Assembly: GCA_034401795.1 (NCBI GenBank)
Contig: CM067370.1
Span: 59,259,333 to 59,323,332 of the forward strand
Reading direction: 5' to 3'
Origin: Chaetoderma sp. LZ-2023a
Taxonomy: Eukaryota; Mollusca; Caudofoveata; Chaetodermatida; Chaetodermatidae
DNA length: 64,000 nucleotides
Shown: piece by piece, positions 1 through 64,000 of the stretch
Numbering within the stretch: position 1 is the stretch's first letter
Layout: the number at the start of each line of letters is the position of its first letter
Made by a program: the position numbers and the translations under genes
The notes under the pieces: generated by a model
Seen by the model: only the letters and a program-made list of their open reading frames with translations
The model's database searches: none
Told to the model about the DNA's origin: nothing

Positions 1-715
1 AGTTTGACAATTTCCAGAACATTTCCCCCAAAATCTAGGATTTTCACCCAAAAAATTTATGAATCAAAATTCCGAATGGATGATTTGGAGCCTACGACCA
101 TTGAGTTCTTTCAGCCAAGTTTGGTTGAAATCGCTGAGAATGGTAAGAAGCATTTTGACAATTTTTGGTACATTTCCCCTAAAATCTAAGATTATCACCC
201 AAAAAATTGAACAATCAAAATTCTGAATAGAAGTTCTAGAGCTTAGCACCATAGAAGCCATCTAGCCAAATCTGGTTGAAATATAATAGGAGGAGTAGCA
301 TTTTGACCCCTTTCGGTAAATTTTTCATAAATTCTAAGATTTTCACCAAAAAATTGATGAATAAAAATTTCGAACGGATAATCTGGAACCTACAACCATT
401 GAGTTCTTTCAGCCAAATTTGGTTGAAATCGCTCAGAAGCATTTTGATAATTTCCGGTACATTTTTTCTAAAATCTAAGATTTTCACCCAAATAATTGAG
501 GAATCAAAATTTCGAATGGTTGTTCTTGAGCCTACGACCATTGGGTACTTTCAGCCAAATTTGGTTGAAATCGGTCAAAATACTAAGGAGAAAAAGCATT
601 TTGACAATTTATGCCAATTTTTTCAAATCTATGATTTTGACCCAAATAATTGAGGAATCAAAATTCCGAATGGAAGTTCTGAAGCCTACGACTATAAGGT
701 CAGGTGAGCAAATAA
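1..715 (+). repeat. Interior array of P1-type repeat (about 150-base units)
   Basis: Four to five diverged copies of a unit of roughly 145-150 bases lie head to tail. Each holds a phrase like GATTTTCACCCAAAAAATT, then a 'CCTACGACCATT' block and a 'CAGCCAAATTTGGTTGAAAT' block. The same unit fills the interior of minus-strand P1 elements at 31.2-31.9 and 34.2-35.7 kb, so this is a P1 interior without visible ends, probably cut by the window edge. The short ORFs here are by-products of the repeat. Confidence 0.7.
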
Positions 716-880
716 TCACTGATGATTGGAATTCCTTGGAAAACAAATAGTTCACTATTGCCCTGGTTACAAACATTCTATCACCATTTACTGTGTGGCC
801 AGTATCCTCTGATCAAAGTTATAGAGAACTGGGGCCTTGAAACAAACTTGCATTATCATGGAAGCGTGCCCAAAATAAAA
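716..880. other. Short unique-looking spacer
   Basis: About 165 bases between two P1-type repeats. No gene, splice signal or repeat structure is recognised here. Confidence 0.4.
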
Positions 881-1144
881 ACAAGAGGCCCAATGGGCCT
901 GTATCGCTCACCTGGCATTTCAACTAATCTTACTAAGTTTTACATCCATCGGTGTCACTTCCAATGACTTTCAGTCAAATGGTTTAGTTTTCGAGATATT
1001 GACAACAATCTCTGGACATTTTTTTTTTTTTGCATTAGTGATTTTGAACAATGTTTAAGTGAAAATAGATGATATCGGTGATAACTACAGATGGTTTCTC
1101 AACAGTGCAGACAATAATTTCAATTTTCAAAAGCTCTACTTCTT

Positions 1145-1229
1145 GAGTATTTTGAAAACAATTTGACTGAAAGTTGTTGGCAGCTTAGCCACCAACAACT
1201 TTCAGTCCAATTGTTTTCAAAATATTTAT
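1145..1229. repeat. P2 palindrome inside P1
   Basis: An imperfect hairpin whose arms read TTTTGAAAACAATTTGACTG and its reverse complement around a CAGCTTAGCCACC centre. The same hairpin sits at the same place in the P1 copies at 54.3 and 58.4 kb, so it was amplified together with P1. Confidence 0.7.
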
Positions 1230-1451
1230 CAGGTTCAGAGATATAACCTTTGGAATATGTCGTCTGCAAAAACTCAGTCAGACGGTTACCAGAGGTTTAA
1301 ATACAATTGAAGAAAATGGTCTCTAAAGGCAGGTAGGTGGTCTTTATAGCAGGTTATTCCCCACCACCACACAATCCATTTAACACATGCGCATCTGGCT
1401 GAATCACCAAGTTAGCAGCAGGGGTAGGGTGAGCTGGAGTTGATTAAAAAA

Positions 1452-1550
1452 ATAATTTGACTGAGTCATTGCTGCCTTAGGCAGCACCAACTTTCATTGC
1501 TGCCTAAGGCAGCAACAACTTTCAATCAAATACATTTCAAAATATTTTTA
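1452..1550. repeat. P2 palindrome with doubled core
   Basis: Two copies of the GCTGCCTTAGGCAGC / GCTGCCTAAGGCAGC core lie in tandem between the usual AATTTGACTG and CAATCAAAT arms. The related P1 copy at 54.9 kb carries the same doubled structure. Confidence 0.6.
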
Positions 1551-2601
1551 AGAGCATAGATGTCAGAGCACATAACACATATCTTAAATATTTCGGCAGG
1601 ATTGGAAAGGTTAATCCGTTAATTGGAATTTAATATCTAGTTTGCCAATAAAATCTGACATGGTGATAAATCAATGGACAGTGGGAACAAACCTGCATTT
1701 GCCCTATGAAAATGAGACTGCAAATATTTACAGTGATAACTCTGGCATTTTACATCCTATCAGTTTCATTTTCACAACACAGATATTAGATGCCGACATT
1801 AACATTGTGACCAAGTTTGGTGTCAATCCATCAAGAAATAACAAAATGAGCCGCCATTGTTGGTGACGGACAGACAGATGGATGGACAGACATACAGAAG
1901 GTGGATGAGGTCATCGCTATACGACAGCTGACTGACAAGCAAGCGGAGTTAAGAAAACCAATTTCGGCTTCAAAATCCATCAAATAAAAAAATTTAATAT
2001 GGCAGCCAAACACGCTAAAGTTTGATTGGTCCACGGCGGCCATGTTTTTTACCTATCAACTTCCCATGAACAAACTTTAATGGCCCTTAGTCCATAATCA
2101 TATTCCCAAAATTTCAGCCCGATCCGTTCAGCGGTTCTGCAAAATAAGTCGTTTTCACAAAAACTAGGTCATCCAAGATGGCCGCCAAACCATTTGGCCA
2201 ATCAAGTTCCTTCGAACAAATTTGGTTCAGTTCTTGCCCTATACGATATTTCGTGAGTTTTGAATCGATCCACTAAGCGGTTTCAGAGATTTTTAAAGCC
2301 ATTTCCTAAAATCGGCCAAAATCCAATCCAATCCAAATTGGCCGATCGACTTTGTTTGAACAAACTTGGATCCTATGCCCTAAGGATACTTCCTGCTAAA
2401 TATAATTGAAATCGACCCAGTGGTTCTTGAGAAGAAGTCGTTTAAAGAAAAGTTGCCGGATGGACGGATGGACGCCAGACAGACGACGGACGGTCGCCAT
2501 GGCATAAGCTCACTTGGCCATTCTGGCCAGGTGAGCTAAAAACATCACATTTGAAACCGAAATTCGAGAATTTCACGTTTACAGTCATTATAAAGTTAAG
2601 A

Positions 2602-2682
2602 TGTTGAATATTTTGAATCCAATGTGAAGCTGGTGCTGCCTTAGCCAGCTTCCAGTCAAATTAGTTTCAAAATATTCAACAG
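2602..2682. repeat. P2 palindrome
   Basis: A hairpin with arms TGTTGAATATTTTGAA and TTCAAAATATTCAACA around a TGCTGCCTTAGCCAGC centre. It lies between two P1 elements, so it is an independent insertion and not part of P1. Confidence 0.7.
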
Positions 2683-2929
2683 AATTTTGAAACAATCGTA
2701 ACAATTTATATATTCGCTCTTGTCGATTGAAAAGGTTCATCCAGTAACTAGTAGTCATACTCCCTCGGTCTATATATGCTCACCATTTATTATATTTTTC
2801 ATTTCATTTCTGCACTAAAATCTGAGGGCTGTGTATGACTATAACAGTCGTTGTCAAGTCATAGTGCTTACAAGTATATCCCTGACCTTGCGCCGTACAT
2901 GTTACCATCTAACAATTGAGGAAGACCAA

Positions 2930-3065
2930 AACTGTTGTCTAGGAAAATGTAAATTTTCCGACCAAAGACTATTTTTGAAAATGTATCACTGGAATGACTG
3001 CCTCTTAGTCAGCAAATGGGCATTGTCTATGAGAAAATGGGAATTTTCAAGAAAAAATTGGATTG
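2930..3065. repeat. P3 palindrome ('GGAATGACTG' family)
   Basis: The core CACTGGAATGACTGCC...AGTCAG and the flanking AAAGACTATTTTTGAAAATG match the hairpins near 10.78, 30.57 and 53.88 kb. This copy has lost much of its right arm. A 154-residue frame across it has no protein-like features. Confidence 0.5.
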
Positions 3066-4178
3066 TTAGTCTTAATATAACTCTTAGAATTTGGTCATTT
3101 CTAACTTATTGTTCCTCTTTTTTTCAGGTGAGCGGACAATGGCTTCTAAAACAAGAGGCCCCTTGGGGCCTGTGTCGCTCACCTGGAGCACCATCAATTT
3201 TTGTCAAAATTGTTGGTGGGTGGTTTAGTAGTCGTTTAAATGAGTTTGGACATTTTTGCAAGTGCAATATGGCCGCCAAACAAGCTACATTTTGATCGGC
3301 CCACGGCGTCCAGGTTTTTTTTTGACGGATCCACTTCCCGTGACCACATTTTAATAGCCCTTAGTCCTTAATCAAACCGCCCAAATTTTGGTCTGATCCC
3401 TTCAACGGTTCCGGAGGAGTCGTTTTCTGGAAAACTAGGTCATCGAAGATGGTCGCCGAACCATTTGGTCAATCAAGTCCTCTTGAACAAACTTGGCTTA
3501 CCTCTTGGCCTAGATGAAGATTTCCCCAAGCACGTTCGGAGTTTTTAGACATTTCCTAAAATCGGCCGAAATCCAAAATGGCCACCAGGTAAATTGGCCG
3601 ATCAGGTTCATTTGAACAAACTTGGATCCCTATGCCCTAAGGATGCTTCCTGCCAACCATAATTGTAATCGGCCATATTAGTTTTCGAGAAGACTAAATT
3701 TCCCATTGCTTTAGCATGGGAGCTTTTGACGAGAAAATTATCTAAGGTGGCCGTCAAACTGTTTATCCGACAATTTCAAAAATTGCAAATTCGAGCTCAG
3801 AATACCCAAAAACTTATATAGAACCAATTTTGGCCTCAAAATCCATCAAATAAAAAAAATCCAATATGTCCGCCAAACAGGCTACATTTTGATTGGCCTA
3901 CGGGGGCCATGTTTTTTGATGGAGCGGTTTTCCTTGAACAAACTTTAATGGCCCTTAGAAATATTTTTGATTAAAGTCGCTAAAAGTTGCAAAACGATTG
4001 TCAAATTTAGTAAGGAAGCGAGATGCGCATGCGTTGGAGGCTGATTTCCGATATAGTCCATAGACATATATAGCTATAGAGCGCATATCTTCAAACCCTC
4101 CTTCACTATGGGACAAATGATCGCCGGTGAAGCGAGTTCAGTAAGCGCTCTATAAATGAAAATTCTAAAAGCTAGCGA

Positions 4179-4574
4179 TGTGCGCATGCGTTAGTGGCTT
4201 CGTTCTTCCGGTATAATAATAAACTGTTACAGACTTCAGTTTTTAGTTTGGACACCAGTCGGAAACTCGCAATATATATCACGGGGTATTCATAGTCGTC
4301 GACATATTGCTCGTAAACAGACTCTCTTGTAAATCTAAATTCTCCAATAGGGGGGTATGGCTATTGATCATTGCCTCGTCATTAGTTAGCACTATGATAA
4401 ACTTTAAAAATACAATTTTATCTAGGCTGATTCTGGTCGATTTAGACAATGTTTGTCTCGGAAACAGTTATATCATCGCGAATGCTAAACTCCTGTTAGC
4501 GCATCCCCAAATCAAGGCCGACAGTCTAGTTATCCATGCTACAGCGGCGTATCTCACTTGATTCGCGTAAGCGA
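4179..4574 (+). mobile_element. Insertion of about 391 bases inside element X, with a 5-base direct repeat
   Basis: The partner copy at 51.3 kb runs straight through this site, giving a natural empty site. AGCGA occurs at 4174-4178 and again at 4570-4574, as expected of a 5-base target duplication. The insert begins TGTGCGCATGCG and ends CGCGTA. A frame on the plus strand is open from 4247, just after a TTTTTAG, to the stop at 4559-4561, about 104 codons with only non-ATG starts near its beginning. It holds hydrophobic stretches and the phrase LILVDLDNV. I do not recognise the protein. It could be a solo LTR-like piece, a captured fragment or chance. Confidence 0.5.
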
Positions 4575-4777
4575 CAGATTTAGAATGGCATGTCGCCAAG
4601 ATCGACGCATGCGCGAGTGATCTCGAGTACTCTTCTCCAAAGTCGGGAACTTACTTTCTCGCAAGATTATTGGTTAATAAATATAACTACATAGAGCAAC
4701 CAATGAATCGCAAGGAAACTACCGACGGTAAAGAAAATAAACAATGTTTTACGCGGTAATTTTAAGAATGACGTAGT

Positions 4778-4806
4778 AGTACATATATATATATATATAT
4801 ATATAT
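4778..4806. repeat. (AT)n microsatellite
   Basis: An uninterrupted AT dinucleotide run inside element X. The inverted copy near 51.11 kb has a much shorter run. Confidence 0.9.
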
Positions 4807-5202
4807 AGCACTCGTAGTATTCGTAGTAAAACTAGTAACACATGAGCCAATTGATACACGCTGATCACAGTAAAACTTTATCATTCACTATTTAAGCCAG
4901 AGAAAAAAACCATTAGTAATTTTGAAATAAAAATTATTAGCTCTTTCAACTGAAGTCATAGTATCGCAGAAACTCAATTTCATCTTAATAAGCTGTTGAA
5001 TATGTTGCAAGTTTTTAAGGGCCTGCAACAGCTCCCAGTTAAGCACTAACACTATTCAGCCTTCTTACATTGTATTGAATGATGTGTATTTTGTTTAGCC
5101 TACCAGTTCAAAGGGATGTGTGATGTAGGTTGGTAAGTTACAAAATATATGTTAACCCTAGTCAATGAAATCACAGTATTCATGGGAGGTACATTAATGA
5201 TT

Positions 5203-5275
5203 TTTTTGAAAATAATTTGACTGGGATGTGTTGCTGCCTTAAGCAGCAACAGCTTCCAATCAATGTAATTGCCAA
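5203..5275. repeat. P2 palindrome inside element X
   Basis: Holds AAAATAATTTGACTGG, the core GCTGCCTTAAGCAGC and CTTCCAATCAA. A decayed equivalent is present at 50.68-50.76 kb in the other X copy. Confidence 0.6.
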
Positions 5276-6395
5276 ATGTGCCAATATGTATTATTTTAGG
5301 TTTCCTATACTCCCTATATTGGCCAGAGCCAGTACATGCATATTCTGAATCTGACATATGTTATGCATTCCATAGGGAAAACGTTTTGCGAAATCGGAAA
5401 ATTATACTTTTAGGTTGTTTTCGGATTCACTTGCTCACAGCGTGTGTAGACGAAAAAAAGCTGTTTTTGATCATGCAAACATGTTTTGAAAGGTTTCCCC
5501 GTTGGAACACCAACCAGTTTCAATACAGTTTGTTTGCTATGCAAGTGCTATGAACTGCTATGCATTATTCAATTTGTTTAGCAGTGACTGCTACGCAATT
5601 TTTTTCCAACAAAATATTCCCTGAAGCGATTTCGGAGATTTTGAGACATTTCCTAAAAATGGGCCAAAATCCAAGATGGCCACCGGCCAAATTAGCCGAT
5701 CGGCTTCATTTGAACAAACTTGGATCCCTATGCCCTAAGGATGCTTCCTGCTAAATATAATTGAAATCGGCCTAGCAGTTCTCTTTTTAAATTTCCCATT
5801 GCTTTGGTACGGGCGCCTTTGCCGGCAAAATAATCCAAGATGGCCACCAAACCGTTTATCCGACAGTTTCGAAAATGGCAAGTTTGAGCTCAGAATACCC
5901 AAAACCATATATAGACCCAATTTCGGCCTCAAAATCCATCAAATAAAAAAATCCAATATGGCCGCCTAATATGCCACATTTTGATTGGCCCACGGTGGCC
6001 ATGTTTTTGGATGGATCAACTTCCCTTGAACAAACTTTAATGGCCCTTACTTAGTCCCTGATCATATCTCCCAAATTTTGGCCCGATCCCTTCTGGAGGC
6101 CTAAGGCAGCAATGGTTGCCAGTCACATTTATTTCAAAATATCCAACAGTTTTCAAATTCTTGTATGGTTTCCTTGAAAATGGGATATGGCGTATTCATC
6201 AGTGAAAATGTTAATAAAATTTGTAAACAAACTGAATTGACCAATCGACAGTGGATTTAGAAAATTCAGCCTTCTGACGTAATGTAAGACTAAGTTTGAT
6301 TGGATAAAACGACTGTAATGCTTGTGTATTTAACGATCAAAAACTGGTGGTAGCGTGGGACGATAATACATCCCGTCGACCCAGTAAACCAATTG

Positions 6396-6448
6396 TTTCT
6401 TGTCGATAATGTCCCATTGTCCCAATGGGACATATTATCGACAAGAAA
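6396..6448. repeat. Near-perfect 24-26-base-arm hairpin
   Basis: TTTCTTGTCGATAA and TTATCGACAAGAAA form the outer arms, and TGTCCCATTG / CAATGGGACA the inner ones, with a loop of about three bases. It lies between a P1 fragment with no right end and one with no left end. It is not part of the P1, P2 or P3 families. Confidence 0.7.
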
Positions 6449-6479
6449 TATGCTTTTTCCAGGAACTGTCCCAGTTCTA

Positions 6480-7759
6480 CCTCAATCAGTGCCACTTCCA
6501 ATGACTTTCAGTCAAATGGTTTAATTTTCGAGATATTGACAACAATCTCTCGACTGCTTTTTGCAATAGTGACTTTATCCAATATTTATGTGAAAATAGA
6601 TTACTTCAGTGCTAAACATAGAAATTGATTACAGTCACCTTGTATTAAGACTTTATTCAATATTTACGTGAAAATAGATTACTTCAGTGCTAAAAATAGA
6701 AATTGATTAGTCACCTTGTATTAAGACACCACCCAAAGGGAGAATCAGAAGGCAGTCTCTTACGCCAGCTGGTTTCTTAATAAAGGTTCAAATACATTGC
6801 TTAATTGTATTTAGCAAATGAAGAAGTCTTTGAAGGCAGGTGGTCTCTTAACCCTTTCACCCATAAATCCTGGGAAAAGCATATTCTTTATAATATAAAA
6901 CTTATTTTATTGAATGTTTTGAAATTAATTTTACTTGAAGCCATTGTACCATAGGCAGCAATGACTTCCAGTCAAATTGATTTCAAAATATTCAACAGTT
7001 TTTTTGTATGAATGCCTTGAAAATGCGATATAGGGTGAAAGGGGGTTAACAGGGTATTTCAAACTATCCATTTAACACATGTACATCTGGCTGAATGACC
7101 AAGTTAGAACAATGGGATGGGTATCCAATTCTGCTGGAGTTTATTTAGAAAATAATTTGACGGAGTCATGGCTACCTTGGGTAATAACAACTTTCAATCA
7201 AATTCTTTGTTTTTATCTTGTTTGGCAATATAATCAGGGGGATGATAAATTGTTGCATGGTGGAAAAAACATGTCTAATATTCACCCTATGAAAGTAGTG
7301 GCACTATACTAGTAGTGCAAATAGCTAAGGGCTGATAACTTGGTGTTTGACGTCGTATCAGGTTCATATTCGCAACACACATATTAGATGCCGCCAATAA
7401 CATTATGACCAAATTTGGAGTTAATCCACGCAGAAATAACAACATGAGCTGCCATTGTTGCGAAAACCAGTTCATCTAAGATGGCTGCCGATCAAGTTTC
7501 TTTGAACAACCTTGGTTCAGCTCTTGCCCTATATATTTCACTGAGTTTTGAATTGATCCACCAAGTGGTTTCGGAGGTATCTAAAAATCGGTCAAAATCC
7601 AAGATGGCCGCTGACCAAATTGGCTGATCGACTTCCTTTGAACAAACTTAGATCTCTATGTACTAATTTGCTTAAAGACAAAGTTGAAAGACGAAGGGAC
7701 GACGGACAGATGGTTGGCATGCCATAAGCTCACTTGACCATTCTGGTTAGGTGAGCTAA
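6480..7759 (+). mobile_element. P1 element lacking its left end
   Basis: It starts inside P1 at GCCACTTCCAATGACTTTCA, a phrase also at 951 and 54355, and ends with CTCACTTGACCATTCTGG then GGTGAGCTAA. A complete P2 palindrome element is nested at 6848-7049. Confidence 0.65.
6848..7049. mobile_element. Full-length P2 palindromic MITE flanked by TTAA
   Basis: The outer ends read TTAACCCTTTCACC and, reversed, TTAACCCCCTTTCACC. The inner arms TTGAATGTTTTGAAATTAAT and ATTTCAAAATATTCAACAG surround a core with AGGCAGCA. TTAA at both ends followed by CCC resembles the insertion preference and tip of piggyBac-type elements. That is an inference; no transposase is present. Confidence 0.6.
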
Positions 7760-8342
7760 TAATAGGTGTGAATAGTACTCATCGGTTTGAGGCTTACAAT
7801 CTGGTAATCACTTATGGCTACATTTTAAGTACAGAAAAGCGGTTAATTATTCTAGTGAATATTTTGAAAAAAATCTTGCTGATAACTGTTTGCTGCATAA
7901 GGCAGCAACAGTGCAACAGTTTCCCGTCAAAATTATTTCAAAATAGATTAATTCTTAGACCCTATATAACCATAGTCAGGCGGTGGTATGAGACATGTAG
8001 TCTTAAAATGGTTGCAACCCTGGGCACCTTTAATGATCACCGGTAACCACACTTCACTGGCGTACATGCTCGCAATTATTTATTTTTCACAGCGCTTGTT
8101 TCAACACTGATTATCAAAGCTCTGAGATGCTGCGATATTGTTTTATTAACTGGTAAGTTGTCATCAGAATCTGTTTTAATATTTATATTTGCAATGTAAA
8201 AATGTCATACCGATATTACACTATATATTGTTATTTCGATTTTCATAGAATCATATGGATATTGAAACTAATATACTTGCGATACCGGTATTCGATGTTA
8301 TATCGGTATATCATGAAGCACTAAGCTAGTTACTAAAAAAAT
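7760..8342. other. Intronic DNA with one P2 palindrome
   Basis: A P2 hairpin lies at about 7857-7945 with core GCTGCATAAGGCAGC. The rest is AT-rich, with a 'CGATACCGGTATTCG'-like stretch near 8280 that resembles hAT subterminal sequence. No exon was recognised. It belongs to the piwi intron that follows exon 6, if that gene continues off the left edge. Confidence 0.5.
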
Positions 8343-8778
8343 CAGGGTTCATACAGCTGGCAGGTTTTCTTATTCAAGGACTTTTCAGACTTTTTAAGGA
8401 CTTTCAATACTAAAAAAGTTGATTTCTCAAGGGCTCAGAACCAGCATCCCGGACAAAATGAGGATATGGCACTGGTGCAAAATTTCATACAGCTTACCTT
8501 TAGAACCTTTCAAATTACAGTTTGAATTTTGGAAATTACTCGGTTCCAGATATATTTTGCCAGTTAAATTGCCAATCAAATTTTCTTAAATCTTTTTTTT
8601 ACATCAGAACATAACGTTTTGAACACAGTAAAAATTACATGGAGGAAATGTTGATTCTCAAGGGCTTTTCAAAGCGGATGGGTGAAATTCTAGTACTTTT
8701 CAAGACAAACTTCAAATTCAAGGCTTTTCAAGGCAGATGCCAAAATTCAAGGGATTTTTCACGTTTGTACGAACCCTG
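8343..8778. mobile_element. Non-autonomous element with CAGGGTTC ends
   Basis: The left end CAGGGTTCATAC and right end GTACGAACCCTG are inverted repeats. The interior repeats phrases such as 'CAAGGACTTTTCAGAC' and 'TCAAGGGCTTTTCAAAG' in both orientations. The tip resembles hAT-type elements, but no convincing 8-base duplication flanks this copy. A related element lies at 47072-47883. Confidence 0.55.
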
Positions 8779-9642
8779 AACATGTCATGGGAACAACAAG
8801 AAGCGTCCCATGCTCATATTAAACCTTGTGTCGCTAGACGCTGATAAAACCTTACAATTAAAGCCTGGACAAGAATTTTTGGCTACTGTAAACCAAAAAC
8901 TCTTGAAGCTACATGTACAGACAGGGCATGAATACTCTGATGCTCAGTGAACGGTTAAAATTAGGTCACACTGGTCGACTTTCAATACATGACAAACCGT
9001 TAGCACACAATGCATCTATACAACAAGTTTGGTTACCGTACACAAAAACGCTTGAAATTACAGCTATATTACACACCTTTATGCTTTGATATATCCATGT
9101 ACCCAGTTGGTTAACTATGTAGCCTCTAGTGAGAATGGTTTTAAAGAGATTCAAATAGTTTGTGTATTAAATAGTGTCGTTTTGTTTTGTAGAGTTGAAA
9201 GTGTTATTATATGGATGTGCCTATGTGATCTCCTCTGCCAACCTATATTATATATGGGTTTCTATATTAGCCCTCTGATTAAAATATCTATGGTCTTTAG
9301 TTTTAAATTAACCATTCTGATAAGTATTACCCACCAATTACAGTATTTTCCAGGTCGGCATATATTATATTATATATTATATTATATATATATAATTTAC
9401 AGGGGTCAAAATGTCTGAAAATTTTACGACATCCATGGCAATGATCTCACATTTAATGAGGTCATCCTAACTGAACCGAGGTCATCCTTTCATAACAAGC
9501 ATTGCAAATTTCCAGGATTGGAATTCATCAATGGGTGACCTCATCTAAAATTGAGGTCATCTATAGCAATTTGTGGTCTCAAAAATTAGTGGAAGAGTGA
9601 ACATTTTGAACACCCCCCCCCCCTAATATAAATGCTACTAAC
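8779..9642. other. Intronic DNA, AT-rich
   Basis: No gene was found on the plus strand and no further piwi exon on the minus strand. An irregular TATAT/ATTATAT run fills about 9358-9400 and a C-homopolymer lies at about 9611-9623. The few short frames show no recognisable motif. Confidence 0.5.
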
Positions 9643-9723
9643 TTGTGTCTCGGTATGTCTATGCACTGGTCTCGATTATAATAATGGCGGCCAATCTGCG
9701 TCATCCCGATCTCTTGCAAAATC
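9643..9723 (-). CDS. piwi exon 6
   Basis: 81 bases with acceptor TTTACAG at 9730-9724 and donor GTTAGT from 9642. It encodes [19 protein letters not shown] followed by CIDIPRH. QIGRxYY and IPxHK/R are PIWI-clade landmarks just ahead of the PAZ domain. It starts by finishing the split Lys codon of exon 5 and ends with two bases (AA) of the next codon. The following exon (expected to contain a WPGF-like motif) was looked for in 1-9642 and not found. Confidence 0.88.
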
Positions 9724-12700
9724 CTGTAAAGAAAGATGTGAATAATTGATTAGCTAACTAGAGGCCTGTGTTTTCGCACAGGGCTCGACAAAAATGAGGT
9801 TGCTTACTACTAAGAATGGAAATGGCTTGTCAGAGCATCTAATTTTCTGGGGTGGATGCTGGCAAACCCTTAGACAGACTTGCAAACTGCTATCTCACCA
9901 AGACACGGAGCCAGGCTATGAGCAGTACAATTATCTAAATTCAGTCTCACCCCACAAGTACCCCACAATTTTCGAGAAACAACATATTGCTTGTGTAGAT
10001 AAAAATAGCATTTACCTGCAGCTAAGATACAAAAACTATTACATAAAGGTTGCTTCCAAATATATTATCCAACCCAAACGTCACTATATTCAGGGACAGA
10101 CCTAGCCATTTGCCAATTAGTTTTGAGAATAATTCTGTCGGCTAATAAAATGCCCAAAATAGGATAATTCACCGGCAAATTATTTTAGGTGGGTAAAGCG
10201 ATCTCTGGTTCAATTCTATCCAATATTCATTTCTTACCCGGCCTCCCGGTCATCTCTTACTTGGTTATACCTTTAAGGTCCAGCTAAGCCGGATTATAAT
10301 CCACTAGATTATTAGGTTATTGGTCTGGCTAATAGTCTAGATTTGGATAATTAAATCCCAAAATCGGCTAATTCACTGGCTAATGATTTCAAATGGGTAG
10401 GTCGGTCGCCGATATTTTTAGATGAATGGCCCCATTGACAGCAGTAACTGTCCTCAGAATTCAAGAGATGAAGAGAAAGCGATAAATCAAGACTTACTTT
10501 CGGAAAATGATATTATAAACCTGCAAGCACTGTAGGCTGTTAGGTCCGAGCTCATTTGTAAGTGTAATGGTTAACCGTATATTAACATCGTCACTTCTCC
10601 TTATCGAGTAAACTTCAGTTTCCTAAAGTAAACAAAAACAGACATGTGAACACACTAAACCAGCTTTATATATACTGGACGGTATCGGAGACTAAATGGC
10701 TTCTGTACAAGTGGTCTTGTAAGATGTAAATTTGCAGGATAAGACTGTTTGAAAAGTTACCAATGGAATGGCTTGATAAACAAGGCAGTCATTCGAGCCG
10801 TACATTTTCAAAAGTTGTCTTCTCACGTACATGGGGAAAAGTAACATGACATGGTAAAAGGGCTCATAAACAATGTGATATTCTTTACGACATAGGATAA
10901 TACTATGTTGAATATTTAGAACCTAATTTGACGCGAAGTTTGCTGTAGCCATATATATTTCCGCATATGTTGCAACAGATTCCAGTCGATTTAGTTTCAA
11001 AATATCGAAGCGCTCATTGCGGTCTTCAAATTGAGACACTGGAATTTGAAGGGTTAAATGGATAGGATAGGCGGGTTTTCACCTACGTTTTACTGATACA
11101 GGACAATGTTAATTCAAATAGCAGGCAAATTTATTATTTTAATGCAGGGAATGAAAATTACATGTTCCGGAGGTCCGGGACAAACCACTTTTGCTGCAGG
11201 ACAACCAACACCCTGATTGACTAGGGGACAACTTAAAGAATTCTTGTTTCAGGCCTCACATAAGTACTCATGCTGATGATTTATTTAATCTGTTAACATA
11301 ACTTTAAACGGTTCAGTTGGTATTTACTAGTATTAACTTGCCTAAGTAACATTAAATTTTCATGGTCAACCCGAGTCTCGTAGAGCAACCTAATTTAAAT
11401 GAAATACTTGACACCAGCTTTTGCAAGCCCTGAATTTTGTTATTTTATACAGCCTATAATTAGCATATGAATGGAAATTTCAAAGTAACATTAGCACAAA
11501 TTTCTTAGATTTATTGCAGGCCTCAATATTTCATCGGTAGCGTGTCGGTACTGTGTGATCTAAATTACAAAAATCTGTTACTCATTTTCATAATTTATAA
11601 GCATGCTTTATTCACAGAACTGAAATACAGGTTATGTAGGTTCCCCATCAACACACATCACGGAACCAGAAAGTAGATTCCGATAAATTCTGAAGTAAAA
11701 AGGGCTGAATTGGACTGGATAAAATGATACGTGCATCAAATGGATAGACAACTGATAAATACATGCTTCAGGATAAATTTACAATAGGTCTGCAGTTTCT
11801 TCCTTACCTCTTGTGGTAGTTTGTGAGGAATATACAAAATATTGCCATCAAATGCCTTGACAATCCCGATTAAATCCCGGTGGTCATACAACATGCCCTG
11901 GCGCATCTTTTTACTATCCACCTCTGGATTAAATTTCACATGATACTGATAAAGCATCCATTGTGGATTGCTTTCTACAGGAAAGAAATTTGTCATGACT
12001 CTTACTGTATTTCCTGAGCTCCCTAGAAAATAAACATACACAGAATAAGCAACAAGAGCAGATGTACATTTCAAACCCTCTTCATCGCATATTGTCTCTA
12101 GGAAAGTAACCAGTTGTGGAAGTTCTCCATCGCATTAATTACTGCGAGTATATTGACCAAAATTGGTCATCAGAAAACTGATGTTTGGGTGCCATTGATA
12201 TAAGCGATCTTGGATTTAACAAAAATGTAATAAAATTTTAGCTAAATCGACTAAGCAGTTTCCGAGATATTCATACATCCTGAATTTGATAGGACCTGAA
12301 TCAACCTTTTAATCTGGATAATGGTCAAAATCATCTTTCATGATAAAATCATTTACTATTAAGATTTGAGCCAAGTTAGATCAGTATTTTTTTTATATAG
12401 CTACACATGCACATCAGCTGTTCTCACCCAACACCACCATTTTTTAAAATACAGCTCCGGAAAAATGATACGAGAGTAATTATCAATTTATATAGTACTG
12501 GAGTATTCGAGTCAAGTTTGGATGCAATCGGTCAAGTGGTTAATGAGTAAGTAGTAAGTAGTCTTTTAGCTATTTCACAGAAATTTCCAGAAAATCCAAG
12601 ATGGTTATTAGAAAAAAATTACCAATTAAATTTTCTTCTTAGAAAATCTTAGTTTACCACCATAGGATACTTCAATCAAAGTTTCATTGAATTCTGGTAA

Positions 12701-15700
12701 ATGGTTAAAGAGGACTTAGTGTTTAAATCATTTCCGGAACATATTTGAAAAATCCAAGATGACCACCAGAAATTGACTTTTTTTTTAACCGATTTCCTGG
12801 ATTTTTTGGGGGGGGAAAGTTCTGGATGGCCCGCAGTCTACCACATATGATGTATCCATCACCGTTTCATGTAAATCATGCTATTGGCTGGAGTAGCATA
12901 TTAGAGGATTTCTGGAAAATCCAGTGACCACCAGAACTTTAACCAATCAAATTTCTGCACACAAGTTCTAAGCCTATGAACATAGGGTCATTGCAGTCCG
13001 GATTGGTTGAAATCAGGACAACAGTTCATGAACATGTAACTCATTTCCCAAAACATTTGGCTACAATTTAATTGATTTTCCAAAAATTGTGGCTACAATG
13101 TAACTGGTTACAAAATTTTACATTACAAGTTTGAAAGTGTACCAATATGGTCATTACAGACAAGTTTGTTTAAAATTAGGCTAGCTCTTAATTAGGAACA
13201 GTTCAGGGCATTTTCAGAAAATTCAAGATGGCTGCCTGAAAGATTGACCAATCATATTTTTCTCTAAGTGTTGAGGCATACCACCATAGGATCCTTCCAC
13301 CAAAGTTTCATTGTAATTGTAATATTGATTAAGTAGTGTATTAGGAATTGCTGAAAATCCTAGGTGCCCGCCAAAAAGAATTGACCAATCAAATGTCTGT
13401 ATACTCAAATTTCTGTATACAAGTTTCGAAGTCTACTGCCATCGGGTCTTTCCAGTCAAGATTCCTTGTAATCAGCCAAGTGGTTACTGAAGAATAGTCT
13501 TTTAAAGCAAAAGTTGGACGGATGCCTGATGGATGGTTGCCATGACATACTCTCACTTGTCCTTTTAGACCAGCTGAGCTAATAATAAGTCGACTTTGTT
13601 GCTAACTTTTAGTCAAATAGGTCTAAATGTTTAGCAACACTGCTAAAGGTATAATACTTACTGAAGATAATACATTGATCGCATAGTATGTCATAAAAAC
13701 TGCAACAAGGTTTTTATTTATAAATCGTTAAATAAATCTTATATGGCAGTACGATTGTTTTTGTTAAATCCAAGATCGCTTATATCAATGGCACCCAAAC
13801 ATCAGTTTTCTGATGACCAATTTTGGTCAATATACTCGCAGTAATTAATGCGATGGAGAACTTGATTAGCGACGTTCAGTCTCTAGTCCCTAAGTGTACA
13901 ATACATGTATGCCAGCTGTGCCCATGTGATGTTCGCGGTCGACAGGACTTCATTCAACATTTTAACAAGCATATTGAGGTTCGACAGCATTTCCTAAACT
14001 TTTCAATGATTCAGTCTAGTGGCTACTTATATTCCTTATATAAACCTGGTTCGATAGACAGCTCCTTATACTATGTGGACAAACTCCACTTAAATAAATA
14101 TGGGACATCTGTTCTAGTAAAGTGCATTAATGACTATGTAGCGATCATCAGAAATCCAACATGCAAATTTTGTGGTGAACCAAACCACAAACATTCAGTG
14201 TCGCCGTGCTCAGCCTGTACACTGCTGGAGATGCACCAAATCTGGCCATAAGTCAAACCGGTGTACAGTACATTAGCAATGTGGTCAAGAAGCTGTGCCA
14301 ACCAACAATTCTGAATATTATGCCAACCACATTGCGTGTGCTACAGATGTATTCACGCCTATCAACCCTAATAGAACTATAACTGTGAACAATTACCATG
14401 CTAGCAGCATAAATAACCGCGACGGAAATGTAAAGATTAACACAGATTTAAATGTTGCCACTCTGACTGTACCACGAATGTAAACACTGATACTCTATTA
14501 TGTATGAAACAACACAATGTAGATCTTCCAGATGTAAGACCCTTTAATAATATTTTCAATATTAATTCAGTATCTATCATATGTAATGATGAGTCTACTT
14601 TGTGTATTGTACATCCTAATGGTTCTAATATAATACTCAGTAATCGATATCAATCACTCAAAACCAATGTATGTGAATGCAATATTAATGATGATGGTGA
14701 TGGTCGTGATGGAGAGGATGGTGGTGGTGGTCATGATGGTGAGGATGGTGATGATGATGATAACATTTATAATAACAATGATAATGATGGGGATGGGAGT
14801 AGTTGTAATGGTGGTGGTGGTGATGGTCGTGATGGAGAGGATGGTGGTGGTGGTCGTGATGGTGAGGATGGTGATGATGATGATAACATTTATAATAACA
14901 ATGATAATGATGGTGATGGGGATGGGAGTAGTGGTAATGGTGGTGGTGGTGATGGGAATGGTGGTGCTGGTAATGATGATGATAATAATGCTAATTCATA
15001 TTTGAATTCTATAAACATCCTTGATTATATGCATGTAGGCTATAACTTTGTAAACCATATTAATGTCTTCTCCTACTGCATAACAAGTGGAGAAATTGGT
15101 CAACTAGACAATAATTCTAATAATGCACTGGAATCAATACTACTGACGAGATGCAATGACAAATTTATAGACAGTTATGTCCCTTGACTTTCCACCTTTC
15201 AGTATTAATAGTAATGGTCTTCGTATTGGCCACCTAAATGTTCAACACTTAGTTCCCAAAATTTCACAATTAAAAATTATAATGGAGAAAAGTAGGAAAG
15301 AATTAGAAATATATTGTGTTACAGAGGCGTGCTTAAGTAATACAGTTCCGGACACAGTAATTGAAATACAGGGCTATAATACAGAGCAGAGACAGAATTA
15401 AGAGTGACGGTGGGGGTATTGTAGTGTATATAGCTGACAACCTGTCATATATTAGACGAGCTTGAAACACGCAACATAGAAGTTGTCTGGTTAGAAATTA
15501 GACCATACAAAATGAAACCGTTCCTAATTGGCTGTGTCTACAGACCACCAGACAGTCCAGCTAGTTGGATAGATGAATTTGAATCACTGCTAGAAGCTGC
15601 TTATTCAGAAAACTGATATTACACTCATAGGTGATTTTAATTTTGATTTTTTGAAGCAAGCAAACACTAAATGGCAATCAGTGATAGAAATTTATCCTCT

Positions 15701-18700
15701 TGAGCAACTTGTAAATATATCTACTAGGGTTACTGGCAAAACAGCAACACTGATAGATCATGTTTATGTAACAAACAAGGACAAATATCATTCACCACAT
15801 GTAGGGACACTAGCATTTAATGACCACTATCCAGTCTTCACAGTACACAACAGTAGTTTCCAAGAATAAAAATGTACACCAAACTATTAAGTATCGCAGC
15901 ATTAAGCACTTTGATGAGAATAAGTTTGTCCAACATCTTCGAGCATATGACTGGAGTTTTGTGGATGAATTAAATAACCCTGATCAGGCTCTTGAAAAAT
16001 GGCAGAAAATATTCACAAATATACTAAACAAGCATGAACCCATCATTGAACAGATTTAAAAGATTTTGTCAACCAGGATGGATAAATAAAGATATTTTGA
16101 ATACGATGAAAGAAAGAGATTGCCTGAAAGTATCAGGAAATATTACAAAGTACAAAGACTTAAGGAATAAAGTTATGGCACAAATAGAAAAACCTAAAAA
16201 GGACTATTTTAGTGCAAAGCTAGATGAAGGTAAACACAATCCTGCTAATACATGGAAAATCTTGAAGAGTATAAACCCTAAGGCAAATAAATTCCTACCT
16301 TTCTACGCGATAATGACGGAAACGAAATTAGGTACCCGCAGATGCAATCGGAACTATTCAACACATATTTTTGTACAGTAGCATCTAATTTAGCTGAATC
16401 CATACCACAAGCAGATACAGAACTTAGTGAACTAAGAAAACGTAAATAGTAAAGTGCCAGAATGCATCAAATTTCAAATACCATGTATTTTAGTAGATTA
16501 TGTACATGATGAACTAAAAAATCTAGACAAATAAATCCGCTGGATATGATGATTTTAATGCTTATTTTCTTAAAATCGCAGCAAATGTCATAGCCCCACC
16601 TATCACAAGCATCATTAACAAGAGTATAGATTCTGGATTCTTTCCAGCAGTGTGGAAACATGCTAAAGTTATACCCCTACACAAATCCGACTCCAAAGAC
16701 AATGTATGCAATTATAGGCCAATATTGATCCTACCAGCTATATCTAAAATTATTGAACGCCATGCACATGCTCATGTTTATAAATTTCTCTGTCAATATG
16801 GGTTACTGATTGAGTAACAGTCAGGCTTTAGACAAAAACACTCATGCGAAACCGCTTTATTAAAACTTGTTGAAAAGTGGCGATTTTCAATAGACAATGG
16901 TGATCTCATAGGAGCTATCATGATAGATTTAAGAAAAGCCTTTGATTTTTTAAATCATAATATTCTCTTGCAAAAAATATATAAATTTGAAACAGGATCG
17001 CTAAAATGGTTTTCGTCATATTTAACCGATAGGCAGCAAAATGTCTCAATTGCTGGAAAGATCTCTAAACATGTATCAACCCACATCGGAGTCCCGCAAG
17101 GATCTGTATTAGGTCCACTAATATAGATATGTACGCTGATGATACTACTTTGCATGTTAACAGCCCAAGCACCTCTGAAATACAACAGTTAACAAAAGAT
17201 ATGAAATCTGTACAGAAATGGTGTTTAAATAACAAAATGTTGCTTAATGAGGATAAAACTAAACTGATGATGCTTGGTACTAATCACAAATTGAAGAGCA
17301 TAACAACACATATAGTAATACCTACTGAAAATGGAAACTTAAATACTGTAAAATCGGATAAACTCCTTGGCCTACACATTGATAGTACACTCTCATGGCA
17401 AGAAGACATAAGTAAAATCTGTAAAAAAAAGTCTTCCTTAATATCCATGTTGAAAAAGAACAAGAATTATATGAATGTTGAACAAAGGAATCTATTCTAT
17501 AAAGTTTACATCCTTTCACATATAGATTACTGCTCTCTCATCTACTATCAATCAACTGATACATTAGTATACAAGCTGGAAAAGCTCCAAAAGAGAGCAG
17601 CTCGTATAATACTAGGTGCCCCTTTTAAAGTACCAACTGAACAACTGTATAAACAATTGAATTGGACTACATTGGCTAAGAGAATAAACCTCAAAACAAA
17701 TAGCATGACTTATAAAGCCTTAAATGACCTTACTCCAAGTTACATTAAGAACTTGTTCAACTATGTAGAAGATACACATTCCCTTAATTTACGTTCAAAA
17801 ACATTTGGTCATCTACATCTTCCAAAATTTAAATCTTGCTATGGAAAAAAGAGTTACACATATAAAGCAGTTCAACTCTGGAACGCGTTACCTCAAAGCA
17901 TTACACAATCTCCGACTATCATCATTCTATCATAATATGCAGAAGTATAGGAATTCACATTAACCCTTTAAAGACAAATTTTGTCAAAAAAATCGTTACT
18001 GTCTATTTGCAGGTCGGGTGAAGACTGTTTCTGAAAATTGACTCCTGGAAAAAATTTATGAATCAAAATACCAAATGGAAGTTCCCGATCCGAGCACAAT
18101 TGCATCCTTTGACCAAAATTTCTGATCCGAGCACAATTGCATCCATTGACCAAAATTTAGTTAAGATTCGGCCATTGGTTAAGGAGGAGTAGTGTTTTAA
18201 AGCAAAAGTTGACGGACGACGGCCAGTCAGGCCAAGTGAGCTAACTAGAAACTGGAAATATTTAATAGAAAATGACTGTACCCTTTTTATCAGTGATATG
18301 AGCTGGCCGAGTGTGTGGCTCAGTATATCTGAAGTCTGACCTCCTTTTCCCAACATCTTGGGCCTCTGTACTGCCCACAGAGAGCTGTGCCATTTCATCT
18401 ACGGGTGCTCTGGGAACTTCACCACTTGCCATTCCTGGACGTGGCTCTCTTGCTCCACCGCGGTAACTGGCACGACCACTGGCCGGGCCGGCTGGCTCAT
18501 CTTGCTAAATATGGGAAAATAAGGGTAAATTTTTTTGCCATGGTTGAATGTTATCGAGCTTTAATTTAAACATCACGCTATTATGTGAAAAGATAAATCT
18601 CTGAAAAAATATATGCTCTAAAACGACCCCACAGATCTCCTTATGGGTTGATCTGTAATCTTATTAACCACATAAACACACTTACTGTTCAATCACCACT

Positions 18701-21700
18701 TGCTAAATCAATCTACCTAGATTTAGCACCAGAAAATGATTTTTAATCTTGCTTTTAAGTCTCCTAATGCAAGGCTTCTAGAATGAATTAACTCCCTTAT
18801 TGTCAATCAATTATACTGGTTCCAGTCTAGACAGCTCTTAGTGATCCTGGTCACTGCGTATGTGCAAGCGCTACAACTTGCAAACTGCAAGGATATTTAG
18901 GGGTGCGCTCGTTGCTCGCGATTTCCGATTTTATCGATTTTTCAACCTACGATAATTTATGATATCGATAATTTATTTGGTGATCGTGAAAAATTCAAAG
19001 ATACCATATTTTGTTGACTAGCAAATTCCAAATGCACCAACAGTATTTATTTCATCTTCGCTGGTTTAACTGATATCAAATGAATTTACTGGTGCTTAAT
19101 TCCACCTAAAGTGTTATTTATCTAAAGCACATCAATTTTAGCCAGCCTTATACATAAAAAAGATCGCTAGCATCCATTGTTACAAGATATTTATTTTTGC
19201 ACAATGTTCTAGATGCCCTTTTCTAGGTATGCTTCTCTTACATTTTGATTGGCTAGTACAATGCGATTGATCACAAAGTACAGTAAACTCTTATCGGGAA
19301 TGAAAATTATCGAAAAAAGAACAGACTGGCACAAATGCGCATGATCGTGCACATGTTCACAGTTTTCTTCTAGAAAAGGGTATAATTCTTCTTCCTACAT
19401 TTTCATTGGCTAGTACGTGTAGTCAATGCGAACCTAGTTTTCTTTTCATAGCGGAAATTTAGATCATAGCATAGCCCATAGGGTGAGTTTAAGCTGTCAC
19501 TCTCGTAGCTACACAGGTATGTACTCGATTCTACCCTCCTATTTAAATGCGTCGGCGAAAGTACCTACCGGGTCCAAATATTTACATTTTCGCACTACTC
19601 AAGTAACGCAAGAGTGACGACCTAAACTCATCCCTAGTGGATGATCATGTGATTTATCTTTTTGCGACATTTTATGCCAAATCTAGGTCTAATTTTTATG
19701 CAATAAATGATGTTTATTAAAGCATACACCATATTTAGGCAGTCCCATTTAATAATTTTACTCCCACGATGATAGTTATGAAGTACACAATAAGTATAAT
19801 CATAAGGCAGCAAGAATCTATAACGGGAAATTGTGTTAAATATTCATGGCATTGTCTATTTTTTTAAACAATTTTAGAGAATAGATTTCAACTTTTTCTC
19901 GAAATATAGGCAGGTCTGACAATATTGTGATATCATTTTCATTTGCAAAATGATATCGCGAGCAGCTTGACTGTTTTGAGCACAGCTCTAAGGATATTAC
20001 ACAATTTCAAATTTTTTATTCACAACCATGAAAAAGAATTCTCAAACAATTCCCACTTGGGGTGGCTGAGGCCGGGTCGTAGTGATTGAATGTTAAGTGC
20101 TTATGTGGTTAATAAAAGTACAGACCACCCCCAGTGGGGTCTGTGGAGACCACCCACTAGGGGGTCTGTGGTCGTTGTTATTACATCACAACCAACTGTA
20201 CAGTTCAATCATTACTTGCTAAACCTGTAGATTTGGTCAGTGCCTCACTTTAAAACCAACTGATGGGTGGAGATTTGAGAACCCATAAAAGAAAGTTAAA
20301 ATTAACAGAGTAACCATGGATACTAAAAAAAAGTTTAAAAGTTCAAAATCACACTGTGATTAACATCTACATAATCAATTAAACAAGATTTTAAAAAATC
20401 TCACCGATGTCATACAGACACTGATTCTCAATGAAAATGGTGAGATATGCTTGGTAAATGAGGCTCTACGTGCTTAGTTAAAATAAGAAACCCAAACATA
20501 GGAAGGATCCATTCTTTTAAAATTGTATCAATATAAATTGCACTAGGCACCAGTTTGTTGGACGGAGAGACGTTAAGACATTGATGATAATAGTTTGAGC
20601 TGAATGAAAACGTGAATGAAATTTGATAAAAAATTCACTTTTCTAAAAAAGAACTAGTTCATCACCAACCGCTTTAAATCTATCACACTCTGCAGAAGGC
20701 GCAAGGGTCCCACACTGACTCCTAGACGAAGTTCCTGCGACTAAAAAGACTGAGTTATGAGTCAAAAGATTCAGACAAAGCGAGTCAAGAGGTTCAAAAT
20801 GATTGCTCGTCAAGACTTGAAGAACAATTGCTAGATTCCAGCATGGCAATGTTTTGGCATCTTGATTCCAGTAAGGCAATGTTTGGCAACCGTCTGGCGA
20901 AAAATACCCAAACCATCATTTTTTCATAAATTTGCAGAAAATGTCTGCCAAAAAACGCTACATTTTGATTGATTCACGGCGGACATGTTTTTTATGTATC
21001 ATCTTTCCATGTACAAACTTTAATGGCACTTGGGCCCTAATCATATCTCCCAAATTTCAGCCTAATCCGTTCAGCAGTTCTGGAGTATTTGCCCAATCAA
21101 GTTCCCGTAAACAAACTTGGTTCACCTGTTCCTCCATATGTTTCATCAGTTTTGAATCAAACCCAACCCCCGCGAGTTTGGTTGAAATCGGACAAGCCGT
21201 TAATGAGGAGTATAGCCTTTTAAGTGATCGAAATGGTTAGAATGCAGACAAGATGGCGGATACATGTCATTTTGCAATTATTCCCTGGAGGGGGTTAAAT
21301 GAGTTGATGCTATTGAGAAATGTCTAGGGCTACAGTAAAATGTTCGTCTGCTTTAACAACTATGAAATAATAAAATCTGTCCTTTTCAAATTCAAACACT
21401 ATAATGAGTTTACTTCGGTTTGGTTGACTTCCGTCTAGTTTCTGAATAATTCTGACTTCTGAGTATCTCTAGTCTATAATTTACAGTGCACACATTGACC
21501 CTTTCAACAACAAATCTCTGAAAAAGTAAACTCCGCAATGAATCATCTATCAAATATTTTGAAAGTAATGACTGGAAAGCATTGCTGCCTTCAGCAGATA
21601 TTACATCCAGTCAGATTAACTTCAAAATATTCAATAGAAATACCATATGCTATAGTATCATACATTGTAAAGAATCTCTTTCCAGTGATTTGTCATTGAA

Positions 21701-24700
21701 AGGGTTAAAAAATACTAATTCTCCAAAGTTAATGCAGCATTGCCGTTTCTGAGTAATCATGTCTTTGCTTGATAAAGTATTGTTAACAACTTAACATGTT
21801 AAAAAATATTACTCAAGGCATTTTCTTTGTCGTTTTTATTAGCATATTATTTAAGGGCAACCTTGACTTGTGGCGGGCAACCTGAAAATGGGTGAAATGG
21901 CATTACGGGTTGCCCTGGGGGGGCAACTAGATTTTTTCATTTATTTCTACCCCTGGTAATAGTAATAGATGTCATGTAATAGAACCCATCCCTGCTATTG
22001 ACTTCACCTGTCTCTGTTACAGTACATGGTTATGTACTAGTGAAGATGTTTTGTTCCTTTTATATTCTGTATTATCTTTTGCTCAAGATTTTGTCCCTTT
22101 GGATTTGCTCATAAATTCTTCATTTTCATCTTGCAATATCATTTTCATCTCTGTATTCATGTCTTTGAAGCTTTTCATCCTAATGCTTTCTGGCAGACTC
22201 ATTCACTCAGATATCTTATTTTGTATTTGTTTTCTTAGTGTCTTGTTGGTGTGTCGGTGACGTCAGCTGCTTGTCCAAAATGGCGCCTCTATCTACTGGT
22301 TACTTTAGCAATTTAAATTGAGGATATCTTTTTTATTTGTTGGCATAAAATTGTGCTTTTGGTCTCAAATTAATGCGGAAAATTAGTACTTTACATCAGA
22401 TGCATAAAATCCCCCAGTGGAATATCCCTTTAACCTGAAACCACACAGCTTACATCATGTAAAATTCACTGCTTGCAAATCAAATCATATTTGCCGAGTG
22501 TCATCCTCTTGCTTTCCCACGGCTAATAGATGACTGTATTTTATGCCCCTATTAGCAAATGGTTACTCACTAGATGATAATATTAAACTGCAAGTCAAGA
22601 ACAAATTAGTTTAGGACAGTCACCAGATTTCGCACAATGGCGATCTTACGGACGGTTTTTCGTTCGTTGTTTTTTTTCGTAATGGTTTTTAAACCGTCGC
22701 CATAAACACTGTGAGCCGGTGTGAAACCCAGTCCTATATCTTTCTATCTTCGTTCTTGCATCTAGCTCTAAATACTCTTTATATCTATGTTTTTCGCACT
22801 TCTACCACACATAGTCTTTTCTGTAACTCTATTAAATAAGATTTGATTGGTAACATTAGCAGTTGCACAAGTTCATAAAGTCCTGTCAAATTTTATTTTG
22901 GTTATAATGGCCGACGACACGGATTAATTGATTGTCAATGTATGTAAATCGTGCACACACCCACACTGTCAAGCATTAGGAACCTATATATTAGTTCAGT
23001 GTGATGACTTGGATGTAATTGGACAAATGAAACAAAGTAATTTCATCTCGTATACATGCACATATGGTGCGGAGTCCTGCCTCAGTACCATGTATAAAAC
23101 AATGGTAACCAATGTGTCCTCTCCAGACCACCAGCTGCATGTGGGTCATTCCATGTCAAATCACCCAAAATAAATTTAAAATGAAATGGCACCACTTCCA
23201 ATTTTTATGAAATTTGGTCCATAAATAAGTTCTAGCACAAATACTATATATGCTAAATTTTAGTTCTGTCTGACAAAAGGTTTCAGAGTTATGGCCCTTT
23301 GAAATCTCAAAAAATTCGCGGAATTGGCCAAAAACGAGCTGAAATGCTTGGATTTAAAATGCTATAACTTTTGAACTACTGCACCAATATGGATGAAATT
23401 GGTGTCATTTGAAAGGAAATGCCATAAGGATTCTGAATATGCAATCAGATTTAGAATATGAGTATGTTCACTTCTCATGACCTCTTGACCTTTGATTTGA
23501 CCTTGAATTTGACCTTGTGGGCAACTTGCGAATGAAAAGTTTGGTATGCCAAATTTTACAGACATATGTTCTTTACATTATATTAAAGTTTCCCAGGTAT
23601 AATGTTTTTAGTTTTTTCACATTTTTACACAGAAGTCCATATATACGTTCAAAATTGTATAAAATTTGTGATTACTTACTCAGTACATGTTCTTTGTGCT
23701 ACTGTCAAGCTAATACCTAGGCATGATGTTTAGAAAATGCCTTCTCTATTTTTAATAGCTATGTCTGTGAGATAGTATATCCTCTAGATGAAGTGGATGT
23801 CAAAGACGGAGCTTGAATGCTTTGGAGAATGTCATGTTTCAATCCAGCATGTGTCACGATTGGTTGGCCAACTGAACTGCTTAGCTGGACCATTTGGATG
23901 CATGAAGTTTACTTTGAAGTCTCCAAACTCCTCTGAAATTTCCTCGACTATACCAATCCACCACTTACACTCATAAACACACGCAACATATGTTTGTGGC
24001 TGAATGGAAGCTTTCATGTCTTCTTCATTTTCTGGATCACTACCGGTATCTTCACAATCGCTATCATTGTCAAATTCAGTATCACTATGGACAGGAAACT
24101 TGATATGTTTAGTTGGTACAGCTTGGGAACTCAGTTTGTAAACATCCATACTGTTAACAGATTTTGGAATGAAGCGATGAAGCTGTTGTGTGCCTTTAAT
24201 CGTCTTCGCCATCTTAAATCTGTGATCCAGTGAAGCCGAAATTAAATCAACTTGGCTTGAATCCACGAAGATAAAATGAATACCACAGACTTTTTCTATG
24301 CAAAAGTCATACATTTGTCTTGCTGTTAAAATTTGGTTATTTACAGCTCTCTGTAAACTGGCTTTGGCGACTAGGCGTTTGACTGTTCCTCCAATACCGT
24401 CGCAGGCACTTTTACCGTGTGATGTCGCGAAAAAATTCCATTCAGCCGCAACTTCAAAATCATGCTCATGATAACACAGATTCAGAAAATTGTATTTATT
24501 TTTATATTGGGCTGCACATCCATCTGTGAAATAGTTAATTTTTTTCATTTCAGGAAACTGTTGTTTAAGATATGGTATGACATATGTATTGAACGCATAG
24601 ACTGATGATGCTGAATGTTCTTTGGTATCACTTACTACACACATACTACGATGTTCAAGTTGACCATTTTCCAGACGGCGGTATGCTACATAAGGATGAA

Positions 24701-27700
24701 GAGTAGCTTGAGTGTTTTCCCAATGGAAACTTTGTATTTCATCCTGGATGACGAACGAATAGTTCTCAGCAAAATCGCCTTGTAGAATGACATCTTCCAA
24801 TGGTTCCATGTTTGCTTTCAGTGATTTCATGTACTCGCTCTGTGATTTTGTAGTAAAATGGTGGCGTGTCAGGGTTACTATCACATCACCCACATGATCT
24901 ATAAAATCTTCTGTAGGCTCCTTTATGGTAATGAGTTCGGTCCTATCAACTTTAATCCACTGCTTATATTCCACCTCATCTACTAAATCTAGTTCTTCTA
25001 TACTGCTTAAATAATCAACAACTCCATGCTTTCCAGGACACTCTTTACACTGTCCCATCATGCATTTCTCTTCATTTGGGGAACAGACACATTGATTCAT
25101 CAGGAATTTAATATCTATGTCCTTACTTTTAATTGTATTACTGACCATTAGACTAGCATTTTGATGGTATTTACATACACAAACCGAGTGTGTCCCAGAA
25201 GCACCTGCTAATACACACCACCTAGGTCGCAGCGCTGCAAACGATGAAAATCCAATAGTCTTCTCTGCATCCTTTTTCCAGCTTACATACAGTTCCTTGA
25301 GATTAAGTAGAAGCATCCTCTTTTGATGATAATGCTTCTCACCATTCATATCCCTTACAACTACTCTGTCTTTCATACCTGGACACATCCTACTATTGTC
25401 ATCACTTTCATAAAAACCTATAACGTTATCTTTAATTTCCTGCGATATAGTGTCCTTTGTTTTTGTCACTAACACTGAGCACACCTCTAATTTTCTTTAT
25501 TTCACGACTCTTCTTGACTAAATAATTTGTTGCACCGAATTCTTGCATAGTTCTTTGAATTGTAAATGGAGAGACAGTCAAAATCTGGACACGTTCTTGG
25601 TAAGAACTTGATTGCTTGAACTTTTCCTTCAACTCTCCGATCATTGACTCGTATAATTTTAAGTCTTGCATCTTAGAATGTGTTTTTGTTCTTTTACTGG
25701 TGCATGCCATTTTCATAAATAAAATTTGCAAAAACTAGGAACATTATACCTGTTAAATTTTAACATAATGTAGAAAACATGTATAGGTGTAATTTGTCAT
25801 ATCAAATTTTTTATTCGCAGGTTGCCCACAAGGTCAAATTCAAGGTCAAATCAAAGATCAAAAGGTCATCATATATAAACCTAGTTCTATTCTCATTCTG
25901 ATCACATATTTAGAATCCTTGTGTTATTCCCTTTCAAATGACACAAATTACAACCAATTCGGTCCACTAGTTCAAAAGATATAGTTGTTTGAAGTTTTGC
26001 TGTTCGGACATTTTTTTACGTTTTTTGTGATTTTTCACAACTTTTAAAGGGCCATAACTCTTGAATGGTTGGGCAGATCGCGATAAAAATTAATATTTTT
26101 GTTTTTTGTGACAGACATAATATATAGACAAAATTTAGTCAATATTGGTGTCGGTGCCATTTCCGCCCTTGGGTGATATGAGCTGGAATGACCCATGTAT
26201 CCTACATGAGGAGCATGGGAGCATATAATCATCATATTTAGGCAATATAAGGCTTTCATATACTAGTTACATGACTGTATATGTATACTACATGTAAAGA
26301 AGATATTCAAAATAATTTATTGGAATTTTTTACCTGAATATTGGATATCAGAATACTTTACAAAACAAATTACTATTATTTCATGAATAACTACATAACT
26401 ATGCTTAGTTTTATTGTCTCTAGGCATAGTTTGTAACACAAGGATAATTGTCATAAGCTCACTTGGCCAGTCTGGCCAGGTGAGCTAATAAATGTGGTTA
26501 TTTTAAAATTAAATCCTGGCGCAACTAGGATCAAATCCGCAAAAATAATGTTTACGAACGTCCACAGATATTCAACTACGATATATTTTCGCAACTTTAC
26601 GGGATCTTTACTTTTTGTATTACAAAACCGCCAATCAGAGAGCCGCATTAAGTAATAATTTTAATATGACAATGTCTAAGATGGATGCCACAAATTGCGC
26701 AAAAGAGAAGAATTTTATCAACTTTCCTTGGGCAATTCTCGTTATGTCCCTCAGTAAATTTTCCAGAATTATTGAATTCGGTTTCCAAGAAGTCTTATAA
26801 TGAAGCAGGTCATAATATTTGTAGAAATCTGAGGGATTTAATATGGATTAGTATGGATTTAATAGCGACTGATTTTGTGCGTTGATGAGATTTAGCACAT
26901 TCTCTGGCGATATGAAGGCAAAATTTTTATTTAACCATTACGATTTTCGTGATAATGTCAAAGAAATCTAACATGCTCAAACGATAAAAGCCATAAAAAT
27001 TAATATGAATACTTTAGTTCAACAATTGCAATTAATGATTTATTTTTTGTGACATTCGGTTGTTTTCGGATTCACTGTGATTGTAAAGTAATGCAGCCGA
27101 ATATAACCCATTCTTGCGTTACCAGTGGGTTAGCTAGCCATCGTAACACTGTACTGTCTTACAGTGACAGATATTATCGACGTACAGTATAGTATCGACA
27201 CAATACCGATACCGAGATAATTGGGCCCAAAAATACCGATACCGGTAACGAACATAAAATATAAATACCGAACAGCTCTACTGGGAGCAACAGCACCCAG
27301 TGAAATTAGTTTCTAAATATTCAACAGAATGGGTATTAAATAGTTAAGACATACAATTTGTACAACTTGACAGACTTAAGAATTTATGAAGACTTAATTA
27401 CATGATCATGTACGCCGATGTCAATCAATTACGTCATGACTGATGTTACATCATTTATGATGTAATTGATTGAACTCCGCCTACATGTGACATAGTGGAT
27501 TATGACATCATATGACTGAATGATAAGTTGGATTCCTCAATTATCATGGGTAATTGGACATTATTTTTAGCAAATAAAAGACTACTAACCTCATAGCTCA
27601 CTGGTCCTCTAGCTCTCTGAAAAAAGAACACATCATATTTTAATTAAATTATGTTGTTAACAAGTAGGAATCACATATGGTTATTTGTATTGGACAACAG

Positions 27701-30220
27701 ATATGGGTCGATTCAAGCAAATCAATTGATTGAACATGTCTCCTTCAACTGAATACTATAATGCTATTTTGATCAGGTAGTCTGGGAAACCACCAAAAAC
27801 AGTTTAACTCTTTCACCGATATATTCCCAGTATCTCAATCTAAGGGGCAAATACACATGAAGGCTGTTGAATATTTTGAAATTAGTATGATTGCTTAGTG
27901 GTAGCTATTGCTGCCTTAGACATAAATGACTGGAAGCCATATTAATCTCAAAACATTCAACAGAATATTTTATAAATCATCAAGTGTTAAGGGACAGTGG
28001 TTTTCCATTTCAACATTTACCATTTTCTGTTTCACAAAATTGCTGATTCTGTTTCACTTCCATTTCGCAAACTTACATCGCCCGACATGCCTGAGCAACA
28101 TGTACACTTTATTAGTCAATAAAACAGACAATTCACCTTTCCAGTTTTAGCTATGCCCTGCCCACCTCCAGCTAAGCTCCACCTACACTTCGCCCTGTTG
28201 GGATTGATCGATCCCTGAATGCACTATCAATTTCCTGAAAACTATACAGGTAAGTTATATATTAAATAGTAAAGGGACACAATTCGCACAACACATAGAC
28301 CGTCTTCAAATATGCATTCGTGACGTACTCATCCACGTCATCCATGATGTCATAATGATGATGATGTCATTCTAGAGGTCACGTAGTTGAATATGACATC
28401 ATATGATCGGTGGATAAAGTGGAAAGGTCCATTGTGTTATTCGAATACCCAGGCAGTACAAAATTAGGGTGGCGACGATATGGGTGGGCAATAACTTACA
28501 ATTTTATGTGAGAATGTCTCACATTCTGGAGGAAATTACCTTTAAGCTGTTAATTTCTGCTTGAATATCATGTTTCCTGTTCACTTTTAAATGTTTTGCA
28601 GATTAATGTGATTTTCCGTTGATATCCGTTTGAATATCACTTTTCCATTACACATTTCCAAATTCCGTTTTATTTTCCACTATCGCAGAAACCACTGACC
28701 CTACCTTAGGCATAGGCTAACACACATATAAGTACTAGGTCATAAAACAACATTTCTTCACCAGTGATGAAGGTTTAGCCTTTTAATCATGTAGCCACCT
28801 GGCCTGGGCCCCTATGGTGGGCAGGTTAGTTTGGAGAAACAATTTAAAGAAATTTGTTGCTGTCTAAAATAGCAACAAACTTTAAGCAAATTGTTTCTCC
28901 AAGCTACCTGCCCACCATACCCCTAAAAGCAAAACTTAAGGGGCACAGACAATTTTTCAAGGGCCCAATTGTATGATTATAATGCATCAGTCCACATGTG
29001 GTCCATTATTTAGAAATACAGGATATAATAATTTAGGATTTACTAATAGTGTTAAAAACGCTGTTTTCAAGCTTAATAATATTGGCTCAATCTGCAATAC
29101 TCATCAGATATATAAAATGATTTTCTGTTCGCAATCTTAAAATATGGATTGGAAAATTTAGGTAGCCACCTGGGCTAGTGAGTTTGAAATTTTGGTAGCC
29201 CAGCCTAAAATCTAGGGGCTATGGGCTCTTGATAATCTTCAACACTGTTCACATGATGACATCACTCAGTGATCAAGGGAGACATCACTCAGTGATCAAG
29301 GGAAACATGAAAATAACATTCCAGTCTTGTTCCTAGGTCCGCGATTCAAGGGGACAATCTGAGGTTTTCAGTCCCTCCCCCCTTTCTATTATAAGTAAAT
29401 AGTGAGATGTTATATCTGAGGGGACATGTGTATTGTCAGGTGGGCAAATGGCCACATGGCACAACACTACATTCCATGTCAAAATTTACTTTTATGGAAT
29501 TTGAAGATAGGTAAATATTTGTAAAACACAAAGAAAATTGTCAACACACACCAAATGATACTTTTGGATAAATTAAACAAAAAATATATCATTTACCTCT
29601 TTTCGAATTCTTAAATAGTAAATTTCGACATTTTCCTTAAAATCACTCATTGTATGAATATTTGTTGTGGTACGGACCAAATCACAATCTTGGTTAACAA
29701 CAACGTACTGGGTGTGTCCGCCTGTGGTGGGCGTGTTGGCCCAGGAGAGAGCCTTCCCGTGTCCTGCTAGGTTTATGCCTATAGGTCCCATTGTGTGGAG
29801 CTGGTGTATCCAATGACATTCCTTCTGTTTTCTCCATGGGGTGGAGTTTTCATCGTCCGTGTCTGATGAAAGTACCTGGATAATTCTGAACCGCATGTCA
29901 GTTCTAAAATGTCCATGTTTATTGAAATGTCTGGATACGGGGGGTGTCGTATCATTTATTCCTATGGAGGTTCGATATCGATCTCCGATGTTCTTGGATT
30001 CTGATGGTGCGTAGAGTTTCCAACTCTTCTCCGTTTCTGTGCTCTAACAGTCTGTGTGTGGTCTTGGAGGGTCCACTCAGTGCGCCAGATAACTTTCATC
30101 AGTTGGGAGTACGGTACTCCTTAATTTTCTACTGACGCGTACAGCAACATTCATGAGGAGTACAAGACTTGTTGTTACTGAATACTGAACAAATTAACCT
30201 CCCCCCACACCCAACAATAT

Positions 30221-30278
<58 letters not shown>

Positions 30279-33200
30279 AATAATAATAATAAATGGTGTT
30301 GTTTTCTACATTGTCCTTTACCATATGAAGGTATAACAGTCAGTGCATTGTAATTGTACCATCAGATCATCACGCTACAGTATGCATGAACGATTACTGT
30401 ATTCTGAGGCTGTAGTAGTAGAAATATCCTCCAGCTGCAATCAGTCCTTTTTCTCTGTCGTCCCTCAAGAATTGTTCAAGAAAATTTCTACTTTCTCAGA
30501 GAAAATGTCCAGTTTCAAACCAAGAGAAAATTATTTTGGAATACTTATCACTGGAATGACTGACTTGATTATCAAGCCAGTCATTCCAGTGATAAGGTGT
30601 CAAAAATAGTCTTCTCTTGGTCTGTAAATGGATATTTCCCAGGACCACTGCAGATGCTGTTTTTGATCGGCTTTAGCATAAAAAGGATAAACTAGTCACC
30701 CCACCACCCTCCATGTTATTTCCTAAGGCCAGCAAACTTTCAAAATTAGCCATTATTTACGGTTACATGTCCTGGTTGGGGCAGCGTGTTTGGGACTCCT
30801 TGCTATTGATCAACTAACTAGTCACCCATAACAACCACAATTTAATTCTGAATGCAAATAAATTTTTATATCAAGTTTGTTTATTTTAAATCTAGCTGCG
30901 TTATGGTGCAGACAAGATTAGCCTATAGAGATACACTAGCATTCTAAAGACTTTCTGTGGTATACTGGCAAATGAATAAATATTATTGCTATAATAATAC
31001 TTGCCATTTTGAATTCTAAAATTTGTTTTAATGGAGGTAAATTTAGAAGCTAGTTTGACTGAAATAATTTACAGATAGCAATTAATCACTTACAGAAGTT
31101 AGTTAAATCATTTCCAAAATAATAGCAGAGATTCAACTATAACAAACATGTATCATTGACATATATAAAACAGAAGGAAAATTGTTAACCCTCTTTGTTT
31201 AGAAGGGAAATTCCAGTTTTTTGCTTCCTATTAGTACAGATCTAATCTTAACTAAATTTTGGTCAACGGATGCTATTGTGCTCAGATCCGGAACTCCCAT
31301 TTGGAATTTTGATTCATAATTTTTTGGGTCAAAATCTTATATTTTATTAAAAATTTACCGGAAATTGTTAAATTGCTTCTTCTCCTTACCCTTTTGACCG
31401 ATTTCAATAAAATTTGGCTGGAAGGTTCCTATGGTCATAGGTTATAGAACTTGCATTCAGAATTTCGATTCGTAAATATTTTGGGTGAACAATTTAGATT
31501 TTTTTTTTAATTTACCGAAAATTGTCAAATTGCTTCTTACCATTTTGATCGATTTCAACCAAATTGGGCTGAAAGAATCCTAGGTCATAGGCTCTAGAAC
31601 TTCCATTCAGAATTGTGTTGCATAAATATTTTGAGTGAAAATCCTAGATTTTATTACAAATTTACCGGAAATTGTCAAAAAGATCCTATGATCATAGGTT
31701 ATAGAACTTGCATCCAGAATTTTGATTCGTAAATATTTTGGGTGAAAAACTTAGATTTTATTAAAAGATTTACCGGAAAATGTTCAAATCGCTTCTTACC
31801 ATTTTGACCAATTTGAACAAATTGGGCTGAAAGAATCCTATGGTCATAGGCTCTAGTTTCCATATATATACAGAGTATATATATATACACCTGTGCAAAA
31901 GTTAAGCACCAGCAAAAACAATAGAACGTAGAAACATGATGGTACAACTAGGCTGCCATACTTTTTGTCCCCGCGTTAGCTGACATAATTCCAAGTACGA
32001 AATGCACATGCATGCATGACTTCACGCCGCTTGATGTCCGTGCGTGGCGGGAAACAGCACACGTGTTCAGTTATGTAAAAGTCCAGTTTGAGGTGTAGAA
32101 CATTACATACAGATTTAGGCGACAAGATTAGGAATTTTGTGTTCATGACCGTGGTTTATTTGTACAGAGAGAATTAGCTCTTGATTGTGAACCGCTATGG
32201 CAAGATGAAGGTCAAGTGATCGTGTGAAATGGCAAATCATAGGCATGCATACCACTGGTATGTCATGCAGAGAGATTGGCAGACAGCTGAACATTAACCA
32301 TACTGTAATCAGTCGTTTGATTGCAAAACATGGGCAAACTAACGAGGTGAAGGACAGGCCTAGATCTGGAAGACCGAAGAAGACTACTGCCCGTGATGAT
32401 CGAGCCCTAGTACGCCTTGTTAGATCTCCATTCACCAACAGCAGAGTGCTCAGCCAGCAATGGGAAACGCGCAATAGAGTGTCAATGTCTACCGTCAAAA
32501 GGAGACTGTATGCTGCTGGCATGAAAGCTAGGAGACCTGTCAGACGTCCTCTCCTCACTGCACACCACAAAGAGGAGCGTCTGAGGTGGTGCAACGAAAG
32601 AAGACACTGGAACATGAGATCCTGGAGACGGGTACACTGGTCCGATGAAAGTCGGTTCCTGCTTCATGCCACAGATGGTCGAACTCGTGTATGGAGGTCC
32701 AGACGCACGGCGTACGACCAACGTAACATCATGGAAGAAGTTCCATTTGGTGGAGGTTCCGTTATGATATGCGGGTGCATCTCATTTGATTGTAAGCTGG
32801 ATCTGTTGACTGTACCTGGAACACTAAATGGACAAAGATATCAAGATTCCATACTGGATAGAGTTGTGGTCCCTCATTTTGTAAATCATGCACCTGGAAC
32901 CCACCCTATATTCATGGATGACAACGCCCGACCACATCGTGCTAGAGCTGTGCATGAATACCTCCGCCAGAATGCCATCGAAACCCTACCACGGCCAGCA
33001 AGGAGCCCTGACATGAACCCTATTGAGCATATCTGGGACATTCTGGGAAACATGGTGAGAAGGAGGGATCCTCCTGTGCAGAACCTACAGGAATTAACAG
33101 ACACACTCCATCTTGAATGGCAACGAATACCACAATGGCGTATCAGTCGGTTGGTGACCAGCATGAGACGTCGTGTCCAGGCCGTCATCCAGGCACAAGG

Positions 33201-33538
33201 TGGATATACCCGGTATTAATAATGACAGTCTCAAACTCGTGCACAGATGTTAAACTTCGTTTTCAGACACCATTAATGACAATCTAGCCACGTGTGTCAA
33301 CTGTAGGGCAATAGTTGTCAGTTGTGTCAACGTAACCATATTCAGGCCTCGTTTTCAAGTTCAAACAAAAACATACAGTGTTTCCCCACCATCATAATCA
33401 GCATTCCTCTAGTTGCATTATTACCTCTTGCACTAAGATGGATGGGTACATAAATGTTTATGCTATTGCTTTCTTCATAGCACATGAATATACCCTCGCA
33501 TGTGCGTAAAAATAGGGTGGTGCTTAACTTTTGCACAG

Positions 33539-33634
<96 letters not shown>

Positions 33635-36600
33635 GATATGAGTTAATGCCCATCTCATTTATACATAATTAGACATGTATATGTACAGGATGTCAAATAA
33701 GTCTGGTCTCATATCGAAGTTTATTAATGCAAAGATCTATTCAGATAGATTTACTGTTTGCATGGTGTGCATTGTGCATTCCACGCACGCACACATTCTT
33801 TAACAGTTTCGATGTGTACCTATAGGAGACAACATGAAATAAAATTAGCATTAAGTGTGTCCTTCATGTGTTGCATAATAGTGAGTGTGGGTGGGTGGGT
33901 GAGCAGCAGTTGCAGTGCTGCTCAACCGCGGCGGTGTTCACATTGTTGTTGTTGTTGTTGTTTTAGATGAAGTTCACATCCACTCAGCACATGTGCTCCC
34001 ATCCACCCCTACCAGCACAGTCGGACAGCTCATCACATAGACTGTAGTAGTAGTCCCCGATAACGTAGCTTACCGGGAAAGTATCGGCGCGATATCGGCT
34101 CGACATCAGCCCAGTAAGCTGCATTATTAAAGTGAGTTTATGCCATGGCGACTGTCCGTCGTCTGTCAAATTTTGCTTTAAACACTACTCCTCATTAACC
34201 GCTGGGCCAATTTCAACCAAATTTGGCTAGAAGGCCCCCGATAGTAGTAGGCTCCAGAATTTCCATTATTAAAAATCTACCGGAAATTGTCAAAATGCTT
34301 ATTATTTTGACCACTTTCAACCAAATTTGGCTGAAATGACCTAATGGTCGTAGGCTCCAGAACTCCATTCAAAATTTTTATCCATCCATTTTTTGGGTGA
34401 AAATCTTAGATTTTATGAAAAATGTACCGAAAATTGTCAAAATGCTTCTTACCATTCCGAGCGATTTCAACCAAATTTGGCTGAAAGGTCACATAATGGT
34501 CGTAGGCTCCAGAAGTTCCATTCAGAATTTTGATTCATCAATTTTTTGGGTGAAAATCTGAAATTTTATGAAAAATGTACTGGAAATTGTCAAATTGCTT
34601 CTCCTTACCATCTTGGCCGGTTTTAGCCAAATTAGGCTGAAAGGATCCTATGGCTATAGGCTATAGAACCTCCATTCAGAATTTTGATTTGTCAATTCTT
34701 TGCGTGAATTCTTTCATGAAAAATGTACCGGAAATTGTCAAATTGCTAGTCATCCTTAGCTGCTTGACAACCAAATTTCAACTAATCGATTCTATGGTGG
34801 TAGGGTCTAGAAATCCTGCTCAGAATTTTGATTGATCAATTTTTTGGGTGAAAATCTTAGATGTTATGAAAAATGTACCTGAAATTGTCAAAACACTGCT
34901 TCTCCTTAGTTGCTGGACAAATTTCAGAATTTTGATTGGTAAATTTGTGTGGCCGTCATGGATTTTCCGAAAAGTATCCATCATATATCTACTTAATTAC
35001 AAATGGTTCAAATGCTAATGGTCCAGGTGAGCGCCATAGGACCTTGGGCCTCTTGTTAGCTCACCTGGCCTGAAAGGCCAAGTGAGCTTATGCCATGGCG
35101 GCTGTCCTTTGTCCATCCATGATCCGCCATCCATCCGTCGTCTATTCGTCAAATCACTTCTCCTTAACGGTGTAACCGATTTCAACCAAATTTGGCTGAA
35201 AGGATCCTATGCTGGTATCCTCCACATTTTTTTTCAGAATCCTTATTTCGTCAATTTTTGGGGGGGAAAATCATAGATTTTATGAAAAATTTACCAGAAA
35301 TTGTCAAAATGCTACTTCTCGTTAGGTACTTGATGTATTTCAACCCGATTTGGCTAGACTGATTCTATGGTGGTAGGTTCTAAAGCTTCTATTCAGAATT
35401 TTGATTGATCCATTTTTTTGGTTAAAATCATGGATTTTGTGAAAAATTTACCAGAGATTGTCAAAATGCTACTCCTCATTAACCGCTTGACATATTTCAA
35501 CCAAGTTTGACTAGATGGATTCTATGCGAGTAGGCTCCAGAACTTACATTAAGAATTTTGTTTGATCGATTTTTTGGGTGAAAACCTTAGATTTTATGAA
35601 AGATTTACCGGAAATGGTCAAAATGCTACTCCTCCATAGCCGCTTGACATATTTCAACCAAATTTGGCTAGATGGATTCTAGGTTGATGGTTCTAGAACT
35701 TCTATTCAGAATGGGCAAGCCTATGGATTAAGTCGATCTTGACTATATATGGGCAGAAAAAAACCAGATTGACGGTTCCACCTTTGAAATTTTTGGAGGT
35801 TTGGCGGTATGGTCAAACATTTTTACCGGTTGACCTGTATTTTACCGGTTGGGGTCAAGTTTACCGGTTGTGACTTTTTTACCAGTTGTGCCTTTTTTGT
35901 CGCTTGTAATATTTTTTGTCGGTTGTAACTTTTTGGCCGGTTCTGCCATTTTTTGGTGGCTGGGCAACTTTTTTGCCAGTTGTGGTCATTTTTATCGATT
36001 GTGAATTTTTTTACCAGTTGTGTCCATTTTGGCGGCTGGAACGTTTTTGGCCGTTTAAGATTTTTACCGGTTGTAGGTCATTTTGGTGCTAAATTTCTAA
36101 GGGTTTTTGTAGGTCAAGTTCATAGAGGTATCGCTAATTTATTGGAGTTTTTGGCTGTTTGGATGGGTAATGATCATATGTGGTCATCGCTGAATCAAAA
36201 ATGACCACATGATCAGAACCAGACGATGAAAACTCCACCCATAAACCCAGCAGGATAAGGCGCGCCCCCACCCCACCCCTCCCCCCCACTGGCGGCTGCC
36301 CAGTACGTTGTTATTAACCTTTTATCTCCAAGCTGTCTCTAAGAATCCATCTTTCCAGTCAGATAATATATATCTACACATCTTTTGGCGACATCATCAC
36401 TTTCGCCATAGACGTCACACATTGACGTCATACCCATTGTCATCACCTCGCATCTTTTAAAGATGCTATTAAATATGGCACTTTGACGTGGACTTCAGCA
36501 CAAAGCTATTTTCCCCTTTTTAAACTTAAATTTAATTGCATTATATAAAGAACAACAGACACATACTCACCAAGTTGTTGTGCTTCTTTATTTTATTCAT

Positions 36601-39600
36601 TTTTTATTTTTCAAAACAAATTCTTGAAACACAAAGAAATATACATAACTTCAATATCTAACCAGTTTTGATTTTGACTGTGTAACCGCGATACATATTT
36701 CACAGTTGAATATACCAAACCATTTACCAAGGACGTCCTACACACTCCTTGTCTATCAATCCAAACACCCACACCATAGTTGCCATATCAGAAGAGTGGA
36801 GCTCAAAAATGCCCACTACCAGTTGACAAAAGTTCGCCTCTGATGAGTTACGCTCAAGAACGAAACGCCATGAAGTCTGAATCAAAAACAGTGATTACAC
36901 ATGATCATTACCTACACAAACAGCCCAAAACTCTCCACTAAAGGAGCAATACCTCTACGAACTTGGCCTACAGAAACCCTTAGAAATTTATCATCAAAAT
37001 GACCTACAAGCAGTAAAAAAAACCTTACCCGCAAAAAAGGTTTTTCCAACCACCAAAATGAACAAACGTTAAAAAATTTACAACCGGTACAAATGACCAC
37101 AATCCCCTGTTTAAGACTATATGCTCGGCCTCAATGTGGTGCAGGGGTGTAACCCACTGGGTGTCAATCCAGACATTTGGAGGGGCTAACCAGAGCATTA
37201 TGCACAACGCTAATGGAATGACACTTGGGAGATCGAATCAACCGAAATGGTGCTCGCCCTGTGAGGATCCGCCAGGCAGGTGCAGCGCCGGGCTCCACGC
37301 CTCGAAGGAGCCCACCCTCAGCTACTGGAGGTCCCATCAACTCGTCTTGTGGAGCCAGATGAGGATGGAGAGCTACCGGCCAACTGAAAGAGAAGACCAA
37401 ACCCAGAGAACCCCAGTATCAACATCATGCACTGGAACGCAGAAGGGGTTACCAACAAGAAATCAGAGCTCGAACAGTTCCTGTACGAAAACAACATTGA
37501 TATCTGCTGCATCCAAGAGACACACCTGCAAGAAGGAAAACCATTTAAGATCAGAGGTTACCAGATTTTCCGGTGTTATCGAAGAGGAAGAAAGAAAGGC
37601 GGGGTGATCACCTTGGTCCGAAACAGCGTGAACGCCAGCCAGATCAAAACCTTTATGGGAGAGGCAGAATATATCAAGATCAAGGTAACAACCAGCAACT
37701 CTGTGATTGACATTGTCAATTATTACTGCCCTAATGACAAGAATCTCTCACTTGACACAATCCAGGTCCCGGACTGCCACTTCCTCATTGCAGGAAGACT
37801 TTAATAGCCAGTCCCAGAGCTGGGGATACAGAACACTTGATAAACGAGGAGAAGACATTGAAGCATGACAAGATCAAAAGCACCTTTTACTTGTCAACGA
37901 TCCCACAGATCAGCCTACCTTCTACTCGCGCCAGTGGCACTCGACAACAACGCCGGACTTGGCATTTTGTACAGAAGACATTCACAGCAACCTCAGTAGA
38001 GTGGTCGGATAGCAGTTAGGAGGAAGCGACCCCCGCACAGTCCTCTCTCTCTTTCTGGAAGTATTTCGACAAGTTCACCTCAACATCCAAGGTGGAACTA
38101 CAAATGGGCAAATTGGAGTCTGTTCGGCATTCGTTCCAGTGAGCGTACCCTAAATATAGCAGTAGAAGGGAGAAACATCAACAATGTGGTCAAGGAATTT
38201 AATTCAAGTATCCTCAAGGCTGCCAACGAAGCGACTCCTCGAGGGGTCAGGAAAAACTACCGCCCCTACTGGACAACAGAACTGCAAGCGGCACATGATA
38301 AACTAGACAAGGCCAGAGAAGATGCAGAGGGTAATCCCTGTCATGAAACCCACTTCACGCTACAACAAACTAAAGCCAGGTATCTAAAGACCAAGCTGGA
38401 GGTCAAAAGAAGAAGCTGGAGGGAAAAGACGGCAGGGTTTAATTTAGAGAGCCACAACAAAGCTATGGAGACTGACTAAAGCACTGAATGATGAGGGTGT
38501 CGGGGGAGAGAAGATTACTCTTGAAGAAGATGGATAAACACTGTCAGGAAAGATGGCTGCAGATGCCTTTGCGAAGGCATATGCAAAAGAAAGCAACATT
38601 TCTATACCACGAATGCGTCAAAAAGGTTAGAAAAGAGCAAAAGGAAAGAACAGACACCAATAGGGTTGGGCGATATTGCTCAAGGTATGACGATATCGGT
38701 ATCTCATTAAAATACCGCGGTATCACGATATATCGTCATTTGGGCGAGGTGTGGAGTTAGGGTGTAAACATAGAATAACATGTATTTCAAATTGTTGTGT
38801 CTGCAAGTTATTTTCATTAAATTTGTTGCATTGAAACCGTAAATTAAGATCGCCATGATTACCATTTCCGCATATTTAATACACGAAATTCCACACTTTG
38901 ACACCCTTCAATATACAGTTTAAAGCAACGAGTGTAATGCAACTAACCCATCACAAATAAGAAAAATAAAGGATTTTCTTCTGTTCTTGTGTTGTATTAT
39001 ATGTTATCTTTACCTCACGCTTTACCTCACGACAACTGTCAAAAGACTGAGCAAGGAATACGCATTAACTTCATCTTGCGGAAAGGAATTCTGCAGAACG
39101 AAATCTGATTGGCTGCCGTATCATACTTGAGCCAATCAGAATTCACACTGCAGAATTCCGACAGCTGTTATCACGGCCGCTGCTAGCATAGACGATGCAA
39201 ATTAATAAAAATAACGCTGTATGATTTTGAACGAGAACGAGCGTGAAGACTGGAAACAATTATATCAGATTTTATTTGGTCTGTAATATTAAATACTAAT
39301 TTGCCCCATTGTAGACCTATTCAAATTCGCTCACTACTTAGCGGTCCTATCCATTGATCTCAAGGCGTAGCCGGGATGTGTGAAATTAACCCAGTTAACT
39401 CTGCAGCCAAGACTGCCACAACTGATAGAAAACTGGAAATAATTAGGCATAAATTCTTTATTTTAAGGCCGTTTCACACTTAGAATAAATCCGTAATGTT
39501 ATACGTGGAATGAATTTTGATCTGATTCGTTTAAAAATGCTAAATATATTGTATAAAGTAACATAAAATCGCATAACGGTAAAGCAAGAGATTAACTGCC

Positions 39601-42600
39601 CCCTCACCCACCGTTCCAAGCTGTGGTATTGATAAGGGATTAAGTGTGTGTGGTTTCCTATCAACCTCAAAAGTTTTAAAGTTTAAATCTTTCACGGTCA
39701 GAAGAATGTTTAACCATGCAGATCAATGACTAATGGATAAATAGCTTGACCTGTAGTAATGACGTCATCAGAATGAAATGTGGGTAGTGCAAATGGTATT
39801 CCCCACTGACTAATACTCAGAATGAGGCAAGAAAAAACATGGCGTCGTCTATTTATGCAATTATGAAAAGTGAACAACAAAGGATTATTTTGTACTTTAA
39901 GTCATTTTATTAGCGCAAACAAACCATGAATTAAATGAACACAGATTATTTTGGAGTTTATTAAGTTTTTATTACCTTAGACAAAGACTAGATTATTACT
40001 TAAAGACTATTACTGGACCGAATAGAGGTAAGAGTATGACATTTCTAACTTAGTTATTTATATTATGCTCACAGTTAAAAGTGCAATATCGTCCTGTCGG
40101 TATTGACGATATTTACAATTTTTCGTAATTATGACGATTTCGGTATCGGTATTCGGTATATCGCGATATTGACAATAATATCGAAAAATCGCCCAACCCT
40201 AGACACCAACACTCATGATGCAATGAAAGTTGACATTAGTTTAGCAGAACTGAAGAAGTCTATCCGCCAATTGAAGAAGAAATCTCCCGGGCCAGATGGC
40301 ATTACGAATGAAATGATCCAACACCTTGGTAATGCATCTCTCCGCAAGTTGCTAGACATCTTTAATCTCAGTTGGACGAATGGAGAGGTTCCTCAGTGCT
40401 GGAAGGAAGCCAGAATGACTCCTATTCTGAAAAAAGGGAAGAACAAGACGAAAGTGCTGAGCTACCGTCCTATCAGTCTTACAAGCTGCATATGCAAGAC
40501 CATGGAGCGCATTGTCAACCAGCGGTTGCAGTGGTACCTGGAGTCGGAGAACATTATAGTTTCAGAGCAGGCTGGCTTCAGAAGATACAGGAGCACAGAA
40601 GATCAAACAACACATCTTGCACAGGTTATAGAGGACTTTTCAATCCAAGGTGATGCTAGCTGCCTTTATCGATCTGCAGAAGGCATTTGACAAGGTGTGG
40701 AAGGATGGCCTCCTCGTGAAGCTCCGGTGCACAGGCATCGGTGGCAACCTGTTCCGATGGACCAAGTCATACCTACACAATCGCAGAGCTAGGGTGCTGG
40801 TGGATGGACAATCTGGACAGAATGTATTGCTGAGACAAGTGGTACCACAAGGCAGAGTATTATCACCAACTCTGTTCATACTCTTCATTAATGACATTGT
40901 AGCAGAGCTTCCCAATGGGATCCAAGCAGCCCTCTATGCAGATGACCTCGTACTCTGGTGCACCGAGGAGTACACAACGACTGCCACGTACAGAATGCAG
41001 CCCACCTTGGACAGAATTACAGCTTGGGCCAATCGCTGGTGTATTACCATCAACAAAGAAAAATCATCAGCCATGCTATTCTCACTGTCCACCAAAACCA
41101 AGGTTGGCAATCTGACACTGGGCGGTACTCCACTCGAGTACGAGGACCAGCAGACATACCTGGGAGTCACCTATGACAGAAGATTAACATGGAAGGAGCA
41201 CATCCAGAATGCAGAGGCAAAGGCCAGAAGAAAGCTAAACATCATGAGGAAGCTGGCAGGAACAAAGTGGGGTGCCAATGAAAGGATCCTCAAGACCATC
41301 TACCTAGGTGCCGTACGACCACACCTTGAGTATGGATCCAGCTCATGGATGACAGCAGCTAAATCTCATCAACAGAACCTCGACAGAGTACAAAACCAGG
41401 CACTGCGCATCATCACTGATGGAATGAGATCAACATGAATAGAAAAAATGGAGCAGACAACAGGCATCCCCCCCACTTAGTAAAGGAAGGGAATGCAAAG
41501 CACTGATCTGCAAAGTTCAAATCGTTCAACAACCACCCGATGAAAATCAGGCAAGCACAGCTGTCATCAGGAAGACTTAAAAGATCAAGTTTTGTGAAAG
41601 AGACAAAAGCACTTCAAAGGAAACACCAAGAAATGTTGCCAGCACAAATAGAAGACCCAAACCACACCCTTGATCCTCCACCCTGGGAAAACAAACTAGA
41701 GAGCATAGCTATTCGCACCATAGTACATCATCTCACAACCAAAGATGAACACAGTGATGTGAGCAAGAAGGCCCTGACCCTAGCCATGCTGAAAGAAATG
41801 TACCCTCAGGAGACATGGATAAGGATCTACACAGATGGATCATCCAAAGATGCAATTAGGAGCGGAGGTGCCGGACTGCACACACAGTATCAAAACGGAC
41901 AACATGAGTCAGCTGCAATACCGACAGGCAAACACTGCACAAACTACAGAGCTGCGAAGCACTGGTCCATGCAGCTAATACCATCAGCAGAACAGCAGAC
42001 CCTATTGCACAGATTGTCTTTTTATCTGATGCCCGCTCCGTCCTTGAGGCTATCACCAAAGGTAAGCTGCCACAACTTGAAGAAGCACTACAAACCATCA
42101 AATGCTTTCGGATAGCATTGCAGTGGATCCCCTCACACTGTGGAGTCCAAGGAAATGAGGAAGCAGACAAGATGGCAAAGGTGCGTGCAGAAGAGGATCA
42201 GACAGAAAACATGGTTACACATACAGAGCTGAAGACTATCATCAAGTCACTCTATAGAACACCTCAATCAGAAGATGCCTACCATCATCTCTCGAGGCCA
42301 GAGCAAGTGACCATTTTTCGTCTCAGAACTGGACATAACAGACTAAACCAACACATGTACAGGCGGTTCCACCTTACGACATCGCCCGCTTGTCCTTGTG
42401 AAGAAGCAGAACAGACCACAGAGCACATACTTCAATGTTGCAGTACGTATCAGCTGCTGAGAGAAGAGATCTGGCCTTTGTCAACCTCTTTTTTTGAAAA
42501 GCTGTATGGGCCTGTGGAAGAACTGCAGAAAACCACAGATTTCACCTTGAGAACGGCTCTCCAAAAATATCACAACCGCCAAAAATCGGTCAAAACCGCC

Positions 42601-45600
42601 AAAAAAAGCACAACCGGTAGTCACAACCGATAAACTTGACCCCACCGGTAAAATACAGGCCAACCGGTAATAATGTTTGACCATACCGCCAAACCTCCTA
42701 AAATTTCAAATGGGGGAACCGTGAATCTGGGCTTTTTCTGCCCATATATAGTCACGATCGACTCGATCCACAGGCTCGCGCCCAGGAAGGGTATAAAAGG
42801 GACGAAACTTCCAGTCCAGATCATTCAGACTTTTGGTCTCACAGTGCGACCAAGCATTAGGCTAAATAACCTTCTACAAGTAGCTCATATAACTGACTCC
42901 ATTGTTATTCAGTTATTGAACAATGGATTCATCCAGCAAACCATTGCCACAGGAAACGGAGACAGTCACATTGTCTTCACTGTCCACACCGAGCCTAACC
43001 TCAGATCGGACACTACTCGCCAGGTCTAACACACCTGAATGCCACCATAAAACCACCACGGCTAACACCACCTGCAACCGAAGGAATGGCAAGCTCTTCA
43101 ACAGTGGACCCTCCAAGACCACCAGCTGTTAGAGCACAAAAACGGAAAAGGGCTGGAAACACTACGCACCTTCAAAATGAATCCAAGAACATCCGATATG
43201 ATATCGATATCAAACCTCCATAGGAATAAACGATACGACACACCTGTATCCACACATTTCAATAAACATGGACATTCTAGAACTGACATGCAGTTCAGAA
43301 TTATCTAGGTACTCTCATCAGACCCGGACGATGAAAACGCCACCCCATGGAGAAAACACAAAGAATGTCATCGGATACACCAGCTCCACACAATGGAGCC
43401 TATAGGCATAAACCTACCAGGATAAGGGACCCCTCTTCTCCGGGCTAACACACCCCATACGGGTGGACATGCCCAGTACGTTATTATTACCCTTTTATCT
43501 CTAAGGTGTCCCTAAGAATCCATCTTTCCAGTCAGATAATGTATCTACACATCTTTTGGCGACGTCATCACTTTCGCCATAAAAGATGCTATTAAATATG
43601 GCACTTTACGTGGCCTTCCGCACAACACTATTTCCCTGTATTAAATTTAAATTTAATTACACTATATAAAAGAACAACATAGACACATACTCTCCAAGTT
43701 GTCGTGCATCTATTTTATTAATTTTTTATTTTTCAAAACAAATTCTCGAAACACAAAAAAATGTACATAACTTCATTATCTAACCAGTTTTGATTTTGAC
43801 TTCGTGTAACTGCGATACATATTTCACCGTTGAACATACCAAACCATTTAGACTAGCCAAGCACGTCCTACACACTCCTTGTCTATCAATCCAAACACCC
43901 ACACCAGTAGTTGCCATATCAGAAAAAGGTGGAGTCCAAAAATGTCCACTCCCAGTTGACAAAACTTCGCCTCTGATGAGTTCCACTCAAGGAACGAAAC
44001 ACCATGAAGTCTGAATCAAAAACAGTGATGAATAGTGGGGCCTTATCCTGCTAGGTTTATGGGTGGAGTTTTCATCGTCTGGGTCTGATCATGTGGTCAT
44101 TTTTGATTCAGCGATGACCACACATGATCATTACCCACTCAAACAGCCAAAAACTCCACTAAAGGAGCAATACCTCTACGAACTTGACTTATAGAAACCC
44201 TTAGAAATTTATCACCAAAATGACCTACAACCGGTAAAAACCTAAACCGCCAAAAATGTTTTTCCAACCGCCAAAATGGACACAACTGATAAAAATAACC
44301 ACAACCACCAAAAAAGTTGCCCACCCACCAAAAATGGCAGAACCGGCAAAAAACTTACAAGCGCCAAAAAAGGCACAACCAGTAAAATAAGTCACAACTG
44401 GTAAACTTGACCCCCACCGGTAAAATACAGGTTAACCGGTAAAAATATTTGACCATACCGCCAAACCTCCAAAAATTTCTAATGGGGGAACCGTGAATCT
44501 TTTTTCTGCCCACATATAGCACAGGAAAATTACCCAAGATAGCCACCAACCTGTATGAGGCTTACGAGGAAATTGACAAAAGAATATGAATTTTTGCATT
44601 AAAAAGCACATTTTCACGCAAAATAGTGACCTTATAAAGATGAATGCACCAACAGGCACATCTGCGTATTATGACTGAGACATACCACAAGTTTCATTAA
44701 AATATCTGAAGCGGTTCTGTATAATATTCTGTTAACGAGATATTGTGGACGGACAGACACGTGCGATAATTACTATAGGGCACCTTCTGGTGTGGGCTCT
44801 AATTAGTAATTACTCATCCACAAATAATTTTATACCCACTAATAAGTGTTCAATACAAGAGGCTCACGAGGCCTGTATCGCTCACCTGGACCATAGGCAT
44901 CCCAACTAGAATGGTCATTAACAATAAGTAGAACTCTAATGAGTTGACCAGACTTTTAACAAGAAAACAGAGATCGTTTCTTTATCTCTCAACTTCTCTT
45001 GAACAAACTTTAATGGCCCTTAGTCATCCATATCATATTTCCAAAATTTCGGCCCAATACGTTCAGTGACTCTGGAGACGAAATTGCTTTCATGAAAACC
45101 AGGCCCAACCATTTGGCAAATCAAGTTCCCTAAAAACAAACTTGGTTCCGCTCGTGCCCTAAATGATATTTTATGACTTTTGAATCAATCGCTGTTTCTG
45201 TGAAGATTTTTAGACATTTCTAAAAATCGGCCAAATTCAAGATGGCCGCCAGACAAATTGGCTGATTGGCTTCGTTTGAACAAACTTGAATCTCTACAAC
45301 CTAAGGATGCTTTCTGCCAAATATAAATGAAATCAGCCCAGCAGTTCTAGAAGACATTTTAAATTTCCCATGGCTTTAATATGGGAACTTTTGGCGGGAA
45401 AATGATCCAAGATGACCGCCAAACCGTTTATCCGACAGTTTTGAAAATTGCAAATTTGAGATCAGAATACTCAAAAACATATATAAAACCAATTTTTAAC
45501 CTCAAAATCCATCAAATAAAAAATTCCAATTTTGCCGCCACACATGCTGTATTTTGATTGGCTCACTGCGGCCATGTTTTTTGATGGATCAACTTCCCTT

Positions 45601-46633
45601 GAACAAAGTATAATGGCCCTTAGTCCCTAATCATATCTGCCAAATTTCGGCACAATCCCTTCAGCAGTTCTAGAGAAGTTGTTTTCGCTAAAACTAAGCC
45701 AGCCAAAATGGCTGCTGAACCATTTGACCAATCAAGTTCCCGTGAACAAACTTGGTTCAGCTGTTGCCCTAGATCATATTTCATGGTGTTTGCTTCATTC
45801 CACCAAGCGTTTCGGAGATTTTTAAAGACATTTCCTAAAATCAGCCGAAATCCAAGATGGCCACTGGCCAAATTGGCTGATCGGCTTCGTTTGAACAAAA
45901 CTTGGATCCCTATCCCCTAAGGATGCTTCCTGCCATATATAACTGAAATCGGCCCAGTGGTTCTTGAGAAGTCGTTTAAAGGACTTTTCCATGACCAAAA
46001 TTAATAAATTCCATAAGTATGATGACCTCCAAGAATTAATATCTAGATTTGTGTCTATGACGTAGCTCCAAAAATACGCTGTTATTCTGCAAAATGCCTG
46101 AACACTGCCTTTTGCAAAAACCAAGCCACAGCCTTCATTTGTAATTCTTATTGCATAGAGGGGATTTATCCCAAAACAGATTTCTTTTTATTTTACATGA
46201 TTATCATTTTCCATGACTGTTCCCATGACCTGTGACAAAGACACTGATTTTGATTGACCAGTAAGAACCCTGTACAATTCTGAACCATCTCTGCAACAAT
46301 ATTATACAATTATTTGGTGTCAAATTATCAATAGCTGAAGTTTTGCATAAATTTAAGTCCGAAGCAGTCATCAGAATTGAAATTATATTCCACTCTGCTT
46401 ATCTTAAATTCAACAAAAACATTAGAATTATTAACTATTTTAAATATGTTTTACATACCCCTGAAGGAGCTGGATCCCCTGGCCGCTGTGGCTCTGTAGT
46501 TGGTGCAGCAGGTCCTTGCCCTTCTGCACCCCGTGACCTCCCCCTTGCCCGCCCACGGGCACGTCCACGACCTCGCCCACGACCACCCTGGTCTTCCATT
46601 TCTATTGCTGTCTACAATAATAGAAGCCCCAAG
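9643..46633 (-). CDS. piwi-like Argonaute gene, first six coding exons (partial, exits left edge)
   Basis: PIWI proteins bind piRNAs and silence transposons, mainly in the germ line. Splicing six minus-strand exons gives about 270 residues. The N-terminus is rich in RG/GR dipeptides (substrate type for arginine methylation and Tudor binding). Then come [73 protein letters not shown] and [10 protein letters not shown], all typical of the N domain and linker of PIWI-clade proteins. Exon phases are 0/0, 0/0, 0/1, 1/0, 0/2 and 2/2, and all match. PAZ, MID and the slicer domain are absent, so they should lie beyond the left edge. Introns are about 18.8, 9.1, 6.3, 1.2 and 0.8 kb, loaded with transposons. 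Whether it is the PIWIL1 or PIWIL2 type cannot be settled from this part. Confidence 0.92.
10498..10622 (-). CDS. piwi exon 5
   Basis: 125 bases with acceptor TACTTTAG and a strong donor GTAAGT at 10497-10492. It encodes [20 protein letters not shown] and [20 protein letters not shown], then R. 'I.ITLTNEL...S..CLQ..NIIFR' is the usual PIWI pattern. No stop, and the phase matches both neighbours. It had no ATG and was found through splice sites. Confidence 0.9.
10735..10830. repeat. P3 palindrome
   Basis: CAATGGAATGGCTTGATAAACAAG and GGCAGTCATTC form the centre, with GACTGTTTGAAAAG matched by CTTTTGAAAAT-type arms. It is diverged from the copies at 30.57 and 53.88 kb. It lies in piwi intron 4, about 110 bases from exon 5. 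Confidence 0.5.
10911..11013. repeat. P2 palindrome, diverged
   Basis: TGTTGAATATTTAGAACCTAA and TTAGTTTCAAAATATCGAAG form the arms around a decayed TTGCTGTAGCC...GTTGCAACAG core. It lies in piwi intron 4. Confidence 0.5.
11808..12022 (-). CDS. piwi exon 4
   Basis: 215 bases with acceptor TTTTCTAG at 12030-12023 and donor GTAAGG at 11807-11802. The reading frame gives 71 codons from [20 protein letters not shown] to IPHKLPQE. The first two bases complete a Gly split with exon 3, giving the PIWI-typical KKGSSG. WxLYQYHVxFxP and KAFDGxIL are hallmarks of the PIWI-clade N domain. The frame continues past the donor in genomic DNA and then stops, which supports the splice. Confidence 0.93.
12120..12225 (-). 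repeat. Left arm of a perfect 106-base inverted repeat
   Basis: This stretch is the exact reverse complement of 13758-13863. The right arm covers the 5' part of the retrotransposon ORF1 remnant at 13.8 kb, so this arm is a detached, inverted piece of that element. It begins about 100 bases upstream of the piwi exon 4 acceptor. Perfect identity contrasts with the decay of everything between the arms. Confidence 0.85.
12226..13582 (+). mobile_element. P1 element, diverged, right end present
   Basis: Several diverged units with 'CAAGATGGCTGCC'-like and 'CAATCAAATTTCTG'-like phrases lead to a decayed right end, CTCACTTGTCC...CAGCTGAGCTAA. It is more diverged than the copies near 2, 57 or 59 kb, suggesting an older insertion. 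It fills the spacer between the arms of the 106-base inverted repeat. Confidence 0.55.
13758..13863 (+). repeat. Right arm of the perfect 106-base inverted repeat
   Basis: Matches the reverse complement of 12120-12225 at every base. It ends inside the ORF1 remnant that begins nearby, so the duplicated sequence belongs to the 5' region of the non-LTR element. A small palindrome, GACCAATTTTGGTC, lies inside the arm. Confidence 0.85.
13823..14260 (+). pseudogene. Retroelement ORF1 remnant: SGNH-hydrolase-like plus zinc knuckles
   Basis: A 142-codon frame contains [16 protein letters not shown], which fits the C-terminal Asp-x-His block of SGNH/GDSL hydrolases found in ORF1 of several CR1/L2-type retroelements. 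It then has CKFCGEPNH, the start of a zinc knuckle. After a one-base shift near 14210 a second knuckle reads [14 protein letters not shown], a clean CX2CX4HX4C. The Ser block of the hydrolase (GDS) is missing, so it is truncated at the N-terminus. The role, inferred from the family, is RNA binding and particle formation. Confidence 0.6.
14504..15187 (+). CDS. Gly/Asp/Asn-rich ORF in the retroelement (low complexity)
   Basis: 227 codons without a stop. The middle (about residues 62-168) is built from GAT/GGT/AAT-type triplet repeats giving runs of DGEDGGGG and [17 protein letters not shown] unit of about 130 bases is present twice. The flanking residues look ordinary ([20 protein letters not shown] upstream, [17 protein letters not shown] downstream). 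It may be a linker between ORF1 and ORF2 that has been swollen by microsatellite growth. I recognise no domain. The stop overlaps the start of the endonuclease frame by a few bases. Confidence 0.4.
   Translation: MKQHNVDLPDVRPFNNIFNINSVSIICNDESTLCIVHPNGSNIILSNRYQSLKTNVCECNINDDGDGRDGEDGGGGHDGEDGDDDDNIYNNNDNDGDGSSCNGGGGDGRDGEDGGGGRDGEDGDDDDNIYNNNDNDGDGDGSSGNGGGGDGNGGAGNDDDNNANSYLNSINILDYMHVGYNFVNHINVFSYCITSGEIGQLDNNSNNALESILLTRCNDKFIDSYVP
14690..14995 (+). repeat. GAT/GGT triplet-type microsatellite, partly duplicated
   Basis: The block around 14696-14812 is repeated around 14824-14935 with small changes. Other reading frames through it give Met/Val-only or Trp-free junk, so only the Gly/Asp frame is likely to be meaningful. 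Confidence 0.8.
15177..15868 (+). pseudogene. Retroelement endonuclease (EEP family), frameshifted
   Basis: Seen in pieces: [18 protein letters not shown] (Asn motif), [12 protein letters not shown] (Glu motif, TEtwL type with Ala for Thr), [20 protein letters not shown] (Asp/Asn motif), [10 protein letters not shown] and NDHYPVF (final Asp-His). The order and spacing fit APE-like endonucleases of non-LTR elements, which nick target DNA to prime reverse transcription. Breaks occur near 15400, 15460 and 15615. Confidence 0.75.
15869..17937 (+). pseudogene. Retroelement reverse transcriptase, several breaks
   Basis: The reading frame is pieced together from about six segments. Visible are a pre-RT linker ([16 protein letters not shown]), the fingers region ([19 protein letters not shown] after an in-frame TAG near 16816), [29 protein letters not shown] and [10 protein letters not shown]. 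Between LGPL and YADD about a dozen residues (the usual FxxYINDL) are deleted, right beside the catalytic loop. The thumb and C-terminal part (17129-17935) is open for 268 codons and ends with LWNALPQSI, usual for this group. Confidence 0.8.
17960..18244 (+). mobile_element. P1 right-end fragment
   Basis: About 285 bases ending GGCCAGTCAGGCC-AAGTGAGCTAA. A 32-34-base phrase with GATCCGAGCACAATTGCATC occurs twice in tandem at about 18086-18155. The right end lies 40 bases downstream (on the minus strand) of the piwi exon 3 donor. Confidence 0.6.
18282..18504 (-). CDS. piwi exon 3
   Basis: 223 bases with acceptor ATTTAG and donor GTACAG (weak at +3 to +6 but phase-correct). It encodes 74 codons from [20 protein letters not shown] to [20 protein letters not shown], plus one base. 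The first half continues the RG/GA-rich tail; the end is the conserved lead-in to the N domain. Start phase 0 fits exon 2. No useful ATG-initiated frame covers it, so it would be missed by simple ORF calling. Confidence 0.88.
18505..18889. other. Intron sequence, nothing recognised
   Basis: Piwi intron 2 next to exon 3. AT-rich, with no repeat family or reading frame that I can name. Confidence 0.4.
18898..19990. mobile_element. hAT-type non-autonomous element with 8-base target duplication
   Basis: The left tip TAGGGGTGCGCTCGTTGCTC and the reversed right tip TAGAGCTGTGCTC are imperfect inverted repeats with CTCGCGAT following in both. AGGATATT flanks both sides (18890-18897 and 19991-19998), the 8-base duplication typical of hAT transposition. 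A phrase containing 'TTTTGATTGGCTAGTA' occurs twice inside. No transposase frame is left. Confidence 0.8.
19999..23138. other. Intron sequence with scattered repeat debris
   Basis: Piwi intron 2. Recognisable items are P1-like phrases at about 20935-21260 (AAACGCTACATTTTGATTGA, then 'CAAACTTGGTTCA') and a P2 element at 21497-21707. A small inverted pair, ATGGCGATCTTACGGACGGTT / AACCGTCGCCAT, lies at about 22637-22703. On the minus strand at 22040-22260 a Lys/Glu-rich frame ([20 protein letters not shown]) is interrupted by stops and not identified. No exon was recognised. Confidence 0.45.
21497..21707. mobile_element. P2 palindromic MITE, near full length
   Basis: The outer ends GACCCTTTCAACAACAAATC and (reversed) TTAACCCTTTCAATGACAAATC match. 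The inner arms ATATTTTGAAAGTAATGACTGG and TCAGATTAACTTCAAAATATT surround TTGCTGCCTTCAGCAG. The right end has TTAA; the left has TTGA, one change from it. Confidence 0.65.
23832..25484 (-). CDS. Transposase-like protein, 550 codons, main frame
   Basis: A long open frame between matching transposon ends. Three acidic blocks could form an RNase H-type catalytic core: GDFAENYSF (D237), [13 protein letters not shown] (D321) and [12 protein letters not shown] (D362). A Cys-rich stretch at residues 132-149 (CVC...C...C..C) may bind zinc. Residues 498-550 ([17 protein letters not shown]...) look like a small Tudor/SH3-like barrel, which could read chromatin; this is inference. The family, from memory, occurs as 'uncharacterized protein' in many cnidarian and mollusc genomes. 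The listed Met is probably not the true start: the natural N-terminus lies in the overlapping upstream frame. Confidence 0.75.
   Translation of the reverse strand: MCSVLVTKTKDTISQEIKDNVIGFYESDDNSRMCPGMKDRVVVRDMNGEKHYHQKRMLLLNLKELYVSWKKDAEKTIGFSSFAALRPRWCVLAGASGTHSVCVCKYHQNASLMVSNTIKSKDIDIKFLMNQCVCSPNEEKCMMGQCKECPGKHGVVDYLSSIEELDLVDEVEYKQWIKVDRTELITIKEPTEDFIDHVGDVIVTLTRHHFTTKSQSEYMKSLKANMEPLEDVILQGDFAENYSFVIQDEIQSFHWENTQATLHPYVAYRRLENGQLEHRSMCVVSDTKEHSASSVYAFNTYVIPYLKQQFPEMKKINYFTDGCAAQYKNKYNFLNLCYHEHDFEVAAEWNFFATSHGKSACDGIGGTVKRLVAKASLQRAVNNQILTARQMYDFCIEKVCGIHFIFVDSSQVDLISASLDHRFKMAKTIKGTQQLHRFIPKSVNSMDVYKLSSQAVPTKHIKFPVHSDTEFDNDSDCEDTGSDPENEEDMKASIQPQTYVACVYECKWWIGIVEEISEEFGDFKVNFMHPNGPAKQFSWPTNRDTCWIET
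25432..25731 (-). CDS. Upstream frame of the same transposase (N-terminal, helix-turn-helix-like)
   Basis: 99 codons starting [18 protein letters not shown]. The segment [20 protein letters not shown] resembles a helix-turn-helix. Its reading continues naturally into the 550-codon frame (…[10 protein letters not shown], then …[16 protein letters not shown]) if one base is skipped in the 53-base overlap. So it is either a recent frameshift mutation or a programmed frameshift. A second in-frame Met (MACTSKRTK) is an alternative start. Confidence 0.6.
   Translation of the reverse strand: MQILFMKMACTSKRTKTHSKMQDLKLYESMIGELKEKFKQSSSYQERVQILTVSPFTIQRTMQEFGATNYLVKKSREIKKIRGVLSVSDKNKGHYIAGN
26199..27589. 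other. Intron sequence with a solo P1 right end
   Basis: The P1 right end CTCACTTGGCCAGTCTGGCC-AGGTGAGCTAA stands alone at about 26457-26488. Near 27190-27285 a stretch rich in 'AATACCGATACCG' ending CAGCTCTA looks like one end of a hAT element whose other end I could not find. No exon was seen before 27590. Confidence 0.45.
27590..27616 (-). CDS. piwi exon 2 (27-base mini-exon)
   Basis: An acceptor with a clear pyrimidine run (GTTCTTTTTTCAG) and donor GTTAGT enclose exactly nine codons, RARGPVSYE. Phase is 0 on both sides, matching exons 1 and 3, and the RG content fits the N-terminal tail. It is the least certain exon because of its size. Skipping it would keep the frame, so it may be alternative. 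Confidence 0.65.
27804..27990. mobile_element. P2 palindromic MITE flanked by TTAA
   Basis: It begins TTAACTCTTTCACCGATA and ends GTGTTAA. The inner arms TGTTGAATATTTTGAAATTA and AATCTCAAAACATTCAACAG surround TTGCTGCCTTAGAC. It lies about 190 bases upstream, on the piwi strand, of mini-exon 2. Confidence 0.6.
28812..28919. repeat. Long hairpin, cousin of P2
   Basis: Arms of nearly 50 bases: TATGGTGGGCAGGTTAG / GCTACCTGCCCACCATA outside and GGAGAAACAATTT / AAATTGTTTCTCC inside, with a short TGTCTAAAATA loop. Inner bases (TTTGTTGCT / AGCAACAAA) resemble the P2 core. Confidence 0.75.
29573..30125 (-). pseudogene. Penelope-like element remnant: GIY-YIG endonuclease C-terminal half
   Basis: Minus-strand reading gives [38 protein letters not shown] and [20 protein letters not shown]. 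This matches the 'R..EH.SDI...HFN..GHS..D........E.FWI..L.T..P.GLN' pattern of the GIY-YIG domain of Penelope-like elements, including the acidic residue ahead of the WIHQL block. A TGA and a frameshift separate the segments. A homologous copy lies on the plus strand at 43140-43470. The GIY-YIG half-domain alone could not act. Confidence 0.6.
30221..30291. repeat. (AT)n then (AAT)n microsatellite
   Basis: More than 20 AT units followed by several AAT triplets. Confidence 0.95.
30486..30650. repeat. P3 palindrome, best-preserved copy
   Basis: The centre is almost perfect: TATCACTGGAATGACTG, then ACTTGATTATCAAGC, then CAGTCATTCCAGTGATA. Outer arms with ACCAAGAGAAAAT and (reversed) ACCAAGAGAAGAC extend the hairpin to about 75 bases per side. 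Confidence 0.75.
31240..31855 (-). repeat. P1 interior array without ends
   Basis: Four units of about 150 bases with TTTACCGGAAATTGTCAAA and TTTCAACCAAATTGGGCTGA phrases, the reverse orientation of 1-715. The array stops a few bases before the TA-rich target of the Tc1-type element. Confidence 0.65.
31888..33541 (+). mobile_element. Tc1-type transposon, complete, inserted in a TA repeat
   Basis: Terminal inverted repeats of 24 bases beginning CACCTGTGCAAAAGTTAAGC are identical at both ends. TA flanks each side, as expected of Tc1/mariner transposition, and the wider flanks are TA dinucleotide repeats. One transposase frame fills the centre. The perfect ends and long open frame suggest a recent insertion. 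It lies antisense in piwi intron 1. Confidence 0.92.
32197..33219 (+). CDS. Tc1-type DD34E transposase (early TGA at codon 4)
   Basis: The long frame is open from 32209 to the stop at 33217. Residues are counted from the GTG at 32224. Two helix-turn-helix-like regions lie at residues 13-36 ([20 protein letters not shown]) and about 73-100. The catalytic residues are D141 (HWSDESRF), D233 (FMDDNARPH) and E268 ([12 protein letters not shown]), with exactly 34 residues between the last two. An in-frame ATG at 32197 gives Met-Ala-Arg and then TGA at 32206-32208, where an Arg codon (CGA) is the likely ancestor. So the natural start is cut off. GTG at 32224 or the Met at residue 8 would be needed for translation. 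Otherwise the domain looks complete. Confidence 0.9.
33541..33633. repeat. (TA)n microsatellite
   Basis: About 45 TA units directly after the right end of the Tc1-type element. With the TA-rich stretch at 31862-31887 it marks the original target. Confidence 0.95.
33634..34128. other. Intron sequence, nothing recognised
   Basis: Short stretches of (GTGG)n and (TTG)n near 33886-33965. No repeat end, exon or protein motif that I can name. Confidence 0.4.
34129..35055 (-). mobile_element. P1 element, minus orientation
   Basis: Reads from a damaged right end (AAGTGAGTTTATGCCATGGC) through five units of about 150 bases to an intact left end, seen reversed as CCAGGTGAGCGCCATAGGACC then TTGGGCCTCTTGT. 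It abuts the next P1 copy with no spacer. Confidence 0.75.
35056..35712 (-). mobile_element. P1 element, minus orientation, abutting the previous copy
   Basis: Starts with the intact right end, reversed: TTAGCTCACC then TGGCCTGAAAGGCCA and AGTGAGCTTATGCCATGG. Units of about 150 bases continue until the ACCGGT-array arm at 35713, where it is cut off. The direct junction with the copy on its left shows where each end of a P1 element lies. Confidence 0.75.
35713..36230 (-). repeat. Degenerate ACCGGT array, left arm
   Basis: It begins GGGCAAGCCTATGG and GTCGATCTTGACTATATATG, then TTTGGCGGTATGGTCAAACA and an array of units of about 20 bases with the theme TTTTTACCGGTTGTG. The reverse complement recurs at 42570-42783 and 44140-44520. 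The tips of this arm and the one ending at 42783 match with few changes over about 45 bases. It is probably a long terminal repeat of a Penelope-like element, in inverted orientation. Confidence 0.65.
36231..37100 (+). mobile_element. 3' region of a Penelope-like element (LTR-like), copy 1, with hammerhead-like core
   Basis: Opens with GACGATGAAAACTCCACCCA and ACCCAGCAGGATAAGG, the deleted remains of the GIY-YIG coding end seen at 43.32-43.43 kb. From CAGTACGTTGTTATTAACC it matches 43471-44139. It carries a hammerhead-like core at 36840-36877 and the start of a second ACCGGT array near 37020-37100, where the non-LTR element at 37101-42570 is inserted. Confidence 0.6.
36840..36877 (+). ncRNA. 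Hammerhead ribozyme-like core, decayed copy
   Basis: CTGATGA at 36840-36846, a stem II region with three pairs (GTT/AAC), GAAAC at 36862-36866, then a short loop and GTC at 36875-36877. The order is that of a hammerhead with a minimal stem III. Stem II is weaker than in the copy at 43973 and I could not find a convincing stem I. Confidence 0.35.
37134..37426 (+). other. 5' frame of the non-LTR element, not identified
   Basis: A Gly/Pro/Ser-rich open stretch of about 97 codons upstream of the endonuclease (for example [16 protein letters not shown]). It may be the tail of ORF1 in a 5'-truncated element. No zinc knuckle or other motif is visible. Confidence 0.3.
37427..38060 (+). pseudogene. 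APE-like endonuclease of the non-LTR element
   Basis: [20 protein letters not shown] (Asn motif), [12 protein letters not shown] (Glu motif), [26 protein letters not shown] and then a one-base insertion near 37795 that breaks the expected [11 protein letters not shown] segment. Near 38026 the final catalytic SDH reads S-D-P, the His codon CAC being CCC. Both lesions would abolish target nicking. Confidence 0.75.
38150..38660 (+). pseudogene. Linker between endonuclease and RT, up to the hAT insertion
   Basis: The frame at 38186-38479 encodes [20 protein letters not shown] and a Lys/Arg-rich helix, as in the pre-RT segment of I/Jockey elements. After further breaks the frame reaches the hAT insertion at 38661 and resumes at 40202. 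Confidence 0.65.
38661..40201. mobile_element. hAT-type element (1541 bases) inside the non-LTR element
   Basis: The tips TAGGGTTGGGCGAT and (reversed) TAGGGTTGGGCGAT are identical over 14 bases. GACACCAA flanks both sides (38653-38660 and 40202-40209), a perfect 8-base duplication. Subterminal stretches are rich in CGATATCGGTATC-like phrases. The interior has no transposase. A near-palindrome (TTCTGCAGAACGAAATCTGATTGG and a reversed partner) lies at about 39090-39150. Confidence 0.92.
40202..41438 (+). pseudogene. Reverse transcriptase of the non-LTR element
   Basis: [40 protein letters not shown] and [15 protein letters not shown] are in the first frame. A frameshift near 40650 moves the rest to another: [46 protein letters not shown] (YADD catalytic loop intact) and [14 protein letters not shown]. 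The thumb continues to [11 protein letters not shown] with a stop at 41436-41438. Apart from the single frameshift and the upstream hAT insertion this domain is well kept. Confidence 0.85.
41540..42633 (+). pseudogene. RNase H and C-terminal domain of the non-LTR element
   Basis: The frame 41540-42115 has [20 protein letters not shown] (first catalytic Asp). The helix expected to carry the catalytic Glu (NYRAxEAEAL type) is damaged by small deletions at about 41950-41975. [13 protein letters not shown] (Asp) is in a shifted frame near 42020. [19 protein letters not shown] follows in the frame 42118-42633, then [20 protein letters not shown] and [17 protein letters not shown]. The last residues read into the ACCGGT array, so the original C-terminus is lost. 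Confidence 0.75.
42571..42783 (+). repeat. ACCGGT array, right arm (continuation after the non-LTR insertion)
   Basis: AACCGCCAAAAA- and CCACCGGTAAAATACAGG-type units end in TTTTTCTGCCCATATATAG, GATCGACTCGATCC and CAGGCTCGCGCCC. This is the reverse complement of the left-arm tip at 35713. With 37020-37100 it forms one array that was split by the retrotransposon. Confidence 0.7.
42784..43139 (+). promoter_or_regulatory. TATA box and start of a short ORF downstream of the array
   Basis: GGGTATAAAAGGG at about 42788-42800 is a strong TATA box. About 120 bases further, an ATG at 42923 opens 69 codons ([20 protein letters not shown]...), Ser/Thr-rich, ending TAG at 43130-43132. The GIY-YIG remnant follows directly. 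It could be the promoter and N-terminus of the Penelope-like element joined to its C-terminus by an internal deletion. Confidence 0.45.
43140..43470 (+). pseudogene. Penelope-like element remnant: GIY-YIG C-terminal half, copy 2
   Basis: Reads [49 protein letters not shown], a TAG, then [20 protein letters not shown] and GIN. The order and spacing equal those at 29.6-30.1 kb. A TAG and a TAA interrupt it. This copy leads directly into the 3' LTR-like region, which places the GIY-YIG domain at the C-terminus, as in Penelope-like elements. Confidence 0.6.
43471..44139 (+). mobile_element. 3' region of a Penelope-like element (LTR-like), copy 2
   Basis: Similar to 36300-36900 throughout (AGAATCCATCTTTCCAGTCA, CATCTTTTGGCGAC, CCAGTTTTGATTTTGACT). 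It contains the better hammerhead-like core at 43973-44011. At 44038-44120 it holds the reverse complement of 36175-36260 (GATGAAAACTCCACCCATAA reversed), so the two copies are joined to inverted pieces of the same sequence. Confidence 0.6.
43973..44011 (+). ncRNA. Hammerhead ribozyme-like core, better copy
   Basis: CTGATGA (43973-43979) is followed by a perfect 5-base-pair stem II, GTTCC/GGAAC with loop ACTCAA, then GAAAC (43996-44000) and, after an 8-base loop closed by C-G, GTC at 44009-44011. This is the full order of hammerhead core elements with a minimal stem III. Penelope-like elements are known to carry such ribozymes in their LTR-like repeats, and this one sits there. Stem I pairing is weak, so activity is doubtful. 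Confidence 0.45.
44140..44520 (+). repeat. ACCGGT array, copy 2 right arm
   Basis: About 15 units of AACCGG(T/C)AAAAA and AACCGCCAAAAA type, ending CAAACCTCCAAAAATTTC, AATGGGGGAACCGTGAATC and TCTGCCCACATATAG. Same orientation as 42571-42783 and inverted relative to 35713-36230. Confidence 0.75.
44521..44854 (+). repeat. Unclassified dispersed repeat fragment
   Basis: Contains GTGGACGGACAGACACGTGC and ACTATAGGGCACCTTCTGG then TGTGGGCTCTAATTA, phrases I associate with short repeats of marine invertebrates (from memory). No coding potential. Confidence 0.35.
44855..45987 (+). mobile_element. P1 element, left end present, right end lost
   Basis: Opens ACAAGAGGCTCACGAGGCCT then CGCTCACCTGG. P1 interior with GATGGCCGCCAGACAAATTG runs to GTCGTTTAAAGGA, where a CAGGGTTC-type element fragment replaces the right end. 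Confidence 0.7.
45988..46277. mobile_element. Fragment of a CAGGGTTC-type element
   Basis: Phrases CTTTTCCATGACCAAAATTA and TTCCATGACTGTTCCCATGACC end at AAGAACCCTG, as in the complete copy at 47072-47883. The left tip is missing where it meets P1. Confidence 0.5.
46459..46633 (-). CDS. piwi exon 1 (first coding exon)
   Basis: Coding part 46599-46459: 47 codons, [20 protein letters not shown] followed by [20 protein letters not shown] and GDPAPSG. The many RG/GR pairs are typical PIWI N-termini, methylated and bound by Tudor proteins in other animals. The ATG has a good context (GAAATGG). The donor is GTATGT from 46458, phase 0. Upstream, TTTGTTTTATTGCAG ends at 46634, so the exon likely starts at 46633 and at least one noncoding exon lies further right. 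An alternative acceptor is TATTGTAG at 46612. No promoter was identified. Confidence 0.85.
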
Positions 46634-47071
46634 CTGCAATAAAACAAATATGGTAATAAATATATAATAGTGCTACCTGGCAGTACCTGCTTGTGCATGT
46701 GACAACTCTTTTAAGAATAGTAAAGCTCCCCTGTCTTTATTTTAACAGTTCCTAAAAGTTAAGGTCCATAGAATCTCGGTAGCTGCGGGTGAAGTGTGAA
46801 AAGCAAATTACATTTTATTGCTGTGTATGAAAAAATCTTGAAACAGGCCGGAATAAGATTTTGTGACTGACTGACGAATGAAACAAGAAGTTTGTCTAAT
46901 TGTAGTGTACATACCCTAGGTATGTAGTGTACGTACCCCCTAGTAACTGTGATAAAAACCAAGTCTTGTTGTAAGAGTTCTTTACTAAGAAGCTCCTTAC
47001 ACTGCATACTGCATCAAATTAAATGTGGCTCATAAATATTTATACGCCTCATTTTATTAGCATCCAATAGC
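46634..47071. other. Likely piwi 5' intron, nothing recognised
   Basis: AT-rich, no repeat ends. A doubled CATACCCTAGGTATGTAGTG-like phrase with GTACGTACCCCCTAG occurs near 46910-46940. Confidence 0.35.
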
Positions 47072-47883
47072 CAGGGTTCCTACACCTTCCTGTGTTTGAA
47101 ATTCCATGACTTTTCATGCCCCACTATTAACAAATTCCATGACCACCAAGAATAAATTGATAAAGAGATAATGATTTGTGTTTATAATGACATTCGCGAA
47201 CATATTGCGCAGTTTTTTGCTAGTTTTACTCAAGACCATAAGTATTGATATTAGTAATATGTATTAGTAAAAACATTTATCACATTTTCACGGCTCAGGA
47301 TTTTTGCTCAGAACATTCTCCCTGATGTAAAATTGAGCCAAAAAATGTGATATCAGCAAATATGATAATAATTATGTTATCATCCGGAACCCACTCTTCT
47401 GCACATCCGCCTGCCCGCACGGACGGACGGCGCCATTACATAATACCCCACCAAATTTTTTGGCGTGGTATAAAAATAAACAAACACTTAGCCAATAAGC
47501 GATTATTTTGCTAAATATGTTTTGCAATCTTTCTCAACTAAGACTGCAGGTTATATACCTGTCTGTATACGGCTCTTTTGGCTCATATTTTGCCCTACGT
47601 GTTATCTATTAGTACGCAATATACCGGGTATTCGCTAGCTCCAAAAGATCTGAGTTATTCTGCAAAATGTCTGAATATTGCCTCTTGCAACAACCAAACC
47701 AGCCTTGTTTTTGCAATAATCTTTACTGCATAGGTGATTTATGCCAACAGATTTCTTTTTATTTTATATGATTACCATTTTCCATGACTTTTCCATGACC
47801 TATGATAATAAAACACCGATTTCCCATGACCTTCCAAGGCCTGGAATTAAAATTTTCAATTTCCATGATCAGTACGAACCCTG
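47072..47883. mobile_element. CAGGGTTC-type non-autonomous element
   Basis: Left CAGGGTTCCTACACC and right GTACGAACCCTG are inverted tips. AATAGC flanks both sides (47066-47071, 47884-47889). The interior carries TTCCATGACTTTTC-type phrases on both sides, and in the middle a GACGGACGGCGCCATTACAT segment from another repeat. The tips resemble hAT, yet the duplication seen is six bases. Confidence 0.6.
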
Positions 47884-48021
47884 AATAGCTGTTATTAACT
47901 TGCAATATGATCGCTGGCTTCAGATTTTGAATCATCATTCTTTACCCTAAAAGTGAGCTTGCATGATATTTTATTTGTATATTGTAGTCCACAGTTGTGC
48001 TTAGACGAGAGGGGTACGTAC

Positions 48022-48598
48022 TAGGGCTGAGGTTCTTGAGGATTTTCACGAACCGAATCTGTTCACGATACAGATGTCCGAACCACGAACTGGTTCACGA
48101 ACCTTTTCAATATGCTATTGTATGCAAGAAATTACTCCTAACAGAAACTAACATTTAAAGGCAGTTGGCTTTACAGGCTAAAATGGTAGAAAAGCATAAA
48201 TGACAAGTTCTGACAACAATTGTTAGAAAATAATATAAGATTCATAGCCAGTTGAGTTTCATTCAGGGTCATATGGGTAAATCAGAGGACATTCAGAGAT
48301 TGTTTGTCTATTAGCGCTTTCACTGACAGATCACTGAAAACGTAACTTCTTTATGATAAAAAACTTGCTGTTGAATATTTTGGAATTAATCTGACTGGAA
48401 GCTGTTGAAGGCTAAGGCAAAATATTCAACAGTTTTACTGTATGGTTTTCCTAAAATTAGATATGGGAATTCATCGGTGCAAGGTTAGCTTATGCATGGT
48501 TCACGAACCACACGAATCCCATGCAAGCGAACTGACCCATGGTTCGTCTTCCATTAGTTTGCAAGTTTCTGAACCAACGAATGTTCGTTACAGCCCTA
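48022..48598. mobile_element. hAT-like MITE with nested P2 palindrome
   Basis: The tips TAGGGCTGAGG and (reversed) TAGGGCTGTAACGAACATTC are inverted. Subterminal TTCACGAACC / GGTTCACGAACC repeats lie on both sides. Flanks GTACGTAC and GTACATGC agree at six of eight positions. A P2 palindrome sits at about 48318-48490 (GCTGTTGAATATTTTGGAAT ... AAAATATTCAACAG). Confidence 0.65.
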
Positions 48599-49413
48599 GT
48601 ACATGCACTACAGAATCTGACTATAAACACTTATTGATAATATGAAAATAGGCGTTGCCTATAAGCGAACGCCCACACCATTTATTGCTTAAATAAATAG
48701 GACGAATTGGTATAGGGTCGAAATGTCCTAAACACATATGCCCATGTATAGTACATTTGAAGCAAATTTTTCATCACGTTTGGAGGGCATTCTGGTAAAT
48801 CCAGTCCACGATATTCACACCAATGCATTTGCCCATTGTCAGTAATATTCGCCAGCATTGTTGCATCTTTTACCGGGGCCTACACCATTAAATAGTTGCG
48901 TTAGTCCAATGACATTATAAAATTTGTACCGACGTATCGCGGTGCTCCTTGCTATTTGGGGATATACAAACAAGTTCATAGTAACTATGACATCATAATG
49001 AAATATCGTCTGCTAGCATTTTTAAATCGCGTGTATCCAGACAAAAGCTATATCATAAGCCGAAAACGGAAGCAAAAAAAAAGCTCCTGATCGGAAACGA
49101 AGCTTTCTCAGTCGCATGGTATATATATTTTAGCCTGGTTCCCTGTCTCATTTTCTGTTGATTTTTCCTCATTACACGTACATACATGTTATCTATATAC
49201 GCTCACTTCGTTCGCTATAAACATAACATTTTGAGGTGAATGCCATTAGGGCATGCTGGCATGCTAATAATTAAAACTGAGTGCCCTCATTAAAATTAGG
49301 ATGCCTAAGACGGCAGGTGACCGACGAGATATGCATGCCCTTGGCATTTTTTGCGTGCATTTGCATGACGGAATGCGCTACGTTACACCACTGATGCTTT
49401 AGTTAATTTATTT
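48599..49413. other. Nothing recognised
   Basis: AT-rich DNA upstream of the piwi coding start. No exon, promoter or repeat end could be named. Confidence 0.35.
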
Positions 49414-50160
49414 CAACATTCTACATCATAAACATGGATCATACAGAAACTAAAACTGAGAGAACAAAGACCCTGTGTAACAGGCTGCAAGTTTAAGAAA
49501 AGGTATAGGAGCAACTGAGACTGTACTGAAACCAACAGCGAGAATATCAAACACAACATTCTACATCATAAACATAGATCATACAGAAACTAAAACTGAG
49601 AGACAACAGCGAGAACAAAGACCCTGTGTAACAGGCTGCAAGTTTAAGAAAAGGTATAGGAGCAATTGAGACTGTACTGAAACCAACAGCGAGAATATCT
49701 AACACAACATTCTACATCATAAACATAGATCATACAGAAACTAAAACTGAGAGACAACAGCGAGAACAAAGACCCTGTGTAACAGGCTGCAAGTTTAAGA
49801 AAAGGTATAGGAGCAACTGAGACTGTACTGAAACCAACAGCGAGAATATCTAACACAACATTCTACATCATAAACATAGATCATACAGAAACTAAAACTG
49901 AGAGACAACAGCGAGAACAAAGACCCTGTGTAACAGGCTGCAAGTTTAAGAAAAGGTATAGGAGCAACTGAGACTGTACTGAAACCAACAGCGAGAATAT
50001 CTAACACAACATTCTACATCATAAACATAGATCATACAGAAACTAAAACTGAGAGACAACAGCGAGAACAAAGACCCTGTGTAACAGGCTGCAAGTTTAA
50101 GAAAAGGTATAGGAGCAACTGAGACTGTACTGAAACCAACAGCGAGAATATCTAACACAG
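49414..50160. repeat. Minisatellite, five copies of a 151-base unit
   Basis: Units start with CAACATTCTACATCATAAAC at 49414, 49554, 49705, 49856 and 50007. The last four are almost identical; the first lacks 11 bases (ACAACAGCGAG region). The minus-strand frames across it repeat the same peptide with period 151 and are not genes. It lies about 100 bases left of element X copy 2. Confidence 0.95.
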
Positions 50161-50257
50161 CACGCATGACTAAAGAAAACGCTCCAAAATAAGACAGAAA
50201 GTTACGAGATACAGGCATAACCAAAAGTTGGGAAAGACGAAGGAAGATGAAGATGCG

Positions 50258-51548
50258 GGGAATATTTTGTTGGAAAAAAATTGCATAGCAGTAACTGCTA
50301 AACAAATCGAATAATGCATAGCAGTTCATAGCAAACAAACTGTGTTGAAACTGGTTGGTGTTCCAACGGGGACGAAGGACTACCAGACTTGGCAAATCAG
50401 TAGTCCATCTAAAAAATTAGTAGTCCATAAGGCGTGTAATATGCGACACGTAGTTTACACAAATTGCACAAATCTGACATGAACAGACGGTTGAATAATT
50501 AATATTGGACTTCTGAGAATGTTATTGAGGATAGTGTATCAGTTTTCAGGTCTACAGTAGCCAGTATTGTTATTTGTCAGTATAACATATGTCAGATACA
50601 GAATATGCATGTACTGGCTCTGGCCAAGGTCAGGGAGTATAGCAAGCCTAAAATAATACGCATTGGCAGATTTGGCAATTACATTGATTGGAACCTTAAG
50701 CAGCACCATATCCCAGTCAAATTATTTTCAAAAAAATCAATAATGTAACTCCCATGAATACCGTGATTTCATTGACTAGTGTTAACATATATTTTGTAAT
50801 TTACCAAAGTGCTTAACAGGAAGCTGTTGCAGGCTATGGCACCTGTGAGCAACAGCCCACAGCCTCAACACACACCCACCCCCCCATTAAACACACCCAA
50901 CCTTCCCTCCCTTAAAAACATATTCAACAGCTTATTAAGATGAAATTGAGTTTCTGCGATACTATGACTTCAGTTGAGTTAACAATTTTTTTTTTTAAAT
51001 TACTAATGGTTGTTTTCTCTGGCTTAAATAGTGAATGATAAAGTTTTACTGTGATCAGCGTGTATCAATCGGTCCACCGTGTTACTAGTTTTACTAGGAA
51101 TACTACGAATGCTATATATATATACTACGTCATTCTTAAAATTACTGCGTAAAACATTGTTTATTTTCTTTACCATCTGTAGTTTCCTTGCGATTCATTG
51201 GTTGCTTTCTATATAGATATATTTATTAACCAATAATCTTGCGAGAAAGTATGTTCCCGACTTTGGAGAAGAGTACTCAAGAACACTCGCGCATGCGTCG
51301 ATCTTGCCGACATGCCATTCTAAATCTTCGCTAGCTTTTAGAATTTTGATCTATAGAGCGCTTACTGAACTCGCGTCACCAGTGGTCATTTGTCCCATAG
51401 TGAAGGAAGGTATGAAGATACGCGCTCTATAGCTATATATGTCTATGGACTATATCGGAAATCAGTCTCCAATGCATGCGCATCTCGCTCCCTTACTAAA
51501 TTTTACAAGGGTTTTGCAACTTTTAGCGACTTTTTATCAAAAATATTT
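50258..51548 (-). mobile_element. Element X, copy 2
   Basis: Reverse complement of 3959-5621 for most of its length, from GGGAATATTTTGTTGG to GCGACTTTTTATCAAAAATA. It lacks the insertion at 4179-4574 of copy 1. It also differs from it near 50375-50580, and a run of CCACCCCCCCA occurs near 50874-50885. Confidence 0.65.
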
Positions 51549-51609
51549 CAAAATTAAGTGAATTGACTGAATTTTACATCAAAATTATGTATCGCTGCAA
51601 ATAGCTATG

Positions 51610-52388
51610 CAAAGTTGTGAATGTGTAGCAACAGGTACTCATTTGCATCGCATTTTGCGATGCGATACCGCTCAAAATATTCCCCGAGATGTCAATAAAC
51701 TGAGAGCACAAGTAGCATACAAGAGAAAACAAATCAAGGGAAAATTTGAGGAGTAAGGAAAACCATGCATTAAAACCAAAGAGCGGTCCAGCGATAGCGA
51801 CTGAAAGCAGCGATGTCAAGCAGTAGTACTCAAGATAAAGTCACGAGTACAACAAAATTACCTATATTTATGCCTGATACAATGAAAAGCCCATTTATTT
51901 CTGCTCCAACAGAGAAACACCCTCCACGTAAAGTGAAACAATCTCTTCCTGTGACACAAAGAATGTGAAGGGTGATAAAATAGCTTGCTAACTCTTAATC
52001 ACGTAAAAATATTCTGCAAGAAAAAGGGAGTACTCAACATCGAGACGAGAAAGAAACTAAAGATGGAGTAAGCTGTAATTTAGAACCACCGGAGAAAGAC
52101 CATAATGAGGTCAAACCTACAGGTGGAATAAACAGGCAACAGAGGAGGGCTTATTTAGGCCTCAAGAAGATTGCATGGTCAGCTAAGTTGAAAAGCAAGC
52201 TCACAAATATTATGTTTAGGCGAACAAACTTTCATGAAGTGGTGCTACTCCAGAGAAAGGATAGAACCCAAGCCGATGTAAAACATGTAAGGAAATTCTA
52301 TTCGAGTCCAGGAGTCGGTAAACAGGTAACAGAAAAGAAAGCTGTCGAAAAATTGAGAGATTGTCAATGTTCTCAAAGGCATAAATAA
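51610..52388 (+). pseudogene. Decayed coding region, not identified
   Basis: Three plus-strand segments look protein-like. The first is SCECVATGTHLHRILRCDTA, running to a TAA after KRKQIKGKFEE (about 51613-51758). The second is an ATG-led 51-codon frame at 51813-51968 (MSSSSTQDKVTSTTKLPIFM). The third is open from 51999 to 52388 (about 128 codons), Lys/Arg-rich with QQRRAYLGLKKIAWSAKLKS and VRKFYSSPGVGKQVTEKKAV. The last phrase vaguely recalls the 'FYxxxxxSR' region of the transposase at 25.4 kb. It is probably a transposon protein remnant. No family is assigned. Confidence 0.35.
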
Positions 52389-52659
52389 CATGGTCAATTT
52401 TTGGCCAGGAGGCCAATAAAAAAACCGGTTTGGTTTCCTGTAAACCTCAGCGGTGAAATTTTCTTTCCCTACCCAGCACAAATGTTAAAAACATAAATAC
52501 ATTTGTCAAACTATACAAATTACAACGCTTTAATGCCATTTGTATGCAATGTGAATCCCTTTTGTCACGAAAGCCAAAATTGACAATTACAACCATATTT
52601 AATGAACATCTAGTCAAATATCTGAAAAACAAATATTTATGACCTTTTTAAACAAGAGC

Positions 52660-53590
52660 CATCAGAAGAGGGCATATCCCCCCGGAACCAAACATTTCAG
52701 ATAAACATACATCGTAGCTAAACTGTAGTTGTGTAGACATCTTGAAATGATTGCCAGAGATGGACGGACCGACAGACTGACACACATACATTCTATACAG
52801 ACGCATGGATGTACAGGTGGTAATGAGAATCCTTACTAAGTTTCAGTAGAATCACAGCTCAATTGTAGTTGTGTTGACAAGAAATGATTGGTACTGCAGT
52901 TTATGTATCGGTTTAAAGGTATTTAAAGGGAGATAACGCTGTAATGCATACTTTTCTGGGCGCGAAAAAAAGCACATGCACATCTTCGGATGGTAATGAC
53001 TACATTTACCATGCTTCAAAAGAATTGTAACTAAACTGTAGGAGTTGCATTGACAAGGATGGACCAACAGACAAACACACATTTTGGACAGATGGATGGA
53101 TGTACAAGTATACATGATAACACTCACCAAGTTTCAAAAGAATCGCAGCTAAACTGTAGGAGTTGCGTTGACAAATGATTGGCAATGCAGTTTCTGTATC
53201 GGCTTTAAGATATTTAAAGGATGATAACTCTGTAATGAATAATTTTTTGGCCGCGAAAAAAACACATGCACATCTGCACATGATACTGATGTGCACAAAA
53301 TTTAAAGTTAATCAATTGAGACCTATAGGAGTTGCGTTGACAAGAAATGATTGTCAGAGATGGATGGACTGACAGATGGACATACATACATTTTGGATAG
53401 ACGGATGGATGTACAGGTATACGAATAACACATGATACTGATGTGCACAAAATTTAAAGTTGAAACATTGAGACCGCTAGTAGTTGCGTTGACAACAAAT
53501 GATTGTCATAGATGGATGGATTGACAGACGGACATACATACATTTTGGACACACGGATGGACATACAGGGTCTTCAAGACCGGGGTGATA
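52660..53590 (+). repeat. Diverged tandem repeat, period near 300 bases
   Basis: Blocks starting AGTTG(T/C)GTTGACAA and containing GCAGTTT(A/C)TGTATCGG, TTTAAAGG, CGCGAAAAAA and CACATGCACATCT recur at about 52865 and 53160. Shortened versions lie at 53330 and 53485. GATGGATGGACTGACAGA-type phrases separate them. Several short frames arise from it and none looks real. Confidence 0.65.
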
Positions 53591-53807
53591 AACAATTAAT
53601 AATTGAAAAATCTTTCCTCCCTACACGGTTTGTAGGAAATAAAATCTTTTTTATGGATGGCCTGACGGTTAACTTAAAGATGCATATAGGCCATATGATA
53701 TCTTCAACAGTCTTTCCCTAATACAAGATTGGATTGTAGTGTACATCAAGGGTGTCGATGACAAAAATTGGTTCAATCATACATACATAACAATTAAGAG
53801 AGAAAAC

Positions 53808-53985
53808 TTAAACCTTTCCAGGCCGAGGCTATTTTTGAAAATTTAGCATTGGAATGACTGGCTCAATATCCGAGCAAGTCATTCCAGTGGTAAAATTTTC
53901 AAAAACATTCTCCGCCTGGTCCGCAAATAGACATTCTCAAGAAAATTCAAATTTTCTTGAACACATCTGAGTGTTAAAGAGTTAA
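53808..53985. mobile_element. P3 palindrome with TTAA at both edges
   Basis: TTAA at 53808-53811 and 53982-53985 frame a hairpin with AGCATTGGAATGACTGGCTC and GAGCAAGTCATTCCAGTGGT at the centre and CTATTTTTGAAAATTT / AAATTTTCAAAAACATT arms. The outermost bases pair poorly. Confidence 0.6.
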
Positions 53986-54271
53986 TAGTTACTATGTGAT
54001 TCATCAGTTTACGCTGTGATGAATATTGCTTAGTGTACGAAACCCCTAGCTAACATCCCTTTACATAATATCATATAACTCCACTCAAATATCCTGTTGT
54101 GCACCAATATTTCATATGAAACACCATGAGATATTGGGAATCACTATTAGGTTTTCTACCCTCTACCATGACACAAATTTTACCACCTAGTCCATAGCCG
54201 ACCCCTTGTTTTGGACCGTGATTGTGATATAGCCGAAAACACACCGGTTTGCTTCAGCGCTGGGGTCAAAT
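53986..54271. other. Short spacer, nothing recognised
   Basis: AT-rich, no motif. The P1 element that follows starts at TACAAGAGGCC. Confidence 0.3.
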
Positions 54272-57200
54272 ACAAGAGGCCCAATGGGCCTGTATTGCTC
54301 ACCTGGAACATTGGCATTTCAACTAATCTTACTTAAGTTTTACATCCATCAGTTTCACTTCCAATGACTTTCAGTCAAATGATTGTTTTCGAGATATTGA
54401 CAACAATCTCTGGACTGTTTTTTTTTTTGCATTAGTGATTTTGAACAACGTTTAAGTGAAAATAGATGATATCAGTACTAACAACAGCTGGTTTCTTAAC
54501 TGTCTCACTGCTGCAAGCCAGTGCAGCCAATAATTTCAATTTTCAAAAGGTCTTGACTTGTTGAATATCTTGAAAACAATTCGACTGAAAGTTGTTGGCG
54601 CCTTAGCCACCAACAACTTTCAGTCCAATTGTTTTCAAAATATTATCAGGTTCAGAGATATAACCTTTGGAATATGTCGTCTGCAAAAACTTAGTCAGAC
54701 GGTTACTAGAGGTTTAAATACGATTTGAAGAAAATGGTCTCTAAAGGCCGGTAAGTGGTCTTTATAGCAGGTTATTTCCCACCACCACACAATCCATTTA
54801 ACAACTACACATCTGGCTGAATCACGGAGTTAGCAGCAGGGGTAGGGTGAGCTGGAGTCGATTTAGAAAATAATTTGACTGAAAGTCATTGCTGCCTTAG
54901 GCAGCAACAACTTTAATTGCTGCCTAAGGCAGCACAAAACTTTCAATCAAATACATTTCAAACATTTTTAAGAGCATAGATGTCAGTTGGTTGATGCCGG
55001 CCATGTTTTTTAACGTACAAACTTCCTTTGAACAAATTTGAATGGCCCTTGGTCCATAAGCATAGTTACTTAATTTCAGCGCTATCCCTTCAGCGGTTCG
55101 GGAGTTGTTTTCGCGAAAACTACGTCATCCAAGATGGCCGCCAAGCAAATAGGCCAATCAGGTTGCCTTGAATAAACTTGGGTCTAACGTTGCATAGATG
55201 TGTTACGAGTTTTGAATCAATTCCTCCAGCGGTTTCGGAGATATTTTAGTGTCTAAAAATCGGCCATTTTGGCTGGCGGCCATCCTGGATTCTGACCGAT
55301 CCGCTTCGTTTGAACAATCTTAGATCTCTATGCCCTATGAATGCTTCTTCCCAAATATAATTGAAATTGGCACAGTGGTTCTTGAGAAGTCGTTTAAAGA
55401 ATTCCACATTGCTTTACTATGGGAGCCTAAGGCGGGAAAACAAACCAAGATGGAAAACAAACCAAGATGGCAGTCAAACCGTTTAGCCAACAGTCTCGAA
55501 AGTGTCATATTTGAACTCACCACCCTGATAAGCATATATATAGCAATTTTCGCCATTAAAATACATCAAATACAAAAAAACAATATGATCAAAAAATGCT
55601 AAATTTTGATTGGTTGGTGTCGGCCATGTTTTTTAACATACGAAACACCTTTGAACAAATTTGAATGGTCCTTGGTCCCTAAGCATACTTAATAAATTTC
55701 AGCTCTATCCCTTCAGAGGTTTGGGAGAAGTCGTTTTCGGGAAAACCACGTCATTCAAGATGGCCGCCAAGCAAATAGGCCAATAAGGTTGGCTTGAATA
55801 AACTTGGGTCTAACGTTGCCATAGATGATGTGGTATGAGTATTGAATCAATTCCTCTTGTAGTTTCGGAGAAGATTTTTTAAAGTGTCTTAAAAATCTGC
55901 CATTTTGGCTGGCGGCCATCTTAGATTTTGACTGATCCACTTCGTTTGAACAAACTTAGATCTCTATGCCCATGAATACTTCCTCCCAAATATAATTGAA
56001 ATCGGCCCAGTGGTTATTGACAAGAAGTCGTTTAAAGAATTCCCCATTGCTTTACTATCGGCCCATTGCTTTACTATGGGAGACTATGGCGGGAAAACAA
56101 AAACCAAGATGGCAGGAAAACCGTTTATCCGACAGTCTCGAAAGTGGGATATTTGAACTGGCCACACTGATAAGCATGTATATATAGATATATCAATTTT
56201 CGCCATCAAAATACATCAAATACAAAAAAGCCAATATGACCAAGAAATGCAAAATTTGATTGGTTGATGGCGGCCATATTTTTTAACGAGCAAACTTCCC
56301 TTGAACAAACTTAGGCCATTGGTCCCTAAGCATATTTACACAATTTCAGCTCTATCCCTTGAACAGCGGTTCGGGAGAAGTCGTTTTCGCGAAAACTAGG
56401 TCATCCAAGATGGTCGCCAAGCAAATCGGCCAATCAGGTTGCCTTGAACAAAGTTGGGTCTACCGTTGCCACAGATGACGTGTTATGAGTCTTGAATCAA
56501 TTCCTCCAGTGGTTTTGGAGATTTTTTAAAGTGTTTCTAAAGATCAGCCATTTTGGCTGGCGCCCATCTTGGATTTTGACCGATCTGCTTCTTTTGAACA
56601 AACTTAGATCTCTATGCCCTATGATTGCTTCCTCCAAAATATAGTTGAAATTGGCCAAGTGGTTCTTGAGAAGAAGTCGTTTAAAGAATTCCCCATTGCT
56701 TTACTATGGGAGCCGATGGCGGTGAAACAAACCAAGATGGTAGCCAAACCGTTTATCCGACAGTCTTGAAAGTGGCATATTTGAACTCGCCACACTGATA
56801 AGCATAGATTAAGCAATTTTCGCCATCAAAATACATCAAATACTAAAAAGCCAATATGACCAAGAAACGCTAAATTTTGATTGGTTGATGGCGGCCATGT
56901 TTTTTAACGTACGAACTGCCCTTGAACAAACTTGAATGGACCTTGGTCCCTAAGCATACTTACAAAATTTCAGCTCTATCCCTTCAGCCGTTCAAGTGAA
57001 TAAGTCGTTTTCGCAAAAACTAGGTCATCCAAGATGGCTGCCAGGCAAATCGTCCAATCAGGTTGCCTTGAACAAACTTGGGTCTACCGTTGCACTAGAT
57101 GATGTGTTATGAGTTTTGAATCAATTCCTCCAGCGGTTTCGGAGAAGATTTTTTAGTGTTTCTAAAAATTGGCTATTTTGTCCGGCGACCATCTTGGATT

Positions 57201-57382
57201 TTGGCCAATCGGGTTCGTTTGAACAAACTTGAATCTCTATGCCCTAGGGATGCTTCCTGCCAAATATAATTGAAATCGGCCCAGTGGTTCTTGAGAACAA
57301 GTAGTTTAAAGAAAAAGTTGACGGACGAACCGATGGTCGCCACGGCATAAGCTCACTTGGCCTTTCAGGCCAGGTGAGCTAA
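54272..57382 (+). mobile_element. P1 element, long complete copy (about 3.1 kb)
   Basis: Left end ACAAGAGGCCCAATGGGCCT then TGCTCACCTGG; right end CTCACTTGGCCTTTCAGGCC-AGGTGAGCTAA. The first 0.7 kb matches 881-1560. The rest is four tandem units of about 620-660 bases, each with GCGGCCATGTTTTTTAAC, CATCCAAGATGGCCGCCAAG and ATTGAAATCGGCCCAGTGG. Unit number explains why P1 copies differ in length. No transposase frame. Confidence 0.85.
54571..54645. repeat. P2 palindrome inside P1
   Basis: Same position and sequence as at 1145-1229: TTGAAAACAATTCGACTGAA...CAGTCCAATTGTTTTCAA around TTGGCGCCTTAGCCACC. Confidence 0.65.
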
Positions 57383-58394
57383 TAACCATTTTCATTCTGA
57401 ATCTGCACAAACATGATTTCAAGACATTGGCATATTAAGAAACTTGCATATTATTTCGGAAATGATTTGCCTGAAATTTGTTGCCGCCTCAAGCAGAAAC
57501 AACTTTCACTTTGATTATTTTCAAAATAGTCATCAGGATTTTCTGATTTTGTCAGATTAAAATACTGTCAACACATATACAGAATGAAAGTGGTTAATTA
57601 TATTTATTTCATAGAATTGCATAAATCCTGTGTTCACAAATACTATTAGTAAAAGCCAATTTTAGACATGTTCTGAACTTATTTCGAACATGTCTCTTCA
57701 CTACCTTCCTGTTTACTTTAACTACCACTAGCTATAAAATGTAAATGAATTTGTATATTTGACACATAGAGTGAGTGAGAGAAACAGTGAGAGTCAGAGC
57801 TAGAGATAGAGAGATAGATAGATAGTAGACAGTTTAAGCCAGAATAGTAGATAGATATAGCGTTCTTAGTTTGTATAGAAATTTTGTATCAACATCAGTT
57901 TGTGTACAGAGACAATTAAAATTATTAAAAGTTGAAGTCATTTATTATTTGAAGAACCATCTTGTTGAAGTGTCTTCACCCATTCTCCTCCCCCTCCTCC
58001 CCCTCCTCCCCCCCCCCCCCCCCCGTTTCGAGATAGGTGGAAATTAGCTTCGCTACAGAATAATGAAAGTAGAGATTATATAGAGCAGACAATTATACAG
58101 TGCCAGTGCGTGTTAACTGTTCTCCATAATAGTCAGTTTGAGTAAAAGACAGGGTCCTAAAAGTGTACTAAATCATACAGTGATCGCGTTACACTCTCAG
58201 TTGGTCCAAACTATGCGAAAACTGTCAGATTTGGTACTAGAATAGAACTGAAGGTTGATGCATGGATGCTTTATGGTATAAAAGTCCATTACTGGCTTGA
58301 TTCCATCAGATTTGTAATTACAAGGCTCCATGCATACTATTCAGTTTGTCAGTTCCAATCTATTATCCAGGCTGAGACATTATGCTAAACAGGA
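57383..58394. other. Spacer with P2 palindrome and pyrimidine tract
   Basis: A P2 hairpin lies at 57450-57529 (core TTGCCGCCTCAAGCAG). An AG/GATA-rich stretch spans 57766-57830. CTCCTCCCCCTCC passes into a run of about 15-18 C at 57978-58024. The region 57661-58060 starts TGTTCTGAAC, has TATAAAA at about 57733 and could be a solo LTR, but no matching partner or target duplication was seen. Confidence 0.4.
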
Positions 58395-59959
58395 ACAAGA
58401 GGCTCACATGGAACATTGGCATTTCAACTAATCTTACTTAAGTTTTACATCTATCGGTGTCACTTCCAATGACTTTCAGTCAAATGATTTAGTTTTCGAG
58501 ATATTGACAACAATCTCTGGACTGCTTTTTTTGCATTAGTGATTTTGAACATAGATGATATCAGTGCTAACAACAGCTGGTTTCTTAACTGTCTCACTGC
58601 TGCAAGCCAGTGCAGCCAATAATTTCAATTTTCAAAAGCTCTTGACTTGTTGAATATTTTGAAAACAATTCGACTGAAAGTTGTTGGTGGCTTAGTCACC
58701 AACAACTTTCAGTCCAATTGTTTTCAGAATATTTATCAGGTTCAGTGATATAACCTTTGGAATATGTCATCTGCAAAAACTCAGTCAGACGGTTACTAGA
58801 GGTTTAAATACAATTTGAAGAAAATGGTCTCTAAAGGCAGGTAAGTGGTCTTTATAGCAGGTTATTCCCCAGCACCACACAATCCATTTAACACATGCAC
58901 ATCTGGCTGAATCACAGAGTTAGCAGCAGGGGTAGGGTGAGCTAGAGTTGATTTAGAAAATAATGTGTTCAAATATTTTTAAGCGTATAGATGTCAGAGC
59001 ACATAATACATATCTTAAATATTTCTGCAGTATTGGAAAGGTTAGTCTGTTAATTGGAATTTAGTATCTAGTTTGGCAATAAAATCTGACATGGTGATAA
59101 GACTGGGAACAAACCATTATTTGCCCTATGAAAGTGAGACTGCAAATATTTAAGGAGTGCGATGGCATTTGATGTCCTATCAGTTATTTTCACAACACAG
59201 ATATTAGATGCCGTCATTAACATTGTGACCAAGTTTGGTGTCAATCCATCAAGAAATAACAAAATGAGCCGCCATTGTTGGTGACGGACAAACAGATGGA
59301 TGGATGGCCATACAGAAGACTGATGGGCTTATCGCTATACGACAGCTGACTGACAAGTAAGCGGAGTTAAGAAAACCAATTTCGGCTTCAAAATCCATCA
59401 AATAAAAAGATTGAATATGGCAGCCAAAAACGCTAAAATTTGATTGGTCCACGGCGGCCATGTGTTTTACCTATCAACTTCCCATGAACAAACTTTAATG
59501 GCCCTTAGTCCATAATCATATCCCCAAAATTTCAGCCAGATCCGTTCAGCGGATCTGCAGAATAAGTCGTTTTCACAAAAACTAGGTCATCCAAGATTGC
59601 CGCTGACCCATTTGGCCAATCAAGTTCCTTCGAACAAACTTGGTTCAGCTCTTGCCCTATATGATATTTCGTGAGTTTTGAATCAATCCACCAAGCGGTT
59701 TCGGAGATTTTTAAAGCCATTTCCTAAAATCGGCCAAAATCCAAGATGGTCACCGGCCAAATCGGCCGATGGCCTTTGTTTGAACAAACTTTGATCCCTA
59801 TGCCCTAAGGATACTTCCTCCCAAATATAATTGAAATCGGCCCAGTGGTTATTTAGAAGTCGTTTAAAGGAAAAAGTTGACAGATGGACGGACACCGGAG
59901 AGACGCCGGACGGTCGCCATGGCATAAGCTCACTTGGCCATTCTGGCCAGGTGAGCTAA
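58395..59959 (+). mobile_element. P1 element, twin of 881-2539
   Basis: The left end is shortened: ACAAGAGGCTCACATGG lacks the CCAATGGGCCTGTATCG segment. The interior follows 881-2539 almost line by line, including the P2 hairpin (58650-58733), but the doubled P2 core near 1452-1550 is missing. Right end GGCCATTCTGGCC-AGGTGAGCTAA is intact. Confidence 0.8.
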
Positions 59960-60420
59960 ATTATGACCTAGGCTGGATCTAATTATGACCTACGTAGAAT
60001 TCATTGAACACGTGTCCAGAATTCATTAATGGTCACGTGAAGGTCCAGAAACCTTTATAAAGGGAAAAGCACGCACTCGGGGCATTCTGTTTTTGATCAC
60101 TCTTGGAATCACTTGTCATTCGCGTTATAAGTTTTGGACTTAGAAATAATAAGATTCAGAATTATTTGTTTAAAAGAAATATAAGTCTTTCATGAGGTCT
60201 CGTGCTGGATAATGAATTGTGCTAAAATTCTGGGCATTCCATTTTTGATCATTCTTGGATTCACTTGTCATTCTCGTTATAAGTTTTGGACTTAGAAATA
60301 ATAAGATTCAGAATTATTTGTTTAAAAGAAATATAAGTCTTTCATGAGGTCTCGTGCTGGATAATGAATTGTGCTAAAATTTAAAGATAATATTGATAAG
60401 AATTAAGAAAAAGTGATATA
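59960..60420 (+). repeat. Tandem duplication of 152 bases with TATA-like box upstream
   Basis: Unit one starts GGGCATTCTGTTTTTGATCA at 60080, unit two GGGCATTCCATTTTTGATCA at 60232, nearly identical to about 60381. CTTTATAAAGGG at about 60052-60063, 20 bases upstream of unit one, is a good TATA-like box, and a doubled TAATTATGACCTA precedes it. It may be a promoter region or part of an LTR. No downstream coding region was recognised. Confidence 0.5.
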
Positions 60421-61551
60421 AGACATTTACTTAGGAAATTAATTGAGAAGGAAACTTTAAATATGAGATAAATATTTGATTAAAGAGAATAATTCATCTT
60501 AAATTATAAACTGTGGAACGAAGATCTTGCGCATAATGATTAGTAAAAATTAGATAAATGATCCTACATTGTCTCAAGGTTGTGATATAGCGTATTCCGC
60601 TTAATAGCCTATGCTCTAATAGAAGCCCACCCCCTAACTTTGACATATGAGCTCCAATGATTTCTTAGCAGTTTCAAAACGGCAAAACTTATTAGAAGCC
60701 CACCCCCTAACTCAGCAGACTGTATAGGAAATTTTTTCTTAAGAGCAAATTTGTAAGAATAGCGTGTATAATAATAACAATCGTGTCACAGGGTGTGTCT
60801 ACTTCAGACCGATCTCTGCCCTGATATATTCCCGGCCCCTCTAGAAGTCAATACAGGCCTCGGATTTGTAAATCTCGCCCGCCTATTAGATTAATACTAG
60901 TAGTAGGCTACGTATGTTCAAGATATAATAAAGTTTATTCCACACTTTTGTTGTCAAGACGCGTAAAAAAGTCTTGGCGTGATTAAATACCTTCCTTATA
61001 AATATATTTTAAGACCAAATTTATGTACCAAACAACACGCACGGGAGAAAATGCACATCCATTTTGTAATGCCGATCAACATTAAATGATCCAAATTGCA
61101 TTATTACAAACGACAATATAGCCGGCTTCTTAAGTTGGCGAGCCAGCGGTTCTTGAGATGGGAGGCATCATGTTCTCGCGAGACATTATATGCTAACGGG
61201 AGTTTATCAAACGGGTACCCGTTTTTTAAGATCGGGATAATACCCAGTTCCTATTGCGCAATGATAATATATAGATATTCCCGAGTCCCCGATTCCAGAA
61301 TATTTATATCCGAGTACTCGCTCTAAAATAAACTCTTCAATTGAAGGCCCACCCACCACCACCCTGTAACCTTTTCTCATAAAAATTTCCTTTTCACACC
61401 TAAAAGATAATTATATTTGAAATTTTACCAATTAATGACAGGCTCATTATGACTGAAAGCCCTAAGGCAGCAACAGCTAGTAATATATTTTTAAAATATT
61501 CAACAGAATATGCTTTAATTTGTAAAGAATTACAGCTGTATCAAAGAACCA
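60421..61551. other. Spacer with P2 fragment
   Basis: GAAGCCCACCCCCTAACT occurs twice near 60620 and 60698. A P2 right half (AAGGCAGCAACAGCTAG...AAAATATTCAACAG) lies at 61437-61505. A 76-codon plus-strand frame at 61096-61326 (MHYYKRQYSRLLKLASQRFL) has no recognised motif. Confidence 0.4.
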
Positions 61552-63381
61552 CCACCAAACCGTTTATCCGATAGTTTCGAAAATTGCAAATTTGATATCA
61601 GAATACCCAAAAACACATAAAACCAATTTCGGCCTCAAAATCCATCAAATAAAAAATCCAATATGGACGCCAAACATGCTATATTTTGATTGGCCCATGG
61701 TGTCCAGGTTTTTTGACGGATCAACTTCCCGTGTACAAACTTTAATGGCTCTTGGTCCCTAATCATGTCTACCAAATTTTGGTACAACTAGGTCAACCAA
61801 GATGGCCACCAAACCATTTGACAAATCAAGATCCCTTGAACAAACTTGGTTCAGCTCATGCCCTAAATCATATTTCATCAGGTTTGCAGCAATCCCATAA
61901 GCGATTTCGCAGATTTTGACGTTTCTAAAAATCGGCCAAAATCCAAGATGGCCACTGGCCCAATAGGCCGATCGGCTTCGTTTGAACAAAGTTGAATCTC
62001 TACACCCTAAGGATGTTTCCTGCCAACTATAATTGAAATCGGCCAGGTAGTTCTCGAGAAGAAACCCTTTTAAATTTCCCATTGCTTTAGTATGGGAGCT
62101 TTTGGCGGGAAAATGATCCAAGATGGCCGCCAACCCGTTTATCCGACAGTTTCGAAAATTTCAAACCTGCGCTCAGAATACCCCAAAACACACACAAAAC
62201 CAATTTCAGCCTCAAAATACATCAAATAAAAAAATCCAATATGGCCACCAAACACGCTATATTTTGATTGGTCCACAGCGGCCATGTTTTTTGACGGATC
62301 AACTTCTCTTGAACAACCTTTAATGGCCCTTAGGCCCTAATCATATCTGCCAAATTTCGGCCTGATCCCTTCAGCAATTCTGGAGAAGTAATTTTCACTA
62401 CAACTAGGTTAACCAAGATGGCCACCGAACCATTTCACCAATCAATTTCCATTGGACAAACTTGGTTCAGCACTTGCCCTAAATTATATTTCATGAGGTT
62501 TGCATCAATCCCCCCAAGCGGTTTCGGAGATTTTTAAAAATGTTTCTAAAAATCGGCCAAAATCCAAGATGGCCACCGGCCCAATTGGACGATCACCTTT
62601 GTTTGAACAACCTTGAATCTCTATGCCCTAAGGATGCTTCCTGAAAAATATAATTGAAATCGACTCAGTAGTTCTCGAGAAGAAAACATTTTAAATTTCC
62701 CATTGCTTTAGTATGGGAGCTTTATGCGGGAAAATTATCCAAGATGGCTGCCAAACCGATTATCCGACAGTTTCGAAAATTGCAAATTTGTGATCAGAAT
62801 AGCGCAAAACACATACAAAACCAATTTCCATCAAATAAAAAAATCCAATATTGCCGCCAAACACCCTATATTTTGATTGGCCCACGCCGGCCATGTTTTT
62901 TGACGGATCAACTTCTCTTGAACAAACTTTAATGGCCCTTAGGCCCTAATCATACCTGCCAAATTTCGACCTGATCCCTTCAGCGGTTCTGGAGAAGTCA
63001 TTTTCGCTAGAACTAGGTCAACCAAGATGGCCGCCTAACCATTTGACCAATCAAGTTCCCTTGAATAAACTTGGTTCAGCTCTTGCCCTCAATCATATTT
63101 CATGAGGCTTGCATCAATCCCCTAAGCGGCTTTGGAGAAGACTTAGACGTTTCCTAAAATCGGCCTAAATCCAAGATGGCCACCGGCCAAATTGACCGAT
63201 CGGCTCCATTTGAACAAACCTGGATCCCTATGCCCTAAGGATGCTTCCTGCCAAATATAATTGAAATCGTCACAGCAGTTCTTGAGAAGTCATTTTAAAG
63301 GAAAAGTTGACGGACGGACGACTGACGACGGACGGTCGCCACGACATAAGCTCACTTGGCCTTTCAGGCCAGGTGAGCTAA
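61552..63381 (+). mobile_element. P1 element, left end missing
   Basis: Three tandem units of about 640 bases with ACCAAACCGTTTATCCGA, GACGGATCAACTT and CCAAGATGGCCACCGG phrases run to an intact right end (CTCACTTGGCCTTTCAGGCC-AGGTGAGCTAA). The last unit carries GACGGACGGACGACTGACG just before the end, as in other P1 copies. Confidence 0.75.
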
Positions 63382-64000
63382 CAAGTGGCTACTAGACACA
63401 GCCAGGTTTGACTGTGTATTGAATAGCGTGCGGACGACATGGTAGGGGGTTTCCCAGTAATGAGGCAGTTTCATGGTTTCAGTTCAGTTTCACTCTGTAG
63501 CCGACATGTTCTAGGGAATTTCCTAGTAATGAGGAAGTCAGCAGCAGCAATTTCCAGGAAATGGGAAAGCTATATTTAGACAAGTGGCTACAATGTATCA
63601 GATTTTGGCGGGAAATAACTCCAGTAAAAGGATCCCTGTTAAATATTTTGGAAACTATTTAACATAAGGTTGTTGCTGCCTTAGACTGCAACAACCTTCT
63701 GTTAGATTTTTCTTTTAATATGCAATGCTTACAGTTATACTGTCATGACTGTAGTGGCCCTATTGCCTGCTATCTGAGGTTTATAGATCTATGGATTTGT
63801 CATTCTCTGCAACTTTGTTTTCAAATGTAAAAGCATATTCTCGTTATAAATTGAGATTCTTCTTTATAATAACTATAATGATTAGCAGTTTGCCCCGAAA
63901 CGAGCGTAGTAGCGTAGGCTCATTGCAGGGCGCATTGACGATCTTTAATAACACAAAAATAGTGTACATTTCACACACACACACACACACACCCCCGCCC
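63382..64000. other. Spacer with P2 palindrome and (CA)n
   Basis: A phrase with TTTCCNAGTAATGAGG-like sequence is doubled at about 63450 and 63522. A P2 hairpin with core GTTGTTGCTGCCTTAGACTG lies at 63640-63720. A (CA)n run of about 11 units ends the window at 63971-63993. No gene recognised. Confidence 0.5.

Follow-up and report, generated by a model that had tools for sequence, protein, structure and literature searches.

The Penelope-like element whose remains lie in the window (the whole stretch of 64,000 nucleotides analysed here) probably encodes a discontinuous hammerhead ribozyme of type I that is interrupted in stem III, and for which cleavage is predicted. The catalytic half would follow the pLTR and be composed of the stem I strand GCCU, the CUGAUGA box, stem II, GAA and the stem III strand ACGC, with the substrate half, GCGUC↓AGGC (arrow, predicted cut), placed 440-638 nt downstream of it. 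Both halves would be united by a 10-bp closing helix, AAGUCUGAAU/AUUCAGACUU (helix P), and by the hairpin UUGGUC..GACCAA. The block order, C-G-S in the naming used in the available text of PMC10085705, would be that of a type I hammerhead with a large stem III interruption. The cut would occur after GCGUC at +627 in subfamily A or +626 in subfamily B (positions relative to the core); the insert end (about +675) lies roughly 50 nt further 3'. The window itself holds just decayed or separated pieces of this system.

The hammerhead-like motif in the window

The core motif that a first-pass annotation had placed at 43973-44011 of the + strand is present as claimed when its letters are re-read. CTGATGA, the core block C, occupies 43973-43979; stem II, GTTCC/GGAAC closed by the loop ACTCAA, occupies 43980-43995, with its strands at 43980-43984 and 43991-43995; GAAAC is located at 43996-44000 and GTC at 44009-44011. 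CUGANGA and GAA, the core elements of type I, hence occur there, separated by stem II. GCCT, the putative 5' strand of stem I, is positioned immediately 5' of the core at 43969-43972, and GAA followed by ACAC at 43996-44002 would correspond to the core block G and the 5' strand of stem III, which reads ACGC in the family majority. Both strands were scanned for CTGANGA, a contiguous stem II of at least 4 bp, GAAA and NUH, and the motif at 43973 was the only locus detected in the window; shuffled windows gave a mean of 0.1 loci (60 dinucleotide shuffles), or of 0.05 in a stricter scan with at least 5 pairs in stem II and at least 2 in stem III (60 dinucleotide shuffles). The motif is unlikely to be the product of chance.

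The cleavage site of the motif is a separate question. The first-pass annotation had assumed a local one-pair stem III and a cut at GTC 44009-44011, and had named stem I as the weak point. Weak it is: with the local GTC no stem I pair is established beside the core in the window, so that this triplet is not flanked by both stems, and the flanking bases are U and U, a mismatch, in 34 of 34 aligned units. Moreover, the GTC falls inside the 10-nt stretch AAGTCTGAAT (44007-44016, + strand), the 5' strand of helix P, which is complementary to a distal block. A local minimal hammerhead of the Penelope type, cut after 44011 and perhaps active as a dimer, is on these grounds highly improbable, in spite of the intact core and stem II of this copy and of the precedent of minimal Penelope-like hammerheads without helix III, for which cleavage in dimeric form is considered possible (available text of PMC7761336). 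Since the GTC belongs to a stretch that pairs distally, the hammerhead idea survives with another substrate strand and another cut site. Two further local candidates were rejected: an ATC ending at 44017, which as cleavage triplet allowed just one stem I pair, and a substrate block located 5' of the core, for which no more than 5 pairs in total were obtained in any of the five copies used.

The covariance-model search that the first-pass annotation had suggested as a check was carried out against Rfam, and no hammerhead was matched in the whole window at the gathering score, among the matches listed around both window copies at E values up to 10, or on 18 fetched genomic loci. The Rfam models are compact, and a match across a 600-nt interruption would therefore not be expected of them.

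The Penelope-like element and its copies

The element carrying the motif is a Penelope-like element, as had been suspected from the window. Pieces of the related copy L027 matched the Pfam families RVT_1 (5.7e-8) and GIY-YIG (4e-5) above the cut-offs, and the upstream stretches of L016 and L027 encode a Penelope-type reverse transcriptase (RT) and endonuclease. RT and a C-terminal GIY-YIG domain, tandem or partial tandem arrangement and pLTRs are thus all represented among the sampled copies. The motif is located 3' of the pLTR, as in PAc of Anolis, whose hammerhead, in the available text of PMC11167929, spans the pLTR/ORF junction and follows the pLTR. For PAc it is also reported that C3G and G8C each abolish cleavage and that the double change C3G/G8C brings part of it back.

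Copies were retrieved with the query 43900-44100 from the same 2.44-Gb genome, where 40 of 1059 candidates were scored and all 40 fetched; in a second genome query 40 of 963 candidates were scored, and three of those 40 were fetched later. The fetched loci and the window comprise 43 query-matching units, 41 of them outside the window, with L018/L045, L042/L043 and two tandem units in L009 as near-duplicates. In 27 of the 43 units the same strand carries a GIY-YIG remnant at a distance of 300-900 nt upstream, and several subfamily B copies share sequence about 1.8-2 kb further upstream. Several subfamily B copies also contain stops in the CC-ATG-AAG-TC frame, a candidate start of the element ORF (MKSESK...), and this reading was for that reason not used as evidence. 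Identity between copies drops beyond about +675, which is taken as the insert end. The two tandem units of L009 are 2076 bp apart and show no RT region by eye; this locus is a deletion derivative of the element. Copies without the 5' part that stop just within the next unit would fit what is reported for PAc, whose reverse transcription begins at an internal RNA site (PMC11167929, available text).

Two copies carry block 1, the putative catalytic half, in the window, both on the + strand. In copy 1, pLTR and block 1 are covered by two matches (-522..-457 and -408..+61) at 43518-44034, the pLTR sequence upstream of the motif extending over 43518-43960. The copy is interrupted at 44035-44108 by a piece in opposite orientation, continues at 44109-44519 (+50..+518) and stops before block 2, the putative substrate half. 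The block 2 found at 42822-42867 belongs not to copy 1 but to a preceding partial unit, whose 3' part (+326..+675) is at 42563-42910, + strand. In that unit the 3' strand of helix P, ATTCAGACTT, is located at 42823-42832 and the hairpin TTGGTC..GACCAA at 42833-42853. They are followed at 42854-42862 by GCATT↓AGGC, a decayed substrate block (the 3' strands of stems III and I on either side of the predicted cut site) that reads GCGTC↓AGGC in the family majority. The GIY-YIG coding remains previously noted upstream of copy 1 correspond to a C-terminal remnant at 43243-43422 (+ strand), with 83% identity over 60 residues to another remnant at 29950-29759.

Copy 2 (36345-37100, -522..+264) runs into LINE sequence without a block 2. 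Its block 1, at 36840-36882, consists of the core, a damaged stem II, ACGC and AAGTCTGAAT at 36873-36882. The first-pass annotation had pointed out that copy 2 keeps all core letters although the bases of stem II changed. The core letters are indeed kept, but the change in stem II is decay and not pair-preserving: GTTAC..AGAAC retains three contiguous pairs, fails the 4-bp scan and, being decayed, lends no covariation support to stem II. Neither block 1 of the window continues to its own block 2, and the one block 2 present reads GCATT; the window sequences are therefore best regarded as fossils of the system, in which the decay of block 2 has removed the stem-flanked triplet of the distal reading.

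Some rearrangements around these copies were also observed. The segments 44040-44256 and 36045-36261 both derive from this element; they lie in opposite orientation and are 91% complementary to each other. Minisatellite-like CCGGTAAAA/CCGCCAAAA repeats occupy much of the stretch between the blocks, for example at 44230-44480 of the window.

The distal block and its conservation

In lineages A, B and C the AAGTCTGAAT stretch that holds the local GTC has a perfect complement about 550-600 nt downstream, and the partners of stems I and III adjoin that complement. Block 2, ATTCAGACTT-TTGGTC..GACCAA-GCGTC↓AGGC, is placed about 600 nt 3' of the core and roughly 50 nt short of the insert's 3' end. 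Its full reading, ATTCAGACTT-TTGGTCTCACATCGCGACCAA-GCGTC-AGGCTAAAT, begins with the exact complement of AAGTCTGAAT and continues with a 6-bp hairpin, then the complement of ACGC plus C, and finally the complement of GCCU. The block provides stem I (AGGC/GCCT), stem III (GCGT/ACGC), the 6-bp hairpin and the 10-bp helix with AAGTCTGAAT, and in the family majority a GUC triplet is flanked by 4 bp of stem III and 4 bp of stem I. In 29 of 34 units all four positions of GCCT form standard or wobble pairs with the AGGC of block 2.

Both blocks were detected at the script threshold in 34 of the 43 units. Both window copies are among the nine units without block 2 at that threshold, as is L036, which retains ACCAAGCGTCAGGATAAAT. 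The spacing from the G block to GCGTC ranges from 440 to 638 nt, with a median of 574 (32 units). Two of the three copies fetched after the model had been established contain block 2, with 3/46 differences and spacings of 508 and 526 nt; the third showed no block 2 in the stretch examined.

Comparison of the majority sequences of subfamily A (27 units) and subfamily B (14 units) revealed two islands of near identity, at -60..+63 and at +556..+637. Outside the retrieval zone the two sequences have a mean of 9.0 differences per 70 columns, against 1 per 70 columns at +556..+637, a segment that ends at the stem I strand. The subfamilies were grouped by eye, and 131 diagnostic columns concur for 39 of 40 units; in this check L030 is mixed and L017 set apart, the minimum is the same and the mean is 8.9. 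The search query partly selects for the first island and so inflates it, whereas the second is free of this effect, because most query matches ended at about +61. Lineage C, represented by the single copy L017, differs from A in 56/152, 69/142 and 60/115 columns of the pLTR (37-52%) and in 89/313 columns of the loop; the differences are 1/123 columns in island 1 and 6/86 in island 2. L017 has kept helix P, GCGTC↓AGGC and the stem of the hairpin without change; in the hairpin loop one position differs. Hence three lineages, one of them known from a single copy, with pLTRs that are 9 to 52% different keep both blocks nearly unchanged.

Such conservation could also be explained if both blocks formed a non-catalytic fold made of helix P, the hairpin and stem II, for instance an RT template signal near the 3' end, the hammerhead letters being the legacy of a dead ribozyme. 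The location of block 2 about 50 nt from the insert end agrees with this explanation, as does the folding, in which no other long-range part is as stable as helix P and stem III is weak; moreover, the RNA required for PAc insertion includes the first 172 nt of the ORF, according to the available text of PMC11167929. It leaves unexplained, however, why precisely the letters of stem I, stem III and GUC required by the core should stand beside helix P and be kept in three lineages, and we consider it unlikely.

Statistical analysis of the pairing

The joint fit of stems I and III and helix P within the downstream 620 nt was reached by 5, 0 and 2 of 6000 dinucleotide shuffles in three copies, a total of 7 of 18,000 attaining the observed score in what is a post hoc test. 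The fit of the substrate block alone, likewise post hoc, was reached by 1.5-3% of 4000 shuffles. The distal pairing was found after the failure of the local model, and this order of events, together with the modest rarity of the substrate block by itself, would favour a chance resemblance in which DNA-level or promoter conservation is accompanied by accidental pairing. Given the rarity of the joint fit, and the position of the substrate block where divergence outside the retrieved zone is lowest, we hold a resemblance of that kind to be quite improbable.

Among 28 distinct ungapped rows, 96.2% of the pair cells are standard, and when the partners are slid by 1-3 positions the proportion is just 22.7-44.1%. 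The first-pass annotation had proposed aligning further copies in search of stem I covariation. Copies were aligned, and the search for covariation within them found none: among the 46 pair cells that changed, 15 are still standard and 31 broken. Three double changes occur among the 15 kept cells, all of them in stem III at CpG sites, and they are not clearly above chance; between lineages the blocks are nearly invariant. Changes that break pairs fit the decay of inserted, dead copies and give no covariation support.

RNA folding and a putative upstream masking strand

Folding joins the distal strands once an upstream strand predicted to mask the core is omitted. In unconstrained folding of six native stretches of 583-656 nt starting at -12, pairing probabilities were 0.57-0.72 for stem I, 0.88-0.99 for stem II, 0.51-0.95 for helix P and 0.71-0.95 for the hairpin. 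With a longer 3' flank and without the upstream part, stem I reached 0.56-0.86 in six of seven copies and 0.17 in L009_7847. Stem III is weak in folding (probability 0-0.11), and in short two-block composites the energy model pairs the core GAUG with CGUC instead of forming it. Shuffling of block 2 abolished stem I and helix P, and after shuffling of the loop they partly remained (six shuffles in each of two copies in both cases).

Inclusion of the natural upstream 60 nt lowered stem I to 0.005-0.018 in six copies. In five copies helix P was then at 0.94-0.97 and the full hammerhead fold lay 4-7 kcal/mol above the minimum; in the sixth, L010, a gap in block 2 meant that the pair positions of the script did not fit. 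The strand UAUCAG is predicted to pair with the core CUGAUG at 0.48-0.91 in six of seven copies and at 0.10 in L017, and the string CATATCAGAA was found in 41 of the 43 units. The UAUCAG strand and a small hairpin, AGTGG..CCACT, at about -57..-12 (for instance 43916-43961 of the window), are kept in lineages A, B and C.

Comparison with known hammerheads and proposed role

The nearest known layout is the discontinuous hammerhead of the rodent Clec2 3' UTR (Martick et al. 2008, as presented in the available text of PMC4041007), which is likewise built from two cis strands, about 250-790 nt apart. In Clec2 the strands are separated by an insertion in the stem I loop, with the substrate strand on the upstream side, whereas here the interruption is in stem III, the substrate strand is downstream and the whole is part of a retroelement. 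The arrangement would be the second natural discontinuous hammerhead layout beside that of Clec2.

With the minimal hammerheads of type I reported from Penelope-like elements (Cervera and De la Pena 2014; Lunse et al. 2017; both as described in papers that cite them) and with PAc, the present case shares the type of element, the position after the pLTR, the core letters and stem II, and in PAc, as here, the insertion RNA extends past the cut site (PMC11167929). Those ribozymes are described as local, helix III being either minimal or absent. The ribozyme proposed here differs in its 4-bp stem III, 10-bp closing helix and hairpin, interrupted by about 440-640 nt, and is neither compact nor provided with a local stem I. 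No Penelope-like hammerhead with separated strands was found in the literature searched, which excluded Cervera and De la Pena 2014 and Lunse et al. 2017, and this is not proof of novelty. The metazoan non-LTR retrozymes also have the type I order and are reported in the same genomes as Penelope-like elements; they are short circular RNAs (about 170-400 nt) with compact ribozymes (PMC7229834, available text), in contrast to the RT-encoding element and deletion derivatives studied here.

What hammerheads do in Penelope-like elements is called unknown in the available text of the review PMC7761336. Cleavage at the distal site might serve for processing of tandem transcripts or for removal of the template end. 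A tentative, rather speculative possibility is that a hammerhead interrupted in stem III would act as a check of length and state, in that the substrate strand would be present only in RNA reaching near the 3' end of the insert, and UAUCAG would mask the core until something, perhaps the protein of the element, released it. A hammerhead with strands 600 nt apart would offer a testable link between completeness of the ribozyme, RNA length and the start of reverse transcription, and searches for compact motifs can miss such ribozymes or mis-assign their cut site.

Other elements at the sampled loci and in the window

An abundant GIY-YIG family (L046, L047 and many other places) has an open frame of 906 aa in many rows, includes some opposite-facing pairs 4-9 kb apart and, in one copy read, carries a long (CTCA)n downstream. 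It was tried as an outgroup and rejected as a different element with (CTCA)n, on the basis of one copy of 3.3 kb; CTGANGA was absent from the + strand of two stretches of a copy of this family. A loose local hammerhead definition applied to the fetched loci and the window (332,705 bases) gave three matches, rejected as chance-like by eye, and a search of viral contigs with two patterns gave 0 matches. Fourteen GIY-YIG frames with a spacing of 384-385 nt and compact open frames were observed at G000:C18:2868883-2874082, a contig that may be of bacterial origin.

In the window, copy 2 gives way to LINE-like sequence at about 37100, and a LINE with matches to Exo_endo_phos, RVT_1 and, slightly sub-threshold, RNase_H lies between the two copies at 37388-42633 (+ strand). 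An open frame of 554 aa at 23832-25496 (- strand) has a sub-threshold match to DUF7717 as its sole match, and one of 336 aa at 32209-33219 (+ strand) contains the Tc1/mariner-type domains HTH_Tnp_Tc3_2 and DDE_3.
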